Shown here: positions 1 through 50,652 of the stretch, piece after piece
Numbering within the stretch: the first letter of the stretch is position 1
How the letters are laid out: each line of letters starts with the position of its first letter
Origin: Muribaculaceae bacterium
GTDB lineage: Bacteria > Bacteroidota > Bacteroidia > Bacteroidales > Muribaculaceae
DNA length: 50,652 nucleotides
Direction of reading: 5' to 3'
NCBI GenBank assembly: GCA_017557425.1
Contig: JAFYYU010000014.1
Span: forward strand, 1 to 50,652
Program-made: the position numbers and the translations under genes
The notes under the pieces: generated by a model
Databases searched by the model: none
Told to the model about the DNA's origin: nothing
The model's input: only the letters and a program-made list of their open reading frames with translations

Positions 1-1
1 C

Positions 2-223
2 ATTACAAGTAAACACTCGACTCTCTATGTCGTCTTTTGCCACGATGTTGCTTTTCTCAAAACTGGTTTGGAACCTGTCATCTATTGTAATCCGTCAGCA
101 ACCTTTGTCAACTCCGTTCACGATGTGGCAAAAATAAAGCCTCGTAAATTCCCTGCGGTAGAAATACGTGGCAAAAATATAGGGAATTTCCGAAGCAACC
201 AAAAACACGCCGCAAAGTGTTAA
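2..223 (+). CDS. possible 3' end of a gene cut by the left edge
   Basis: One plus-strand frame stays open from base 2 to a TAA at 221-223 (73 codons) with no ATG start near the edge. It would be the C-terminal part of a protein entering from the left. The predicted peptide ends in a basic stretch rich in Lys, Asn and His, and I recognise no family. The region is fairly AT-rich, so a chance open frame of this length is possible, and the minus strand is also partly open here. Treat as a weak candidate. Confidence 0.2.
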   Translation: MTSKHSTLYVVFCHDVAFLKTGLEPVIYCNPSATFVNSVHDVAKIKPRKFPAVEIRGKNIGNFRSNQKHAAKC

Positions 224-295
224 AATCTAAAAGTATCTGTATTTCAGTATTTTACATTTGGTTGTTTAGTGCTGTTCATGGTTAGTAAGAGACCT

Positions 296-829
296 CTAAA
301 TACATGCTTGGAACGCACCGAGGCCGATGCTCGTGACCGAGTTGGGGATGGTGACGCTTGTCAGACCGATGCAATCCTGGAATGCCCTGCCGCCAATGGA
401 AGTGACCGAGTTGCCGATAGTGAGGCTGGTCAAACTCTGACATCTATAGAACGCATAGCCGCTGATGGAAGCGACGGAGTTGGGGATGGTCACGCTGGTC
501 AGACCGCTGCAATCATAGAACGCATAGTTGCCGATAGACGTGACGGAGTTGGGGATGGTCACGCTCGTCAGACCAGTGCAGCCATAGAACGCAGAGTTGC
601 CGATGGACGTGACAGAGTAAGTCGTTCCATTGTATGATACGACAGATGGAATGGTCACATCTCCGGTGTACCTATCGCTGTATTGCCAATTGTACGTTCC
701 TTTGTAAGTGACAGTAGCATCGGTGCCATTGATGTTGTAGTAGATGCCATCCACTACGAAATCGTGGGCGGTGGCGGTGGCTGGCAACAGGAGCGCCAGC
801 AAGAGAGATAGTTTGATAAGGTGTTTCAT
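296..829 (-). CDS. BspA-like leucine-rich-repeat protein, truncated
   Basis: A short exported protein of about 177 residues. The start chosen is the ATG at 829, because it begins a clear signal peptide ([21 protein letters not shown]) and lies downstream of a good promoter. After a beta-rich segment of about 55 residues come four and a half BspA-type repeats of about 23 residues ([21 protein letters not shown] pattern). BspA repeats form surface-exposed solenoids used in binding and adhesion in Bacteroidetes. The last repeat stops abruptly at AFQACI, and the DNA after the stop bears no repeat similarity. There is no C-terminal cap or sorting domain. It is probably a remnant of a longer gene, or an allele shortened by recombination between the near-identical repeats. 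Confidence 0.75.
320..640 (-). repeat. ~69-bp tandem repeats encoding LRR units
   Basis: Near-identical units of about 69 bases (23 codons) encode the BspA repeats. The phrase encoding [14 protein letters not shown] recurs almost unchanged at DNA level, which makes the array prone to slippage and recombination. Confidence 0.7.
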
Positions 830-880
830 TGTCCGGTTTATTGTTATTTGGTTTTTATTTATTCCTATCATTTCTGGGTG

Positions 881-911
881 CAAATTTATGGATATTTCCG
901 CAAAAATCAAA
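881..911 (-). promoter_or_regulatory. Bacteroidetes-type promoter of the BspA-like gene
   Basis: On the minus strand a TTTG (911-908) is followed after 19 bases by TAAATTTG (888-881). This matches the Bacteroidetes sigma-ABfr consensus TTTG / TAnnTTTG exactly. Transcription would begin near 875, giving a leader of roughly 45 bases before the ATG at 829. Confidence 0.7.
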
Positions 912-1280
912 TCTTTAAACTACGAATTTCAATTAAACTACGAATTTCACAGATTATACTAATTTTGGCATCCGCATTTCTTCTTTTCTGTCGGCGAATT
1001 TAACGGATTAAACTAATTTCGGCATCCGCACCCTGACTTCAAACTACGAATTTCGCTAATTATACTGATTGGCATCCGCGCTCTTCTAAAACTACAAACC
1101 TTTAGCTCGGCGAAGCCAATTTCGCGAACTTGATAATAAAACAACAATAAATACAATAAAAACGATCTAAAATAATTGACAATGGCTCATTTGTATTTCT
1201 TGTACTTATTGTCTTCCTTTTTTAATAACATAATTCGTATAATTCGTGTAATTCGTAGTTTATATTTTGGATTTAATTTG
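912..1280. repeat. AT-rich repeat field with three GGCATCCGC units
   Basis: This gene-free stretch holds three degenerate direct copies of a ~40-base unit, at 935-975, 990-1029 and 1041-1079. Each runs from AAACTACGAATTTC or TCGGCGAATTT through AATTATACTAATT to GGCATCCGC. A further partial copy, inverted, lies at 1231-1261. Another partial start of the unit is at about 917-934. The segment around 1140-1160 (ACAATAAATACAATAAA) recurs near 19550. No coding potential was seen. Confidence 0.7.
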
Positions 1281-1288
1281 TAATTTTG
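1281..1288 (+). promoter_or_regulatory. TAnnTTTG -7 element abutting the next start codon
   Basis: TAATTTTG fits the Bacteroidetes -7 box and ends only four bases before the ATG at 1293. If used, the transcript would be leaderless or nearly so. No convincing TTTG -33 element lies at the normal spacing. Confidence 0.4.
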
Positions 1289-1292
1289 TGGC

Positions 1293-2846
1293 ATGATGAT
1301 GAGGACAAGTGAGCGAAAGGTTAACCGATGGGCGTTGCTGGCCATCGGATGTTTTGCTGTGTTGGCATTGCTGCTGGTGTCGTGGGATTCCTACCTGTAT
1401 GACCTGTGGCAGCATCATGACGTGATCTGGTTCTACCTGTGCGGCAAGGCGTGGATGAACGGGATGACGCCCTACGTGGACTTTGCCGACAGCAAGGGGC
1501 CGCTGCTGTGGCTCATCTATGGCATCGGCTATCTGCTCAGCCCCCACGACTACACGGGTATGTACTGGCTGTCGTGCGTGCTGTACACCTTCATCTTCTA
1601 CCAGTGCTACAAATGCGCTATGCTGTTTGTGCGTGACACACGGCTGGCGCTGGTGGCAGTACTGTTGTCGGCAGTATTCTTCCTGAGCGGACTCACCCAC
1701 ATCGAGGTGCGCGCCGAGGATTACTGCTACGCCTTCATGATACCGCTGTTCTACCGTTTCCTGCGTTATAACGTGGCGCATGAGAACGGGCACCGTTTCG
1801 TGAAGTCCACGGCCCTGCTATTGGGATTTGCCCTTGGAGGCACCTTCCTGATCAAGTACAGCTGCACGTTGATGCTCGCTGTCTTTATCCCCTACTGGTG
1901 CATCGTGGTCGCCCGGCGCTGCGGCTATTCGCCCTGGAAGGCCTTGGGCTGGTGTGCCCTTGCCGGCATCCTGACCATACTGCCCATGACGGCATGGCTG
2001 GCATGGCACGGCTGTCTGGATGACTGCATCAACGAGTACTTCCTGAACACATTCTCGACCTTCGACAACCTGCATGGCGAGCAAATCACTGTGGGGAATG
2101 TGCTGCTGATGTTCCTGGGCAAACGCGTCATCCTGTTCACGCTGGGCGTAATCGCGAGCGTCATCATCTACTGCAAGACGATCCGCAAGGGATGGCTCAT
2201 GGCGGTGATTGCCCTGGTGTGGTTCATGCTAGTGATAATGCTCAACGGCAGCGACCGCATCTACCTGAACGTGTTGTCGCTGTTCACCGTGCTGGCTGCG
2301 GGAATCGTCGCACAGGCGCTGTCGCGGTGGCTGCGCTGGTGGCTGGTGGTCGGCATCCTCGGAGTGGGAGTGCTTGCATTGCTGTTCAGCACAGTCGAGC
2401 GCAAATCACTCTACAGCCAGCAACTGCCTGACCGCGAGATTTGGTATTACTATCCCACATTGCTGAGCCATTACGATCAGCCGCGCCTGCTGTACCTCAT
2501 GTGCCACGACCATGGCGAGGGGGTTCCCGTCAATGCCTTGCCGGCCTGCAAGTACTGGAGTCTGCAGATGGGCTACACACCAGCGATGGTCGATGACCAA
2601 GTCAAAGCGGTGGAACAGCATCGCTGCAATGCTGTGTTCGTCGAGTCGGACAATATCCCGATGGTCAAATTACTAGAGAAAAACGGATATTACCGCAACG
2701 ACTTTACCGATGCCGGCTTGGGCGACAAGAGCTGGAAACGCTTCATCATGTACAGCGACCGAGAGCTGGAAATCGAGCCTTCGCGTTATCCCACGCCAAT
2801 CGAAGTGCTCACTAAACAGAACGTGGTATTAAACAAGAAACAATAG
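1293..2846 (+). CDS. polytopic membrane protein, glycosyltransferase-39-like
   Basis: A 517-residue inner-membrane protein with a hydrophobic N-terminal segment and about ten further membrane segments up to residue ~370, then a soluble C-terminal region of about 145 residues. The first loop carries DSYLYDLWQHHDVIWFYLCG followed by a region with PYVDFADSKGP. An acidic residue in the first extracytoplasmic loop and this layout are typical of GT-C lipid-linked sugar transferases (GT39/ArnT-like) in Bacteroidetes. The likely role is transfer of a sugar from a polyprenyl carrier to a surface glycan or protein. Substrate is unknown. Three ATG codons in a row open the frame. It is 45 bases upstream of ridA and probably cotranscribed. 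Confidence 0.65.
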   Translation: MMMRTSERKVNRWALLAIGCFAVLALLLVSWDSYLYDLWQHHDVIWFYLCGKAWMNGMTPYVDFADSKGPLLWLIYGIGYLLSPHDYTGMYWLSCVLYTFIFYQCYKCAMLFVRDTRLALVAVLLSAVFFLSGLTHIEVRAEDYCYAFMIPLFYRFLRYNVAHENGHRFVKSTALLLGFALGGTFLIKYSCTLMLAVFIPYWCIVVARRCGYSPWKALGWCALAGILTILPMTAWLAWHGCLDDCINEYFLNTFSTFDNLHGEQITVGNVLLMFLGKRVILFTLGVIASVIIYCKTIRKGWLMAVIALVWFMLVIMLNGSDRIYLNVLSLFTVLAAGIVAQALSRWLRWWLVVGILGVGVLALLFSTVERKSLYSQQLPDREIWYYYPTLLSHYDQPRLLYLMCHDHGEGVPVNALPACKYWSLQMGYTPAMVDDQVKAVEQHRCNAVFVESDNIPMVKLLEKNGYYRNDFTDAGLGDKSWKRFIMYSDRELEIEPSRYPTPIEVLTKQNVVLNKKQ

Positions 2847-2891
2847 TCATCATTTACAATAAACTATCAACTACTTTAAAATCAACAATCA

Positions 2892-3269
2892 ATGAAAGCA
2901 TTAAACACCGACAAGGCACCTGCTGCCATTGGCCCCTACAGCCAAGCCATCCGCACTGGTAACCTCGTTTTCGTTTCGGGCCAGCTGCCCATCATTCCTG
3001 AGACCGGAGCCTTCCCCGAGGGAGGCATCAAGGAACAGACCCATCAGAGCCTGCTCAATGCACGCGCCATCCTGCAAAGTGAAGGCCTTGACCTGAAAGA
3101 TGTGGTAAAGACGACTGTATTCCTGAGTGATATCGCCAACTTCGGACCCATGAACGAGGTGTATGCCGAGTTCTTCACCGCGCCGTTCCCTGCACGCTGC
3201 GCATTTGCCGTCAAGGATCTGCCCAAGGGCGCCCTCGTGGAAATCGAGCTCATTGCCGAGGCCCTCTAA
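2892..3269 (+). CDS. ridA: RidA family enamine/imine deaminase
   Basis: A 125-residue protein that matches the RidA/YjgF/UK114 family over its whole length. The family hydrolyses reactive enamines and imines released by PLP enzymes, such as 2-aminoacrylate, in the cytoplasm and works as a trimer. Seen in the sequence: the N-terminal AIGPYSQAI motif, the VFVSGQLP strand, and the C-terminal signature PARCAFAVKDLPKGALVEIE with the substrate-binding Arg102 and the following acidic residue. The length is normal for the family. A strong hairpin follows the gene. Confidence 0.95.
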   Translation: MKALNTDKAPAAIGPYSQAIRTGNLVFVSGQLPIIPETGAFPEGGIKEQTHQSLLNARAILQSEGLDLKDVVKTTVFLSDIANFGPMNEVYAEFFTAPFPARCAFAVKDLPKGALVEIELIAEAL

Positions 3270-3290
3270 ACGACCTCACAACACGATACA

Positions 3291-3326
3291 TCAAGGATGT
3301 GAAGCGGACTCGCTTCACATCCTTGA
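3291..3326. terminator. perfect 16-bp hairpin between convergent genes
   Basis: TCAAGGATGTGAAGCG (3291-3306) is followed by a GACT loop and its exact complement (3311-3326). It sits between ridA (+) and the 3430 gene (-). There is no U-tract, so it may work as a bidirectional terminator, a 3'-end stabiliser, or both. Confidence 0.6.
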
Positions 3327-3429
3327 CTGGTGTATGCGCCCAGCTGCAAAAAGATGATGGGGATGAATGTGGTGGTCGAAGACCACGGCAAGGCCATCGC
3401 ATCGGCCTGCTCGCCTGAAGATTTTTCTC

Positions 3430-5262
3430 TTATAATTGCTGCTGTATGCGCCAGATGGTTCCCTCGATGAGGGAGCAATAGACGTCGCCGCGCTCATCGA
3501 CTTCAAAGCCGTTGACCTCGCTGGAGCCCATGCTATAGGTGAATACCAATTCATGGGTTGTGGCATTGACCACCGCCAGCATGCCGCGGCGTGAACCGCA
3601 ATAGATGTAGCCGTCATGCTCCAGCACGATACAGGGCGCATGCTCATAGCCAAACCCCAAATCGACTTTCCAGAGCATCTCATAATTGTCGCCCGTGCTC
3701 ATGGCCACGAGTTCGCCGTCCATCGTCTTGGCATAGGCCACCGAGCCGTCAGCGCTACGCCCGAGGCTCTCGCGCACCTTGTTTTCGTTCTTCTCGCGCC
3801 ATAGCTGAGTTCCGCTCTTGCGGTCAATCGCCGTTGTTACGCGGTCGGGAGCGACGACAAGCACATGGTCGCTGGTCACGACGGGCACCACATTTCCAGG
3901 GCTGTAAAGATTGACGTTCCTGCCATTGTTCCATTGCCACTGCAAGGCACCCGTGCGGCAGTTAAGCGAGCGCAAATAGGTGTCCCACGCGCCGAAGATG
4001 ACGTCACCGCCACCTACCACAGGAGCCGCTTGACAGTAATTGTTGATGCTGTCATAATGCCATAACAGGCGGTGACGCTTCACATCCCAAGCCTGGAAAG
4101 TCTTATAGCCGCCTTGATAAAGGATACCATCCCTCACAACGCCGTCGGCAACGTAGGGGCCGTTCGCCTCATACTGCCACTTTGCCTTGCCCGACTTCTT
4201 ATCGAGCCACACGAGGCGCTTGTCGCTCGTGGGCAAAACGACGTACTTGTCACCCACAGCAGGGCGCGAGAAGAGCATGGCATCGGTCTTGAATTGCCAT
4301 CGCAGCGCTCCCGTCTTCTTGTCCACTGCCTTGCAATAGCCCAGCGAGTTGCCAAAGTACAGGTTCTTGCTGTCCACACCCACACGGGTAAAGATTGAAG
4401 CATTGTCGGCGACAATGCGCTTGACATCAAATCCTGCGGGGACTGAATTGTGCAGCTGGGGCTGTGCAGCCGTATAATAGTCCAGATTGATGCGGTAGGA
4501 GAACATCACCACGGGCTCATTGCCGATCACCTTGTTGTACACGTATATCCACTGCCGGTCAAGGTCGATGGTCATCAACGTGTAACCATAGTTGTCACCG
4601 CCCATATCGAGGGCGCGTACCATCACACCGTTGATGCCGTCGGTCTCATAAAGCCGCCAGGTGTGGTAGTGGCCGCACTGATGGGTAACGACGGGATACT
4701 TCTTGAGGATATCCACATAGGCGCGGTAATTGTCAAGGTCGTCAAGAATGGGATAGTGGTTGACACTCAACACACGCATCCCGGGCTTTACCATGACATT
4801 CAGAGTGCTGTCGAGCCACAGGAGGTCTTCCTGCTTGATGTGGCCGTCGCCCATCTTCATGAACGGGCCGCAGTTCATTCCCACGACCACCAGGTTGCCA
4901 ATGGTGAAAACAAAGCGGTCGCTCCCCCACAAGTCGTTAAAGGTCTTGCAAGCGCTCTGGCTCCAGTTGTTCTCGTGGTTACCCGGAATGATATAAAACG
5001 GATGCCTGATGCCGTCGAGAATACCCTTGATGTTGCGCAACTGCTCGTCACTGCCCTCGTTGGTGAGGTCGCCAGTCAACATGACTGCATCAACATCAGT
5101 AGCATTGATTTCAGCAACCGCTTCACGCAGCTTGCCCTCGTTGGCATTGCCTGGCGTGACATGCACATCGCTCAGGATGGCCAACTTGACCACCCCACCC
5201 TGCGCTGCCAGCGATAACGCTACTGCAGCGATAAAAAACGCCAATCGTTTGAACATATACAC
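3430..5262 (-). CDS. exported calcineurin-like phosphoesterase fused to PQQ-type propeller
   Basis: A 610-residue protein with an N-terminal signal peptide (alternative start at Met3). Residues ~26-235 form a binuclear metallophosphoesterase: SDVHVT (Asp32, His34), GDLTNE (Asp65), GNHEN (Asn95, His96), NHYP and GHYH motifs are all present. Residues ~290-610 hold repeated blades such as TGALRWQF, SGKAKWQYE and TGALQWQWN, typical of a PQQ-like beta-propeller. It likely acts in the periplasm, hydrolysing a phosphoester while the propeller binds a partner or ligand. It is the last gene of the TIR/caspase/RyR operon, only seven bases after the RyR gene, so it is probably part of that system. The substrate cannot be told from sequence. 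Confidence 0.85.
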   Translation of the reverse strand: MYMFKRLAFFIAAVALSLAAQGGVVKLAILSDVHVTPGNANEGKLREAVAEINATDVDAVMLTGDLTNEGSDEQLRNIKGILDGIRHPFYIIPGNHENNWSQSACKTFNDLWGSDRFVFTIGNLVVVGMNCGPFMKMGDGHIKQEDLLWLDSTLNVMVKPGMRVLSVNHYPILDDLDNYRAYVDILKKYPVVTHQCGHYHTWRLYETDGINGVMVRALDMGGDNYGYTLMTIDLDRQWIYVYNKVIGNEPVVMFSYRINLDYYTAAQPQLHNSVPAGFDVKRIVADNASIFTRVGVDSKNLYFGNSLGYCKAVDKKTGALRWQFKTDAMLFSRPAVGDKYVVLPTSDKRLVWLDKKSGKAKWQYEANGPYVADGVVRDGILYQGGYKTFQAWDVKRHRLLWHYDSINNYCQAAPVVGGGDVIFGAWDTYLRSLNCRTGALQWQWNNGRNVNLYSPGNVVPVVTSDHVLVVAPDRVTTAIDRKSGTQLWREKNENKVRESLGRSADGSVAYAKTMDGELVAMSTGDNYEMLWKVDLGFGYEHAPCIVLEHDGYIYCGSRRGMLAVVNATTHELVFTYSMGSSEVNGFEVDERGDVYCSLIEGTIWRIQQQL

Positions 5263-5269
5263 TTGACTG

Positions 5270-5566
5270 TTATTTTGAAATGTTAAACCCTAGTTTCATA
5301 ATCAGCTTGAGGGTGCCCACCGCTGTGTCACGGTCATACTGCTTTTCTTCCTCAGGCAATTCCTCATAAGGAACCAGGCTGGGATGAGTCTTGAACTCAT
5401 CACTGCGCACAGGTCCCCAAGTCCACCCCTGGGCAATACGCGAACTTGCCCACACTTCATGTACATTGCGGGCCAGCTGTTCCACCAGGTGCTCAAGCTC
5501 TTCCGGCAGGCAGATATCACTGGTATCAGCCGGTTGTGGGAAATATTCTTCGCTCTTTTGCTTCAT
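5270..5566 (-). CDS. stand-alone RyR-domain protein
   Basis: A 98-residue cytoplasmic protein that is almost entirely one RyR domain (the repeat named after ryanodine receptors). Seen at residues ~28-92: an IHE.W-like helix (NVHEVWASSRIAQGW), then THPSLVPYEELPEEEKQYDR and TLKLIMKLGF, all strong matches to the domain. In bacteria this domain is found alone or on signalling and channel proteins, and is thought to bind a small ligand; its ligand is not established here. The gene lies eight bases after the TIR gene and seven before the phosphoesterase gene. A second, divergent RyR-like segment ends the first protein of the same operon. Confidence 0.9.
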   Translation of the reverse strand: MKQKSEEYFPQPADTSDICLPEELEHLVEQLARNVHEVWASSRIAQGWTWGPVRSDEFKTHPSLVPYEELPEEEKQYDRDTAVGTLKLIMKLGFNISK

Positions 5567-5574
5567 TTTACTGC

Positions 5575-6738
5575 TTATAATTTCTCAATCACATCACTCT
5601 CGCCACAGGGCATCGTAATCATGTCGTTGTAAAGCCGGAACGGCGCTTTTACCTGATAGGTCTTGCGCTGCTGCTCCAGGGGAACAAACATGCTGACCTG
5701 GCCATCCCCGTCGGTCGTTACCGTCTGCCCTGCGATTTCAAGTTTTACACCACCGATGAATGTCTCGGTCTCGGGATTCCACAAGCCAAACTTCACTTTT
5801 CCAAAAACGTCAGGGTCACGACGAATGTCTAATGTCACATCACGATCAAGCGTGATCATCGTGTCCATATCAACGAAATCACGGCAAGCAAAGGTCATTT
5901 TCACCTGTTTACCCAGATAGCGGTGGGGAACGTTCGTCAAAACACCGCTATTGTCAATCGCCGCGATGGTGTCACTCTTGGACTCGTTGTCAAGCGTTAA
6001 CGTGACGACGGCATCCTTCATGGGAGGCAGCTGGTCGTTGTGAACCGATGTCTCGCTGAGATGCACCGTCGCGTCAAACGGTTGATTGGCGGCCCAAACG
6101 GCCCATAGAGCGGCCAGTACAGCCACAATGCCGAGGAACCACGCAATGGCGCGATTGATGAGGATGCGTTTGTGACGCTGCCAAATGGCGTCAAACTCCA
6201 CGCCCAGCAACTTAGACACCAGCTGGACATAAGCACGCTCCTTGTTCAGCAACGGCAAGCGATAATTCTGCTCGTGGATGTTGGCGCCCAATATCTCGGG
6301 CAAACCCAGTTTGTCGATGACAGGGTTGAAGCACTCTGTCTCGGGATCACCGCTATGCGGCTTGCCGTCAACGATAAAGAAATGGATATTCTCGGTGCGT
6401 CCCAGACTATGGAAGAACTCAATCTCCTTACCCACCCAGTCAGATTGCGCCGAGTTAGGAGAACAGATGACAATCAGATTCCTCGAAGCCTTTAGCCGTT
6501 CCTGCAATTCATCGGTCAAGCCGCCTGGCTGGATATCGGTGGGTGCAAAGAAGACGGGCCTGATAGGCGTGCGTTTCCATCCTCGCTCGCTGCACAGCGT
6601 CGCCGGCATGCGGTAATGCTCAAGCTTGCGCTGCACGCGCTTGCCCCATTTAGTGTCCTTGCTGTTATAACTGATAAAGGCATAGTATTTAAACTCCTGC
6701 TCTTTAATCATCTCTTGTTCTTGTTCTGAAATATCCAT
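5575..6738 (-). CDS. TIR-domain membrane protein with periplasmic beta region
   Basis: A 387-residue protein. Residues ~16-125 are a TIR domain: YYAFISYNSKD, then PGGLTDELQERLKAS, LIVICSPNSAQSDWVGKE and FFIVDG. Glu105 in the SDWVGKEIEFF segment sits where TIR NADases carry their catalytic glutamate. A conserved helical stretch follows (~140-190), then one transmembrane helix (~193-216, WFLGIVAVLAALWAVW). Residues ~217-387 are beta-rich and resemble transthyretin or carboxypeptidase-regulatory folds. Expected topology is TIR in the cytoplasm and beta domains in the periplasm, so the protein could pass an envelope signal inward or anchor partners outside. NADase activity is plausible but inferred only from the motif. 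It follows the caspase gene after 53 bases. Confidence 0.9.
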   Translation of the reverse strand: MDISEQEQEMIKEQEFKYYAFISYNSKDTKWGKRVQRKLEHYRMPATLCSERGWKRTPIRPVFFAPTDIQPGGLTDELQERLKASRNLIVICSPNSAQSDWVGKEIEFFHSLGRTENIHFFIVDGKPHSGDPETECFNPVIDKLGLPEILGANIHEQNYRLPLLNKERAYVQLVSKLLGVEFDAIWQRHKRILINRAIAWFLGIVAVLAALWAVWAANQPFDATVHLSETSVHNDQLPPMKDAVVTLTLDNESKSDTIAAIDNSGVLTNVPHRYLGKQVKMTFACRDFVDMDTMITLDRDVTLDIRRDPDVFGKVKFGLWNPETETFIGGVKLEIAGQTVTTDGDGQVSMFVPLEQQRKTYQVKAPFRLYNDMITMPCGESDVIEKL

Positions 6739-6791
6739 TTTCTTGATAGTTTATTCTCAATCGTTTTCTAACAATGCGTTGAAACAGAGCA

Positions 6792-8300
6792 TCAGAATGT
6801 CATTTTCCTCCATCTGTCGCTCTGATAAGAGGTAAAGGCCCTCGGTGTCTGCCGTTTGCGCAAGTCGAGCGTGGGTGCCACATTGCTCACGTTTTTCTCG
6901 ATATCGTCGGCCAGTTTGCCATAGGAGACCATACCTTGGGTATCCTGCAACTCCTTCAACAGATAGTAAGTGAACAAGCCATGCCCCTCCTCCTGGAAAC
7001 TCTGAGCCGTCTCGTTGCCGTGGGTAGCCGCCAGCACAACCAGATTTCCCGTCAATGGCTGTGTATCCTGAGCCTCGACCTCCACAGCGCGTTCCACACT
7101 CAGGCCCTCGTTGTCACGGTTCACGCCGCTGAAACAGGCATCAAGGAACACCGTCACACGATCAAATCCCAATCCACCCAGTGTGGCATAGAACTCCTCC
7201 AGAGAGATTCCCTGTTGAGGCCTGGTTCCGTACACATCGGTCGGCAGCAGGTAAGCCTTATTGTTGTCCTTGATGTCAGGGACGCCGTGACCAGCATAAT
7301 AGACAATCAATTTCTTATACTGGCGATCAGTAATCTCATGGCCCAACCAGTCGGTCATTTCCTGCTCAAGAATCATGTGCTTGGTGGCATCTTCACACAG
7401 GTGAACATTTTCGGCCGGGATACCCAGGGTTTTCTTGCAATACTCGGCAAAGATTGTCGCATCGTTCTTTGCAAATGGCACATCAGCGACAAAACGGTAA
7501 TGCTCGTTACCAAAGATGAGCGCATAGGTGTCGTTGCGCACAATCAAGGCCTCGGGGATATTGGCATCAACAACCGACACGCGCGTGTCGGTCTGGTAAG
7601 ACTGATACATTTTCAGGCAGATGGCGACTGCTTCGCGGTCCAGCCCGTACTCGGTGCAGTTATCTGTATTGATATTCTTGGGCAATCCTCTAATCTCACC
7701 CTTGTAATAGGTGTGATAAGTCTTGCCTCCCTCAGAAACTTCGGTGGCGAAAACGGCCTTGCCTAACAACGCGTTGTCACCAATCTCGACCAGGTTCAGG
7801 TTAGTGCACGACAGGAACGCCTGATCCTCGACACGCGCCAGATTGGGGATGCTCACCGAACGGAGCGACGAGCAGTTGGCAAACGCGACAGTGCCGATGC
7901 GCTTGACATTGACCGGTATAGAGATATTGAACAAATTGTTGCAGTTCAGAAAAGCTCCCCACCCGATTTCATACAGGAACGTGTGCTGGAACTCAACGGT
8001 CGTCAAGTCCTTGCAATTGGCGAACGCACAGGAACCGATACGACTCACACCAGGCCCAATCACCACCTTGCGCACCGACAACTTCTGTTTTACCCATGGC
8101 GCAATGTTCTTGTTCAGGTCATAATCGGGCATCTCGACCACGTTCTTGCGTGGAGTCATGTTGTTGATGTACAACGTGCGCCCGTCAAAGTTCCACTCAA
8201 CGTCACTGCCACACTTACCCGAGGCAGTATTCGTGTTTTGGGCAACTATGGAGCATGCCCAAAACACGGATATCGCCAAGAGAAGGATTATCCTTTTCAT
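6792..8300 (-). CDS. exported caspase-like (C14) protease with LRR region
   Basis: A 502-residue protein with an N-terminal signal peptide (MKRIILLLAISVFWACSIVA). Residues ~75-175 contain BspA-like leucine-rich repeats (IGSCAFANCKDLTTVEF, IGTVAFANCSSLRSVSIP). Residues ~255-490 are a caspase/metacaspase domain with the full His-Cys pair: His338 in YYAGHG and Cys389 in DACFSG. TYALIFGNEHY begins the domain and NLVVLAATHGNETAQ follows. Most bacterial caspases act in the cytoplasm; this one appears exported, so its targets would be periplasmic or outer-membrane. The LRR part could recognise the substrate or trigger. It lies between an outer-membrane barrel-like gene and the TIR gene in the operon. 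Confidence 0.9.
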   Translation of the reverse strand: MKRIILLLAISVFWACSIVAQNTNTASGKCGSDVEWNFDGRTLYINNMTPRKNVVEMPDYDLNKNIAPWVKQKLSVRKVVIGPGVSRIGSCAFANCKDLTTVEFQHTFLYEIGWGAFLNCNNLFNISIPVNVKRIGTVAFANCSSLRSVSIPNLARVEDQAFLSCTNLNLVEIGDNALLGKAVFATEVSEGGKTYHTYYKGEIRGLPKNINTDNCTEYGLDREAVAICLKMYQSYQTDTRVSVVDANIPEALIVRNDTYALIFGNEHYRFVADVPFAKNDATIFAEYCKKTLGIPAENVHLCEDATKHMILEQEMTDWLGHEITDRQYKKLIVYYAGHGVPDIKDNNKAYLLPTDVYGTRPQQGISLEEFYATLGGLGFDRVTVFLDACFSGVNRDNEGLSVERAVEVEAQDTQPLTGNLVVLAATHGNETAQSFQEEGHGLFTYYLLKELQDTQGMVSYGKLADDIEKNVSNVAPTLDLRKRQTPRAFTSYQSDRWRKMTF

Positions 8301-8315
8301 ATAAGTTGTTGATTA

Positions 8316-9134
8316 TCAGAATCGGAATTGCACATAAAGGCGGGTGGTCTCCTCGGTCACCTTCATCGTGCCGGTGTCATAGTCCGAATCAAGCGCCTTG
8401 AACTTCATATCATCAGCCTTGCGCAGCTCAACACCAACGCCAAAGAAATCCCATGACAGATTTGCACCATACCCCATGAACAAACCGTGGCCAAAGGCAT
8501 AACCATCCTTAATCTTTGAATCCTCGGGAATTGCATCCTTGATCAGGGCACCCTCGGCGCAGTAACCAATGTGGAAATAGACTTGCAGCCTGATTTTGTT
8601 GGAACCCGACTGGTGGATGGGATTGAACGGATAGAATGTCAGTGACGGACCAATCGACATGCCATAGCTCAGGGTCATCTTCTCGTTGTGCCAGGGCAGA
8701 TTGTGCACCTCAATGCCATGAGTGAAATCAGGAATCTCTACAGCTTCAAATTTGTTGAAATTAAGGTCCATCCAGGTATAATCCAGGCCGATGAACAGAA
8801 CCGAGCCGATGGGTTTCCTGTGGAAATTGTAAGTGTGACCCCATTCCAGGCCCAAGCCCAATTTGGGCTCATATTCACGTGAGAAAACGCCAGTCGTCGA
8901 GGGGAATTCGTCGGACTTCATCTTGTGGGAAGAATTGTAAATCAGGTTCAGGTAGGTGTTCTTTCCCCAAGTGCTGTTCAGGCTCCTCGCATAGTCATTA
9001 TCATGCTTTGACTTGGACTCCTGGGCAATAATCTGTTCAAGGGTCATCACTGTAGTGTCGGCACTATTGCTCTCCATTGCATAACCTGCTAACACACAGA
9101 CAATCGTAATAACTGACAGTACAATACGTTTCAT
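8316..9134 (-). CDS. predicted outer-membrane beta-barrel protein
   Basis: A 272-residue protein with a signal peptide (MKRIVLSVITIVCVLAGYA). The rest alternates polar and aromatic/aliphatic residues in strand-length runs (TYLNLIYNSS, LGLGLEWGHTYNF, LYVQFRF) and ends in phenylalanine, as outer-membrane barrels do. There is no recognised family. Tight spacing on both sides (12 and 15 bases) makes it part of the TIR/caspase/RyR operon, where it would supply the outer-membrane component. It could equally be a barrel-like surface protein that is not itself a pore. Confidence 0.65.
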   Translation of the reverse strand: MKRIVLSVITIVCVLAGYAMESNSADTTVMTLEQIIAQESKSKHDNDYARSLNSTWGKNTYLNLIYNSSHKMKSDEFPSTTGVFSREYEPKLGLGLEWGHTYNFHRKPIGSVLFIGLDYTWMDLNFNKFEAVEIPDFTHGIEVHNLPWHNEKMTLSYGMSIGPSLTFYPFNPIHQSGSNKIRLQVYFHIGYCAEGALIKDAIPEDSKIKDGYAFGHGLFMGYGANLSWDFFGVGVELRKADDMKFKALDSDYDTGTMKVTEETTRLYVQFRF

Positions 9135-9146
9135 GTTTAAATGTTT

Positions 9147-11414
9147 TTATTGGTTAATAAATTGTTTAATGGTTTTCACTGCTGGTTGAGCCTCCTCGGG
9201 AATAATACCCAAAGCCTCGAATTGGCGGAAGTCGTCAAGGAAGGTATCTTTCAGCTCTTTCTTGTATTTCTTGTAGATGGCCATTGCCTGCTCTTGCTCA
9301 CCCTTAAACAACAGGGCTGCAGCCAGATTGGCTTGGATAAACAGCCTTGAATCATCCAGGGCAAGCCCCTTTTGGGCATATTCAATTGCCTTATCAAAAT
9401 CCCGAGTCAGAATCGCATGGTTAGACAGGTTTCCATAGCTCCGCGCCACATGTGACGTGTAGTTACTTGGCAAGCTGCCGGCCAGTGTTTGATTGATGGA
9501 TAATTCCTCCTGATACAATTTGCCGGCCTCATCCCATTGCTCCCGCTTATCACAGACGGTAGCCAGATTGCGCAGCAGTTTAGCCACCTCAGGCAAGTAT
9601 TTTTCTTTGCTCATTGAGCTCAATGTCCTGTAGGCGCCAAGCGATTCCTGGAACAATGCCTCGCTTTTCTCCATATCGTCGCCCTGATAGTATCTGATAG
9701 CCTGGTCATATAAACCCTTGGCCAGTATCGGCAGGTAAGAGCGAGGGGAATTCTTCACCATGCCACGGTAGATGTCAAGTGACTCCAAGAAGGCCTTCTC
9801 GCCCTCTTCCTTGTGATTCATCGCAAAGTCTTGCACCGACAGGTTGTTGAGCGCAACAGCGAGCAGGGGCGCATACTGTTGGGCGTCATCGGCAGCCAGG
9901 CGGCGATATATATCGAGTGCTTCGCCCAATAACTGATGGCTGTCGAAGAGGCGGTTTCCATTCTTGAAATACAGCGCCGACAGGTTGTTGAGCGTAGCGG
10001 CATAGTCCGCGTCATAGGCACTGGTGTTCTCGCCTAATTGCTGGTACATTTCCAGAGCCTTGATGTACATCTGCTCACTGTCTTCGAATCGGTCTGTCTC
10101 ATCGTAGAGCAGGGCCAGATTGTTCCAGATCGATGCCACGGCAGGCGAGTAAGCCTCGGCGTTGTCTTGCGACATGTAGATATCTATCGTCTCCTTCAGC
10201 AGCTTTTCGACACGCTTTGCGTCATGGCCGCTCCTGGAATAAAGAACAGCCATATTGTTCAGCGTCGAGGCCACATAGGGGTTATAGGTGTCAGCATCGG
10301 TGAGTGACAGGCGCTTGAACAGCGAGAGCGATTCATTGAACAACGGCTCAGCAGCGTCATCATCGGCTGTTTCAGTATAAAGTAGCGCAATATTGTTCAG
10401 TGTTTTGGCCAACAACGGTTCATAGGACTCGGGATTGTCAACAGCCATTTTTCTGGCCGCTTTCAATGCCAGATCATAGTATTGACGGGCACGTTGGGTC
10501 AAACCGCGTTTTTGCAGAAAACTACCCGCATCGGCCTGCCATTGGCAGTTAGTGGAGTCCAGTGCTGCTCGTTTCTCGATATAACACATAGCCGAGTCAG
10601 GCTCGTTGTCCAAGACAAAACGCCTGAAGAAACTGAAGCAGTCCTGAGCCAGATCATTGCGGCTGAACTGCTCGGCCTGTTCACTCTTCTCAAGCGTTTG
10701 GCGGGCCTGGACGTTTGCCTCGTGGTGCTCATTAAGTTTCTTGATACGCTCGTCGATGTCGCCCTTGCTGCGAAGCAGCGAATCGGCTTTGGCCAAATCC
10801 CCGGCAAGAATATACTCGCTCACCTGCGCATTGAATTCGTCAATCTGGTCGTAATCGATTTTGGCGTAGTATTCCGCCATCTCTCGTACCAACGTTTCGT
10901 TGCTTTCCTGCTGGTCATAGAGCTGCTGCAGGGTTTTGTTGTATTCGTCTTGGGTAATACGGTTCTGCTCCCTCAGTTTCTCGAGTTCGTCTTCGCGCTG
11001 CTGCAGACGCTTATTGAGCGTGCGGCGCAGCTGGCGCTCGGCCGCCAGTTTGTCCTCCATCAGTTTCGACTGGGTTTCCATGACCAAATACACCGGGGCA
11101 GTCGAGTAAATATAAGTTTTTGGGGCTGCATCGGCATCCACAAGCTGGTATCCGTTCTTTTTCACCGACTGGATGACAAACTGATTAGTGTTCACGGGAA
11201 ACGAGAACGAGCCGTTGTTGTTTTTCACCAGGACGGCCGCACGGCCTTTGATCTGGACAGTGGCGCCGGTCAGTCCCTGCCCGGGCACTGTTTTGCCGTT
11301 GACTATGCGTCCGCGGGTTTTGACGTAGCCCGTCTGCGTCTGGGCAATTGCTCCGCAAGCGACAGCAACCAGTAATGCCGATAAAATCAGTATCCTTTTT
11401 CTTATTTCACTCAT
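9147..11414 (-). CDS. exported TPR protein with N-terminal beta domain and coiled coil
   Basis: A 755-residue protein. Residues 1-24 are a signal peptide; a cysteine at residue 20 leaves lipoprotein processing possible. Residues ~30-112 look like a carboxypeptidase-regulatory or Ig-like beta domain (GLTGATVQIKGRAAVLVKNN). A charged coiled coil spans ~113-185. From ~250 to 740 there are many TPR units of the kinesin-light-chain type (ALNNLAVLY, TLNNIALLY and variants) with DIYRxL helices. It is probably a periplasmic scaffold for the neighbouring exported caspase, the TIR protein's outer domain and the barrel protein. Similar TPR modules often bind partner effectors in bacterial signalling and conflict systems. 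Confidence 0.8.
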   Translation of the reverse strand: MSEIRKRILILSALLVAVACGAIAQTQTGYVKTRGRIVNGKTVPGQGLTGATVQIKGRAAVLVKNNNGSFSFPVNTNQFVIQSVKKNGYQLVDADAAPKTYIYSTAPVYLVMETQSKLMEDKLAAERQLRRTLNKRLQQREDELEKLREQNRITQDEYNKTLQQLYDQQESNETLVREMAEYYAKIDYDQIDEFNAQVSEYILAGDLAKADSLLRSKGDIDERIKKLNEHHEANVQARQTLEKSEQAEQFSRNDLAQDCFSFFRRFVLDNEPDSAMCYIEKRAALDSTNCQWQADAGSFLQKRGLTQRARQYYDLALKAARKMAVDNPESYEPLLAKTLNNIALLYTETADDDAAEPLFNESLSLFKRLSLTDADTYNPYVASTLNNMAVLYSRSGHDAKRVEKLLKETIDIYMSQDNAEAYSPAVASIWNNLALLYDETDRFEDSEQMYIKALEMYQQLGENTSAYDADYAATLNNLSALYFKNGNRLFDSHQLLGEALDIYRRLAADDAQQYAPLLAVALNNLSVQDFAMNHKEEGEKAFLESLDIYRGMVKNSPRSYLPILAKGLYDQAIRYYQGDDMEKSEALFQESLGAYRTLSSMSKEKYLPEVAKLLRNLATVCDKREQWDEAGKLYQEELSINQTLAGSLPSNYTSHVARSYGNLSNHAILTRDFDKAIEYAQKGLALDDSRLFIQANLAAALLFKGEQEQAMAIYKKYKKELKDTFLDDFRQFEALGIIPEEAQPAVKTIKQFINQ

Positions 11415-11454
11415 TTTCAGTTTTTGCTAACAAAATATATGGAATTAGCTCCAA

Positions 11455-13830
11455 TCAAATGATTCCGAGAGAGACATCCACAACGTTGTAGTCATAACTC
11501 CTTACCATTTCGGTGAGTTCCTGCCAAGGCTTGAGGCAACCATGCAGCAAACGTGCCTCGTCCTTGTCGTCCTCGGCGACATCCTCGCGATATCCCAAAA
11601 TCTCGTGCGATGCCATCCAACGCAGGTGTTCAGTCTGGGCCAATACCTCAAGTACCCTTTCCACCGCGGGAACGGGAGTGTGGTTCTGCCACTGGTATTG
11701 TGTCTCGTTTTCCTGCCTGATGAGGTAATGCCCACCGATCAGCGCATAGTCTTCCTCGCTCAGTGCAGCCTTTGCCAGGGCGCGCTTGGTGAGCTGGTGG
11801 AAACAGTTCTCCATGTTCTGGCGCTGGATGCGGCGCAGTCTCATAATGCCCGAGAACGTGGGTGAGTAGCCACGGTATTCATCGGTCAGCTGCATGAGGT
11901 CACGGTGCTCGCTTTCCCACTCCAGGGGTGTCATTGCGACGGTGCCCTTTGCTCCATTCATGGCCATGATAGACTGGTCATATCTCTCTTTAAAGCGCTT
12001 GGCCTCGTTCTTGAGGCGGTCACTCACAATGTAATCCCATGTGTAAGTCGAGGACATCAAGCCGAACAGCGTGATGGGTTCGTTCACCTTGTCGCTGTTC
12101 TTCACCTCGCGCTGATGGATGTTGCGTGACGATTCATCGCTGCAAGTCTGCGCAGCCCACAGGCGGTTGTAATGCTGGGTGATTTTGAGCAGGTGCCCTC
12201 CCTTGTCGTTGCGCACACGGGCCAGGATGCGGAAGTGGTTCAAGTCTTTGCGATAACGCACCGCGAGCCTGAAGATGCGCACTGCGAGCGCCACATTCTG
12301 CTCGTCATCGTCAAGAGCAATGACTACATAGTTCAGTGTTTCAATCATGCGCTCGATGTGGTTATAGAAGTCCACGCTGTGGATGTCCAGGTCATGCAGT
12401 GTGATGGGAGTGAGATGGTCCCACTCATGTTCGTCATAAGACATCTGCCGCGAAATCGACGGGGCGTTGACGGCAAACAGACCTGCACGCTGCTTGATGT
12501 CCTTGTCAACAACGTCGCAGCGGAAACCCGAACGCTCCACCTTGCCATTGTCACTGCCAGGCTTGACAAATGCGCCAAACTCATACAGGAACCTTACCGC
12601 ATCATATCCCACTTCGCCAAAGCCCACGACAAGGGCATTGAAATCTGACGACACCGTTCCATCGGCATTGATATCCACATAACTTACCGGTTGCAGCAGC
12701 ACATCCTGCTTCAGCATCTCGACACTGATGTGCGATGAGTCCACCACCTTGACGGTGAGGCGTTCCTGAATCTGTTCGTCCTCGATGACGCGGTGCACGC
12801 TGTTGTAGCGCGCCTTGCAGTACAGGGTGGCGCTCTTGCCGTCCTCAAGCATGGCGGCGATGGTCTTGTCACGCTTCATGTTACCCACCGCCTGGATGTT
12901 ATCGTTGTCATTATCGGTGAGGAAGAAAAGGTGCACCGAGCCCGAAGTCTTGCGGCTGATGATGCGCGCCAGCAGGCCCAGGTCCAGGTGGTGACGCAAT
13001 ATGTCGGCGTATCCTGACGCATCCAGGCCATCCAACGACAGGTGGATCAAGTCGGTATAGGTGCTGGTTGTCAAGCAGTCCAGTTTCAAGAGACGCTCCA
13101 AGTCATTGTTGCGCAGAGACAGGAAGTTGAACAGGCGCTCCATGCCGTTGCGCACACTCTTGCCCTGGCCGTCGTGATTGGTGCGCACCACGATGATGCG
13201 GTAATCCTTGTTCTTAGTGCCGTAGTGCTCACGGATGCTGTCAGCCAAGAGATAAGAGGCGTCGTTCAGTCCCCAGAAAACGTAAGTCTCGCGCTTCGTT
13301 CCGGGCAGATAGGCCTCGAACAGCATCCTGAAGCCCGCCACAATGTTGTAGCCGAAGTGCTTCAGCACAAACACCAGTGTCACCACGGCCGCCAGCAGGT
13401 GAACCAGCGAGAAGGCCGCCATAAAAATCCAGTTATCGTGGAAAGGCTCGTGAATCGCTGCCACATCGCTATGGAGCAGGAACATCTCAAAGGCGTGAAT
13501 CGTCGCCATCGGCACGTTGGCCAACAGCGACCAGGGCCCATGAGAGATGTACATTCCCACGTCATACACCACGAAGCCGGCAAGCCACACCACAATAAAC
13601 GAGGTAGTCAGCCCACGCCCTGACACCGGCCAGCGACAGGCGCGGCCACGGCGGTTCATCAACAGTAACAACACGCTCACCAGCACGGCCAGCGACGCAC
13701 CCATCAGGCCGCTCCAGCGCGCCAGTGTCGACAGGTAAGGCGTCATGTCGTGCTCCAGCATTTCCACGGGCGGCAACACGCCCATCAGGCCGTTCATGGC
13801 CTCAAATACAGTGTCTGCCATCACAATCAT
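11455..13830 (-). CDS. membrane protein with tandem Rossmann/RCK-like segments and RyR-like tail
   Basis: About 791 residues from the ATG at 13830 (ATG 13821 is an alternative). The frame is open further to a TTG at 13896, but that codon lies inside the likely -7 promoter box, so I reject it. Three membrane helices lie near residues 38-60, 75-96 and 133-157. A Rossmann-type start follows at ~181 (YVFWGLNDASYL), and a second at ~399 (LVVGFGEVGYDAVRF), as in TrkA-N/RCK regulators of ion channels. The end (~723-790) aligns with the RyR domain encoded later in the operon: TEHLRW, GY, HGCLKPWQEL and YD are in the right order. It may be a ligand-gated channel or sensor of the Castor/Pollux kind. 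No K+ selectivity motif was seen, so ion transport is unproven. Confidence 0.7.
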   Translation of the reverse strand: MIVMADTVFEAMNGLMGVLPPVEMLEHDMTPYLSTLARWSGLMGASLAVLVSVLLLLMNRRGRACRWPVSGRGLTTSFIVVWLAGFVVYDVGMYISHGPWSLLANVPMATIHAFEMFLLHSDVAAIHEPFHDNWIFMAAFSLVHLLAAVVTLVFVLKHFGYNIVAGFRMLFEAYLPGTKRETYVFWGLNDASYLLADSIREHYGTKNKDYRIIVVRTNHDGQGKSVRNGMERLFNFLSLRNNDLERLLKLDCLTTSTYTDLIHLSLDGLDASGYADILRHHLDLGLLARIISRKTSGSVHLFFLTDNDNDNIQAVGNMKRDKTIAAMLEDGKSATLYCKARYNSVHRVIEDEQIQERLTVKVVDSSHISVEMLKQDVLLQPVSYVDINADGTVSSDFNALVVGFGEVGYDAVRFLYEFGAFVKPGSDNGKVERSGFRCDVVDKDIKQRAGLFAVNAPSISRQMSYDEHEWDHLTPITLHDLDIHSVDFYNHIERMIETLNYVVIALDDDEQNVALAVRIFRLAVRYRKDLNHFRILARVRNDKGGHLLKITQHYNRLWAAQTCSDESSRNIHQREVKNSDKVNEPITLFGLMSSTYTWDYIVSDRLKNEAKRFKERYDQSIMAMNGAKGTVAMTPLEWESEHRDLMQLTDEYRGYSPTFSGIMRLRRIQRQNMENCFHQLTKRALAKAALSEEDYALIGGHYLIRQENETQYQWQNHTPVPAVERVLEVLAQTEHLRWMASHEILGYREDVAEDDKDEARLLHGCLKPWQELTEMVRSYDYNVVDVSLGII

Positions 13831-13893
13831 AATCCAAGGTGCGGACGATGCAAGCAAGGCGCCATCCACACATTCTGCATTAATATTACCCTG

Positions 13894-13901
13894 CAAATAT
13901 A
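13894..13901 (-). promoter_or_regulatory. TAnnTTTG -7 element of the seven-gene operon
   Basis: The minus strand reads TATATTTG from 13901 to 13894, a perfect -7 box. Transcription would start near 13888 and give a leader of about 58 bases before ATG 13830. A TTTG -33 box is not evident, so the promoter may be weak or activator-dependent. It is divergent from the promoter at 14003-14034. Confidence 0.5.
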
Positions 13902-14002
13902 AAGAAAAATAGTAATCAATGGCACATTATATTAAAAAAAGTGAATAAAAAGCGGCTTTTTAGGGCTAAATACTGTTCACGTCAGCGAAAATGAATAATT
14001 CT

Positions 14003-14034
14003 TTTGATTATTCTCTCTCCTTTCACTACTTTTG
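14003..14034 (+). promoter_or_regulatory. Bacteroidetes-type promoter of the glycosidase-like gene
   Basis: TTTG at 14003-14006, a 20-base spacer, then TACTTTTG at 14027-14034. Transcription should begin around 14040, only a few bases before the ATG at 14045, so the mRNA would be nearly leaderless. An in-frame ATG at 13991 lies upstream of the promoter and was rejected as the start. Confidence 0.65.
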
Positions 14035-14044
14035 TCACCGTGAA

Positions 14045-16204
14045 ATGAAAAAGGAGGGAGTTTTCCATTCATTGTTGTGGCTCGTGGTCCTTGCCGTGGG
14101 CGTCTTTTTGTGTGCCTGCCATGGGCATGAAGAGATTGGAAACAATGTCATTGTCCAGAACGAGGTCTTTACCGTCACCGGCGACAGCATCATCGAGGAT
14201 ACCGTCGTGGCGTGCGTGTCCCGAAAAGGCGACCACATCCGCACAAACATCAGTACCGCGAGGTTGGATTCATTGTATCGGCACAACGATTTGTCAGACG
14301 TGGATTTCGTCCAGGGCAAGGCATGGCAAAAGCGCATGAACCGCCCTGCAGGCATGCCTCAATACTCCAGTGAGCAACCGCTGGTTGACGCACTTTATGA
14401 TATGTCAGCCGAACGCATTGTTGATGCCATCGACAATAACGGACGATTCAATGTGACGCACAACATCAGCCGCTTGTACTGCTCCATCTACCTGTCACTG
14501 GCCTACCTCAAGCCCCACCAGTCGATGGCGACACTCAAGTCGCTGGTCGATGTCGACAGCATCATCATGCAGCGTGAGGGTCAATGGCCCGTCGTGAGCG
14601 ACCACATCGGCTGGGCCACTGCGGCCTGGGAAGTCTATAAGGCGACAGGCGACCGCGCGTGGCTTACTTATTGCAGACGCGTCATTGAAAAGACCCTCAG
14701 CATCAACAGCAAGGTCCTGGTGGACCACCCGACAGGGCTGATTCACGGCGCCGGCTATACGACCTCCAAGCCGCTGGGCGTGAGGCGCATGACATGGATG
14801 GGCTATAACGACCTGTTCGCCTGCATGTCACTGGGCAACAACATCCTCACCGCCCATGCCTATGCCATCCTGAACGACATGTGTGACGAGCTAGGCATCG
14901 AGAACACTTATGACAAGGATGCTCAGCGCCTCAAGGACGCCATCAACCAGCACCTGTGGAGCGAGGAAAAGGGTTTTTACTGCTCCTTCCTCTATGGAAT
15001 GGCCTTCCCCAAACAGTCCCCGACGACCGACAACACCTCCCAGGCGATGTGTGTGCTGTGGGGCATCGCCGACGATGACCGGGCCGAGAACCTCATCGCC
15101 AACACTCCCGTCTCGGACAAGGGCATCAATGTCACCTACCCCGCCAATAATCCCTTGGAGCCCTATTTCGCCAATTCCTCTTGGGCCACTACCCAGGCCA
15201 TGTGGAACCTGGCTGCGGCCTACGTGGGCAATGAGAATGCCCTGCGACGCGGTTTAGGGGCCCTGTACCGTGCCCAGGCCCTGTACCAGTCACGTGGTAT
15301 CCGCCTGAGGGACGTCCCTATCGACGAGCTGGGCACCAGCGCCAGCAATGCGGCAATGATCATGCGCGTGTTGCTCGGCATGAACTTCAAACCCGAGGGT
15401 ATCGAATTTGAGCCGATCATCCCTGCCGGCATGCCTGGACACAAGTCCTTCAACGGACTCAATTACCGCAAGGCCGTACTGGATATCACCATCGAGGGGA
15501 CGGGCAATGACATTGCCGCTATCACCGACAACGGTAAGCCCATGGAGAGCGCATTCCTGCCTAAGGACGTCGAAGGCCACCATGAAATCGCCATCACCCT
15601 GCAGGAAGGAAACCGTCCGACTCAAAAGGCCACCATCCATCATGATGAATTGATTCTCCCGCTCACCCCGACAGTAGTCTGGAGCAATGACACCGGATAT
15701 ATAAAGGATTTCGTCCCCGGTACTCCTTACCGCTTGTCGGTCAATGGCGAACTGACCAACCTGAACGATTCGGTGTTCGTGTTGCCCAAAACTGAAAAAT
15801 TTACCGAGTTTTCAGTAGAGATAGCAGGGAAATACACTGGCGGTTTCATGTCCAAACCACTGCTACGCTACTACTTGACACCGCAGATCGCGTTCTTCCC
15901 CAAGACCGATGCCGACACTGCGGTCATCAACGTGAGCGTGGCCAAGGGAGGTGACTACCTGATGGACATCGGCTATCAGCCGACCGGCACCCTTGACGTG
16001 CGCAAAGTGGCTGCTAACGGCCACCCGATGGGCACGCTGGTCATGGCAAGCGGCAACATGCTTGAAGAAGACGGCCTGGTCTACAGCAACATGGTCAGGG
16101 TGATACTGCTCAAAGGCAACAACGTCATCACCATCAGCCAGTTGAGGCTGCCCAAGTCCTTCACGCCCTGTGAACCCGTCCATGTGAGGATAATTAGTTA
16201 TTAG
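14045..16204 (+). CDS. six-hairpin glycosidase-like lipoprotein
   Basis: About 719 residues from ATG 14045. The N-terminus is a lipoprotein signal ending in LCAC (Cys25). Residues ~90-450 look like an (alpha/alpha)6 toroid of the six-hairpin glycosidase superfamily: YSSEQPLVDALYD, WATAAWEVYKATGD, TWMGYNDLFACMS, FANSSWATTQAMWNLAAAY. The C-terminal ~270 residues are beta-rich. Such proteins cleave glycosidic bonds of oligosaccharides or glycans at the cell surface or in the periplasm, but neither substrate nor GH family can be fixed from sequence alone. The TAG stop forms the first bases of a TAGGCTTTAGG repeat tract. The Tricorn-like gene follows after 58 bases. Confidence 0.7.
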   Translation: MKKEGVFHSLLWLVVLAVGVFLCACHGHEEIGNNVIVQNEVFTVTGDSIIEDTVVACVSRKGDHIRTNISTARLDSLYRHNDLSDVDFVQGKAWQKRMNRPAGMPQYSSEQPLVDALYDMSAERIVDAIDNNGRFNVTHNISRLYCSIYLSLAYLKPHQSMATLKSLVDVDSIIMQREGQWPVVSDHIGWATAAWEVYKATGDRAWLTYCRRVIEKTLSINSKVLVDHPTGLIHGAGYTTSKPLGVRRMTWMGYNDLFACMSLGNNILTAHAYAILNDMCDELGIENTYDKDAQRLKDAINQHLWSEEKGFYCSFLYGMAFPKQSPTTDNTSQAMCVLWGIADDDRAENLIANTPVSDKGINVTYPANNPLEPYFANSSWATTQAMWNLAAAYVGNENALRRGLGALYRAQALYQSRGIRLRDVPIDELGTSASNAAMIMRVLLGMNFKPEGIEFEPIIPAGMPGHKSFNGLNYRKAVLDITIEGTGNDIAAITDNGKPMESAFLPKDVEGHHEIAITLQEGNRPTQKATIHHDELILPLTPTVVWSNDTGYIKDFVPGTPYRLSVNGELTNLNDSVFVLPKTEKFTEFSVEIAGKYTGGFMSKPLLRYYLTPQIAFFPKTDADTAVINVSVAKGGDYLMDIGYQPTGTLDVRKVAANGHPMGTLVMASGNMLEEDGLVYSNMVRVILLKGNNVITISQLRLPKSFTPCEPVHVRIISY

Positions 16205-16262
16205 GCTTTAGGTTTTATATTGACAACTCTACTATAAAACATATAAAAACTGATTTATTTTT

Positions 16263-19200
16263 ATGAAGAAAAAACTCATCTTACTGGCGGCATTGGCAGC
16301 AATGGCAATGACCAGCCAGGCCGACGAGGGTCGCCTGTTGCGATTCCCCGGCACCAACGGCAGCGAAGTGGCATTCAGCTATGCCGGCGACATCTACACT
16401 GTGCCCATCACCGGTGGCACGGCGCGTAAACTCACCTCCCACAAGGGCTATGAAGCCTTTGCACGCTACTCCCCCGACGGGCAGACCATTGCCTTTACGG
16501 GCCAGTATGACGGCAATACCGAGGTCTATGTCATGTCCGCCCAGGGTGGCGAGCCCCGCCGCATCACCTTCACGGCCAGTAATCCCCGTGATGACTGGGG
16601 CGACCGCATGGGTCCCAACAACATCACGATGACATGGACACGTGACGGCAAGGGCGTCATCTACCGCAACCGCATCAGCGACAGTTTTGACGGCAAATTG
16701 TGGTGTGCTCCCATCGACGGCAGCATGCCCACCCAGTTGCCTTTGCCCGAGGGCGGCTTCTGCTGCTATAACGCTGACGGCACCAAGTTGGCCTACAACC
16801 GCGTTTTCCGTGAGTTCCGCACCTGGAAATATTACAAGGGCGGTATGGCCGATGACATCTGGATCTATGACACCCAGGCCAAGACGGTGACCAACATCAC
16901 CGACAACATCGCACAGGACATCGACCCCATGTGGATTGGCGACGAAATCTACTTCATGAGCGACCGCGACAACCGCATGAACATCTTTGTCTATAACACC
17001 GTGAGCGGCACAACCCAGAAGGTGACCGACTTCACCGAGTATGACGTGAAATTCGCCAACTGCGGCGGCGGCAAGATTGTCTTTGAGAACGGCGGCTACC
17101 TCTATGTGCTCGACCCCAAGACCAAGCGCAGCGAGAAGATTACCGTTTATCTCAACAGCGAGAACAACTTCGCCCGCGAGGAGCAGCGCAAGGTCAAGGA
17201 CGACCTGCGCGACGGCAGCCTTGCTCCTGATGGCAGCCGAATCGTCATCAGCGCCCGCGGCGAGGTCTTTGACGTGCCCGCCAAGCACGGCGTGACACGC
17301 AATATCACCCACACGCCCGGTGTTCATGAGCGCAATGCATCGTGGAGCCCCGACGGCAAAAACATCGCCTACATCAGCGACCAGACCGGCGAGACCGAGA
17401 TTTGGATGCGCCCCGTGGGCAGTGACAAGGCCATCCAGCTGACCAAGGACAACGACACCTATATCCGCGGCTTTGAATGGAGTCCTGACGGCAGTCAAAT
17501 CGTCTATACCGACCGTAAAAACCGCATGATTTTGCTCAACGTCAAGACCCAGGCCAAGCAGACCCTGCTGACTGACGAAATGGGCGAAATCCCCACCCCG
17601 AGTTTCTCACCCGACGGCAAATGGCTGACCTATTACCGCCAGGGAGCCAACGAATACAGTGTGGTTTACCTGTACAACATCGCCGAGCGCAAGGAATATC
17701 CCGTGACCGACCGCTGGTACGACAGCAACTCGCCTGTCTTCAGCAGCGACGGCAAATACCTGATTTTTGCCTCGGCACGCGATTTCAACCCCATCTACAG
17801 CAGCATCGAGTGGAACTTTGCCTATCGTGAGATGGAAGGCATCTACCTCGTGATGCTTGCCAAGGACACGCCCTCGCCCTTCCTCCCCAAGGATGACCAG
17901 GTAAATGCCGGTGGCGACAAACCCAAGGACGCTCCCGCCGAGCAGCCCAAGGACAAGAAGGGAAAAGGCAAGAACAAGGCCCAGGCTGATCCCAATGCTA
18001 TCCGCATCGACATCGACGGCATCGCTGACCGCATCGTGAAACTGCCTCTTGGCGCCGGCAACTACGGCGGCTTTGTGTGCAACGGCACTCACCTGTGGTA
18101 CAGCAACCGTGGCGGTGTGCGCGTGTTCGACTTTGCTGAGCAGAAGGACGAATCCGTTGCCGACCGCGCCTTTATGGTGCCCTCGGCCGACATGAAGACC
18201 GCCGCGTTCATCAAGGGCGACAACGTCTATATCGCTCCCCTCGCTCCCCGCAAGGCCGACCTGAGCGAGGCCGTTAACCTCGACGACATGATTGCCACGG
18301 TCAACTATGACCAGGAGTGGAACCAGATCTTCAATGAGGCCTGGCGCGCCTATCGTGACGGCTTCTACCTCGAGAACATGCACGGCGTGGACTGGCAGGC
18401 GATGCATGACAAATATGCCGCCCTGCTGCCCTACGTCAAGAACCGCCTGGATTTGACCTACGTCATCGGTGGCATGATCAGCGAGTTGGCAGTGGGCCAC
18501 GCCTATGTCAACGGCGGCGACCACATCATGCCCGATCAGCACAACATCGGTATGCTGGGTGCCGAGATGGAGCCCGTGGCCAACGGCTACAAGATCACCA
18601 AAATCCTGCGTGGCGCTCCCGACCGTGAAGAGCTGCGCTCGCCGCTGCTGGAACCCGGCATGAACGTCAAGGAGGGTGATGTCATCACCGCCGTGGACGG
18701 TGTGACGACCCAGGGCGTAAACAACATCTACAGCCTCTTGCGCGACAAGGCCGGCGTTATGACCGAATTGACCCTGAACGGCAACCGCAAAGTCGTGGTC
18801 AAGCCCATTCAGGACGAGTATCCCCTGTATCACCACGAGTGGGTACAGCACAACATCGACTACGTGAGCGAGAAGACCGGCGGACGCGTTGGCTACGTCT
18901 ATATCCCCGACATGGGTCCCGAGGGACTGCGTGAGTTCTCGCGCTACTTCTTTGCCCAGACCGACAAGGAAGCCCTCATCGTGGATGACCGCGGCAATGG
19001 CGGCGGCAACATCTCGCCCATGGTCATCGAGCGACTGCTGCGTCAGCCTTACCGCCTGACCATGTACCGCGGCAGCAACTACAACGGCACCACGCCCGAG
19101 CGCACGCTCGTCGGCCCCAAGGTGCTGCTGGTGAATAAGTACAGCGCCAGTGACGGCGACCTCTTCCCCTGGAGCTTCAAGGAGAACAAGATCGGTCCCG

Positions 19201-19499
19201 TTATCGGCACCCGCTCGTGGGGCGGCATCGTCGGCATCAGCGGATCCCTGCCCTACATGGACGGAACTGACATCCGCGTGCCCTTCTTCACCAACTATGA
19301 CACCCACGGCAACTGGATCGTCGAGAACCACGGTGTGGATCCTGACATCGTCATCGACAACGACCCCGTCATGGAGTACAACGGCATCGACCAGCAGCTG
19401 GATAAGGCCATCGAGGTCATCCTCGACCTGCTCAAGGACCGCCAGCCCATGCCCAAGACCCCCGCACCGCGCACCCTCAAGGACCTGGGCGTCGATTGA
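16263..19499 (+). CDS. Tricorn-type S41 protease, exported
   Basis: A 1078-residue protein with a signal peptide (MKKKLILLAALAAMAMTSQA). Two TolB/WD40-like propellers fill residues ~25-540, with repeated SPDG motifs (YSPDGQTIAF, WSPDGKNIAY, FSPDGKWLTY). A Lys/Pro-rich linker (~550-580) leads to a core region, a PDZ domain (~760-850) and an S41 protease domain. Active-site candidates are His746 (AVGHAYVNGG) and Ser963-Asp964 (YSASDGDLF), close to the numbering of archaeal Tricorn. Tricorn enzymes degrade peptides; exported Bacteroidetes members probably process periplasmic or imported peptides. The hairpin at 19623-19664 may end the transcript. Confidence 0.9.
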   Translation: MKKKLILLAALAAMAMTSQADEGRLLRFPGTNGSEVAFSYAGDIYTVPITGGTARKLTSHKGYEAFARYSPDGQTIAFTGQYDGNTEVYVMSAQGGEPRRITFTASNPRDDWGDRMGPNNITMTWTRDGKGVIYRNRISDSFDGKLWCAPIDGSMPTQLPLPEGGFCCYNADGTKLAYNRVFREFRTWKYYKGGMADDIWIYDTQAKTVTNITDNIAQDIDPMWIGDEIYFMSDRDNRMNIFVYNTVSGTTQKVTDFTEYDVKFANCGGGKIVFENGGYLYVLDPKTKRSEKITVYLNSENNFAREEQRKVKDDLRDGSLAPDGSRIVISARGEVFDVPAKHGVTRNITHTPGVHERNASWSPDGKNIAYISDQTGETEIWMRPVGSDKAIQLTKDNDTYIRGFEWSPDGSQIVYTDRKNRMILLNVKTQAKQTLLTDEMGEIPTPSFSPDGKWLTYYRQGANEYSVVYLYNIAERKEYPVTDRWYDSNSPVFSSDGKYLIFASARDFNPIYSSIEWNFAYREMEGIYLVMLAKDTPSPFLPKDDQVNAGGDKPKDAPAEQPKDKKGKGKNKAQADPNAIRIDIDGIADRIVKLPLGAGNYGGFVCNGTHLWYSNRGGVRVFDFAEQKDESVADRAFMVPSADMKTAAFIKGDNVYIAPLAPRKADLSEAVNLDDMIATVNYDQEWNQIFNEAWRAYRDGFYLENMHGVDWQAMHDKYAALLPYVKNRLDLTYVIGGMISELAVGHAYVNGGDHIMPDQHNIGMLGAEMEPVANGYKITKILRGAPDREELRSPLLEPGMNVKEGDVITAVDGVTTQGVNNIYSLLRDKAGVMTELTLNGNRKVVVKPIQDEYPLYHHEWVQHNIDYVSEKTGGRVGYVYIPDMGPEGLREFSRYFFAQTDKEALIVDDRGNGGGNISPMVIERLLRQPYRLTMYRGSNYNGTTPERTLVGPKVLLVNKYSASDGDLFPWSFKENKIGPVIGTRSWGGIVGISGSLPYMDGTDIRVPFFTNYDTHGNWIVENHGVDPDIVIDNDPVMEYNGIDQQLDKAIEVILDLLKDRQPMPKTPAPRTLKDLGVD

Positions 19500-19622
19500 A
19501 TCAACAACTGGTTCATCTGAGACATCCGCACTCGATAAAAAAAGAAAACAATAAATACAATAAATACTATGCTATCCAGTGCGTAGCGGGAAAGAAAGAC
19601 AACTTTCACAACTCTAACAACT

Positions 19623-19664
19623 AAGGCATCCGCACCCCTCATTCATTGGGAGTGCGGATGGCTT
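19623..19664 (+). terminator. GCATCCGC-type hairpin after the Tricorn-like gene
   Basis: ATCCGCAC (19628-19635) pairs with GTGCGGAT (19652-19659), extended inward by CCC/GGG and outward by C-G and AAG/CTT with one mismatch. GCTTGTTT follows on the plus strand. It shares its GCATCCGC core with hairpins at 34506, 36175 and 50389. Confidence 0.55.
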
Positions 19665-19687
19665 GTTTAGTCACGCGGCGTGACAAA

Positions 19688-19866
19688 GAGGCTGTGTCAT
19701 AATTGTGACTGCCGCTACAATAACCGCCCTGCGGGCGGGAAATTAAACAAATTTTGAATTAAAATTAAACGAAAAATAAATTTTATCGATAATTTTTAAA
19801 TAATTTGAATAATTTCCCGTGCGTAAGCACGGTTAAGTTTCCGAGTCTGAATTATGACACACCCCC
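19688..19866. mobile_element. MITE-like element, ~179 bp
   Basis: The ends are inverted repeats sharing a perfect 12-base core, TGTGTCATAATT at 19693-19704 and its complement at 19850-19861. Outer bases are similar G-rich runs (GAGGC versus GGGGG). The interior is AT-rich and non-coding, with two tight hairpins near the ends: CCGCCC-TGC-GGGCGG and CCGTGC-GTAA-GCACGG. No clear target-site duplication and no transposase were seen. It is probably a non-autonomous relic of an insertion sequence. Confidence 0.5.
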
Positions 19867-20045
19867 AATGCGGATGCCAATAAAAAACTTAGCGTCTTAG
19901 CGACTTTGCGTGAGGCACGGATGCGGATGTCGACTAAAGATTCTGATATTGGATAAACTTGGCGGCGTGTCAGCCATCGAAGCAGGTTTCATGGCTTTTG
20001 ATTGCACAAGTTTTGGCTATATTAGTAGTTTTTATAAATTGAGGT

Positions 20046-20076
20046 ATTGCCGTGTAGGAAATTTGCAGTATCTTCG
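20046..20076 (+). promoter_or_regulatory. likely dxr promoter
   Basis: ATTG at 20046-20049, a 19-base spacer and TATCTTCG at 20069-20076 match the Bacteroidetes consensus with one mismatch in each box. The leader to ATG 20118 would be about 35 bases. Confidence 0.45.
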
Positions 20077-20117
20077 CAGGTTGTATTTGACTAAAAAGAA
20101 AGGAATAAGAATTATAC

Positions 20118-21287
20118 ATGACACAGAAATGCCGTAATATTGCGGTGCTGGGTAGCACGGGCTCCATCGGGCGTCAGACGCTCGATATCATTGCCGAGTA
20201 CCCTAACCTGTTCAAGGCCTGGCTGCTGGTGGCGCGCAGCAGTGCCGACCTGCTCATCCAGCAGGCCCGCGCCTGCCGCCCTCACATGGTCATCATTGCC
20301 GACGAACGGTACTATGAGTACGTGCGCGACGCCCTCGAGGACACCGGCATCGAGGTGGCCACAGGCAGCGCTGCCATCGCCCAGGCTGTCACCGCGCCCG
20401 AGATTGACACGGTGGTGACTGCGATGGTGGGCTACAGTGGCCTGGAATCGACGATTGCCGCCATCCGGGCGGGCAAGCGCATCGCCCTGGCCAACAAGGA
20501 GACCTTGGTGGTGGCTGGCGAATTGATCGACCGCCTGTTGCAGGGTTCCGAGAGTGTGCTCTACCCCGTTGACAGCGAGCACGGCGCCTTTTACCAGTGC
20601 CTGGTGGGCGAACGCAAGGAGGACATCGACAAACTGCTGCTGACGGCGTCGGGCGGTCCGTTCCGCACCATGCCCAAGGAACAACTGTCAACCGTCACTG
20701 CCGCCGATGCGCTGAAGCATCCCAACTGGTCGATGGGCGCCAAAATCACCATTGACTCGGCGACGATGATGAACAAGGGCTTTGAGATGATCGAGGCGCG
20801 CTGGCTCTTCGGCGTAATGCCCGACGACATCGAAATCCTGGTGCACCCGCAGAGCATCGTCCACTCGATGGTCGCCTTCAAGGACGGCTCGGTGAAGGCC
20901 CAACTGGGTCTGCCCGACATGCACCTGCCCATTCGCTATGCGTTGGGCTTGCCTGACCGCCGCCTGGCGAGCGATTGCCGCAAGATGACAATCGACGACT
21001 TTGCCACGCTGACGTTTGAGCGCCCCGACTTCGACAAATTCCCGCTGTTGGGCACTGCATACGCTGCAGCGCGCACCGGTGGCACGGCCCCCTGTGTGAT
21101 GAATGCCGCCAACGAGATCGCCGTGGCCGCCTTCCTGAAAGACAAAATCAAATTCACAGACATCTTCAAGATCATAGAAAAAACGATGGAGCAGACGCCA
21201 CACGTCAACCATCCCGGCTACAACGACTACGTAGCCACCAACGCCGCCGCCCGCTCCATTGCCGAACAACTAACAGCTAAAAACTAA
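20118..21287 (+). CDS. dxr: 1-deoxy-D-xylulose 5-phosphate reductoisomerase
   Basis: A 389-residue cytoplasmic enzyme of the MEP pathway. It converts DXP to 2-C-methyl-D-erythritol 4-phosphate with NADPH, the committed step to isoprenoid precursors. Motifs are complete: LGSTGSIG for NADPH binding near residue 10, ALANKETLV, the metal-binding DSEH, LTASGGPFR, HPNWSMG, DSATMMNKG and HPQSIVHSMV. The length is normal. It begins an operon with rseP (24-base gap) and rlmI, a dxr-rseP order seen in many bacteria because both serve the cell envelope. Confidence 0.97.
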   Translation: MTQKCRNIAVLGSTGSIGRQTLDIIAEYPNLFKAWLLVARSSADLLIQQARACRPHMVIIADERYYEYVRDALEDTGIEVATGSAAIAQAVTAPEIDTVVTAMVGYSGLESTIAAIRAGKRIALANKETLVVAGELIDRLLQGSESVLYPVDSEHGAFYQCLVGERKEDIDKLLLTASGGPFRTMPKEQLSTVTAADALKHPNWSMGAKITIDSATMMNKGFEMIEARWLFGVMPDDIEILVHPQSIVHSMVAFKDGSVKAQLGLPDMHLPIRYALGLPDRRLASDCRKMTIDDFATLTFERPDFDKFPLLGTAYAAARTGGTAPCVMNAANEIAVAAFLKDKIKFTDIFKIIEKTMEQTPHVNHPGYNDYVATNAAARSIAEQLTAKN

Positions 21288-21311
21288 AGACTAAAAACTT
21301 AAAACTCAATA

Positions 21312-22727
21312 ATGAGCGCAACACTGATAAAGACATTTGAACTGATTCTCGCACTGGCCATCCTGGTGATGATCCACGAGTTTGGACACTACTTCTTCGC
21401 CCGCGTGTTTGGCGTGTGGGTAGAGAAATTCTATATGTTCTTCAACCCTTGGTTATCCATCGTTAAATGGAAACCGGGCAAATATGTCAAGTGGTTCTCC
21501 CACGGCAACGAGATGGGAGCCATGGAATCGTCGGACGCAGAAGAGAACAAAAAATCATGGCGCGCCACCGAGTATGGCATCGGCTGGCTGCCCCTGGGCG
21601 GCTATTGCTCCATCGCGGGCATGATCGACGAGTCGATGAACACCGAGGCCATGAAACAGCCCGCCAAGCCCTATGAATTCCGCAGCAAGCCTGCCTGGCA
21701 ACGCCTGTTGATCATGTTGGGCGGCGTGCTGTTCAACTTCCTGCTGGCCATCATCATCTATGCCGGCATCGTCTATGCTGTTGGCGAGCAGTTCATTAAC
21801 TTCACCGATGCCACCGAGGGCATGGAATTCTGTGACAGTGCCCATAAGGTTGGCTTTGAAGATGGCGATATCCCCTTGACGGCCGACGGCCGAACCCTGG
21901 CCTACTTCAACAGCGAGGATTTGAATGCCATGCTCACCGCCAAGCAGGTCACCGTGTTGCGCAACCACAAGGATACGGTAACAATCAACCTGCCCAAGGA
22001 TTTCATCTTCCAAGCCAATAAGGATGCTGAAGCGGGACAGTCCTTCATGGCTTATCGCTTACCTGTCGTCGTTTCTCAGACCCAGCCACGCATGGGCGGC
22101 GAGAAAGCCGGCCTGCAAGACGGAGACCGCCTCTTAGCAGTCAACGACACTCCCACCCCCAGCTACACCGAGTTCACGGCCGAATTGGAGAAAAACAAGG
22201 GCAAGAATGTCACGCTGCAGTACCGGCGTGGCGGGCAAATGATGACCGCTACCGATGTGCCCATCGATGGCGATGGCAAATTGGGCATCCTGCTCACCGA
22301 GCCCACCAAGATCTATCACACGACCGTCAAGAGCTACAACATCCTGCAATCCATCCCCCGCGGTATCGAGATGGGCTGGAACAAGATGGTGACCTACGTC
22401 AAGCAGCTCAAGCTTATCTTCACCCCGCAGGGTGCACAAAGTCTGGGCGGTTTCGGCACTATCGGCAGCATCTTCCCCTCGACCTGGAACTGGCTTGACT
22501 TCTGGAACATCACCGCCTTTATCTCGGTAATTCTGGCCGTGATGAACGTGCTGCCCATTCCTGCCCTGGATGGCGGCCATGTCATGTTCCTGTTGTATGA
22601 GATGATCACGCGCCGCCAGCCCAGCCTAAAGTTCCTGGAGAGGGCTCAAACCATCGGCATGGCATTGCTGATTGCCCTGCTGGTATTCGCTAACGCAAAC
22701 GATATCTATAGATTCTTCTTCAAATGA
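21312..22727 (+). CDS. rseP: RIP zinc metalloprotease RseP
   Basis: A 471-residue polytopic inner-membrane site-2 protease. The zinc motif HEFGH lies in the first membrane helix (~residue 24) and the LDGGH partner motif is near the C-terminus (about residue 420). A PDZ domain occupies the periplasmic part (~240-320, PRMGGEKAGLQDGDRLLAVN). Known members cut membrane-embedded anti-sigma factors or signal-peptide remnants. No anti-sigma factor is nearby, so the substrate is not indicated. It overlaps rlmI by four bases (ATGA). Confidence 0.95.
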   Translation: MSATLIKTFELILALAILVMIHEFGHYFFARVFGVWVEKFYMFFNPWLSIVKWKPGKYVKWFSHGNEMGAMESSDAEENKKSWRATEYGIGWLPLGGYCSIAGMIDESMNTEAMKQPAKPYEFRSKPAWQRLLIMLGGVLFNFLLAIIIYAGIVYAVGEQFINFTDATEGMEFCDSAHKVGFEDGDIPLTADGRTLAYFNSEDLNAMLTAKQVTVLRNHKDTVTINLPKDFIFQANKDAEAGQSFMAYRLPVVVSQTQPRMGGEKAGLQDGDRLLAVNDTPTPSYTEFTAELEKNKGKNVTLQYRRGGQMMTATDVPIDGDGKLGILLTEPTKIYHTTVKSYNILQSIPRGIEMGWNKMVTYVKQLKLIFTPQGAQSLGGFGTIGSIFPSTWNWLDFWNITAFISVILAVMNVLPIPALDGGHVMFLLYEMITRRQPSLKFLERAQTIGMALLIALLVFANANDIYRFFFK

Positions 22728-23905
22728 CCTATAAAACCGTAACACTCAAGCGAGGCAAGGAGGAATCGCTCAAGCGGTTCCACCCCTGGGTTTTCTCGGG
22801 CGCCATCGCGGCTGCCGACGACACCATCGAGGAGGGTGACCTGGTGACTGTCTATGCCAGCGACGGCACGCTCATCGGCAACGGCCACAGCCAGATCGGG
22901 AGCATCGCCGTGAGAATGCTCACCTTTGACGACACAGCCATCGACGAGGCTTTCTACGAGCAACGCCTCAACGATGCCTACAAGATGCGCCAGGCCCTTG
23001 GGATGCAACGCGAGGACAACAACGCCTACCGCCTTGTTCACGGCGAGGGAGATTTCCTGCCAGGACTGGTGGTGGACATTTACGGCCCCACAGCCGTGAT
23101 GCAGGCCCACTCGCCATGCATGCACTTCGCCCGCAACATCATCGCCCAGGCACTAGCCAAATTGCCGGGCGTACACAACGTCTATTACAAGAGCGAGACT
23201 ACCCTGCCATACATGGCACATCTCGACCCCGTCAACGACTATATTGTCGGTAGTATGGAAACCGACGAGGCTTTGGAAAACGGACTGCGGTTCCATGTCG
23301 ATTGGCTCAAGGGCCAAAAGACGGGATTCTTTGTTGACCAGCGTGAGAATCGCCGATTGCTGGAACATTACAGCCGTGGCCGCAAGGTGCTCAACATGTT
23401 CTGCTATACGGGAGGTTTCTCGGTCTATGCACTGAGAGGCGATGCACAGCTGGTCCACTCGGTGGACAGTTCGGCAAAAGCCGTGCGCCTGACCGATGAC
23501 AATGTGACGCTGAATTTCGGTGACAACGAGAGCCGACACAAGTCCTATGCCGAGGACGCCTTCAAGTTCCTCGACAATATGGAGAAGGATGCTTATGACC
23601 TGATTATCCTGGATCCGCCCGCATTTGCCAAGCACAAGAGTGCGCTGCGCAACGCATTGATCGGGTACCGCCGCCTGAATGCCAAAGCACTGGAGAAAAT
23701 TGCCCCGGGCAGCATCCTGTTCACCTTCTCTTGCTCACAGGCCGTGAACAAGGAACAGTTCCGCCTGGCAGTGTTCAGCGCTGCCGCACAGACGCGCCGC
23801 AGGGTGCGCATCCTGCACCAGCTCACTCAGCCCGCTGACCATCCCATCAACATCTACCACCCCGAGGGCGAGTACCTGAAGGGACTGGTGCTCTATGTCG
23901 AATAG
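22724..23905 (+). CDS. rlmI: 23S rRNA (cytosine) methyltransferase, RlmI family
   Basis: A 393-residue SAM-dependent methyltransferase. Residues ~1-75 form a PUA RNA-binding domain (GKEESLKRFHPWVFSGAI). Residues ~185-393 are the Rossmann catalytic domain: TGFFVDQRENR, NMFCYTGGFSVYAL for SAM binding, LDPPAFAK, and FSCSQ containing the likely catalytic cysteine. RlmI makes m5C1962 in E. coli 23S rRNA. The start overlaps the rseP stop, so the two are translationally coupled. Its TAG stop is the first unit of a TTTAGG-type tract. Confidence 0.92.
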   Translation: MTYKTVTLKRGKEESLKRFHPWVFSGAIAAADDTIEEGDLVTVYASDGTLIGNGHSQIGSIAVRMLTFDDTAIDEAFYEQRLNDAYKMRQALGMQREDNNAYRLVHGEGDFLPGLVVDIYGPTAVMQAHSPCMHFARNIIAQALAKLPGVHNVYYKSETTLPYMAHLDPVNDYIVGSMETDEALENGLRFHVDWLKGQKTGFFVDQRENRRLLEHYSRGRKVLNMFCYTGGFSVYALRGDAQLVHSVDSSAKAVRLTDDNVTLNFGDNESRHKSYAEDAFKFLDNMEKDAYDLIILDPPAFAKHKSALRNALIGYRRLNAKALEKIAPGSILFTFSCSQAVNKEQFRLAVFSAAAQTRRRVRILHQLTQPADHPINIYHPEGEYLKGLVLYVE

Positions 23906-23955
23906 GCTTTAGGCTTTAGGTTTTAGGCTTTAGGTTTTAGGCTTTAGGTTTTTAG
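23903..23955 (+). repeat. TTTAGG-type tandem tract starting at a stop codon
   Basis: About seven units of TAGGCTT/TAGGTTT repeat in tandem, and the first TAG is the rlmI stop codon. Related tracts begin exactly at the TAG stops at 16202 and, on the minus strand, at 50493. Confidence 0.8.
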
Positions 23956-23995
23956 TTAGGAAATAAATGTAACTATCAAATATTTTTAAACGAAA

Positions 23996-24433
23996 ATGAA
24001 AAAGATTATGATTCTTTTGGCAGCCGTGGCTCTGATGGCCATGACCGCATGTAATGAGAAACCCGCAAAAGAGACTCAGACAAAGGAAATTGCTACCGAA
24101 AAGGCTGAGGCAAAGGCTGAACAACCATCGACAGTGAAAGTGTCTCCGTTGGACAAGCCGCAACCCACCGAGGACGGTAAAGACCACATCGTGACCGAAT
24201 TCAACACCAAGGAATACCAGGTTAAGGTCGAGAACCTTGCCGACGGCACTTACCGTGTAACCCTCAATAAGGACGGCAAGGCCGATCAGGTGTATGAGAC
24301 CAAGAACTGCCGCCTCCAGGGCAAAACCTGCCTGATGCATACCGATGAAGGAAAGAACATCCTCATCAATGGCGATAAGGGCCAAATCGTAATTATGGAC
24401 AAGAAAGAGATCATCTATAAAGGCTCCAAGTAA
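23996..24433 (+). CDS. small lipoprotein of unknown function
   Basis: A 145-residue protein with a lipobox (MAMTAC, Cys19). A Lys/Glu/Ala-rich linker follows (~20-45). The C-terminal ~85 residues look beta-rich and include two cysteines (NCRLQGKTC) that may form a disulfide. It should be anchored in the envelope. I recognise no family. It lies 58 bases upstream of the dipeptidyl-peptidase gene. Confidence 0.75.
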   Translation: MKKIMILLAAVALMAMTACNEKPAKETQTKEIATEKAEAKAEQPSTVKVSPLDKPQPTEDGKDHIVTEFNTKEYQVKVENLADGTYRVTLNKDGKADQVYETKNCRLQGKTCLMHTDEGKNILINGDKGQIVIMDKKEIIYKGSK

Positions 24434-24491
24434 GCCAACGTAATGACCTTTTTCCCATCTTTAGAACAATTCAACAAAACAGATATTACAG

Positions 24492-26492
24492 ATGAAGAAA
24501 ATGATTCTTGCCGTCATCGCTATGACGGCTATGGCTACTACCGCTATGGCACAAAACAGCAATTTCAACTACTCGGTTGACCGTTTTGCCGACATCGAGG
24601 TGCTTCGTTACCAGGTGCCCGGTTTTGAGGACCTGTCACTCCAACAGAAGGAGTTGGTTTATTACCTCACCGAGGCTGCCCTCAATGGCCGCGACATCCT
24701 CTTTGACCAGAACTGCAAGTACAACCTGATGGTGCGCCAGACGCTGGAGGACATCTACCGCAACTATAATGGTGACAAGCAGGACAAAGACTATCAGGCA
24801 TTCCTGAAGTACCTGAAGCAGGTGTGGTTCGGCAACGGCATCCATCATCACTACTCGATGGACAAATTCGTTCCCGAGTTCTCCCAAAAATTCTTTGACA
24901 AGCAGTTTAACGCACTGCCTGGCGCAAAAGAGCGTGCCGCCGAGAAGAAAGTGCTCGACCGCGTCATCTTTGACCCCGACTTCATGGCCAAGCGCGTCAA
25001 CCAAGCTGATGGACAGGATCTGATTCTCACTTCGGCCTGCAACATGTATGAGGGCGTGACCCAGCAAGAAGTCGAGGATTTCTACAACAACCTGAAAGAC
25101 ACCACCGACCTCACTCCCGTATCATGGGGTCTTAACTGCAAGGTGGTAAAACGCAATGGCAAAATAGTTGAAGAGCCCTACAAGATAGGCGGCCTCTATA
25201 GCAAAGCCATCGAGAAAATCGTCTATTGGCTCCAGAAAGCAGCCACCGTTGCCGAGAATGAGGGACAACGCGCCTATATCAACGAGTTGATCAAGTTTTA
25301 CCAGACAGGCTCGTTGAAGACCTTTGACGATTACAGCATCTTGTGGGCCGAGGAGACCAAGAGCGATGTCGATTTCATCAACGGCTTCATTGAGAGCTAC
25401 GGCGATCCCCTGGGCATGACCGGCTCGTGGGAAGGCATGGTCAACTTCAAGGACAAGGCCGCCTCGCGCCGCAGCAAACTCATCAGCGACAATGCACAAT
25501 ACTTCGAGAGCAATTCGCCTGTTGACAACCGCTTCAAGAAGAAAAACGTGAAAGGCGTGAGCGCCAAGGTCATCACCGCCGCCATTCTGGCAGGTGACAG
25601 CTACCCCTCGACGCCCATCGGCATCAACCTGCCCAACAGCAACTGGATCCGTGCCCAGCATGGCTCCAAGTCGGTATCTATCGATAACATTACCGATGCC
25701 TACAACAAGGTGGCTGCCGGTACCGGCTTTAACGAGGAGTTTGCCTACAGCGACGTCGAGGTCGAACTAATGAAGAACTACCTCGCGCTCGCAGACGCCC
25801 TGCACACCGACCTGCACGAGTGCCTGGGTCACGCTTCTGGCCAGTTACTCCCCGGTGTTGACCAGGACGCCCTCAAGGCCCACGGCTCCACGCTTGAGGA
25901 GGCCCGCGCCGACCTGTTCGCACTTTATTACCTTGCAGACCCCAAGCTGATTGAGTTGGGCATCTTCAAGGACAAGGACACCTACAAGGCCGAGTACTAC
26001 AAATACATCATGAACGGCCTGATGACCCAGTTGACCCGCATCGAGCCCGGCAAGGACATCGAGGAAGCCCACATGCGCAACCGCAAACTCATCAGTGAGT
26101 GGTGCTATCAGCACGGCATGAAGGATAACGTCATCGAGTATGTGAAGCGCGACGGCAAGACCTATATCCGCGTCAACGACTACACAAAACTGCGTGACCT
26201 CTTTGCCCAGCTGCTCGCCGAGATCCAGCGTATCAAGAGTGAGGGTGACTATGAGGCTGGTCGCCAGCTGGTTGAGACCTATGGTGTAAAGGTTGATCCC
26301 GAAATCCACAAGGAGGTACTTGCCCGCTACGAGGGTCTGAATATCGCCCCCTACAAGGGCTTTGTCAACCCCATCTACACTCCGGTGTATGACAAGAACG
26401 GCAAGCTCATCGATGTGAAGGTTTCCTATACCGAAGGCTACATCGACCAGATGTTGCGCTACAGCCAGGATTACTCTCCCCTGACCCACTAA
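24492..26492 (+). CDS. dipeptidyl peptidase III (family M49), exported
   Basis: A 666-residue zinc peptidase with a signal peptide (MKKMILAVIAMTAMATTAMA). The M49 signature HECLGH is at 442-447, and the second zinc-ligand motif EEARAD is at about 469-474. DPP III removes dipeptides from the N-termini of short peptides. Export to the periplasm suggests use of scavenged peptides, as for the Tricorn-like enzyme encoded upstream. The length fits bacterial members. lptF/G follows after 33 bases. Confidence 0.92.
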   Translation: MKKMILAVIAMTAMATTAMAQNSNFNYSVDRFADIEVLRYQVPGFEDLSLQQKELVYYLTEAALNGRDILFDQNCKYNLMVRQTLEDIYRNYNGDKQDKDYQAFLKYLKQVWFGNGIHHHYSMDKFVPEFSQKFFDKQFNALPGAKERAAEKKVLDRVIFDPDFMAKRVNQADGQDLILTSACNMYEGVTQQEVEDFYNNLKDTTDLTPVSWGLNCKVVKRNGKIVEEPYKIGGLYSKAIEKIVYWLQKAATVAENEGQRAYINELIKFYQTGSLKTFDDYSILWAEETKSDVDFINGFIESYGDPLGMTGSWEGMVNFKDKAASRRSKLISDNAQYFESNSPVDNRFKKKNVKGVSAKVITAAILAGDSYPSTPIGINLPNSNWIRAQHGSKSVSIDNITDAYNKVAAGTGFNEEFAYSDVEVELMKNYLALADALHTDLHECLGHASGQLLPGVDQDALKAHGSTLEEARADLFALYYLADPKLIELGIFKDKDTYKAEYYKYIMNGLMTQLTRIEPGKDIEEAHMRNRKLISEWCYQHGMKDNVIEYVKRDGKTYIRVNDYTKLRDLFAQLLAEIQRIKSEGDYEAGRQLVETYGVKVDPEIHKEVLARYEGLNIAPYKGFVNPIYTPVYDKNGKLIDVKVSYTEGYIDQMLRYSQDYSPLTH

Positions 26493-26525
26493 AAAACATT
26501 ACTGCAAGACCTTTACTCACACGTC

Positions 26526-28484
26526 ATGAAGATAAAGAGACTCTACACATTCATGCTGTCCAGGTTCCTGCCACGGTTCCTGATGACGTTCTGTATCTGT
26601 CTCTTTATCGTGATGATGCAATTCCTGTGGCGTTACATCGACGAACTGGTGGGTAAAGGTCTCAGCATTGACGTCGTTGCAGAGCTGTTCTTCTATGCCG
26701 CACTGTCGATGGTGCCGCTGGCATTGCCGTTGAGCATCCTGCTGGCAGCGCTGATGACTTTCGGCGACCTGGGAGAGCACGTGGAATTGACGGCGCTAAA
26801 ATCGTCGGGCATCTCGCTGACGACCATTATGAAGCCCCTTGCCATTCTGATGGTGTTCGTGGCCATCGGGGCTTTCTTTTTCCAGAACAACGTCTTACCC
26901 AAGTCCCAAGTGAAGATGTGGACCCTGTTGTTCTCGATGCGCCAGACCTCACCCACCCTTGACATCCCTGAAGGGGCCGTTTATAGCCAGATTCCAGGTT
27001 ACAACATCTATGTCAAGCGTAATGACAAGGAGCACGACATGCTCTATAACCTGCTTATCTATGACGTATCGGCTACCACGATGTATCCACGCATTGTTGT
27101 TGCAGATTCCGGTCGGCTGAGCATGACCGATGACAAGTGTCATCTGGTGTTGACCCTTTACAAGGGCGCGTGGTATGAACAGATGGGCTCTGGCAGCGGC
27201 ATTAGCGGAATGAGTAATGACCTGTATCGGCGCGAGACGTTCCACGACAAGGAGTTACTGATTCCGTACGATGCCAATTTCACCCGCATGGACGACGAGA
27301 CGATGAAATCCCAATATGTGGGCAAAGACATCAAAGAACTGCGACAGACCATCGATTCGGTAAGGCTGAAAGTGGACTCGGCCGCTACCTTTATCGTCAC
27401 CAAACTGCGCAACCAACCCGTGTGTGGTGTTCCTATTTATCGTATCGAGTTCAACGATGGCAAGGAGACAAAAGTGCCCATCCATGAAGTCAAATTGGAC
27501 AAACCGGTTGATATCAACAAGATTGTCAAAGAGTTACCCTCAACCGAGCAAGAGATGATCCTCAACCAGGCGATCATGCGCACCACCAATAATATGCAGG
27601 ACTTGCAGTTCCAAGGCTATACCATAAGCGATGACAACTTTGTCATTCGACGCCACCAGATTGAGATGATGAAGAAATTCACCCTATCGCTGGCGTGTCT
27701 CATTTTCTTCTTCATCGGAGCCCCCCTGGGTGCGATTATCCGTAAAGGTGGCTTGGGTATGCCCATCGTCGTGTCGGTAATGCTGTTCATCGTCTATTAT
27801 GTCATTGACAACACGGGCTACAAGCTGGCACGCGACGGCCGTTGGGAAGTGTGGCAGGGCATGTGGCTCAGTTCGGCGGTGTTGATGCCGTTGGGCATCT
27901 TCCTGACCAAGAAAGCAGTCAACGACTCGGCTGTCTTTAACCCCGACGCCTGGCTCAACCTGCTGCGCCGCTTCACGGGCTTGCACCAGACCCGCAAGCT
28001 GGAGGCAAAGGAAATCATCATTAACGACGTCATTCCAGCCGAGGCAATCAGCAGGATTGAAGCGCTCAAGGAGTCCTGCCAGCATTTTCTCGATACTTAT
28101 CCGGGTCGCCAAGGTTACCTGGAATACTGGCAGCGCGGCTATGACAAGAAGGCCATCAAATCACTATCACAGCAGGTTGACGATGTGGTGGACTATCTTT
28201 CCAACTCCCATGACCAGATGGTGCTCAACAAGGCGATGGACTACCCTGTCATCCGCCAGTTGCTCACCTACCAGCCCAACAGCAACAAAACCCTGGGCAC
28301 TGCTCTTGCAGCCCTCTTCCCGTTGGCTCTGCCAGCCTGGCTGGTAGGACTCCGGCACCAGAAGAACCTGAAACGTGACGTTAGCCTGACCATCAAGACT
28401 TGCGACCAGCTGGTTGCCATCTTCAATGGCGAATACAGCCGAGAGATGGAATACAGCGACAACATCAATTCAACCAAATTGTAG
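26526..28484 (+). CDS. LptF/LptG-family LPS transport permease
   Basis: A 652-residue inner-membrane protein. Membrane segments cluster at the N-terminus (~10-120, with [21 protein letters not shown]) and at ~380-470. Between them lies a periplasmic domain of the kind that feeds LPS onto Lpt[21 protein letters not shown] is typical of the YjgP/YjgQ family. The protein is longer than Proteobacterial LptF/G because of a ~190-residue C-terminal extension. The paired permease and ABC subunit are not in this window. It is the first of four nearly contiguous genes. Confidence 0.88.
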
Positions 28485-28485
28485 A

Positions 28486-29700
28486 ATGGACGAAATCAAA
28501 CTGAATACTATAGATGAGGCCGTGGAACAGCTTAAACGCGGCGAATTTGTCATCGTCGTCGATGATGAGGACCGCGAGAATGAAGGCGACTTCATCATTG
28601 CAGCCGAAAAAATCACCGAAGAGAAAGTCAACTTCATGCTGCGGGAGGGACGCGGCGTCCTGTGTGCCCCTGTCACCGCCGAGCGATGCCATGAACTCGA
28701 GTTGAACATGCAGGTCGATGACAACACGTCGATGCTTGGGACCCCGTTCACAGTAACCATCGACTTGCTGGACGGTTGCACCACCGGCGTGTCGATGCAT
28801 GACCGCGCGATGACTATTCGTGCCCTTGCCAATCCCCATAGCAAACCGAGTGACTTTGGCCGTCCAGGGCACATCAACCCGCTGCGCGCCGTCGATAAGG
28901 GCGTACTCAAGCGCGCGGGCCACACCGAGGCTTCCATCGACCTGATGCGCATTGCTGGCCTCTACCCTGCAGCTGCCCTCATCGAAATCATCAACCCTGA
29001 CGGCACCATGGCGCGCCTGCCGCAACTGATGGAGGTGGCCAAGAAATACGACATGCCCATCATCACCATCAAGGACTTGATTGCCTACCGCCTGCGCACC
29101 GAGAAGGTGGTCGAGGTGGGCGATGAGGTTGACCTGCCCACGCAATACGGGCATTTCAAGCTCATTCCCTTCCGTCAAATCAACAACGGCCTGGAACACA
29201 TCGCCCTCATCAAGGGCGAATGGAAACCCGATGAGCCTCTGCTCGTGCGCGTTCACTCGTCATGTGCCACGGGCGACATATTCGGGTCGATGCGCTGTGA
29301 ATGCGGCGAACAGCTGCATTTGGCCATGCAGATGATTGAAAAAGAGGGCAAAGGCGTGCTCGTGTATATGAATCAGGAAGGGCGAGGAATCGGTCTGATG
29401 AACAAAATCAAGGCCTACAAGCTGCAGGAGGGCGGTATGGATACCGTCGAAGCCAATGTGCATCTGGGATTCAAGCCCGACGAGCGCGACTATGGCGTGG
29501 GAGCCAATATCCTGCGCATCCTGGGCGTGACAAAGATGCGTCTGATGACCAACAACCCCGTCAAGCGCGTCGGTCTGGAGAGTTATGGACTGGAAGTGGT
29601 CGAAAATGTGCCGCTGGAGGTAAAACCAAACGAGTACAACGAGTTCTACATGCACACCAAGAAGGTGCGCATGGGACACGATCTGCATAAAGTGGACTAA
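28486..29700 (+). CDS. ribBA: bifunctional DHBP synthase / GTP cyclohydrolase II
   Basis: About 404 residues. The ATG at 28486 is chosen because it starts the conserved RibB domain one base after the lptF/G stop. Residues ~1-205 are RibB, which makes dihydroxybutanone phosphate from ribulose 5-phosphate: [24 protein letters not shown] and HINPLRA. Residues ~206-400 are RibA, which opens GTP: the zinc cysteines in [20 protein letters not shown] and [10 protein letters not shown]. Together they supply both starting units of riboflavin synthesis. No FMN riboswitch was seen, as the gene is inside an operon. Confidence 0.96.
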
Positions 29701-29708
29701 AGAGAAAG

Positions 29709-30338
29709 ATGCGGGATTTTAATGAAATAATGGCGTTTGTAGAGCGGGAAATCATCCCTCGCTACAACAATTTTGACAAGGGGCATGGAACCGACCATGT
29801 CCAAACCGTTATTTCGCAGGCATTGCAACTGGCCCAGCATTATCCCGAGGTGGACACGTGCCTCCTGCTCGTGGCAGCGGCCTATCATGACCTGGGGCTC
29901 GTCAATGGCCGTGAACACCACCACACCGACAGCGCACGCATCGTGCGTGAAGACGAGCGGCTGCGGCAATGGTTCAACGAGGATGAAATCAACACCATTG
30001 CCGACGCTGCCGAGGACCACCGCGCATCCAGCGACCATGAGCCCCGCACCATCTATGGCCGCATCGTCGCCGAGGCCGACCGCATCATCGACGGCGAGAC
30101 CATCGTGCGCCGAGCACTGCAATACGGCCTCAAACATGAGCCAGGTCTTGACCGCGAGGGGCAATACCGCCGGCTAATGGAGCACATGAGGGAGAAATAC
30201 GACTACGGCGGTTACCTGAAGCTGTGGATTCCTCAAAGCGACAATGCCAAGCGTCTGGAAGAGTTCCGTCAGTTGCTTGCCGACGAGCCTGCCTTTCGCC
30301 ACCTGTTTGACACGATCTATAACCAAATAACGATATAA
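29709..30338 (+). CDS. HD-domain phosphohydrolase
   Basis: A 209-residue cytoplasmic protein. HD-superfamily metal ligands are visible as His30 (GTDHVQTV), His60-Asp61 (AYHDLGL), histidines near 70-72 and 104, and Asp124 (EADRII). Such enzymes hydrolyse phosphoesters of nucleotides or nucleotide-like substrates. The length and motif order resemble YedJ-type HD proteins. The substrate is unknown. It is eight bases after ribBA and four before the nuclease gene. Confidence 0.85.
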   Translation: MRDFNEIMAFVEREIIPRYNNFDKGHGTDHVQTVISQALQLAQHYPEVDTCLLLVAAAYHDLGLVNGREHHHTDSARIVREDERLRQWFNEDEINTIADAAEDHRASSDHEPRTIYGRIVAEADRIIDGETIVRRALQYGLKHEPGLDREGQYRRLMEHMREKYDYGGYLKLWIPQSDNAKRLEEFRQLLADEPAFRHLFDTIYNQITI

Positions 30339-30342
30339 TGCA

Positions 30343-32175
30343 ATGAAAAAGATTACTACATTATTCGCATTGCTGGTTGGATTGACAGCAATGGCTGACA
30401 TCCCTACTGGCTACTACACAAATGCCGTCGGGAAGAGCGACGAAGCATTGATGACCGCCCTCGAGGGTATCATTTATTACCACAGCCAACTGGGCTACAA
30501 CGACCTGTGGGATGCCTATCCTTATACCGACGCTGGCAGTGACGGCTATTACATCGACATGTATTCCACCTGCAAGTACAACAAGAACTCCTATCATGTG
30601 GGCACGGCTTCCTATGTGGGTCAAGGCCTCAACCGCGAGCACTCGTTCCCCAAGAGCTGGTTTGGCGGTGAAGAATATCCCATGTATACCGACCTGATGA
30701 TGATCATCCCCACCGACGGCTATGTGAACCAACGCCGCAGCAACTACCCTTACGGCGTGTGCGCTGGATCTGATGCCATAACTTACACCAACGAGGAATT
30801 AGGCGTTTCCATGTTGGGAAAACTGGGCATAAGCACCTACAATGGCTATAACGCAAAGGTCTTTGAGCCTGATGACGAGTACAAGGGAGACTTTGCACGC
30901 ATCTATTTCTACATGGTTACATGCTACAAGGGCAAAGTTAGCGAGTGGCCTGGCTGCGACCAACTCGACTATGCGACCAATGGTTACAAAGCCTTCTCCA
31001 ATTGGTCAATCCAGATGCTCATGGAGTGGCATCGCGCCGATCCTGTCAGCGCCAAGGAAATTGCCCGCAACGAGGCCGTCTATAGCAGCAAAGACGGCAA
31101 CAAGGAATATGGTCAGGGCAACCGCAACCCCTTTGTGGACCACCCCGAACTGGCCGAATACATCTGGGGCACTAAGCAGCATGAGGCCTGGACCGGTGCA
31201 GGCGACATCCCCCAGCCCATTGTCAAAGAGGTGCCCGTCATGCTCAGCGTTGACACCACAGCCGTGGAGTCAAACTCCTTCCGCGCCGACTGGACCAGCG
31301 GCGGCGATGTGTCGAGCTATACCCTCAAGGTGAACCGTCAACAGGAGTCGGGTGCAGTATTGTTGATGACCGAGAATTTCTCCAACGTAAATGTCTATTC
31401 CGATGGTTATACCGACATCGGCGAAAACCTTGACGAGTACACCGACAACCCGGGTTGGACGGGCTTCAAAGTTTATACCGCCCCAGGCCAATCTCTGAAG
31501 TTGGGCACATCAAGTGCCGTCGGATACCTCACCAGTCCCGAGTTGCAGCTCAGCAGTACGGTCTCTGTGGTATTCAGGGCCAAAAACTGGATTAATTCCA
31601 GCGGTGCCAGCGATAATGCCTCTATCATTGTATCATGTGGCGAGGCGAACCAGTCAATAACCCTGAGTGACAGTCCCGAGGATTATACCGTGGTACTCAA
31701 CGGCTGCACGGCTCAAAACATCAAGTTGGCCATGAACGCTGTCAAGAAGCGCGCCTACGTCTACAGCGTCAACATTTACGACGGCGACCTGACGGCTACC
31801 CCGCGGCGCGAGATTGTCGAGGAGGGTGACTCCACCTGGCGCATGGTGAGCGGCATCACCGACACCTGTTACACCGTGCGCGCACTCGATGGCGGCGTCT
31901 ATGAGTATCTGGTAAAAGCCATCTACACCGACGGTACCGAGAGCGTGTGGTCCAACATCCAGCACGTGACGCTCACCGGTGGCGGCGACGCACCGCTCAC
32001 GGGTGATGTGAATGACGACGGTGTGGTGAATATTGCTGATGTCACGACGCTTATCGACTACTTGCTGGGTAATACGCCGCAAGTCTTCAACGAGCAGGCT
32101 GCAGACGTTAACGGTGACAGCGTGATCAACATCGCCGACGTCACAGCCCTCATCGACATCCTGCTGGGCTCGTAA
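30343..32175 (+). CDS. secreted endonuclease I with dockerin-like tail
   Basis: A 610-residue exported protein. After a signal peptide, residues ~40-280 are an endonuclease I (EndA-type) domain: LNREHSFPKSWFGG with His100, MMIIPTDGYVNQRRSNYPYG and GNRNPFVDHPE. Residues ~300-540 look like beta-sandwich/FN3 modules. The last ~60 residues hold two calcium-type motifs (GDVNDDGVVNIADV and ADVNGDSVINIADV). The protein should be exported across the envelope and cut DNA outside the cell. The tail resembles those of the genes at 34670 and 50491. Confidence 0.9.
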   Translation: MKKITTLFALLVGLTAMADIPTGYYTNAVGKSDEALMTALEGIIYYHSQLGYNDLWDAYPYTDAGSDGYYIDMYSTCKYNKNSYHVGTASYVGQGLNREHSFPKSWFGGEEYPMYTDLMMIIPTDGYVNQRRSNYPYGVCAGSDAITYTNEELGVSMLGKLGISTYNGYNAKVFEPDDEYKGDFARIYFYMVTCYKGKVSEWPGCDQLDYATNGYKAFSNWSIQMLMEWHRADPVSAKEIARNEAVYSSKDGNKEYGQGNRNPFVDHPELAEYIWGTKQHEAWTGAGDIPQPIVKEVPVMLSVDTTAVESNSFRADWTSGGDVSSYTLKVNRQQESGAVLLMTENFSNVNVYSDGYTDIGENLDEYTDNPGWTGFKVYTAPGQSLKLGTSSAVGYLTSPELQLSSTVSVVFRAKNWINSSGASDNASIIVSCGEANQSITLSDSPEDYTVVLNGCTAQNIKLAMNAVKKRAYVYSVNIYDGDLTATPRREIVEEGDSTWRMVSGITDTCYTVRALDGGVYEYLVKAIYTDGTESVWSNIQHVTLTGGGDAPLTGDVNDDGVVNIADVTTLIDYLLGNTPQVFNEQAADVNGDSVINIADVTALIDILLGS

Positions 32176-32201
32176 CAGCGGCAGGGCCATCTGTAAATTC
32201 G

Positions 32202-32234
32202 ACACGCCACCTGAAATCTGCACGGGTGGCGTGT
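32202..32234 (+). terminator. 10-bp hairpin after the nuclease gene
   Basis: ACACGCCACC (32202-32211) pairs perfectly with GGTGGCGTGT (32225-32234). No U-tract follows, so termination may be partial. Confidence 0.45.
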
Positions 32235-32313
32235 ACCGTTGAACTGGCACGGTGTTTGCTGTTTACAAGATGATATTTTGACAGTAACTGAACAAGAAAA
32301 GAAATTAAAATAT

Positions 32314-34479
<2,166 letters not shown>

Positions 34480-34505
34480 AACTTGATGACAAATCGCTAT
34501 AAGCA

Positions 34506-34534
34506 GGGCGGGTGCCACACCACGGCATCCGCCC
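34506..34534 (+). terminator. GCATCCGC-type hairpin after clpC
   Basis: GGGCGGGTGCC (34506-34516) pairs with GGCATCCGCCC (34524-34534), 11 pairs with one G-T. The right arm carries the GGCATCCGC core. Confidence 0.6.
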
Positions 34535-34598
34535 TCGTCGTTTAACAACTGAATAGTCTGATCTATCTGATAGAATCCGCAGTTTTTTATCATATTCT

Positions 34599-34630
34599 CT
34601 TGTAAACATGAGGTCTATGTACTATCTTTG
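34599..34630 (+). promoter_or_regulatory. Bacteroidetes-type promoter of the AT-rich gene
   Basis: CTTG at 34599-34602, a 20-base spacer and a perfect TATCTTTG at 34623-34630. The leader to ATG 34670 would be roughly 35 bases. Confidence 0.55.
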
Positions 34631-34669
34631 TCCTTTGGCAACTATAAAGACCTTTAAACGTATACGGCA

Positions 34670-36139
34670 ATGAACCACATGATAACGATGAAAAGGATTA
34701 TATTGATGATGATGGCAGTTCTGGCGGCGTTGTATGCTGCCGCCTCTTCAAAAGATCAACCTGTATTGAACGACTTAACTGGTGAAATAGTATTTGAAGA
34801 AGGAGGTAATAAAACTACTGCATTGACTGATGATGGTGGATTAATTGATATGTATGAGTATCTCTATATCAGTTACTCGGGAGACGAAGATGTCGAATTT
34901 ACTATCTTAGTCAATGATAGAAATCTCTTAGAAGATGAAGACCTCAATCATTGTGTCAGTTGGGATGAAGACAATAATCGTTATGTTGTCTCTCTTTACT
35001 ACCTTATTCCCCCCTTCGGAGATCAATATTGTTCAGTTCTTAATTTCGTTGTGACAGTACATTCCGCTGGATATAACGATTTAACAATGGAGCACTCTTC
35101 TTTTGTTTCATTTCTTGATACTAGTGAAGTGGCGCCTCCAAGCATCTCTGAGTATGTTACTGATTTGACTTTTTTCATTCAGGTCGGCTATTCTTGCAGT
35201 GTCCATTATTGTAGCCTCGACGCGTCTAATAATGACATAGATGACAATTGGGACACGTCAGTATACGCTATCGAACGTCTTGATCATGACTACTATTTAA
35301 CAGTTAGGGCCGGCAACAGAACGCTTTTGGGCAGTGTATACAGTTATTCAGAAAGAACATTCTTGATTCCAGCAAGAGAATGCAATATTGCTATCTCACA
35401 ATGCGATAGCATCAAACCGGGTTGGATATATTCCATTATTGAAAATGGGTCTTGTTTTTACACAGAAGATGTAGAATTAGGGAGATGTTTTGCTATTATT
35501 GAATTAAATTCTTTTGCAAATTATTGGGATTTGCAACTCACAACAACTGTCGATTACCAACTAGTCTGGAATGATACTTTTGATCCTGCAATAGCTACTA
35601 TCAATCTTCTACCATTTGGTGATATTCATGGCGGAGAGTACCATATAAAAGCTACTGTTTCTGATGGATATAATTCATTGTCGACAGATACTATATTAGA
35701 GATTCATCCCGTTGTTACTCGTCTTACTCGTGATTCTTTGTTCTTGGATTTTGCTCCAAACATGAATAATATCAGTCTCATCGTTAACGGCGAGGAAGTT
35801 GAATTATCGACGGATTGCCACCACTATGCATTACCTCGTTTAGACCACGACTATTCAGTAACAGTTCAAGCGGAAATAAACATAACAAATGAATGGGGTG
35901 ATAATTACTCTAGAAGAAGTAAGGAAACTACTGTTATTATCCCATCAAAGTGCGTTGGTGATGTTGATGACAATGGTCTTGTGAACATAAGCGATGTGAC
36001 GGCATTGATAGATTATCTGCTCAACGGCGATGCCTCGGCCATCAATCTTACTAATGCTGATTGCGACGGGAACGGGCTTGTGAACATCAGCGACGTGACC
36101 AGCCTCATCGACTACCTTCTCAGCGGCACGTGGCATTGA
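34670..36139 (+). CDS. AT-rich secreted protein with dockerin-like tail
   Basis: A 489-residue exported protein; starts at residues 1, 4 or 7 all precede the signal peptide (MKRIILMMMAVLAALYAAA). Residues ~30-420 are unrecognised and beta-rich, with scattered cysteines and two similar RLDHDYxxTV segments that suggest repeated Ig-like units. The tail holds two motifs (GDVDDNGLVNISDVTALIDY and CDGNGLVNISDVTSLIDYLL). The body has far lower G+C than its neighbours, while the tail matches the host composition and motif. The body may have been acquired and joined to a native sorting or binding tail. The function is unknown. Confidence 0.75.
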   Translation: MNHMITMKRIILMMMAVLAALYAAASSKDQPVLNDLTGEIVFEEGGNKTTALTDDGGLIDMYEYLYISYSGDEDVEFTILVNDRNLLEDEDLNHCVSWDEDNNRYVVSLYYLIPPFGDQYCSVLNFVVTVHSAGYNDLTMEHSSFVSFLDTSEVAPPSISEYVTDLTFFIQVGYSCSVHYCSLDASNNDIDDNWDTSVYAIERLDHDYYLTVRAGNRTLLGSVYSYSERTFLIPARECNIAISQCDSIKPGWIYSIIENGSCFYTEDVELGRCFAIIELNSFANYWDLQLTTTVDYQLVWNDTFDPAIATINLLPFGDIHGGEYHIKATVSDGYNSLSTDTILEIHPVVTRLTRDSLFLDFAPNMNNISLIVNGEEVELSTDCHHYALPRLDHDYSVTVQAEINITNEWGDNYSRRSKETTVIIPSKCVGDVDDNGLVNISDVTALIDYLLNGDASAINLTNADCDGNGLVNISDVTSLIDYLLSGTWH

Positions 36140-36174
36140 TTCTGCGCTCGCAGTCTAGAATTCATATTATAAGC

Positions 36175-36208
36175 ATCCGCTTCATCCCTATCGATGGATG
36201 AGGCGGAT
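36175..36208. terminator. GCATCCGC-type bidirectional hairpin
   Basis: ATCCGCTTCATCC (36175-36187) pairs with GGATGAGGCGGAT (36196-36208), with one T-G pair. It lies between convergent genes and is followed by TCTTATTCTT on the plus strand. Confidence 0.6.
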
Positions 36209-36270
36209 TCTTATTCTTAAATTGGCGTAATGCGTTGTTTGATTGTTAGTCCAATTCGTTATAATTGAAA

Positions 36271-36310
36271 GCGGATGCCAAATTAGTTCAATTAGTGTAA
36301 TTCGTAGTTT
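36271..36310 (-). repeat. dispersed GGCATCCGC repeat, inverted copy
   Basis: The minus strand reads AAACTACGAATTACACTAAT, then TGAACTAATTTGGCATCCGC. It is the same unit as the copies at 935-1079. Confidence 0.7.
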
Positions 36311-36316
36311 GATAGA

Positions 36317-38629
36317 TTAGAAGGGGTAGCCGATGGCGAGGTGGAAGGCGAGGCCGTCCTTGAAATTGGCGATGTTGTAGTAGCCGCTCTTGCCGGTGTC
36401 GTAGGGGGCGTGGATGCCGATACCCAGGTCGGCGCGCACGACGAGCATCGACATGTCGAAGCGCAGTCCGACTCCAGTGCCCAATGCCAGCTCATCCAAG
36501 AAGTTTTTCATCTTCAGCAGGCCACCAGGACGGTGATCATCGTCCTTTAAAAGCCAGATATTGCCTGCGTCCAGGAAGACGGCTCCCTTGAAATAGCCCA
36601 AGATGGGGAAGCGGTACTCGGCATTGGCCTCGAACTTGAAGGTACCCGTCTGGTCATAATAGGTGTAGCGGTCGCGGAATTCCGGATGGTAGCTTCCCGG
36701 TCCGATGGTGCGGACGGCAAAGGCCCTAATCGAGTTGGAACCGCCGACATAGAACTGCTCACGGTAAGGCACCTCGTTGATATTGCCATAGGCATGTACA
36801 GCACCCATAAAGACCCTTGTGGCCAACACACCCTCCAGGCCTAAGTTGCGGGTCCACACGACTTGAGCCTGAGCCTTGACGAACTGGGAGAACGGCGTAC
36901 CGAACAACTCCTTGGAGCCGTTTTTGCTGCCACACAGTGACCAGATGCCCGAGAAAATGTTACCCGCCTCGGCCACACCAGCCGTGAAGGTGATATGGTC
37001 ACGGGGAGTCAGGTCACGGTCATAGGTATAGGTATATTCAATCTTGGGAATGAACATATCCTGGAAACTCTGGTCAAGTGCCGGATTGTCTTCCATGGCC
37101 TTTTTGAACTCATCGGTGCTGCTGATGAGTTTGTTGTAAGTGAGTTTGAAAGGAGTCAACACATGACTGGAATAACGGCTCCCATGCCATTCCCACGTAG
37201 CCGCCATGTTAAACTGCGCCATCTTGAAGAAACCCGGACGGTTCATCAGGTCGGCACTCATCGACAAACGCGTCCAGTTGGTGTATCGACGTGAAGGATA
37301 GAGGAACTTGGGGGCTATCAAGCGCGGGAAATCCAGTTTGCCCTCGATACCGAACTCATAGGAATCCAAGTCAGAACCATTGTAGTCACCGCCAGAGGTC
37401 TGCCACTCGTAGTCGCCATAGATATCCACCGAGAACTTCTCGCCAGCGCCGAAGGCGTTCTTGTGGCTGGCACCCACCTCGACACCCGGGCCGATAAAGC
37501 TGTTACTCTTGGATGAGCCGTGCATCTCAAAGGTCACTTCCCACGGTTTGTCGAGCTGGCAGTAGATGGCCAGATCAAGCAATCCGTCGCCCTCGGGTGT
37601 AACGCTGTCGATGGGATTCACCTGAATGTCCACCGTGCTGAAGATGCCCAGTCTTGACAGAGCCGCCTGGGTGCGGTCGATACTGTTGACACGGAACACC
37701 CTACCCTTGCGGGCACGGATGCAAGACGGTATCACGTGATCCTTGATATAAACCGGTTCATAGCGGATGAGCGTGCAATTCCTGGTCTCGACCGTATCGG
37801 GTTCGCCGACGGCGTCATCGTTGAGCACCGATGCCGTTATGTCATTCACGCGATAACGCATCATCGCGTTATTGGGGATGTCTCCCGAGGGAATCAGGCG
37901 CATGTGGATGACGCCCTTGTCCTGGACACTGTCGGCCAAATACTGGATATATTCGGGCCTAAAGAAATAATAGCCGCGGTTACGCACGAAATTAGTGATG
38001 TCGATGCGCACCGCACTCAACGAGTCCAGGCAATAGCGGCTGCCCGTCTGCAGGTAACGGTTCTCCCTAGCCAACGAATCCACCAGTTGCAAGACCGCCT
38101 CCTTGCTGCCCGTATATTCCACGTTTCCAATCGTGTAAGGTGGATGAATATCGATATCATAGGAAACCTTTGCCTTCTTAGGATTCTTAGCAGGATGAAG
38201 CTGATAGCTGGCCGAGGAGGTAAAATAACCGTTGTTGCGCAGGATGGTGTTGATCATGTCCACACGCGCTTGCGGGTTGACCCGTCTCATGAGCACCGGC
38301 TTAGCCGCAAAATGCTTGAAGAGCCACCCTTTGAAGCCCGTCGCATCCTCATCGATATTGTTATACAACATCAGACCGAAGGGAAACGGAGTGCGGTAAT
38401 AAGGCGAATAGAGAGGATTGTTGGGACGCACATTGATGGCCGTGAAAATATCATCCTTCATGCCGGCATCGGCCTTCACGCTGTCCTCGTGATACTTGAG
38501 ATGCTTCACTCCGGTGTATAGGACATCATTCTCCCCCAGTTTTTTAGTCGTCGAGCAAGACGATGCCAGCAGCAGTGAGGCCACCACTACAAGCATGAAG
38601 CTGAAATATGTCTTAGGGCTCGTTCTCAT
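36317..38629 (-). CDS. TamL/BamA-family outer-membrane lipoprotein
   Basis: A 770-residue Omp85-family protein. It has a lipoprotein signal ending SSCSTTKKL (Cys25), POTRA-like repeats over ~30-400 (including NVEYTGSKEAVLQLVDSLA), and a C-terminal barrel that ends in GYPF. A lipoprotein N-terminus on a TamA-like barrel is the TamL type known from Bacteroidetes, which works with TamB in outer-membrane assembly. Its start overlaps the end of tamB by 17 bases, so the two are cotranslated. The barrel includes the conserved GSNSIRAF segment. Confidence 0.9.
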   Translation of the reverse strand: MRTSPKTYFSFMLVVVASLLLASSCSTTKKLGENDVLYTGVKHLKYHEDSVKADAGMKDDIFTAINVRPNNPLYSPYYRTPFPFGLMLYNNIDEDATGFKGWLFKHFAAKPVLMRRVNPQARVDMINTILRNNGYFTSSASYQLHPAKNPKKAKVSYDIDIHPPYTIGNVEYTGSKEAVLQLVDSLARENRYLQTGSRYCLDSLSAVRIDITNFVRNRGYYFFRPEYIQYLADSVQDKGVIHMRLIPSGDIPNNAMMRYRVNDITASVLNDDAVGEPDTVETRNCTLIRYEPVYIKDHVIPSCIRARKGRVFRVNSIDRTQAALSRLGIFSTVDIQVNPIDSVTPEGDGLLDLAIYCQLDKPWEVTFEMHGSSKSNSFIGPGVEVGASHKNAFGAGEKFSVDIYGDYEWQTSGGDYNGSDLDSYEFGIEGKLDFPRLIAPKFLYPSRRYTNWTRLSMSADLMNRPGFFKMAQFNMAATWEWHGSRYSSHVLTPFKLTYNKLISSTDEFKKAMEDNPALDQSFQDMFIPKIEYTYTYDRDLTPRDHITFTAGVAEAGNIFSGIWSLCGSKNGSKELFGTPFSQFVKAQAQVVWTRNLGLEGVLATRVFMGAVHAYGNINEVPYREQFYVGGSNSIRAFAVRTIGPGSYHPEFRDRYTYYDQTGTFKFEANAEYRFPILGYFKGAVFLDAGNIWLLKDDDHRPGGLLKMKNFLDELALGTGVGLRFDMSMLVVRADLGIGIHAPYDTGKSGYYNIANFKDGLAFHLAIGYPF

Positions 38630-41600
38630 CTTCTCTCTTGCGGTTTACGGTTGGTTTATCGATAGCGCTGTCTTCCAAGGGGACGACATAGGTATCATTA
38701 TTGTTGGATATCGCCTCGATAGCGTTCTCCTGCAGCTTCAGTTCGGCCTTGCGGGCTTTCTCCAGCGAGTCACGCAATAGGTATTCGCGCGAGTGCTTGA
38801 ACTTGAACAGGTTTTTGAGGTTGGTGAGCTTGCGCTTGAGCACATAAGCCACACCCGTCTCGGTTACCTGGCCCTCGACCACATTCTCGTAGCTGGCATG
38901 ACGGAACAGCCTCAGGTACCTGTTGCCGGCATCGTTGAGGTAATATTCCAGAGAGATATCGTTAAACAGGCTGCTTGCAATATCCTCTTCGGCCGATGCC
39001 TCGGTACTGTACTCACCGCCCACGACAATCTTAAAGCGGTCGTTGAACAACGACTTGGCAAGCCTGTAGCTGTAACTGGTCTCGGTGCCGCCGCTACGGG
39101 CGCCTTCATACTGGTTGATGCCGAACGAAAGGTCAATACCAGGCAACGTCTGCGCCGCCCAGGTGTTGAGCTGCGACTGCAGGAACGAGAACAACGCCGA
39201 CGATGCCGTCAGGTTATTGATATTGCCAGCACTATTGGTTCCCGAGTAAGTGTTGTAAAGCAACAGGTTGATAGCCGCCTGCGAGCGCTGGTTCTCACTC
39301 ATGGACTGCAACTCGTTCTGCACGGTCATATCGGTCTCGCAATTCAGGTCAAAGTCCAGGTCGATACTGCTGAGCGTACCACCCACCTTAGCGTCAATGA
39401 TGAACTCTACCAGGCGTGCGCCCTCGTCGTCATTGGAAACGCTGGTTTTGAGACGCTCGGTTCCCTTGAGGTTGAGTTGGGGATTGAGCATATCACCGGT
39501 CCAAGTGATCGAACTGCCGTTGCTAATGTCAAAGTTCTTCTGCGAGATGAGTGGCGGTGTATAGCGCACATTGCCGCTCTCGATGATGTAGGAGCCATTG
39601 AGCTTATCACGGCCAGCGAAGTCAAGTGAATACTGCAGTCGGCCGTTACCGTCAACAGTGGCACGGTTCTGGCCGTCCTCCGACAAATAAGCGTTGATCT
39701 TGGCACCCTTCTCTACATTGATATTGACCAGAATACTGTTGGCGCTGCTGCCGCGACCTGTCACGAGCACCGTTTGGCCCGTTCCGGTGTTATTAAAGTC
39801 GGTGAACGTGACCATATTCTCGTCAACAGCAGTAGAGAGTTGCGAGATATCATTCTTCATCACGTAGGTGATATTGGAGCCGGATAACAGTGTGGCATCG
39901 GCACGCACAGTCATCAGGTCACCATGACTCTTGACGGTAGCGTTGATGTCGGCAAGGCCTTTGCCAAACAGTTGAGTCAATTCATCCTGCTTGCTGTCCA
40001 TAAACTGCACCTCTCGGCCTGTTGCTTTGAGGTCAATCACCATGTTATCCAAGTCACGCAAATCCACTTGCCCGTTAATAACGACAGGACTGCGGTTAGC
40101 GCCCGTGAGCTTGTAGTTATTGAACGTAATGACATTATTCTCGACAGGAATGCGGTCAGCGGCCAGTTTGAGCGAGCTGCCGTATCGTGGCAGATTAACC
40201 ATCGCCGAATCGGCCGTTAAGTAACCATTGACAATCGGATTGTCCATCGACCCCGACACCACCATGTTGCCCACGGCATATCCGTCCAGCCAGATGTAAT
40301 CGCCAGGGATAAACGCGTTGGCACGCGTCAGCGGGAAACGGTTAAAACGCGCTTCCATATTGAACGGGCTAGCTGCGGTGGCATCGTTGAGCGAGCCCTC
40401 GAGAACGATGGCTTCCTTGCCGTCAAGAATAAGGTCAGCGGTCAGGCGGGTGGTCGCACTGGCCGGGTCAAAGTCAAAGTCGGCATTCAGTGTCACGTCA
40501 CCCTCGTGCTTGCCGTTATAGACGAAGTCCTTGATGTCGATGACGCCGTCACCGTCAGCATTGGCGCCGTCCCAGTTGATGTCCATGCTGGCATTGAGAG
40601 TGCCGCTGGTTTTGTTAAGCATGGGAACGATGCGTGTCCATTCCTCCAGACGCAGGTTCTCGATATTGAGCTGGACATTCTCGGAATTCTCACCGGGCAG
40701 CCGTTGTGTCAGCAGTTCCACGCTGCTGCTGTCGCTTTGCAGCATCAAGTTGGCATCAAGCATGCGCGTGCGATAGTCCACATTCACATAGTTATCCTCG
40801 TTGAACGTCCAATGGCGGTAGCCGATGACGGGATCGTTGCCAAAGAGCCGCATCCGCACCTCATCGTCGCTCAGACGGGCGTTGCAGCCCAAACGGTAGC
40901 CTGTTTCATGCTTGATATTCTGCTGATGCAGCATGAAGTCCAGTGCCGAGCCTTTTACACCTCCCTCAACGTCCACAAAGGCATAATCGTCCCATGTGCC
41001 CGGCCTGTTGCCCATGTGTGCATTAAAGGCGAGGTATTTGTTGTTCAGCTCGTTGGCATGGATGGTGATCGTGTCGATGTTGGTCGTGCCATAGCTGATA
41101 CCGTGGGCACGGCCGTCGATGTAGATGCTCGTATCGCGGCTCACCTCGCAGCTGACGTTGCGGAAGTCGATGTCACGCTGTTGCAGATAACGCTGAACCA
41201 AACCGTCGGTTCCCATGTGCATATCCAAATCAAACCTCGGCATCGAGTCCTTGAGACGTTCCACATCCAGCGAGCGCTCCTTAAATTGGCGCTGGAACTC
41301 AGTAGCGGCATGCTGCATGTCCTCGATCAGGGGCATCATGCCACTGGGCGCATTCAAGTGGGCATAATTGTCTTCGTTTTCAACGGTAATGCAGGTGATC
41401 CACGGCGTGCTGTGCAGCGTTCCATGGGCCTCGTCTGCAACAAGCAGACTGCTGTCCAATTGCCAGTCGATGTCATTGAGCGTTAGGTCGGCATCCCACT
41501 CCTGGGTGCGCAGGTTGATGTCACCCTCGGCATGGAGCTTAGTCGTTCCGTTGCACACACCGTCATACATGCCCAGACGGTTCAAATCCAGGTCGCGCAC

Positions 41601-43526
41601 ATTGCCGTCAGCCGTGAAGACGTAGTGGTCGTTGCAGATAGTGCCGTGGGCATTGGCGTCAAAGTCGCAGCCCTTGTTGGCGCTGGAGGCATAGACGTCG
41701 GCATAGCCGCCCCGCAGTTTTCCGCGGGCCTTGATGTTGCCGTAATGTGTACCGTTATAACGCACACTGGCCAGATTGACAGTGGCATCGGTCCACGTGG
41801 AGCCGCAGTCGGTGAAGTCGAAGCCGTGACCGCGGGCGTTGACACTGCCCGTGAGGTTCCTGACGTCATAATCGGGCAGGAACGACTTGACAGGGAAGTT
41901 GTTGAACGACGCATCCACGTCATAGTTCTCGTTGCAGATGTCGTAGTAACCGTCGCCACGCATCGAGCCGCAGCCCGTCGAGATGCGCAGGTTGCGTGCC
42001 ACCCATTTGCATCCCTCCTTGTTGATCTTGCCGCTCATCTTCATGGGGGGCAGTTTTACATCCTTCAAGCCCAGCATCTTGTTGAGGACGCTCGGATCCC
42101 GCAGGTCTACCTCGGTATCCATGTCGGCCTTCATGCGGTCCATGTCAGTGGGGTTGTAGATGGTGCCCTTGCCCTTGACGCGGCCTATGCCCGGTACATC
42201 GGCATCCAGCGAGTGGATATCAAGCCGCTTGTCATTACCGCGGGCTTTAGCCTTGATTTTAACGGGCTTGTTATGCGGAATGTCCTTCAAGGCCTTGCGG
42301 GCCTCGGGCACGAGTTTCTCCACCTCGTTGAGGTCGATTTTGCTGTCGGTGTCGATGGTGGCTTTGCCGTTGGGCTTGCCGTCGAGCATATCCTGGTCGA
42401 CATGGGCATCGAGCTTGATGTCGCTGCCCTTGGTCTTCAGTTTCATGTCATTGAGGTCGAGGCCGTTCTTGTTCTTATTGACGGTGCCGCTGGCGTCCTT
42501 GACCTGCAGGCCGCTGCGTTCCTTGCCCGAAAGGTGCTTGACGGGCACCTTCATGTTCTCGCCGTCATATTCAAAGTCCTCGATGTCGGCGTTCACGTCC
42601 TTCACCTCGATATTGTCGGGATCCAGCGTGGTACCCGGCTTGTTGGGCTTTTTGCCCGTCTGGGCGTAACGCCCCTTGCTGTTCTTGACGCTTACCTTAC
42701 CGGCCTTGACTTTCCACGGCTTATCGTCGCCATCGGCCTTGGGGGCTTCCTTGGGCATGGGATGGTCCTTGCTGTACTGTTTGGCGTCCTTTTCGCTGGG
42801 ATGCTCATAGTTCACGTCGGCCTTGTCAACATCGAGACTGCCCACGTCCACCGTCTGATCTCCTGTATCAACTTTCACATCCTTGGCCTCGGCATGGCCC
42901 ACCTTGGCATCGAGGTTATCTACCGTAGGCTTCATGTCCATCTTGAAGTCCACATCATCGGCAGTGACCTTGTCGGCATTGACCTTCCACGGCTTGCTCG
43001 GTTCTTTTTCCTCTGGTTTCTTCTTCTCGGGCTTGTAGCTCATCTTGGCCTTACCGCCCTTGAGTGCGGCATTGCCGACATCCACCTTGTTGTCGTTCAA
43101 GTCAACCGAAGCCTTGTCGATATTGGCATCGTCCAGGTCCACGTCCAGGTCCATCGAGCCGTCGTCGGTCTTGATTTGGCTCTTGGCGCCCTTGAGCAAG
43201 GCATTATCCACCTCCACTTTTTTGTCCAGCAGGGGTCCCGGTTTCACGTTGCCTTTCACCTCATCGGCCTTGAATAAGGTGTCGCCGTTTTGATCGATGA
43301 CCTGAATATCGGTAGCGCTGACGTCCAGCGGGAATTTCACCCTCACGTCGCCCACGCTGATGTCCATGCCTGTCTTTTCACTCGCATATTCGGCAGCAGC
43401 GTCAGCCACCTTGTTTTGGACCCAAGGGATGTACATGGCAAACGGCAGCGCCGCCACCATGCCCAAGATACCACCGCCCACCCAGGCAGCGAACTTGGAA
43501 AACATATTTCCCTTTTTTCCAAACAT
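38613..43526 (-). CDS. tamB: TamB-type translocation/assembly or lipid-transport protein
   Basis: A 1637-residue protein. One N-terminal membrane anchor (~12-35) is followed by a long beta-rich periplasmic body and a C-terminal DUF490/TamB domain (~1250-1600, SLDFAGRDKLNGSYIIESG). TamB-like proteins span the periplasm and carry phospholipids or help barrel insertion. Residues ~110-340 are unusually charged and repetitive, with two PWKVxAxKV segments and Lys/Asp/Pro-rich stretches. It is downstream of a promoter near 43570 and upstream of tamL. Confidence 0.9.
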   Translation of the reverse strand: MFGKKGNMFSKFAAWVGGGILGMVAALPFAMYIPWVQNKVADAAAEYASEKTGMDISVGDVRVKFPLDVSATDIQVIDQNGDTLFKADEVKGNVKPGPLLDKKVEVDNALLKGAKSQIKTDDGSMDLDVDLDDANIDKASVDLNDNKVDVGNAALKGGKAKMSYKPEKKKPEEKEPSKPWKVNADKVTADDVDFKMDMKPTVDNLDAKVGHAEAKDVKVDTGDQTVDVGSLDVDKADVNYEHPSEKDAKQYSKDHPMPKEAPKADGDDKPWKVKAGKVSVKNSKGRYAQTGKKPNKPGTTLDPDNIEVKDVNADIEDFEYDGENMKVPVKHLSGKERSGLQVKDASGTVNKNKNGLDLNDMKLKTKGSDIKLDAHVDQDMLDGKPNGKATIDTDSKIDLNEVEKLVPEARKALKDIPHNKPVKIKAKARGNDKRLDIHSLDADVPGIGRVKGKGTIYNPTDMDRMKADMDTEVDLRDPSVLNKMLGLKDVKLPPMKMSGKINKEGCKWVARNLRISTGCGSMRGDGYYDICNENYDVDASFNNFPVKSFLPDYDVRNLTGSVNARGHGFDFTDCGSTWTDATVNLASVRYNGTHYGNIKARGKLRGGYADVYASSANKGCDFDANAHGTICNDHYVFTADGNVRDLDLNRLGMYDGVCNGTTKLHAEGDINLRTQEWDADLTLNDIDWQLDSSLLVADEAHGTLHSTPWITCITVENEDNYAHLNAPSGMMPLIEDMQHAATEFQRQFKERSLDVERLKDSMPRFDLDMHMGTDGLVQRYLQQRDIDFRNVSCEVSRDTSIYIDGRAHGISYGTTNIDTITIHANELNNKYLAFNAHMGNRPGTWDDYAFVDVEGGVKGSALDFMLHQQNIKHETGYRLGCNARLSDDEVRMRLFGNDPVIGYRHWTFNEDNYVNVDYRTRMLDANLMLQSDSSSVELLTQRLPGENSENVQLNIENLRLEEWTRIVPMLNKTSGTLNASMDINWDGANADGDGVIDIKDFVYNGKHEGDVTLNADFDFDPASATTRLTADLILDGKEAIVLEGSLNDATAASPFNMEARFNRFPLTRANAFIPGDYIWLDGYAVGNMVVSGSMDNPIVNGYLTADSAMVNLPRYGSSLKLAADRIPVENNVITFNNYKLTGANRSPVVINGQVDLRDLDNMVIDLKATGREVQFMDSKQDELTQLFGKGLADINATVKSHGDLMTVRADATLLSGSNITYVMKNDISQLSTAVDENMVTFTDFNNTGTGQTVLVTGRGSSANSILVNINVEKGAKINAYLSEDGQNRATVDGNGRLQYSLDFAGRDKLNGSYIIESGNVRYTPPLISQKNFDISNGSSITWTGDMLNPQLNLKGTERLKTSVSNDDEGARLVEFIIDAKVGGTLSSIDLDFDLNCETDMTVQNELQSMSENQRSQAAINLLLYNTYSGTNSAGNINNLTASSALFSFLQSQLNTWAAQTLPGIDLSFGINQYEGARSGGTETSYSYRLAKSLFNDRFKIVVGGEYSTEASAEEDIASSLFNDISLEYYLNDAGNRYLRLFRHASYENVVEGQVTETGVAYVLKRKLTNLKNLFKFKHSREYLLRDSLEKARKAELKLQENAIEAISNNNDTYVVPLEDSAIDKPTVNRKREDENEP

Positions 43527-43565
43527 TTATGCTCGCGTCAATGCACAATTAGACATTTTAACTAG

Positions 43566-43573
43566 CAAAGATA
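43566..43573 (-). promoter_or_regulatory. TATCTTTG -7 element of tamB
   Basis: The minus strand reads TATCTTTG from 43573 to 43566, a perfect Bacteroidetes -7 box about 40 bases before the tamB ATG. Upstream are T-rich candidates for the -33 box but none is exact. Confidence 0.5.
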
Positions 43574-43621
43574 CAAAAGAATTGGAAAAACAAGAAAAAA
43601 ACTACGATTTTCCTTCAGATT

Positions 43622-43659
43622 ATAAAAAAGTGTCCGCAAGCTGAGCGCCTGCGGACACT
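43622..43659 (-). terminator. rho-independent terminator of the glycogen genes
   Basis: On the minus strand AGTGTCCGCA (43659-43650) pairs perfectly with TGCGGACACT (43638-43629), followed at once by a run of T residues. This is the best intrinsic terminator in the window. Confidence 0.85.
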
Positions 43660-43684
43660 ATCGTTACCTTGTTTTAAAAATGCC

Positions 43685-46237
43685 TTAGAACCACTTGAGG
43701 TAGGCGAAATCCTGACGATGGGGCAGGTTGTCGCACCAGGGATAAGCGCGGTAGGCATAGCGGAAGATTCCGTTCTCATGGAAAGGCACCTTGCAGTTGT
43801 AGGTCAGTATGTTACCATCCTTGGCAACTACCTCAAACCCGGCTTTGCGGAAGAACTTGGTCTGACCGTCTTCCTCTTTATAAACGACGAGTTCGAGCTT
43901 TACGTCCTCACCCAATCCGGCAGTGTCGAGACGCATGGTAATGTCGATGTCGGCAGTGCCGTTGGCAATAGCCTCACGGTTGCCCATAATGTTGCCGACG
44001 AGTTGCACGTCATCCCAACGCTTGGCGACATTCTCTTTCCACTTCACGATCTCACGGGCAAAGGCGTAGTTGTTCTTAACGAGCTTGTGCATGCGCTCAG
44101 CCTGCGGGTTGTAGAACTTCACGAAATAGTCCTTCATCATGCGCGACATGGTATAGTTGGGCGCGATGTGGACCATCGAGTTCTTGATGTACTGGATCCA
44201 CTCGGGCGAATAACCCTTGCTGTTCTTGGCAAAATACAGCGGGATGATCTCGTTCTCGAGCATCGAATAGATGGTAGCCGAGTCAAGCTTGTCCTGCTGG
44301 TCCTGCTCGGTATAGGTGCGCTTGCTGGTCAATGCCCAGCCGGCACCCTCACGATAACCCTCATACCACCAGCCGTCGAGCACCGAGAAGTTGAGCAGAC
44401 CGTTCATTTCGGCCTTCTCGCCCGATGTACCCGAAGCCTCGAGCGGACGGGTCGGGGTATTCAACCACACGTCAACACCGGTGATGAGACGTTTGGAGAG
44501 CGTCATGTCATAGTTCTCCAGGAAGATGATCTTGCCCAGGAACTCCGGCATCTTGCTGATTTCGATGATGCGCTTGATCAGGCCCTGACCGGCACCGTCG
44601 GCGGGATGGGCCTTGCCGGCAAAGATGAACTGCACAGGATAACGCTCGTTGTTCACGATCTTGCTCAGACGCTCCAGGTCGTTGAACAACAGATAAGCGC
44701 GCTTGTAAGTGGCAAAACGGCGGGCAAAACCGATGAGCAGAGCGTCAGGGTTGATTTTCTCTACGATGTTGGCGATGCGTGTGGGATCACCCTGGTTCTT
44801 GAGCCAGTTCTCCTTGAAGTCGCGCTTCACGAAGCGGATAAACTTCTGCTTCAGCATCATGCGCATCTCCCAAATCTTCTCGTCAGGGACATTCATCAGC
44901 GGGGCCCAAGAGGACTCCAGTTCCTGATTATCCATGAAATCATCGCCCAGCACCTGGTTGTAGAAAATTTTCCACTCGCTGGCGGCCCAGGTGGGCATGT
45001 GGACGCCGTTGGTGACATAACCAACATGAGACTCCTCGGGGGCATAGCCCTTCCAGATACCTGCGAACATCTTTTTGCTCACCTCGCCGTGCAGCCAGCT
45101 CACGCCGTTGCTCTCCTGCGTGGTGTTCAGGGCAAAGGTGCTCATGCAGAAACGCTCGTTGCTGCCGGGGTTCTCACGGCCCATGTCCATGAGTTCCTGC
45201 CACGAGATGCCCAGGCGCTCAGGATAGCCACCCATGTATTTGCCGAAGAGTTCCTCGTCAAAGTAGTCGTGACCGGCGGGAACAGGCGTGTGGACGGTAT
45301 AAAGCGAAGAGGCGCGAACGACCTCGAGGGCTTCGTTGAAATTCAGACCATCCTCCTGCACATAGTCCACCAGACGCTGCAGGTTGAGCAGTGCGGCATG
45401 GCCCTCGTTGCAGTGGTAGATGTCGGCCTTGATGCCCAGGCGCTTAAGCAGCAGCACGCCGCCAATGCCCAGCAGGTACTCCTGCTTGATGCGGTTCTCC
45501 CAGTCGCCGCCATAGAGCTTGTGGGTAATCTCGCGGTCATACTCGCTGTTCTGATCGATATCGGTATCCAACAAGTATAAAGTAACACGGCCCACATTGG
45601 CTTTCCACACGTTCACATAGATGGTACGGCCAGGATAAGGAACCTCGTGTACCAGTTGCTTACCATTCTCATCCATTACCGGTTCAATGGGCAGCTGGTG
45701 GAAGTTCTGGGCCTCGTAGTTGGCGATCTGCTGACCGTCCATTGACAGCGTCTGGGTAAAATATCCGTAACGATACAGGAAGCCCACGGCGGTCATGTTC
45801 ACGCAGCGGTCGCTAGCCTCTTTGACATAGTCACCGGCAAGGATACCCAGGCCACCCGAGTAAATCTTGAGGGCGTTGCAAAGGCCGTACTCCATACAGA
45901 AATAAGCCACCGAAGGCAGGTCAGTGCGCAAGGGCTTCTTCATGTACTCCTTATAGAGCTCATAGGTGCTGTCGATACGTGCCAGCATGGCGGTATCGTT
46001 CTGGATAGCCTTGATTTTCTCGTTAGAAAGACGCTGCAGCATCTTCACGGGGTTCTCGCTGGTGGCACGCCACGTGTCGCGGTCCAAGTCATGGAACAGG
46101 GTCTTGCCCTCGGTATTCCATGCCCACCAAAGGTTGCGTGACAGTTCGTTGAGTTTGTTGAGCTTACCGGGAAGCTCTGACTTCACAGTGATGCTCCTCC
46201 ACTGAGGATCATTGCTGTTGCTTGCTTGAAATTTCAT
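43685..46237 (-). CDS. glgP: alpha-glucan (glycogen) phosphorylase
   Basis: An 850-residue GT35 enzyme of the long Bacteroidetes/actinobacterial type with an extra N-terminal domain ([13 protein letters not shown]). It releases glucose 1-phosphate from the ends of alpha-1,4-glucans in the cytoplasm using PLP. The PLP region [14 protein letters not shown] contains Lys608. [18 protein letters not shown] and [13 protein letters not shown] are further family motifs. It follows the glycogen synthase gene by 15 bases, so storage and breakdown are encoded together. Confidence 0.95.
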
Positions 46238-46252
46238 AAGTTATAATTGTAG

Positions 46253-47899
46253 TTAGTTGTTGGTTTCTACTTGTTTAAGGGCTGCAGTGTAGGCCTCATC
46301 ATAGTATTTGATGAAGTTTTCCCACGAGGCAGCCTTGCTGGTGGTGCGGGAGCCGTTGCGCACGCTTTGCATCATCTTGGGTTCCATCACGTAAAGATTG
46401 AGCAGACCCGAGACAACAGTCTGCACCGTGTCAGCATAGTTGCTGTCGGTGCGGTGAACGACCTTGATACCGCTCAAGTCACTGTCGTCACCAAAGTTGT
46501 CAAGCACCCACTGGCCAAAGCCGGCGAGGTCGGTGGTGACGGTAGGCAAGCCAAAGGCGGCACTCTCCAGCGGCGTATAACCCCACGGCTCATAATAGGA
46601 CGGGAACACGGCTGCGTCAAGGCCTGCCAACAGGTCATAATAAGCCATGTCAAAGATGCCGTCATTGCCGTTAAGGTAGGAAGGCACGTCGATGACCGTG
46701 ACCATGTCCTGGGGCTCATTATGGAAGCCCAGCGCATTGATGCGGCTATAGATCGGGTCGTTGTCAGGATTATACAGGTTATGGGTGATGACGGGGTTGA
46801 AGAGGCGGTGAGGCTTGCGGGAAGCCATATTCTCGACAAGGTCGGCACGCGGCGACTTCATCCATGCCGGCACCAGCACAAAGGCCACCACCTTGCGCTG
46901 CAGGCTGGTAACCCTTTCCAGCGCATCACGCAGCGACGAGAGGGCGTCAAGATAGACGTCGATGCCCTTGTTGCGTATCTCCAGACGTCCCGACGTGGCG
47001 ATAATCATGGTATCCTCGGGGAAAACCTGCCCTGTGAGGGCTCCAGCCACCCGCAGCATGCATTGACGGGCGGCGGCACGTGTAGCGGTGAATTTTGCAC
47101 CCTTGGGCACATAGTTCTGCTCAAAGGCATTGGGCGTCACTATCGGACGGCGCTCCAGCAACTGCTCGCACTCGCGGGCCGTCACCTCGCTCACCGTGGT
47201 AAAAGCGTCGGCAGCATGTGCAGCAGCCTTCTCGAGCGAATGTTTGGACTGCATGTTGAGTTCTTCGGCCATCTGGTCACCAAAGTAACCCTGCATAAAG
47301 TCATACAAGGGCTTGCCGTTACCACAGATGCTGCGGCCGATGCTTGTGGCATGGGTAGTGAATACCGTGGCCACGTGGGGCAAGCGGGACTTGACATAGA
47401 GCAGTCCCATGCCGGTCGTCCATTCATCAAAATGGGCAACGACCTTCATCTCGGGATTATCCTTCCACTTGACGATGCTCTCGACAACGAGGGCTGCAGC
47501 ATAGGCAAACATGCAGGACTCATCATAGTCACCATAGGCATGCAGTGAATCCACGCCGTAGCGCTCCCACATTTCGGCATAAAGCTCGTTCTTGTAGGGA
47601 TACAGCGCGTCATAGGTCACCAGTACGGCCAACGGCTTACCCGGGACGTCCCAGCGCCCTACCCTCACTCGCACGCCGCTGGGCAGACCAGTCTTGCGCT
47701 GCCATGCGGCAAGGGGTGTCTTACCCTCGATAAACGAGGGCGACGGGTTATCGGCCGACCACAGATCGGGACCGATAAATATCAGATTGTCTTTATATCG
47801 TTTTTGGAGGGTCTTGGCCTTGGTCGAAAGCACGGCATAAATGCCGCCGACTTTGTTACAGACCTCCCAACTAGTTTCAAACAGTAAGTCTAACATCAC
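46253..47899 (-). CDS. GT3 (eukaryotic-type) glycogen synthase
   Basis: A 548-residue GT-B enzyme. The N-terminal FETSWEVCNKVGGIYAVLST is the hallmark of GT3 glycogen synthases, the family found in animals and fungi, rather than bacterial GlgA (GT5). The catalytic EPWGYTPLE region has the E-x7-E pattern. HFDEWTTGMGLLYVK and THATSIGRS are also typical. GT3 enzymes use UDP-glucose; bacterial members may differ. It is shorter than animal enzymes, which carry regulatory extensions. A TACCTTTG -7 box lies about 30 bases upstream. Confidence 0.93.
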   Translation of the reverse strand: MMLDLLFETSWEVCNKVGGIYAVLSTKAKTLQKRYKDNLIFIGPDLWSADNPSPSFIEGKTPLAAWQRKTGLPSGVRVRVGRWDVPGKPLAVLVTYDALYPYKNELYAEMWERYGVDSLHAYGDYDESCMFAYAAALVVESIVKWKDNPEMKVVAHFDEWTTGMGLLYVKSRLPHVATVFTTHATSIGRSICGNGKPLYDFMQGYFGDQMAEELNMQSKHSLEKAAAHAADAFTTVSEVTARECEQLLERRPIVTPNAFEQNYVPKGAKFTATRAAARQCMLRVAGALTGQVFPEDTMIIATSGRLEIRNKGIDVYLDALSSLRDALERVTSLQRKVVAFVLVPAWMKSPRADLVENMASRKPHRLFNPVITHNLYNPDNDPIYSRINALGFHNEPQDMVTVIDVPSYLNGNDGIFDMAYYDLLAGLDAAVFPSYYEPWGYTPLESAAFGLPTVTTDLAGFGQWVLDNFGDDSDLSGIKVVHRTDSNYADTVQTVVSGLLNLYVMEPKMMQSVRNGSRTTSKAASWENFIKYYDEAYTAALKQVETNN

Positions 47900-47928
47900 T
47901 TGACAGTAATATTACGAAAATTCGGGCA

Positions 47929-47936
47929 CAAAGGTA
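47929..47936 (-). promoter_or_regulatory. TACCTTTG -7 element of the glycogen operon
   Basis: The minus strand reads TACCTTTG from 47936 to 47929, a match to TAnnTTTG, 29 bases before the ATG. The -33 box is not clear. Confidence 0.45.
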
Positions 47937-48048
47937 CAAAAAATTCCTCAATTTTCCACCACTTTCAATGAATTATCTGTCCTTAACTGTGCAAACGATT
48001 GTCAAACCGTTTCAATTCCAGTCCTGAGAGCCCTTTGTGCCCCGCGAG

Positions 48049-48109
48049 AAGGCGCTAAGGTGCGAAGCTTTTTTAATGATTCTTAGCGGCTTTGCATCTT
48101 GGCGTGGGG
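48049..48109. repeat. CTTAGCG-family units downstream of dnaK
   Basis: An inverted short unit (about 48049-48066) precedes a direct unit at 48079-48109, ATTCTTAGCGGCTTTGCATC then TTGGCGTGGGG. The latter resembles the inverted copy at 50324-50355. Confidence 0.6.
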
Positions 48110-48125
48110 ACGTGTGGAAAGAGAA

Positions 48126-48155
48126 ATGGCGCAGGGCATCACTGCTCCACGCCAT
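48126..48155 (-). terminator. likely dnaK terminator
   Basis: On the minus strand ATGGCGTGG pairs with CCTGCGCCAT (six Watson-Crick pairs then wobbles) and TTTCTCTTT follows. Confidence 0.5.
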
Positions 48156-48180
48156 CATCCAAATTATTAACCTAAAAATA

Positions 48181-50109
48181 TTACTTTACTTCTTCATAAG
48201 TGGTGTCTTCGACGTTGTCGCCACCCTGGTTGGGAGCACCGCCGCCGGGGTTGCCCTGGAAGCCTGCGCCGCCCATGTTGTTGGGGTCAAAGCCTGCACC
48301 GGGCTGGCCTTGTGCACCGCCTGCCTGCTGATACATCTTCTCGAACAGAGAGTTCAGTTCGGCCGATGCGGTGTCGATGGCAGCGAGGTCTTGGTTCTTG
48401 TGGGCTTCCTTGAGTTTGCCCAGGGCGCCCTCGATCTGGCCCTTGATGTCGGCGGGCAGCTTGTCACCACTGTCCTTGAGCACCTTCTCGGTTTGGAAGA
48501 TGAGGGCATCGGCAGCGTTGATCTTATCGACACGCTCTTTCTCGGCGGCATCGGCGGCAGCGTTGGCGGTAGCCTCGTCCTTCATGCGCTGGATTTCGGC
48601 GTCACTCAGGCCGCTCGAAGCCTCGATGCGGATGCTCTGCTCCTTACCGGTAGCCTTGTCCTTGGCGCTCACGTTCATGATACCGTTGGCATCGACCTCG
48701 AAGGTCACCTCGATCTGCGGGATGCCACGGGGAGCGGGAGCGATTCCATCCAGGTGGAAGCGGCCCAGCGTCTTGCAGTCCTTGGCCATGGGGCGCTCAC
48801 CCTGCAGGACATGGATTTCCACCTCAGGCTGGTTGTCGGCAGCCGTCGAGAAGATCTGGCTGCGACGGGCAGGAATCGTGGTGTTGGCCTCGATGAGCTT
48901 GGTCATCACGCCACCCAGCGTCTCGATACCCACGCTCAGGGGCACGACGTCGAGCAGCAGCACGTCCTTGACGTCGCCGGTGAGCACACCGCCCTGGATA
49001 GCGGCACCCACAGCAACCACCTCATCGGGGTTAACACCCTTGGACGGAGCCTTGCCAAAGAATTTCTCTACCACCTGCTGAACGGCGGGGATACGGGTCG
49101 AACCGCCCACGAGGATGACCTCGTTGATGTCGTTGGTGGTCAAGCCGGCATCGGCAAGAGCCTTGCGGCAGGGCTCGATGGTGCTCTGGATCAGGTCATC
49201 GCACAACTGCTCGAACTTGGCGCGCGACAGCGTCTTTACCAGGTGCTTGGGCATACCGTCAAGCTGGGTGATATAAGGCAGGTTGATCTCGGTGCTGGTA
49301 GAGCTGGAAAGCTCGATCTTGGCCTTCTCGGCAGCCTCTTTCAGGCGCTGCAGGGCCATGGGGTCCTTGCGCAGGTCCATGTTGTTCTCCTGCTGGAACT
49401 CGTCGGCCAGCCAGGTGATGATGCGCTGGTCGAAGTCGTCGCCGCCCAGGTGGGTGTCACCGTTGGTGGCCTTTACCTCAAACACGCCGTCGCCCAGCTC
49501 CAGGATCGAGATATCAAATGTACCGCCACCCAGGTCAAACACGGCAATGCGCTTGTCGCTGTTGTCCTTGTCCAGGCCATAGGCCAGAGCGGCTGCGGTG
49601 GGCTCGTTGACGATGCGCTGCACCTTCAGGCCGGCAACCTCACCGGCTTCCTTGGTGGCCTTGCGCTGGGCGTCGTTGAAGTAGGCAGGCACGGTGATAA
49701 CGGCCTCGTCAACGGTGGTTCCCAGGTAATCCTCGGCGGTCTTCTTCATCTTTTGGAGAATCATCGCCGAAATCTCTTGCGGGGTGTACTGGCGGCCGGC
49801 AATCTCCACGCGGGGCTGGTTGCTGCCGTTGTTCACCACCTTGTAGGGCACGCGCTCCACATCCTTCAGGACGTGGTCATACTGCTCGCCCATGAAACGC
49901 TTGATAGAAAATACGGTACCCGTGGGGTTCATGATGGCCTGACGCTTAGCGGGATCACCCACGATGCGCTCGCCACCCTCCTTGAAAGCAACTACCGAAG
50001 GCGTCGTGTTGCGGCCTTCACTGTTGGGGATCACAACAGGCTTGGAGCCTTCCAGAACCGAAACACACGAGTTAGTCGTTCCTAAATCGATACCAATAAT
50101 CTTTCCCAT
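48181..50109 (-). CDS. dnaK: chaperone DnaK (Hsp70)
   Basis: A 642-residue Hsp70 of normal length. The ATPase domain opens with [16 protein letters not shown] and contains [22 protein letters not shown] and [12 protein letters not shown]. The substrate-binding domain follows at ~385-540, with [15 protein letters not shown] before it. The Gly/Gln/Pro-rich tail ends in YEEVK. It refolds proteins with DnaJ and GrpE, neither of which is encoded adjacent. A palindromic site about 150 bases upstream may be its regulatory site. Confidence 0.98.
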
Positions 50110-50162
50110 AATAAATGTCTCTCTTTCTTTGTTTTGTATGTTGTTTTTAATGTTTATTTCGC

Positions 50163-50198
50163 GTTTAGACCTTAGTCTTTAGACCTTAGACCTTAGTT
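50163..50198. repeat. TTTAGAC/CTTAG tract upstream of dnaK
   Basis: Degenerate tandem units (TTTAGACCTTAGTCTTTAGA and on) related to the TTTAGG tracts at 23903 and 50471. They lie in the dnaK upstream region. Confidence 0.55.
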
Positions 50199-50260
50199 GG
50201 CTAACGCCTATAATGACACAGGTCACCATGCCCAACACTTGCAAACCGTGTGCCAAAACC

Positions 50261-50291
50261 GACAGGGTGACACATTGTCAGCCACCCTGTC
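50261..50291. promoter_or_regulatory. nested palindrome upstream of dnaK, candidate operator
   Basis: GACAGGGTG (50261-50269) pairs perfectly with CACCCTGTC (50283-50291), and inside lies a second palindrome TGACA-CAT-TGTCA. The repeated TGACA/TGTCA half-sites suggest a protein-binding site, possibly for heat-shock control. It is not a CIRCE element. About 150 bases separate it from the dnaK ATG. The rest of 50110-50490 holds only repeats. Confidence 0.4.
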
Positions 50292-50323
50292 AGTATTTTG
50301 CCCGCTCGTACCTATGAGATCTG

Positions 50324-50355
50324 CCCCACGCTAAGACGCAAAGCCGCAAAGAATA
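50324..50355 (-). repeat. CTTAGCG-family unit, inverted copy
   Basis: The minus strand reads ATTCTTTGCGGCTTTTGCGT then CTTAGCGTGGGG, close to the direct copy at 48079-48109 on the other side of dnaK. Confidence 0.65.
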
Positions 50356-50361
50356 ATGGTC

Positions 50362-50447
50362 GGCGAATTAAACAAATTAGACGAATAGGCATCCGCGCTC
50401 ACTTTGAACGCGGATGCCTAATTAGTTTAATTCGTGAAATTCGCCGA
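50362..50447. repeat. inverted pair of GGCATCCGC repeats
   Basis: Two copies of the dispersed unit face each other. The core GGCATCCGCG (50389-50398) is perfectly complementary to CGCGGATGCC (50409-50418), and imperfect pairing continues outward to CGGCGAATT / AATTCGCCG. The result is a large cruciform-capable hairpin between dnaK and the gene at the right edge. It could terminate the latter. Confidence 0.75.
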
Positions 50448-50490
50448 CAAAAGACGAGCGCGGATGCACCTAAAGCCTAAAACCTAAAGC

Positions 50491-50652
50491 CTACCAACTG
50501 CCCGAGAGCAGGTAGTCGATCAGGGAGGTGACGTCGCTGATGTTGACGCTGCTGTCCTGGTTGCAATCGGCGGCTGTCAGATTAACGCCTGATGGATTAC
50601 CGCTCAGCAGGTAGTCGATCAGGGCCGTCACGTCGCTGATGTTCACGCTGCC
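50491..50652 (-). CDS. C-terminal dockerin-like tail of a gene cut by the right edge
   Basis: The last 53 codons of a minus-strand gene. They encode two motifs, GSVNISDVTALIDYLLSG and DSSVNISDVTSLIDYLLSG, and end in SW. The tail is closely similar to those at 32000-32175 and 35950-36139. The second motif reads NQDSSVN, so part of the calcium-ligand pattern is altered. The TAG stop is the first unit of a TAGGCTTTAGGTTTTAGG tract. The main part of the protein is outside the window. Confidence 0.85.
   Translation of the reverse strand, partial: GSVNISDVTALIDYLLSGNPSGVNLTAADCNQDSSVNISDVTSLIDYLLSGSW

Follow-up and report, generated by a model that had tools for sequence, protein, structure and literature searches.

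A probable Thoeris-like TIR operon with a RyR-domain membrane protein in a Muribaculaceae bacterium

Thoeris systems encode a TIR enzyme and a nucleotide-binding effector in one operon, as described in PMC12847820 and PMC12948488. RyDEP, a phage RyR domain, binds 2'/3'cADPR with four residues and degrades such signals, while other phage RyR proteins sequester them; the homologues tested, other than RyDEP itself, showed no cleavage (PMC13232231). The RCK domains of known channels respond to ions or nucleotides (PMC6957272).

The window analysed here is the entire stretch of 50,652 nucleotides from contig JAFYYU010000014.1 of a Muribaculaceae bacterium. One of its operons combines a TIR gene with a RyR domain that carries the RyDEP residues. 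The gene pairing of Thoeris is thus present, with ligand binding predicted. On the basis of sequence comparison, it is probable that this operon encodes TIR signalling of a Thoeris-like kind, in which a membrane protein carrying a RyR domain is the effector.

The seven-gene operon

Seven intact open reading frames are found in the window on the minus strand between 3430 and 13830, with intergenic gaps that measure, in the order of transcription, 40, 12, 15, 53, 8 and 7 nt. This is in agreement with an earlier note on this DNA, which had described seven same-strand genes separated by 7–53 nt. The operon starts with an ATG at 13830, and a TTG at 13896 is a possible upstream alternative. Within the gaps, a simple pattern scan of the coding strand detected nothing resembling a terminator. 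No Bacteroides-type promoter pattern is present upstream of the operon, and the four matches in the window are not above chance. In transcription order the genes are:

11455..13830, minus strand: RCK-RyR (P0007), with an N-terminal membrane part that includes a pore-like loop, then tandem Rossmann/RCK-like domains and, at the C-terminus, a RyR domain
9147..11414, minus strand: TPR protein, predicted exported (Pfam TPR; N-terminal hydrophobic segment)
8316..9134, minus strand: 272-aa protein, predicted exported, possibly an outer-membrane beta-barrel (C-terminal QFRF)
6792..8300, minus strand: LRR-caspase (C14), predicted exported (Pfam LRR_5 3.6e-22 and caspase C14 1.5e-16; His338/Cys389 dyad motifs)
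5575..6738, minus strand: TIR protein (P0003; Pfam TIR_2 4.6e-10; TM helix 197–215; C-terminal part predicted periplasmic)
5270..5566, minus strand: stand-alone RyR domain (P0002; Pfam RyR PF02026 1.6e-35; H36, W39, H61, D78)
3430..5262, minus strand: calcineurin-like phosphoesterase with BamB/PQQ-type propeller, predicted exported (Pfam Metallophos 4.4e-13 and PQQ propeller 2.6e-26)

Simple hydropathy gives three or four TM helices for RCK-RyR, one for the TIR protein and an N-terminal hydrophobic segment for each of P0001, P0004, P0005 and P0006. These predicted segments support the export that had been claimed for the TPR protein, the LRR-caspase and the phosphoesterase-propeller, and the TIR_2 match together with the single helix bears out the claim of a TIR protein anchored in the membrane. 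Taken with the Pfam domains and the recurrence of these genes elsewhere, the proposed multi-layer operon of immune and death-signalling domains is real. The His/Cys dyad motifs of caspase C14 occur in six of six sequences, the window included. The 272-aa protein has no Pfam family match. It has an N-terminal export segment, and QF[RW]F is the C-terminal sequence in all 11 aligned rows, among them that of the window. Glu105 of the TIR protein is presumably the catalytic position, and this Glu is conserved in 29/29 rows as well as in 30/30 rows from 21 distinct genes of the distant set described below. With a TM helix and a part predicted to be periplasmic, the TIR protein is more in keeping with a sensor-enzyme than with a cytosolic effector.

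By themselves, the RyR and TrkA_N parts of P0007 fall below the Pfam cut-offs (0.0054 and 0.0069). Profile–profile comparison with the RyR family nevertheless gives 96.4% probability (E = 1.4e-9), the RCK-RyR family profile matches RyR crystal structures in a PDB profile search (best 1.8e-13), and a relative, L097, lies barely above the Pfam RyR cut-off (27.9 vs 27.4 bits). These comparisons and the predicted TM helices agree with the inner-membrane Rossmann/RyR-like protein of the earlier note. The distant RCK-RyR forms, to which P0007 is tied by hhalign only (3e-26), have a 2TM-pore-RCK N-terminus with TrkA_N above cut-off and align with bacterial 2TM channels. In this alignment no TVGYG-type selectivity filter is present in the RCK-RyR pore and, because the pore lacks the K+ filter, ion flux through it is a guess.

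Both P0002 and P0007 match the RyR domain family profile with the H, W, H and D residues present; those of P0007 are H757, W760, H785 and D802 (numbered from TTG 13896). RyDEP has H75, W78, H100 and D117, and the same spacing of +3, +25 and +42 is found in P0002; the His and Asp spacing is also seen in nine of nine class-A distant RCK-RyR proteins. The four residues are kept in 20/20 rows of the RCK-RyR alignment A1, in 78, 78, 75 and 78 of 78 members of a larger RCK-RyR set, in 48, 48, 42 and 48 of 48 RyR genes, and all together in 21/21 distant RCK-RyR proteins. In G1230 and G1231 the second His is replaced by Asn. The EH..RW motif is biased in the set collected with seed patterns, one of which contained it; this concerns neither the 20 rows of A1 nor the 21 distant proteins. 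Conserved pocket residues cannot separate binding from hydrolysis, since the tested homologues besides RyDEP did not cleave (PMC13232231).

RCK-RyR loci and their partners

The seven families occur in the same order, more than chance would give, in four of 79 fetched loci (L049, L050, L053 and L054), where RCK-RyR is 65–85% identical to P0007, so the set described in the earlier note is conserved together in other Bacteroidales genomes. A fixed seven-gene machine is rejected, as gene content varies between RCK-RyR loci: RCK-RyR stands at the centre of a modular family with many partners, and two-gene versions exist. After exclusion of L086, in which no RCK-RyR frame was found, a TIR gene lies in the gene run of 41/78 RCK-RyR loci, and 35/78 runs contain another RyR gene. 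Counted per gene, TIR accounts for 55/316 genes in runs vs 17/780 outside runs in the same loci (p = 6e-18, odds ratio 9.5) and RyR for 39/316 vs 8/780 (p = 4e-15, odds ratio 13.6). Dereplication at 70% identity leaves TIR in 38/68 and RyR in 33/68 runs. Neither partner is seen in 28 of the 78 runs, and RCK-RyR stands alone in ten. These are minimum counts, because our selection of reading frames discards any gene that a longer frame overlaps; the TIR gene of L218 was lost in this way but is present in the TIR search of the genus.

Among 101 genomes of the genus, RCK-RyR is present in 25, RyR in 25 and a P0003-type TIR in 24 (G193, G271 and G254 being partial matches), with overlaps of 20, 20 and 19; every genome with RCK-RyR has at least one of the other two. 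At the family level there is a match in 24/198 genomes, two of them (G112 and G004) partial or weak. Swapped partners in RCK-RyR loci include TIR-SIR2, CHAT, trypsin and nSTAND domains. A sigma-factor identity for a 186-aa partner family was rejected, with only a weak DUF1492 match and no PDB match. The barrel and the LRR-caspase are an optional add-on, and each of the 11 loci in which they were seen also has TPR and TIR; a caspase occurs in only 5/78 RCK-RyR gene runs.

Near-full-length RCK-RyR proteins, shorter end-to-end homologues, are found in 25 of 678 genomes from three other Bacteroidota orders (one, G1052, is split over two contigs). A TIR gene adjoins the distant RCK-RyR in 23 of these 25, 21 of which are intact as far as read and two interrupted. 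In the remaining two the TIR profile detected nothing over the stretches read, 6 kb for G1142 and about 26 kb for G1049. Among ordinary channels retrieved with the profile that found the distant RCK-RyR proteins, 0/44 have an adjacent TIR gene (0/20 and 0/24); the 20-locus K+ channel control excludes L271 (G1095), which encodes an 887-aa RCK-RyR and has a divergent TIR gene at a distance of about 1 kb. Left out before the 25 were counted are G1012 (broken, with a TIR frame close by), the fragments G921 and G1059, whose stretches contain no TIR, and three weaker matches (G1095, G1183 and G1238) that each lie within about 1 kb of a TIR gene. A phylum-wide profile search of 395 genomes gave a full-length match in the genome of origin only, and short matches to the C-terminal third of RCK-RyR in 19 others. 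Six of these were read: four have RCK-RyR beside TIR, and two have AAA-RyR with no TIR in the stretch. The minimal TIR and channel-like pairs look like a sensor-enzyme plus effector.

Direction of signalling and alternative readings

The earlier note proposed that the RyR/RCK parts sense a ligand or ion signal, that the TIR protein consumes NAD or signals, and that the caspase acts in the periplasm. Their co-occurrence shows that they belong together, while for the direction of the signal the evidence favours a TIR that makes a nucleotide signal and RyR domains that read it; the output is likely to be the RCK-RyR membrane protein. In such a scheme the periplasmic and outer-membrane partners would be the sensor part. 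Upon envelope attack, the periplasmic part of the TIR protein would be the target of the TPR protein, the LRR-caspase and the barrel, and the activated TIR domains would convert NAD+ into an ADP-ribose-type cyclic signal. This may bind the RyR domain of RCK-RyR and move the RCK domains, such that a membrane pore is opened or disrupted and growth stops. The free RyR protein could buffer or degrade the signal and so reset the system.

The reverse order, in which RyR/RCK proteins are upstream sensors of a host or phage metabolite (e.g. altered nucleotides or a loss of ions) and activate a TIR that kills by NAD+ depletion, seems unlikely. Bacterial TIRs can also be NAD+-depleting effectors (PMC12847820) and ions or nucleotides do act on the RCK domains of known channels (PMC6957272), but RyR domains with the same four residues bind TIR products (PMC13232231), and both the membrane topology predicted for the TIR protein and the resemblance of the minimal pairs to sensor-enzyme plus effector argue for the TIR as the signal maker.

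The identified flanking genes of the operon are housekeeping or metabolic, and PADLOC gives only generic histidine-kinase-like and AAA ATPase matches for ten further genes of the window; a defence island is therefore unsupported here. A homologue of the left flank is present in 54 other genomes. Ten of these stretches were read, one with the cassette and nine without (L145–L153). No clean empty insertion site is found among the nine; they carry other genes beside the left flank, and the site is therefore variable. The flanks without a defence island, the envelope-spanning composition and the exported caspase and phosphoesterase would suit a regulator of envelope stress or ion homeostasis rather than immunity, in which damage to the cell wall or membrane is signalled to the RCK channel by a periplasmic complex, via a TIR-made messenger. 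We consider this distinctly unlikely in view of the patchy presence (24/198 family genomes, 25/101 in the genus), the partner swapping and the variable neighbouring site, features that are typical of conflict systems. That the free RyR and RCK-RyR proteins merely remove the signal as glycosidase or sponge, as phage RyR proteins do (PMC13232231), with the exported caspase or an unlinked protein as true effector, is very improbable, as a membrane part, two RCK-like domains and TIR pairing in 23/25 distant cases are hard to explain for a sponge and the caspase is both rare (5/78 runs) and exported, away from a cytosolic signal.

Within the reading of TIR as maker and RyR as reader, a bolder version is put forward tentatively. 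It would be a complete bacterial circuit from TIR via cyclic ADP-ribose to a RyR-gated ion channel, with two-gene minimal forms across Bacteroidota. In Bacteroidales it might be Toll-like-receptor-like: the exported LRR-caspase, TPR scaffold and outer-membrane barrel would control the periplasmic part of the transmembrane TIR, so that extracytosolic proteolysis yields a cytosolic nucleotide signal and the channel opens. Were TIR signals indeed read by RyR domains, these domains would serve the host as receptors, beyond being phage weapons against such signals, and a reason would be suggested for phages carrying RyR proteins. TIR immunity would gain a membrane-channel effector class and a bacterial example of signalling triggered outside the cytosol. 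The small bacterial forms would also allow a direct test of ADP-ribose gating in a channel that bears a RyR domain, which has long been disputed for animal ryanodine receptors.

Comparison with known systems

Animal ryanodine receptors likewise have a RyR domain on a membrane protein and a possible cADPR-type ligand. Homology is shown for the RyR repeat alone, and Pfam finds no further ryanodine-receptor domains in the operon proteins. With RCK-gated channels (TrkA_N, Slo type) the distant RCK-RyR forms share the 2TM-pore-RCK N-terminus. In place of the channel filter TIGFxE/TIGYGE, however, RCK-RyR has EGDE, SGDV or GGDP, and the C-terminal RyR domain is its own. RyDEP differs in being a phage protein, whereas the RyR domains described here are encoded by host genes in a TIR operon, and one of them is joined to a membrane RCK protein. 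The swapped partners overlap in domain set with NTP-dependent conflict systems that use caspase, TIR, FGS and trypsin effectors; the word RyR is counted 0 times in the paper on these systems (PMC7159879). Among the papers listed on RyR with TIR, RCK or Thoeris, none was found with a RyR-RCK membrane effector for TIR; a 2025 preprint on TIR systems, outside this survey, may describe the system.

PADLOC recognises the TIR protein as ThsB-like (6.8e-8) and the caspase by a general caspase model (2.3e-12), with the other matches weak and no ThsA model match among the seven operon proteins, in which Pfam also detects no SIR2, SLOG or macro domain. Thoeris effectors are SIR2-SLOG, TM-macro or cytosolic caspase proteins, while the candidate effector here combines a membrane RCK protein with a RyR domain. 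Type IV Thoeris uses a caspase-like protease; the caspase of the RCK-RyR operon is predicted to be exported. The RCK-RyR operon also differs in the TM helix and periplasmic part of its TIR protein and in the addition of an exported LRR-caspase, a TPR protein and a barrel-like protein. What it appears to share with types I, II and IV is a TIR plus a candidate ligand-binding effector in one operon, and type II also ends at the membrane, as the RCK-RyR operon would.

Anatomy and modularity of the operon

Between positions 13830 and 3430 the minus strand holds seven intact genes, separated by gaps of 40, 12, 15, 53, 8 and 7 nt. The tightly spaced same-strand genes that an earlier note had described (gaps of 7–53 nt) are thus borne out. 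In order of transcription they are:

11455–13830, minus: RCK-RyR, a membrane protein with a pore-like N-terminus, tandem Rossmann/RCK domains and a C-terminal RyR domain
9147–11414, minus: TPR protein
8316–9134, minus: 272-aa barrel-like protein
6792–8300, minus: LRR-caspase
5575–6738, minus: TIR protein
5270–5566, minus: free RyR protein
3430–5262, minus: phosphoesterase-propeller

The Pfam families found are RyR, TIR, LRR_5 with caspase C14, TPR, and Metallophos with a PQQ propeller; the 272-aa gene has no Pfam match. Hydrophobic N-terminal export segments are predicted in four of the proteins and in most of their printed relatives, some of whose starts are lengthened by the ORF calling. The TIR protein has a single transmembrane helix (197–215). 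In the four relatives checked, the 15 residues before this helix contain 4–5 Lys/Arg and the 15 after it 0–1, an excess that suggests a cytosolic TIR domain and an external C-terminal part. The TIR glutamate is kept in 29 of 29 alignment rows and the caspase dyad motifs in 6 of 6. BspA-type LRR proteins (296–910 in the window, and others in its genome) are numerous; in this genome the caspase protein has 49 matches (itself included), nearly always through its LRR part.

Scanning contigs with profile guidance gave 79 loci; their titles are Bacteroidales, chiefly rumen and gut MAGs plus a few isolates, apart from four that name Clostridia. The operon is conserved yet modular. The order of all seven families is complete at four of these loci (L049, L050, L053 and L054), and content varies elsewhere. 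At L076 a TPR–barrel–LRR-caspase–TIR block is followed by RCK-RyR; at L214 (on the same contig as L057) and L215 this block is divergent from it. The 11 loci at which the barrel and LRR-caspase were seen, the window included, all have the two together and with TPR and TIR, the TIR of L218 in this count coming from a genus-wide TIR search. Reduced forms are:

RCK-RyR, TIR, phosphoesterase: L051
RCK-RyR, RyR, phosphoesterase: L055, L075
RCK-RyR, TPR, TIR, RyR: L052, L058; with phosphoesterase in addition, L056
TPR, TIR, RCK-RyR: L079, L080

At L212 and L213 the stretch has genes for TIR, TPR and RyR and none for RCK-RyR; RyR is encoded there on the strand opposite to TIR, ∼8 kb from it. Related to this first RCK-RyR family (hhalign 98.4%) is a second one of RCK-RyR-like proteins, some of which have membrane helices and some not. 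It sits in the first family's run of same-strand genes at five of six loci (L088:5015–7174, L097:3991–6516, L059, L065, L084 and L211:4552–6705); at L211 it takes the place of the first gene.

RCK-RyR and its partners

RCK-RyR is the hub of the system. Among the 78 loci with a readable RCK-RyR gene, the same-strand run around it includes TIR at 41, another RyR gene at 35, at least one of the two at 50 and neither at 28. Per gene at the same loci, TIR accounts for 55/316 inside runs versus 17/780 outside, and RyR for 39/316 versus 8/780; on the same totals CHAT stands at 8 versus 5 and caspase at 5 versus 1. With loci grouped at 70% identity, TIR is found in 38 and RyR in 33 of 68. Other run partners, scanned as one representative per cluster, include TIR with FGE, SIR2, Sel1 or a weakly matching PDZ, and TPR-CHAT, trypsin, PrsW, M48 and nSTAND proteins.

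The window's genus is represented by 101 genomes, of which 25 have RCK-RyR, 25 have RyR above the cut-off and 24 have a TIR of the operon's type (three partial matches). RCK-RyR overlaps with RyR in 20 genomes (p = 3e-12) and with TIR in 20 (p = 7e-13), and RyR with TIR in 19 (p = 3e-11), all uncorrected for kinship. Each RCK-RyR genome of the genus carries at least one of the two partners, and TIR is present in four of the five RyR genomes that lack RCK-RyR. A family-wide sample gave a match in 24 of 198 genomes, counting the window's own and a few partial matches.

The phylum search (395 genomes) returned a full-length match in the window's own genome only. Among its C-terminal matches, some pointed to proteins of 560–612 aa; the three that were scanned have both TrkA_N and RyR over the Pfam cut-offs. 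The profile of this distant form aligns with the window's RCK-RyR from the membrane part through the RyR domain (hhalign 99.7%, E = 3e-26). Near-full-length RCK-RyR was found in 19 of 400, 2 of 114 and 4 of 164 genomes of three further orders, and a TIR gene adjoins it in 23 of these 25 cases, 21 of them intact as far as read and two (G316 and G788) with interrupted frames. Pairs of this kind form minimal two-gene systems. In G1142 the TIR profile finds no TIR within 6 kb; the start of the downstream neighbour looks like DUF4062, which PMC13174449 describes as a family of TIR-like NADases. In G1049 there is no TIR in ∼26 kb, and its RCK-RyR is a fusion protein that matches the SLOG family weakly and adjoins an NB-ARC-TPR gene. 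The fusion at L309 reads:

L309:3968–6979: SLOG-like domain (weak match), membrane part, TrkA_N and RyR-like tail, 1003 aa, adjoining an NB-ARC-TPR gene

Weaker and partial matches tell the same of the pairing with TIR: an 887-aa protein (G1095) with a divergent TIR gene ∼1 kb away, two large RyR-tailed proteins alternating with three TIR genes over ∼17 kb (G1183, locus L343), a partial match with TIR ∼0.8 kb away (G1238) and a broken one with a TIR frame nearby (G1012). G921 and G1059 have neither TIR in the stretch nor RyR. Among ordinary channels that this profile also picked up and that were retained as loci, TIR lies within 1.5 kb in 0/20 (G1095 excluded) and 0/24; the distances read are not fully equal to those for RCK-RyR, since long TIR-WD40 genes were read beyond 1.5 kb.

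Two AAA ATPase proteins of one distant genus (L225 and L236) end in RyR repeats, with no TIR in the stretch read.

RyDEP ligand residues and pore region

The RyR-domain protein RyDEP, from a mycobacteriophage, binds 2′/3′cADPR and cleaves it via His75, Trp78, His100 and Asp117; six of eight homologues tested bound the signals and none cleaved them (PMC13232231). The free RyR protein of the operon has His36, Trp39, His61 and Asp78 at the same spacing. In the RyR genes of the loci the four residues are kept in 48, 48, 42 and 48 of 48. In RCK-RyR they are invariant in a first 20-row alignment, kept in 78, 78, 75 and 78 of 78 in a larger one (where EH..RW was part of the seed pattern) and all present in 21 of 21 distant proteins; all four positions also line up when RCK-RyR is compared with RyR by hhalign. 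In G1230 and G1231, which lie outside the 21-row set, Asn replaces the second His; by eye this His is absent from its expected place in G1095 and G1049.

Alignment with the usual 2TM channels of bacteria, whose filter reads TIGFxE or TIGYGE, shows the pore-helix region retained in the four distant RCK-RyR proteins, with EGDE, SGDV or GGDP in place of the filter. RCK-RyR therefore appears, from these alignments, to be channel-like and not a classical K+ channel.

Proposed mechanism and known systems

Alongside the anatomy, co-occurrence and residue conservation, which are direct observations, the families suggest a pathway. The TIR protein would produce an ADP-ribose-type signal, the RyR domain of RCK-RyR would read it and the RCK domains would relay it to the membrane part, where the ligand would open the pore. 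More tentatively, the periplasmic TPR, LRR-caspase and barrel proteins might act as the trigger and free RyR as an off-switch.

RyR may also control transcription. At L031:4732–6202 and in 11 other runs (in this set, L064 is the same locus) a 182–213-aa protein precedes a 311–375-aa protein with a terminal RyR domain (12/12). The smaller partner looks like an ECF-type sigma factor, its only family match being a weak one to DUF1492.

Human faeces are the source of two 'Bacteriophage sp.' records without annotation (MT836850.1 and MT837259.1), each of which encodes an RyR protein with 64–66% identity to the operon's free RyR over 97–100% of its length. This is possibly a phage sponge directed at the system, or else the phage records may contain host DNA.

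Among the literature matches listed, Thoeris and RyR come together only in PMC13232231, which deals with phage proteins. In Thoeris types I, II and IV, as described in PMC12847820 and PMC12948488, SIR2, TM-macro or caspase-like effectors share an operon with TIR.
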